Below, in pieces: positions 1 through 5,226 of a DNA stretch of 5,226 bases. The DNA is taken from the NCBI GenBank assembly GCA_019057975.1, contig JAHLWJ010000330.1, forward strand, positions 1 through 5,226, in the 5' to 3' direction. Below the pieces are notes generated by a model. The model saw only the letters and a list, made by a program, of their open reading frames with translations, ran no database searches and had not been told where the DNA came from. The stretch is from Promethearchaeota archaeon. Its GTDB lineage: Archaea > Asgardarchaeota > Lokiarchaeia > Sigynarchaeales > SOKP01. Each line of letters begins with the position of its first letter. The stretch's first letter is position 1. The position numbers and the translations under genes are program-made.

Positions 1-227
1 CTGAGGAGACTTCAATGTCAAAAATAGAAAGAGAGTTAGCTGATCTAGAAAAAACTTATGAAGGAAACATTGAGGAAGGTATAGCTTATTTAGGTCAAAG
101 TGTCGAACTCATCGACAGCGTAGAATATGTGTCTGATATAATAAAAACTATTGTAAATGATGCTGAAAAGTGTTTAACAACTGCTTTTAACAACATAAGA
201 AAAATTCCAATTGAACAAATTGCTTAA
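1..227 (+). CDS. Nitronate monooxygenase / FabK-type FMN enzyme, C-terminal end only (cut by window start)
   Basis: This is the last 75 or so codons of a gene that begins outside the window. The frame is open to base 1. The ATG at 15 is only an internal methionine codon: the residues before it (EETS) align without a gap to the EETL of the complete paralogue at 566-1600, and the match continues to the C-terminus at about 40 of 65 identical residues. Shared stretches include YEGNI, LGQS, VSDII and IVNDAEKCL. In the NMO/2-nitropropane dioxygenase family the C-terminal AGQ/LGQS segment followed by an amphipathic helix packs against the TIM barrel that binds FMN. No active-site residues are visible here. 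The protein ends IRKIPIEQIA, about ten residues beyond the end of its neighbour, because of an indel. It is probably an oxidoreductase acting on nitronates or a related substrate. That function rests entirely on the paralogue. Confidence 0.85.
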   Translation, partial: EETSMSKIERELADLEKTYEGNIEEGIAYLGQSVELIDSVEYVSDIIKTIVNDAEKCLTTAFNNIRKIPIEQIA

Positions 228-243
228 ATTAGATTCTAATTAT

Positions 244-327
244 TCAAATTTTTTTTATTACAAATAACTGTCTTTTCCCCTCTGGGATATACACAACCTG
301 AAATCCTTGAAACATAAGGTGTTCCAT
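244..327 (-). CDS. Possible 27-residue small protein or gene remnant
   Basis: An open frame runs on the minus strand from an ATG at 327 to a TGA at 244-246. It is 27 codons long and contains VVYIPEGKRQLFVI followed by KKI. The residue pattern is protein-like: two short hydrophobic strand-like runs separated by a Pro-Glu-Gly-Lys turn. It is richer in G and C than the surrounding spacer. A stop lies four codons upstream of the ATG, so it is not the visible tail of a longer intact frame. No clear ribosome binding site is seen. It lies convergent to the first NMO gene. It may be a genuine microprotein, the remnant of a larger gene, or chance. No family was recognised. Confidence 0.25.
   Translation of the reverse strand: MEHLMFQGFQVVYIPEGKRQLFVIKKI
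249..256 (+). terminator. Oligo-T tract, probable terminator of the first NMO gene
   Basis: Eight consecutive T residues begin 22 bases after the stop codon at 225-227, with no strong stem-loop before them. Archaeal RNA polymerase commonly terminates on such tracts. The same bases also read as Lys-Lys codons in the small minus-strand ORF at 244-327, so the tract could have another origin. Confidence 0.5.
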
Positions 328-470
328 TATATCAGCTCAAGATGAAAATAAAGGGGAATCAATGAAAAACTTTAGAAATTGAAAGTATATGGAGATTAAA
401 CGATCTTAAGAAATTTTTATAATATCTCAAATATTTCAATAATTGTTAAAGTGTGTTTTCATGTAAAAAC

Positions 471-478
471 TTTATAAA
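471..478 (+). promoter_or_regulatory. TATA box candidate for the second NMO gene
   Basis: TTTATAAA, a good archaeal TATA match, is preceded by an A-rich stretch (AAAAAC) where a B-recognition element would sit. Transcription would start near 500, giving a leader of about 60 bases before the ATG at 566. A weaker alternative, TTATTTAAAG, lies near 515 and would give a shorter leader. Confidence 0.45.
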
Positions 479-565
479 ATAAACTTTTGATAAAAATAAC
501 TAATCATTTGATTTTATTTAAAGTTTTAATCTATTAAATTTTCGCAATAAGAAATGTGATTGAGA

Positions 566-1600
566 ATGGTTATAGAAACGAATGTTACCAAGATGTTGGG
601 CATTAAACACCCAATTTTAAGTGCCCCAATGGGTCCATTTTATACTACTAAGTTAACAGTTGCTGTATCGGAAGCTGGTGGTTTAGGTGTTTTAAGTCAT
701 ATAAATTTAACTGGGAAAAATAGTCTGGATGAATTAAAAAAGGCTATGGAATACGTTGTTGAACACACAGAGAAAAATTTTGGTTTTAATATTAGGACTG
801 CAAGATTACAACCCGATGCAATAAAGTTATGTAGACAAATTCCAAGGTTTATCATGGAAAATCCAAAAATAAAAGAGCAATGCACGTACTTGATTACCAG
901 TGCTGGTTCTCCAAGATTGATATATAATAAACACTTTGAAAAATTAAAAGAAAGCGGTTCAAACATCAAACATTTCCATGTCGCGCCTTCATTATATCTT
1001 GCTGAAAAGTGCGTAAATATGGGGATTGATGGTTTAGTAGTTACTGGAAGTGAAGGTGGAGGGCACCAATCATATGAAAATATAAGCACATTAGTCCTAT
1101 TACAACAAATTAGAAAGAAATTACCAGATGTCCCTATAATTGCGTGTGGAGGATATGCTACTGGTGAAGGGTTAGCTTCTGCTTTATCTATGGGAGTGGG
1201 TGCTATTGCTATGGGTTCAAGATTTATTTCATCAAAAGAGTGTAAATTTCACGATAATATTAAAAATGTTATTATAAAATCAGAAGCATCTGATACTGAG
1301 TTAGTTACAGGTGTTTTTGGACCTATAAGGCTCCTAATAAATGAATATTCCCAAAAACATGGGCTTGTTTCTAATAAAGCAGAGAAATTGTCTGAAGAAA
1401 CTTTAGCTTCAGAGATAGTTGATGAAGTAAAGCACATGGAAATGTCTTACGAAGGAAACATCAAAGATGGCGCTGTTCTTTTAGGACAAAGTATTGGAAT
1501 TATAGAAAATGTAGAAGGTGTATCAGATATTATTAATTCGATAGTCAATGATGCTGAAAAATGTTTAACAGCTGCTTTTAACAACATATTGAACAAATAG
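566..1600 (+). CDS. Nitronate monooxygenase / 2-nitropropane dioxygenase family FMN enzyme
   Basis: This 344-residue protein has the length and motif order of class I nitronate monooxygenases and the related FabK enoyl-ACP reductases, which are soluble FMN TIM-barrel enzymes. Numbered from the ATG at 566, it shows SAPMG (19-23), AGGLGVLS (37-44), the flavin-side NFGFNI (71-76), GSEGGGHQS (161-169) with the His of the conserved GGGH (167), and a phosphate-binding ACGGYATGEGL...MGSRF block (193-220). The C-terminal LGQS plus helix IVNDAEKCL is typical of the family. NMOs use O2 to oxidise alkyl nitronates such as propionate 3-nitronate, but the true substrate here is unknown. An in-frame TTG lies at 560 and a stop at 557-559, so the start is one of these two codons. 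ATG is preferred, and no strong ribosome binding site decides between them. The gene is a tandem paralogue of the one ending at 227. Confidence 0.9.
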   Translation: MVIETNVTKMLGIKHPILSAPMGPFYTTKLTVAVSEAGGLGVLSHINLTGKNSLDELKKAMEYVVEHTEKNFGFNIRTARLQPDAIKLCRQIPRFIMENPKIKEQCTYLITSAGSPRLIYNKHFEKLKESGSNIKHFHVAPSLYLAEKCVNMGIDGLVVTGSEGGGHQSYENISTLVLLQQIRKKLPDVPIIACGGYATGEGLASALSMGVGAIAMGSRFISSKECKFHDNIKNVIIKSEASDTELVTGVFGPIRLLINEYSQKHGLVSNKAEKLSEETLASEIVDEVKHMEMSYEGNIKDGAVLLGQSIGIIENVEGVSDIINSIVNDAEKCLTAAFNNILNK

Positions 1601-1611
1601 TTTAATAATCA

Positions 1612-1648
1612 TTTTTATTGTATTTTTCTCTTTTCTATTAAATTTTTT
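1612..1648 (+). terminator. T-rich terminator region after the second NMO gene
   Basis: Runs of five, five, four and six T residues lie between 12 and 48 bases after the stop codon, with no stem-loop. This is the usual form of archaeal factor-independent termination signals. Confidence 0.5.
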
Positions 1649-1825
1649 ATTCAAGCAACCATCTACTTGATTTTTATAAGGTATTAATATTTAATCATTA
1701 ATTTTTAAGGTAGATCATCCCCTCAAGAAGGTTATTTTGAAGTAAATAAATTCTAGAATAAAAGTTTAAAAATCAATTGTCCCATAAGTAATGTGAAAAT
1801 CATTCAGAGTTACAGTTTTTTAACA

Positions 1826-1833
1826 TTTATAAA
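1826..1833 (+). promoter_or_regulatory. TATA box candidate for the longin-like gene
   Basis: TTTATAAA lies 55-62 bases before the ATG at 1888. A start about 25 bases downstream would give a leader of roughly 30 bases. It is identical to the element proposed upstream of the second NMO gene. An independent promoter fits the 287-base spacer and the T-tracts that close the NMO gene. Confidence 0.5.
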
Positions 1834-1887
1834 CTTAGTAAGAATATCCAAAAATTATCTAAATAACAGATTAATAACCAGGTCAAA

Positions 1888-2313
1888 ATGATCCAAGAGT
1901 TAATGATTATTAATAAGGCAGGTATAGCTTTATTTTATCATAATTTTGTAGATGTAAATAATTTCGATGATCAACAATCATTAGCAAGTTATTTTGATAT
2001 TATTTGTCGTTTTACAAAAAACAGTTTTAAAGAAAGTTTAAGGATGTTAACTTTGGATAGCGTTATCTTTTTCTTTTATACTCATAAATCTAATTATCAC
2101 TTAGTTTTAAAATGTTTGAAAAAAGAAATTAACAAAAAATTGTTAGAAGATGCTGCTGAAAGTATAATCGAAAGTTTTCTTAAAAAATATAGTGAGAAAT
2201 TAAAAGATTTCAACGGAGAAGTCTCTCATTTCAAATCATTTGCGAAAATTGTTCAGGATATTGTCTCAACAAAACTAACCGATTTTAAGGAGGCTGTTTC
2301 TGTAGAACATTGA
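1888..2313 (+). CDS. Predicted stand-alone longin-domain protein
   Basis: The protein has 141 residues and no signal peptide or membrane span. The predicted order of elements matches a longin domain: strand IQELMIIN (2-9), turn with Gly12, strand IALFYHNF (13-20), a helix (about 27-47), then three strands, SLRMLT (50-55), SVIFFFYTH (58-66) and YHLVLKCL (70-77), then a long amphipathic helix from 82 to 104 and a further helical tail (about 115-135). Asgard archaea encode many small longin and roadblock proteins, which in eukaryotes act as partners or regulators of small GTPases in membrane traffic. That role is an inference here. An AGGT at 1880-1883 is a weak, closely spaced ribosome binding site and supports this start. 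No GTPase gene lies in the window. Roadblock/LC7 is the main alternative fold. The assignment rests on pattern only, not on a conserved catalytic motif. Confidence 0.6.
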   Translation: MIQELMIINKAGIALFYHNFVDVNNFDDQQSLASYFDIICRFTKNSFKESLRMLTLDSVIFFFYTHKSNYHLVLKCLKKEINKKLLEDAAESIIESFLKKYSEKLKDFNGEVSHFKSFAKIVQDIVSTKLTDFKEAVSVEH

Positions 2314-2348
2314 GGATAATATTAAATTAAATGGATTCTAACATATTA

Positions 2349-2356
2349 TTTTTTTT
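2349..2356 (+). terminator. Oligo-T terminator of the longin-like gene
   Basis: Eight T residues begin 36 bases after the TGA stop, in the 143-base spacer between convergent genes. Confidence 0.5.
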
Positions 2357-2385
2357 AATATTAAATTTTAAAACTTTGAGCATCT

Positions 2386-2413
2386 AAAAAGTATAAGATT
2401 TCACTCCTGAAAT
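2386..2413 (-). terminator. Weak hairpin and T-run, possible terminator of the DUF3467-like operon
   Basis: A perfect 6-bp stem (ATTTCA at 2398-2403 with TGAAAT at 2408-2413, loop CTCC) lies about 45 bases beyond the stop of the minus-strand gene. On that strand it is followed by a five-T run (2386-2390). An 8-base direct repeat, ATAAGATT, overlaps each arm. The signal is weak, but it sits where a terminator is needed. Confidence 0.3.
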
Positions 2414-2456
2414 AAGATTCATCTAAATATTTTATACTACTTTAGAAAAATCTCTT

Positions 2457-2846
2457 CTATTTGGGGATTATTTTAGGTATTATTTTTTTGGCAAGGGCTT
2501 CAGTTTTTTGATCTTCATGCATTTCTTCAAGTATTTTAAGCTCTTTTCCTAAAAAATTATGAAGTTCTTTTACAGCTTGTTCTGTCATAATTAATTCACA
2601 TAGTATTTCATGTGGCATTTCCTTTTCAGATATTATCTTTTTATATTCATCCTCAGATAGATTTTGTTCTTTCAACTTTAGTGTTTGAAATACAAAATCA
2701 TTAGAATTAACATTATAAAAGGTTAAACGAAAATCATATGGATTTCTAAAACCCCCTACTGCTCCTGTAACATAATACCTTTTAAAATCATCTGACTTTA
2801 CATATTTTTTTTTAATTTTTATATTAAAATATTTTACTTTTTCCAT
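2457..2846 (-). CDS. DUF3467-like protein of unknown function
   Basis: This 129-residue soluble protein resembles DUF3467 proteins of bacteria and archaea. It has an N-terminal strand region, then YVTGAVGG (25-32) followed by NPYDFRLTF (35-43), an insert, and the closing element with CELIMTEQAVKELHNFLG (83-100) running into a helix KELKILEE (101-108). In DUF3467 the same order appears as a Gly/Asn turn, 'PxDFxLDF', and an 'xxMSPxxAKxLxxxLxxNxxxxE' helix. The function of the family is unknown. The gene starts 6 bases after the winged-helix gene stops, so the two should share a transcript. No ribosome binding site is evident. The last residues form a tandem IIPK-IIPK, encoded by a near-perfect 12-base duplication, and give a basic tail. 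Membership is judged from motif pattern, and sequence outside these blocks is unfamiliar. Confidence 0.6.
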   Translation of the reverse strand: MEKVKYFNIKIKKKYVKSDDFKRYYVTGAVGGFRNPYDFRLTFYNVNSNDFVFQTLKLKEQNLSEDEYKKIISEKEMPHEILCELIMTEQAVKELHNFLGKELKILEEMHEDQKTEALAKKIIPKIIPK

Positions 2847-2852
2847 TTTATT

Positions 2853-3524
2853 TTAACTCGTTATGCTTTTATTTAACTTAAATTGATTAATTTCTAATGT
2901 AGAACTTGAAGAATCATCATTTATATAAAAAATTGTATTTACTAACATTTCTTCTTTATCTTCTTCAACAGGTCGAATAAAATCAAATTCTGGCTTTGAT
3001 TCTGATTCAGTTTCAGTTAATATTAACTCCTCACTTGTTCCAAATACCTCATCTATTTCTTTATTATTGTAAATCAAATCAGAAAGATCTTTTTTTAAAT
3101 ATCGATACATTTCCAGACCACTTTTAGTTAAATAAAATTTATTATCTTCCGTTTTTTTATATAGATAACCAATTGAATTAGAAATAGAAGAAATATCAAA
3201 ATCAATAGATAAATTTACAGCATGTTCAGAATCTTTTGCTTGATTATTATATAGATGTAAGATGAATTTTTCTTTGTTAGATAATCTTCTATAAATTTCT
3301 GACTTTATAATTCGCAATTTTGAACCATTTAATTCAATTTTCGGACAATATCTTTGAATTAAATTAAACATTTGTAAATATTTTTGAATTGTTATCCAAT
3401 GATTCTCTAAAGTAGTAATAAATTTTAATTCATGTATATTATAATCCTTCTCTTCTTCTAATAAATTCAAATTGTAAATTAATGAAATTGCAATAGTTAG
3501 AGGATCTTTTTTAATTTTAATCAC
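2853..3524 (-). CDS. Winged-helix DNA-binding protein with two HTH-like domains
   Basis: The 223-residue protein appears to hold two winged-helix units. The first (about 7-75) has helix DPLTIAISLIYNL, helix NIHELKFITT, and a recognition-type helix HWITIQKYLQMFNLI (42-56) leading to a wing, PKIELNGSKLRII (61-73). The second (about 81-150) starts LSNKEKFILHLY and ends with the typical wing-to-helix signature KFYLTKSGLEMYRYLKKDL (129-147). An acidic, Ser/Glu-rich linker follows (156-192), then a short polar tail. It is probably a transcriptional regulator, but no cofactor or ligand motif was seen. The start codon is GTG and lies inside GGTGATT, itself a ribosome-binding-like sequence. A leaderless or alternative start is possible, but no ATG occurs nearby in frame. 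A 16-bp palindrome lies 15 bases upstream. It forms an operon with the DUF3467-like gene. Confidence 0.7.
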   Translation of the reverse strand: MIKIKKDPLTIAISLIYNLNLLEEEKDYNIHELKFITTLENHWITIQKYLQMFNLIQRYCPKIELNGSKLRIIKSEIYRRLSNKEKFILHLYNNQAKDSEHAVNLSIDFDISSISNSIGYLYKKTEDNKFYLTKSGLEMYRYLKKDLSDLIYNNKEIDEVFGTSEELILTETESESKPEFDFIRPVEEDKEEMLVNTIFYINDDSSSSTLEINQFKLNKSITS

Positions 3525-3538
3525 CTTTTACAATTTTT

Positions 3539-3554
3539 TTTCATTATAATGAAA
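3539..3554. promoter_or_regulatory. Perfect 16-bp palindrome, candidate operator
   Basis: TTTCATTATAATGAAA is its own reverse complement. It lies between a TATA-like region (3559-3572) and the start codon at 3524, about where transcription would begin. Dimeric winged-helix repressors bind such sites and block polymerase, and the first gene downstream encodes a winged-helix protein. Autoregulation is therefore an inference from position and symmetry. Palindromes of this size can arise by chance in DNA this AT-rich. Confidence 0.45.
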
Positions 3555-3558
3555 TTAA

Positions 3559-3572
3559 TTATATTTATTAAA
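3559..3572 (-). promoter_or_regulatory. TATA-like region for the winged-helix operon
   Basis: The minus strand reads TTTAATAAATATAA, which contains two overlapping TATA-like octamers (TTTAATAA and AAATATAA). Initiation about 25 bases downstream would fall within the 3539-3554 palindrome. The whole 90-base spacer is nearly pure A/T, so the exact box is uncertain. The preceding gene has no T-tract terminator on this strand, so read-through transcription is also possible. Confidence 0.3.
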
Positions 3573-3614
3573 TATATCTTCTAAATTTTATAATTTAAAT
3601 ATGCACATTTTTCA

Positions 3615-4331
3615 TTAAGGTGAATTTTTTTTTATAATATCACTACAAAACCATAAATCATGTGAGATAATAAAAATATCTCCACAAAATTTGCAAGGTA
3701 TGTTATGATTTCTACTATATGCAAAATCATCTTCATTTGCCTTAATCTTTATTTCTGTTTTTTCTCCTTTTGAACAAACACAATTAATGATAAAAGTTAT
3801 AAAGAAAGTGTCCTCTTCTAAAGAATATCTAATATGAATAACATTTCCTTCTTTTTTAATAGGGTGGTTATTATCTGGGAGATTAATATCAAATTTTTCT
3901 TTTAATTCTTGTATTTTATTTTCAATAACCTTATTTGGATCTTCATCAAAAGTGAAATAATCTAAAAATTCATGAGCAAATACTTCTTTATCGATATATG
4001 TCCTACTTCTTTTTTGTTTTATTTGTTTTATTAATTTTGAAATTTCATCGCATATTCCCTTTTGACATAATTCAATAGCAATATTTTTACCTTCCCTGCT
4101 AAATTTACATGATTCTTCAGTCACTCCATGAGTAGATCTTTCTCTTGGGGGTGTAAATTCTGTGATGCCATAATCATCTAACTTTTTGCAATCTTGTTCC
4201 ACATCTATAAACGGTTCAGTTTGATATTTTGTTGGATCTATTTTGTGGCATATATAATAAATTAATTTTGGATCATCAGATACAATATCTTTTAACGTAT
4301 TTTTACAATCAAGATAAGCTAAAGAATACAT
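3615..4331 (-). CDS. Cysteine-rich, probably zinc-binding protein of unknown function
   Basis: I do not recognise this 238-residue protein. It has eleven cysteines. In the C-terminal half, a strand-rich segment (162-197) carries C184-x-C186. It is followed by a CKFCGD knuckle (C213, C216) and C229, a spacing that suggests a zinc ribbon or a treble-clef-like site. The N-terminal half has C9, C28, C48, C75, C89 and C94. Residues 75-107 (KFSREGKNIAIEL, then an amphipathic helix ending in KQIKQKRSR) resemble the wing-to-last-helix part of archaeal winged-helix proteins, so DNA or RNA binding is possible. There is no signal peptide or membrane segment. The ATG start is preceded by AAAGGGAA about 10 bases upstream and a TATA-like box. 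It lies on the same strand as the winged-helix operon, 90 bases ahead of it, and may be co-transcribed. Confidence 0.65.
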   Translation of the reverse strand: MYSLAYLDCKNTLKDIVSDDPKLIYYICHKIDPTKYQTEPFIDVEQDCKKLDDYGITEFTPPRERSTHGVTEESCKFSREGKNIAIELCQKGICDEISKLIKQIKQKRSRTYIDKEVFAHEFLDYFTFDEDPNKVIENKIQELKEKFDINLPDNNHPIKKEGNVIHIRYSLEEDTFFITFIINCVCSKGEKTEIKIKANEDDFAYSRNHNIPCKFCGDIFIISHDLWFCSDIIKKNSP

Positions 4332-4371
4332 TTTTTTAGAATTCCCTTTTTACTATTTCTATTTTTTCTTG

Positions 4372-4380
4372 TATATTAAA
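4372..4380 (-). promoter_or_regulatory. TATA box candidate for the cysteine-rich gene
   Basis: TTTAATATA on the minus strand lies 41-49 bases before the ATG at 4331. The expected start near 4350 gives a leader of about 20 bases that includes the GGGA ribosome binding candidate. Confidence 0.4.
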
Positions 4381-4443
4381 GTAAAAATTTTTTATTACTT
4401 ATAAGCAAAAAATGTATAATAAATTACTAAAAAGAGAGAATTC

Positions 4444-4587
4444 ATGATTGTATATATATCCAATATTATTAACAATTTAAAAAATATTAATCAAATAATT
4501 TTATCTCGAAATCGTTTTTTATAATTTTACAGGATAATAAATTTAGAAGGAAAAGAGAATTTTATTATTGAACCAGATAAAATTTAA
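4444..4587 (+). other. Short ORF (26 codons) with open frame continuing past its stop
   Basis: An ATG at 4444 follows GAGAGAATTC, a weak ribosome binding candidate. It opens 26 codons (MIVYISNIINN..., Ile/Asn-rich) up to the TAA at 4522-4524. The same frame then continues for 20 codons, including NLEGKENFIIEPDKI, to the TAA at 4585-4587. The second part has a more protein-like composition than the first. It could be a gene broken by a nonsense mutation, a tiny real peptide, or chance. Confidence 0.15.
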
Positions 4588-4831
4588 TTCAAGTGGTATC
4601 AAGAATGAAACAAGTATAAATAATCTATATTAAACTAAGGGGAAAGATTACATCAAAAGTGTTAGGATTGAGAATTAATGAAGCTTATCATACGTAACCT
4701 CATGTTTTTTTAGATCTGTCATTTATTTTACTCTATTCATTCTATAATAAATTGATTATACCATGCTTAAAAAAAATGTTTTTAGTTATCATCATAATTC
4801 TATTACAGAATTAATAAAAAAATAAAAATTA

Positions 4832-4861
4832 AAGAGAAAAAGTGGTCGGCTTTTTTCTCTT
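4832..4861 (-). terminator. Hairpin plus T-rich stretch, terminator of the ubiquitin-like gene
   Basis: AAGAGAAAAA (4832-4841) pairs perfectly with TTTTTCTCTT (4852-4861) around a 10-base GC-rich loop, and one further G-C pair is possible with a bulged T. On the minus strand the hairpin starts 50 bases after the stop of the ubiquitin-like gene. It is followed by a T-rich run (TAATTTTTATTTTTTTATTA), as in an intrinsic terminator. On the plus strand no T-run follows, so the minus orientation is favoured. It is the strongest stem-loop noticed in the window. Confidence 0.6.
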
Positions 4862-4910
4862 ATAAACCCCGTGTTAACCCTATTATACTCTTATTAGATT
4901 GATGTAATGG

Positions 4911-5165
4911 TTAGGCTCCGCCTGCTTGCGTAGCCATTACAGTAATAACATCTTTCTTTGGATGAATCCCTATTTTTGTGAACTTTAATTGGTCAGGTAA
5001 AACTTTTCCTTTAAAAATAAATTGAATCGCTAAAATAGGGTTTAATTTATATTCCCTTTGGACCGTTTTTTTGATCTCTGCTATTGAATTATTAGGATCT
5101 AGCTCGATCAACTTTATAGCCTGATCCGGGGGCACTCCCGTTAGTCTAAATCTAAATTGTGTCAT
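4911..5165 (-). CDS. Ubiquitin-like modifier with C-terminal Gly-Gly-Ala
   Basis: This 84-residue protein has the length and pattern of a beta-grasp ubiquitin fold: strand QFRFRLTG (3-10), strand AIKLIELD (16-23), helix IAEIKKTVQREY (28-39), then IQFIFKGKVLPDQL (47-60), aligning with the ubiquitin segment IFAGKQLEDGRTL, then IGIHPKKDVITVMAT (65-79). It ends A-G-G-A: the di-glycine is at 82-83 with one extra Ala. In ubiquitin systems the Gly-Gly terminus is adenylated by E1 and passed to E2 and target lysines. Precursors with extra residues are trimmed, in archaea plausibly by an Rpn11/JAMM-type protease. Lysines at 18, 32, 33, 40, 52, 54, 61, 64, 70 and 71 could accept chains. The ATG at 5165 follows a TATA-like box, with no clear ribosome binding site. 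Asgard and Caldiarchaeum genomes often place E1, E2 and Rpn11 genes beside it, but none is visible here. SAMP/Urm1-like modifiers are a less likely alternative. Confidence 0.88.
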   Translation of the reverse strand: MTQFRFRLTGVPPDQAIKLIELDPNNSIAEIKKTVQREYKLNPILAIQFIFKGKVLPDQLKFTKIGIHPKKDVITVMATQAGGA

Positions 5166-5200
5166 ATTATTTCATACTTTTTTATTATTTAATTCTTTCT

Positions 5201-5213
5201 ATATATTATTAAA
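5201..5213 (-). promoter_or_regulatory. TATA box candidate for the ubiquitin-like gene
   Basis: The minus strand reads TTTAATAATATAT, ending 36 bases before the ATG at 5165. Initiation about 25 bases downstream would leave a leader of roughly 10-15 bases, in keeping with the absence of a ribosome binding site. An own promoter implies that the gene need not be read from an upstream operon. Confidence 0.4.
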
Positions 5214-5226
5214 AAGATATTGGGTA

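Follow-up and report, generated by a model that had tools for sequence, protein, structure and literature searches.

A Lokiarchaeal ubiquitin-family protein with a variable tail after Gly-Gly, and apparent mini-introns in some genes of its relatives

Does an archaeal ubiquitin-like protein that carries one residue beyond its Gly-Gly end, and whose gene stands away from any conjugation operon, act as a ubiquitin-type modifier, and with which enzymes would it do so? The question is raised by a stretch of 5,226 nucleotides, called the window here. On its minus strand, an open reading frame at 4911-5165 begins with ATG at 5163-5165 and ends with TAA at 4911-4913 (84 codons plus the stop), leaving 61 bases upstream of the ATG inside the window. 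The 84-aa product ends in VMATQAGG-A, with Gly82 and Gly83 encoded at 4917-4922 and the single tail residue, Ala84, at 4914-4916.

Homology and conservation rule out a chance reading frame. The Pfam ubiquitin profile (PF00240) matches the window protein with E=3.6e-9 and 36.7 bits against a cut-off of 25.4, no ThiS/MoaD family appears in Pfam at E<=1, and 195 proteins match at E<=1e-3. A sequence search of the PDB returned ubiquitin and ubiquitin-like (UBL) proteins, the best single-domain match being Mdy2/Get5 UBL domains (7e-5), and a search with a 50-row profile ranked poly-ubiquitin and Mdy2 first. The AlphaFold2 model (pLDDT 91.4, pTM 0.81) orders its elements as E2-8, E17-22, H28-38, E46-51 and E73-79, the strand-strand-helix-strand-strand succession of the beta-grasp fold that the original prediction had proposed. 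The FKGKxLxD segment highlighted by the same prediction is present as FKGKVLPD, and its central claim, that an archaeal ubiquitin-like protein here carries a single residue beyond Gly-Gly, is borne out by a frame that scores over the PF00240 cut-off and ends A-G-G-A. Profile, modelled fold and conserved Gly-Gly all agree with membership in the PF00240 family and, as far as sequence and model can tell, the window protein is a true ubiquitin-family member of a Lokiarchaeon. The window holds neither an Rfam family at gathering score nor a tRNA.

The family is widespread, being found in 65 of 83 genomes of the class at E<=1e-3. Matching loci of species genomes number 72, and their titles are nearly all Lokiarchaeota or Lokiarchaeia, the remainder being Helarchaeota, Sigynarchaeota or -archaeum, Prometheoarchaeum and Harpocratesius. 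An alignment of 50 sequences was built from the window protein and 49 of the 120 matches listed (of 195 in total), sequences with inserts or broken ends being left out. Invariant in all 50 are F6, R7, L8, T9, G10, P12, P13, K32, N42, I50, G53, K54, D72, T75, G82 and G83. In the alignment to PDB ubiquitin, Ile50 (codon at 5016-5018), Lys32 and Lys54 (codon at 5004-5006) correspond to I44, K27 and K48. The lysine set had been proposed to differ from that of eukaryotic ubiquitin, which holds in part, but not for these two invariant lysines. Gly-Gly is kept in 66 of 67 gene copies, the exception being a second copy in locus L043, where Gly-Cys is found; among the 120 matches listed, P0023, P0038 and P0117 lack Gly-Gly.

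The residues that follow Gly-Gly behave quite differently from the invariant glycines. In the 67 copies, drawn from 65 loci with five partial genes (L066-L069 and L072) left out, the tail is absent in 20, consists of one residue in 38 and is longer in nine (two residues in four copies, 3 to 26 residues in five). Its first residue may be I, F, Y, S, R, V, K, L, N, C, A, E or M; one example is L001, whose residues 1-83 are identical to those of the window protein and are followed by Arg. Among the 120 matches listed, the tail is missing from 27 and one residue long in 55, with 7 outside the pattern used. Since the tail varies in length and in residue, it seems free to drift, as expected of a pro-peptide that is removed. 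Comparison across copies thus indicates that the residue added after Gly-Gly is a maturation tail of an ordinary, variable kind; the one-residue extension is not notable in itself, and an Ala tail conserved as a special feature is ruled out by the same variation. Eukaryotic polyubiquitin and the NEDD8 and SUMO precursors likewise carry a short extension after Gly-Gly that needs removal, and the window protein differs from them in being archaeal and a single unit.

SUMO and NEDD8 precursors are also named in PMC5654768. The same paper, together with PMC6043591, describes the pro-ubiquitin of Candidatus Caldiarchaeum subterraneum, from which Rpn11 (CsRpn11) cuts a 9-residue tail after Gly-Gly, the uncut precursor being refractory to its E1. 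The Caldiarchaeum system resembles the present one in the ubiquitin fold, in a Gly-Gly followed by a tail, and in the E1, E2 and JAMM genes of the genome (for the window, those of its relatives). It differs in tail length, nine residues against one, and in the position of the gene, which in Caldiarchaeum is inside an E1/E2 operon with Rpn11 adjoining, whereas in the relatives mapped the operon does not include the window-type gene.

A tail-bearing family member might also be a ubiquitin-like domain protein that is never conjugated and is read through its surface only, its Gly-Gly remaining unused. The Mdy2/Get5 UBL domains, which are the best single-domain PDB matches, are not known to be conjugated, and because tails are frequent, Gly-Gly is not immediately exposed in many copies. 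This reading is nevertheless improbable: the 50 aligned sequences all keep Gly82 and Gly83 while the tail is free to vary, and the 20 tailless copies end at Gly-Gly. Similarly improbable is a role as a sulfur carrier of the ThiS/MoaD/Urm1 kind, in which a short ThiF-type enzyme would activate the Gly-Gly end to a thiocarboxylate. The C-terminal AGG does resemble ThiS and MoaD, and in 12 of 15 genomes the same strand carries, 4.5-16 kb upstream, a short ThiF-family gene (frames of 246-261 aa). However, NadA and other genes lie between, so this distance looks like general synteny, and proximity to ThiF is not accepted as proof of sulfur carriage. The Pfam result, PF00240 over its cut-off and no ThiS/MoaD family, also speaks against a sulfur carrier, as does the invariance of the equivalents of ubiquitin I44 and K48.

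The enzymes required by a modifier are encoded throughout the clade. E2 (PF00179) was found in 80 of the 83 class genomes and in none of 14 control genomes, JAMM (PF01398) in 82 of 83 and in one control genome, and ThiF/E1-family genes in all 15 class genomes tested and also in 12 of the 14 controls. E1/E2-type genes are therefore present alongside a modelled beta-grasp fold and a conserved Gly-Gly, so the contrary outcomes that the original prediction had listed (no beta-grasp, no Gly-Gly, no E1/E2 genes) did not materialize.

These genes are not beside the window-type gene. A Pfam scan of the window found no E1, E2 or Rpn11/JAMM operon gene, and in three genomes (G003, G008 and G009) an operon of modifier, E1, E2 and JAMM lies at a different place from the window-type gene. 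The proposal that the gene stands alone accordingly holds for the window and for the relatives mapped, but not for L043, where an E2 gene is close by, a partial exception to the lack of Caldiarchaeum-type membership in an E1/E2/Rpn11 operon. PMC5654768 describes Aigarchaeal and Asgard ubiquitin components as encoded in operons. The operon has its own modifier, which ends in PASTAG with a single Gly in all three genomes read (G003, G008, G009); single-Gly operon modifiers were located at L143:7288-7623, at L249:8372-8698 and in L248. In 14 of 15 related genomes the best PF00240 match is the window-type gene, so the most ubiquitin-like protein by Pfam score is the non-operon one. The best solved relative of the operon E1 is SUMO E1 subunit 2 (1.3e-38), a match little different in strength from that to UBA1 (2e-36).

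A second enzyme pair is encoded elsewhere. The genes of E1b (about 527 aa) and E2b (about 172 aa) lie near each other, and at E<=1e-45 E1b was matched in 70 of the 83 genomes (60 after ten weak or partial matches were set aside) and E2b in 63. The best solved relative of E1b is ubiquitin-activating enzyme E1 1 (2e-40), those of E2b are ubiquitin E2s, and a Helarchaeal E1b relative in L142 matches UBA1 at 4e-43 versus SUMO E1 subunit 2 at 1e-29. With the window protein as the tblastn query, no ubiquitin-like gene was found beside E1b and E2b in six Lokiarchaeal loci (L140, L141, L146, L147, L148 and L154), and by eye no JAMM or RING gene was seen among the reading frames of four of the six.

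Three further loci show related genes in closer association. L043 (genome G031) holds three genes in a row at 366-2452, on one strand and within 2.1 kb: a window-type ubiquitin gene (88% identical, 83 aa, ending at Gly-Gly); a gene whose 379-aa product contains a second ubiquitin domain, with 54% identity to the window protein; and an E2b relative (68% identical). G031 also has an ordinary E2b elsewhere. At 3359-8205 of L142 (G020, Helarchaeota), a run of genes with no ubiquitin-like gene among them encodes first a 421-aa protein, which has an E2-like domain (PF00179, 3.1e-7) and is Cys-rich at its end, then relatives of E1b and E2b (65% for the latter), and then a JAMM protein. In L151 (G023) an E2b relative adjoins JAMM. 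From these gene clusters, E1b and E2b look like a full cascade whose modifier gene stands apart. We infer that this UBA1-like E1 and ubiquitin-type E2, encoded away from the operon, are likelier partners of the window ubiquitin than the operon enzymes are.

Linkage and co-occurrence data bear on this pairing unevenly. The ubiquitin gene is linked to an E2b relative in one genome only (L043/G031). Fisher tests over the 83 MAGs, with the ten genomes of weak or partial E1b match set aside, gave a strong association of E1b with E2b (6e-5) and weak ones of the ubiquitin gene with E2b (p=0.03) and with E1b (p=0.56), too weak to be taken as proof of a link among the three. E2b occurs without a ubiquitin-gene match in 10 genomes and the ubiquitin gene without E2b in 12; G006, whose record is titled chromosome, has the ubiquitin gene and E1b and no E2b. 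The genome closest to window positions 1-2335, G003, has the ubiquitin gene and the operon, and at E<=1e-45 matches neither E1b nor E2b, which favours a different assignment, namely that the operon E1, E2 and JAMM handle the window protein as a second substrate. That assignment is unlikely, although it deserves more weight than non-conjugation or sulfur carriage: the operon comes with a modifier of its own, whose end is a different one with a single Gly, and the ubiquitin gene of L043 adjoins an E2b relative, not an operon-type E2.

Weighed against these alternatives, the window gene probably encodes a ubiquitin-type modifier, made as a one-residue-tailed precursor, matured by a JAMM protease and used by an E1 and an E2, likeliest E1b and E2b. 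A JAMM protease would remove the Ala after Gly83, an E1 would adenylate Gly83 and form a thioester with it, and an E2 would pass the ubiquitin to a lysine. E1b and E2b would be the most likely partners, with the operon E1, E2 and JAMM serving their own single-Gly modifier. Two cascades would have existed side by side before eukaryotes if E1b and E2b are indeed the enzymes that the window ubiquitin works with.

Genes of this kind are interrupted in some relatives. Outside the window, 20 Lokiarchaeal genomes gave 28 inserts of 29-39 nt in ubiquitin-like, E1b, E2b and EF1A genes (L039:10160-10330, L055:130-300, L153-L157 and L230-L246). The sample is biased, since it was drawn from matches that showed in-frame stops, added length or truncation. 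The ubiquitin gene of L039 has a 30-nt insert with an in-frame stop, and that of L055 a 30-nt insert that stays open. Their common site corresponds to 4942-4943 of the window, inside codon 75 on the minus strand, where the window gene runs uninterrupted. Among the 120 matches listed, 14 proteins have an insert of 10-12 residues at this site and P0071 stops there. The related proteins P0011 and P0014 break off after MATQ, both with similar sequence there, perhaps at a second insert site in the C-terminus. Inserts occupy several sites in the E2b genes of 10 genomes, with three in one G063 gene, and one site in the E1b genes of four genomes; inserts also occur in the EF1A genes of eight. A first survey of 257 proteins against 124 loci had found inserts with stops only in ubiquitin-like, E1b and E2b genes; the idea that they mark the ubiquitin system alone was dropped, the EFTU control having revealed stops and extra length in EF1A among the matches listed.

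Several lines of evidence suggest that the inserts are introns of the archaeal bulge-helix-bulge (BHB) type. Removing 29-33 nt (in one case 39) brings back the conserved peptide pattern for all 28 inserts, a result that the insert search itself required. The BHB test asked for two 3-nt bulges, with the cut after the second base of each, on either side of a 4-bp central helix in which G-U pairs were allowed. In one or more registers that restore the protein, 24 of the 28 inserts have all four central pairs, three have three of four and one has one of four; E2b_G063_b does not fit the motif, and for EF1A of G055 and G057, where many registers fit, the count was limited to the 31-nt and 32-nt ones. 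Swapping 5' and 3' sites between genes gave a mean of 1.8 fits in 28 and a maximum of 7 in 2000 trials, and a sliding null gave a mean of 1.9 in 28 and a maximum of 8, again in 2000 trials. The inner helix of the inserts has 5.9 of 7 pairs on average, a figure without a null of its own. The genomes also encode the expected enzymes: the splicing endonuclease (PF01974) is present in all 20 insert-bearing genomes and RtcB ligase in 19 (partial in G071, none in G039). Motif, excision that restores the protein, endonuclease and RtcB, which together characterize archaeal BHB introns, are thus found with the inserts.

Other origins of the inserts fare less well. Pseudogenes or assembly errors are unlikely because the sites recur in different MAGs and excision restores the conserved protein. 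Ribosomal bypassing is a possible alternative, though one that does not predict BHB pairing. On genomic evidence the ubiquitin gene and its likely partner genes look, in some relatives, as if split by tiny RNA introns, an unexpected finding. A wider reading has close to an even chance of being right: two separate cascades, one of the operon with its single-Gly modifier and the other combining the Gly-Gly ubiquitin, a UBA1-like E1 and an E2 of ubiquitin type; and, in many sister species, intact protein from the genes of the second cascade and from EF1A only once BHB introns of about 30 nt have been spliced from their mRNAs, by the tRNA-splicing route and not a spliceosome. Some stops were noted apart from these inserts: a second TAA without an insert in EF1A of G052 (L232), and a stop at about normal length in EF2 of G073 (G073:C89) and of G023 (G023:C23) and in JAMM of G070 (G070:C37).

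A precedent is provided by the cbf5 gene of Crenarchaeota, for which PMC2738675 describes pre-mRNA introns of 33, 36 and 39 bp with a bulge-helix-bulge for EndA. The Lokiarchaeal inserts are alike in being short and having the bulge-helix-bulge motif. They differ from that account in their genes (ubiquitin-type, E1, E2 and EF1A), in measuring mostly 29-33 nt with up to three per gene, and in that their splicing is predicted. No report of such introns in Asgard protein genes was recognised in searches of open-licence full text; a wetland Asgard study reports tRNA introns (PMC11291895), and the word intron is absent from the main text of the MK-D1 and Lokiarchaeum papers. If the mini-introns are real, annotation has overlooked or misread some of the ubiquitin, E1, E2 and EF1A genes of Lokiarchaea, and mRNA splicing can be tested directly in the archaea that stand nearest to eukaryotes. 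Asgard archaea would then already splice the pre-mRNAs of core eukaryote-like genes.

The start of the ubiquitin gene is itself variable. In 65 loci the codon aligned to Met1 is ATG in 38, ATT in 15, ACG in three, TTG in three and others in six, some of which have an ATG just upstream. Loci with a non-ATG start (ATT in 15, ACG in three) are L004, L007, L010-L013, L016, L019, L024, L032 and L036-L040, and also L020, L026 and L027. In the 15 ATT loci no in-frame ATG, GTG or TTG precedes the next upstream stop, and in many of them a GGTGTGAT-like stretch lies a few bases upstream of the start. Initiation of the ubiquitin gene at AUU (or ACG) is possible on these alignments.

The surroundings of the gene recur in part. 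A divergently transcribed protein is encoded upstream of the ubiquitin gene in 42 of 72 loci, with weak winged-helix matches below the Pfam cut-offs and, by eye, a zinc-ribbon-like CxxC pair at its end. In 20 of 72 loci (e.g., L016:9594-9809), a coiled-coil, proline-rich frame of 62-71 aa immediately precedes the ubiquitin gene on its strand, and 19 of these 20 frames carry PFRF at or close to the end.

The two ends of the window have different nearest relatives. Positions 1-2335 are 97% identical to L003, and the ubiquitin end (4820-5222) is 91% identical to L001 and 83% to L003, so that statements about the L003 genome need not hold for the organism of the window. Between the ubiquitin gene and a conserved gene at 1888-2313, three minus-strand frames (2457-2846, 2853-3524 and 3615-4331) have no confident Pfam or PADLOC match and no tblastn match at 1e-4 in the 72 loci. 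Either an exchange of the ubiquitin end or a joining of two genomes in the contig may explain why the ends differ. At the other end, positions 15-227 hold the 3' end of a second nitronate-monooxygenase-like copy, ahead of the full gene at 560-1600, and L003 has two such copies in the same order.
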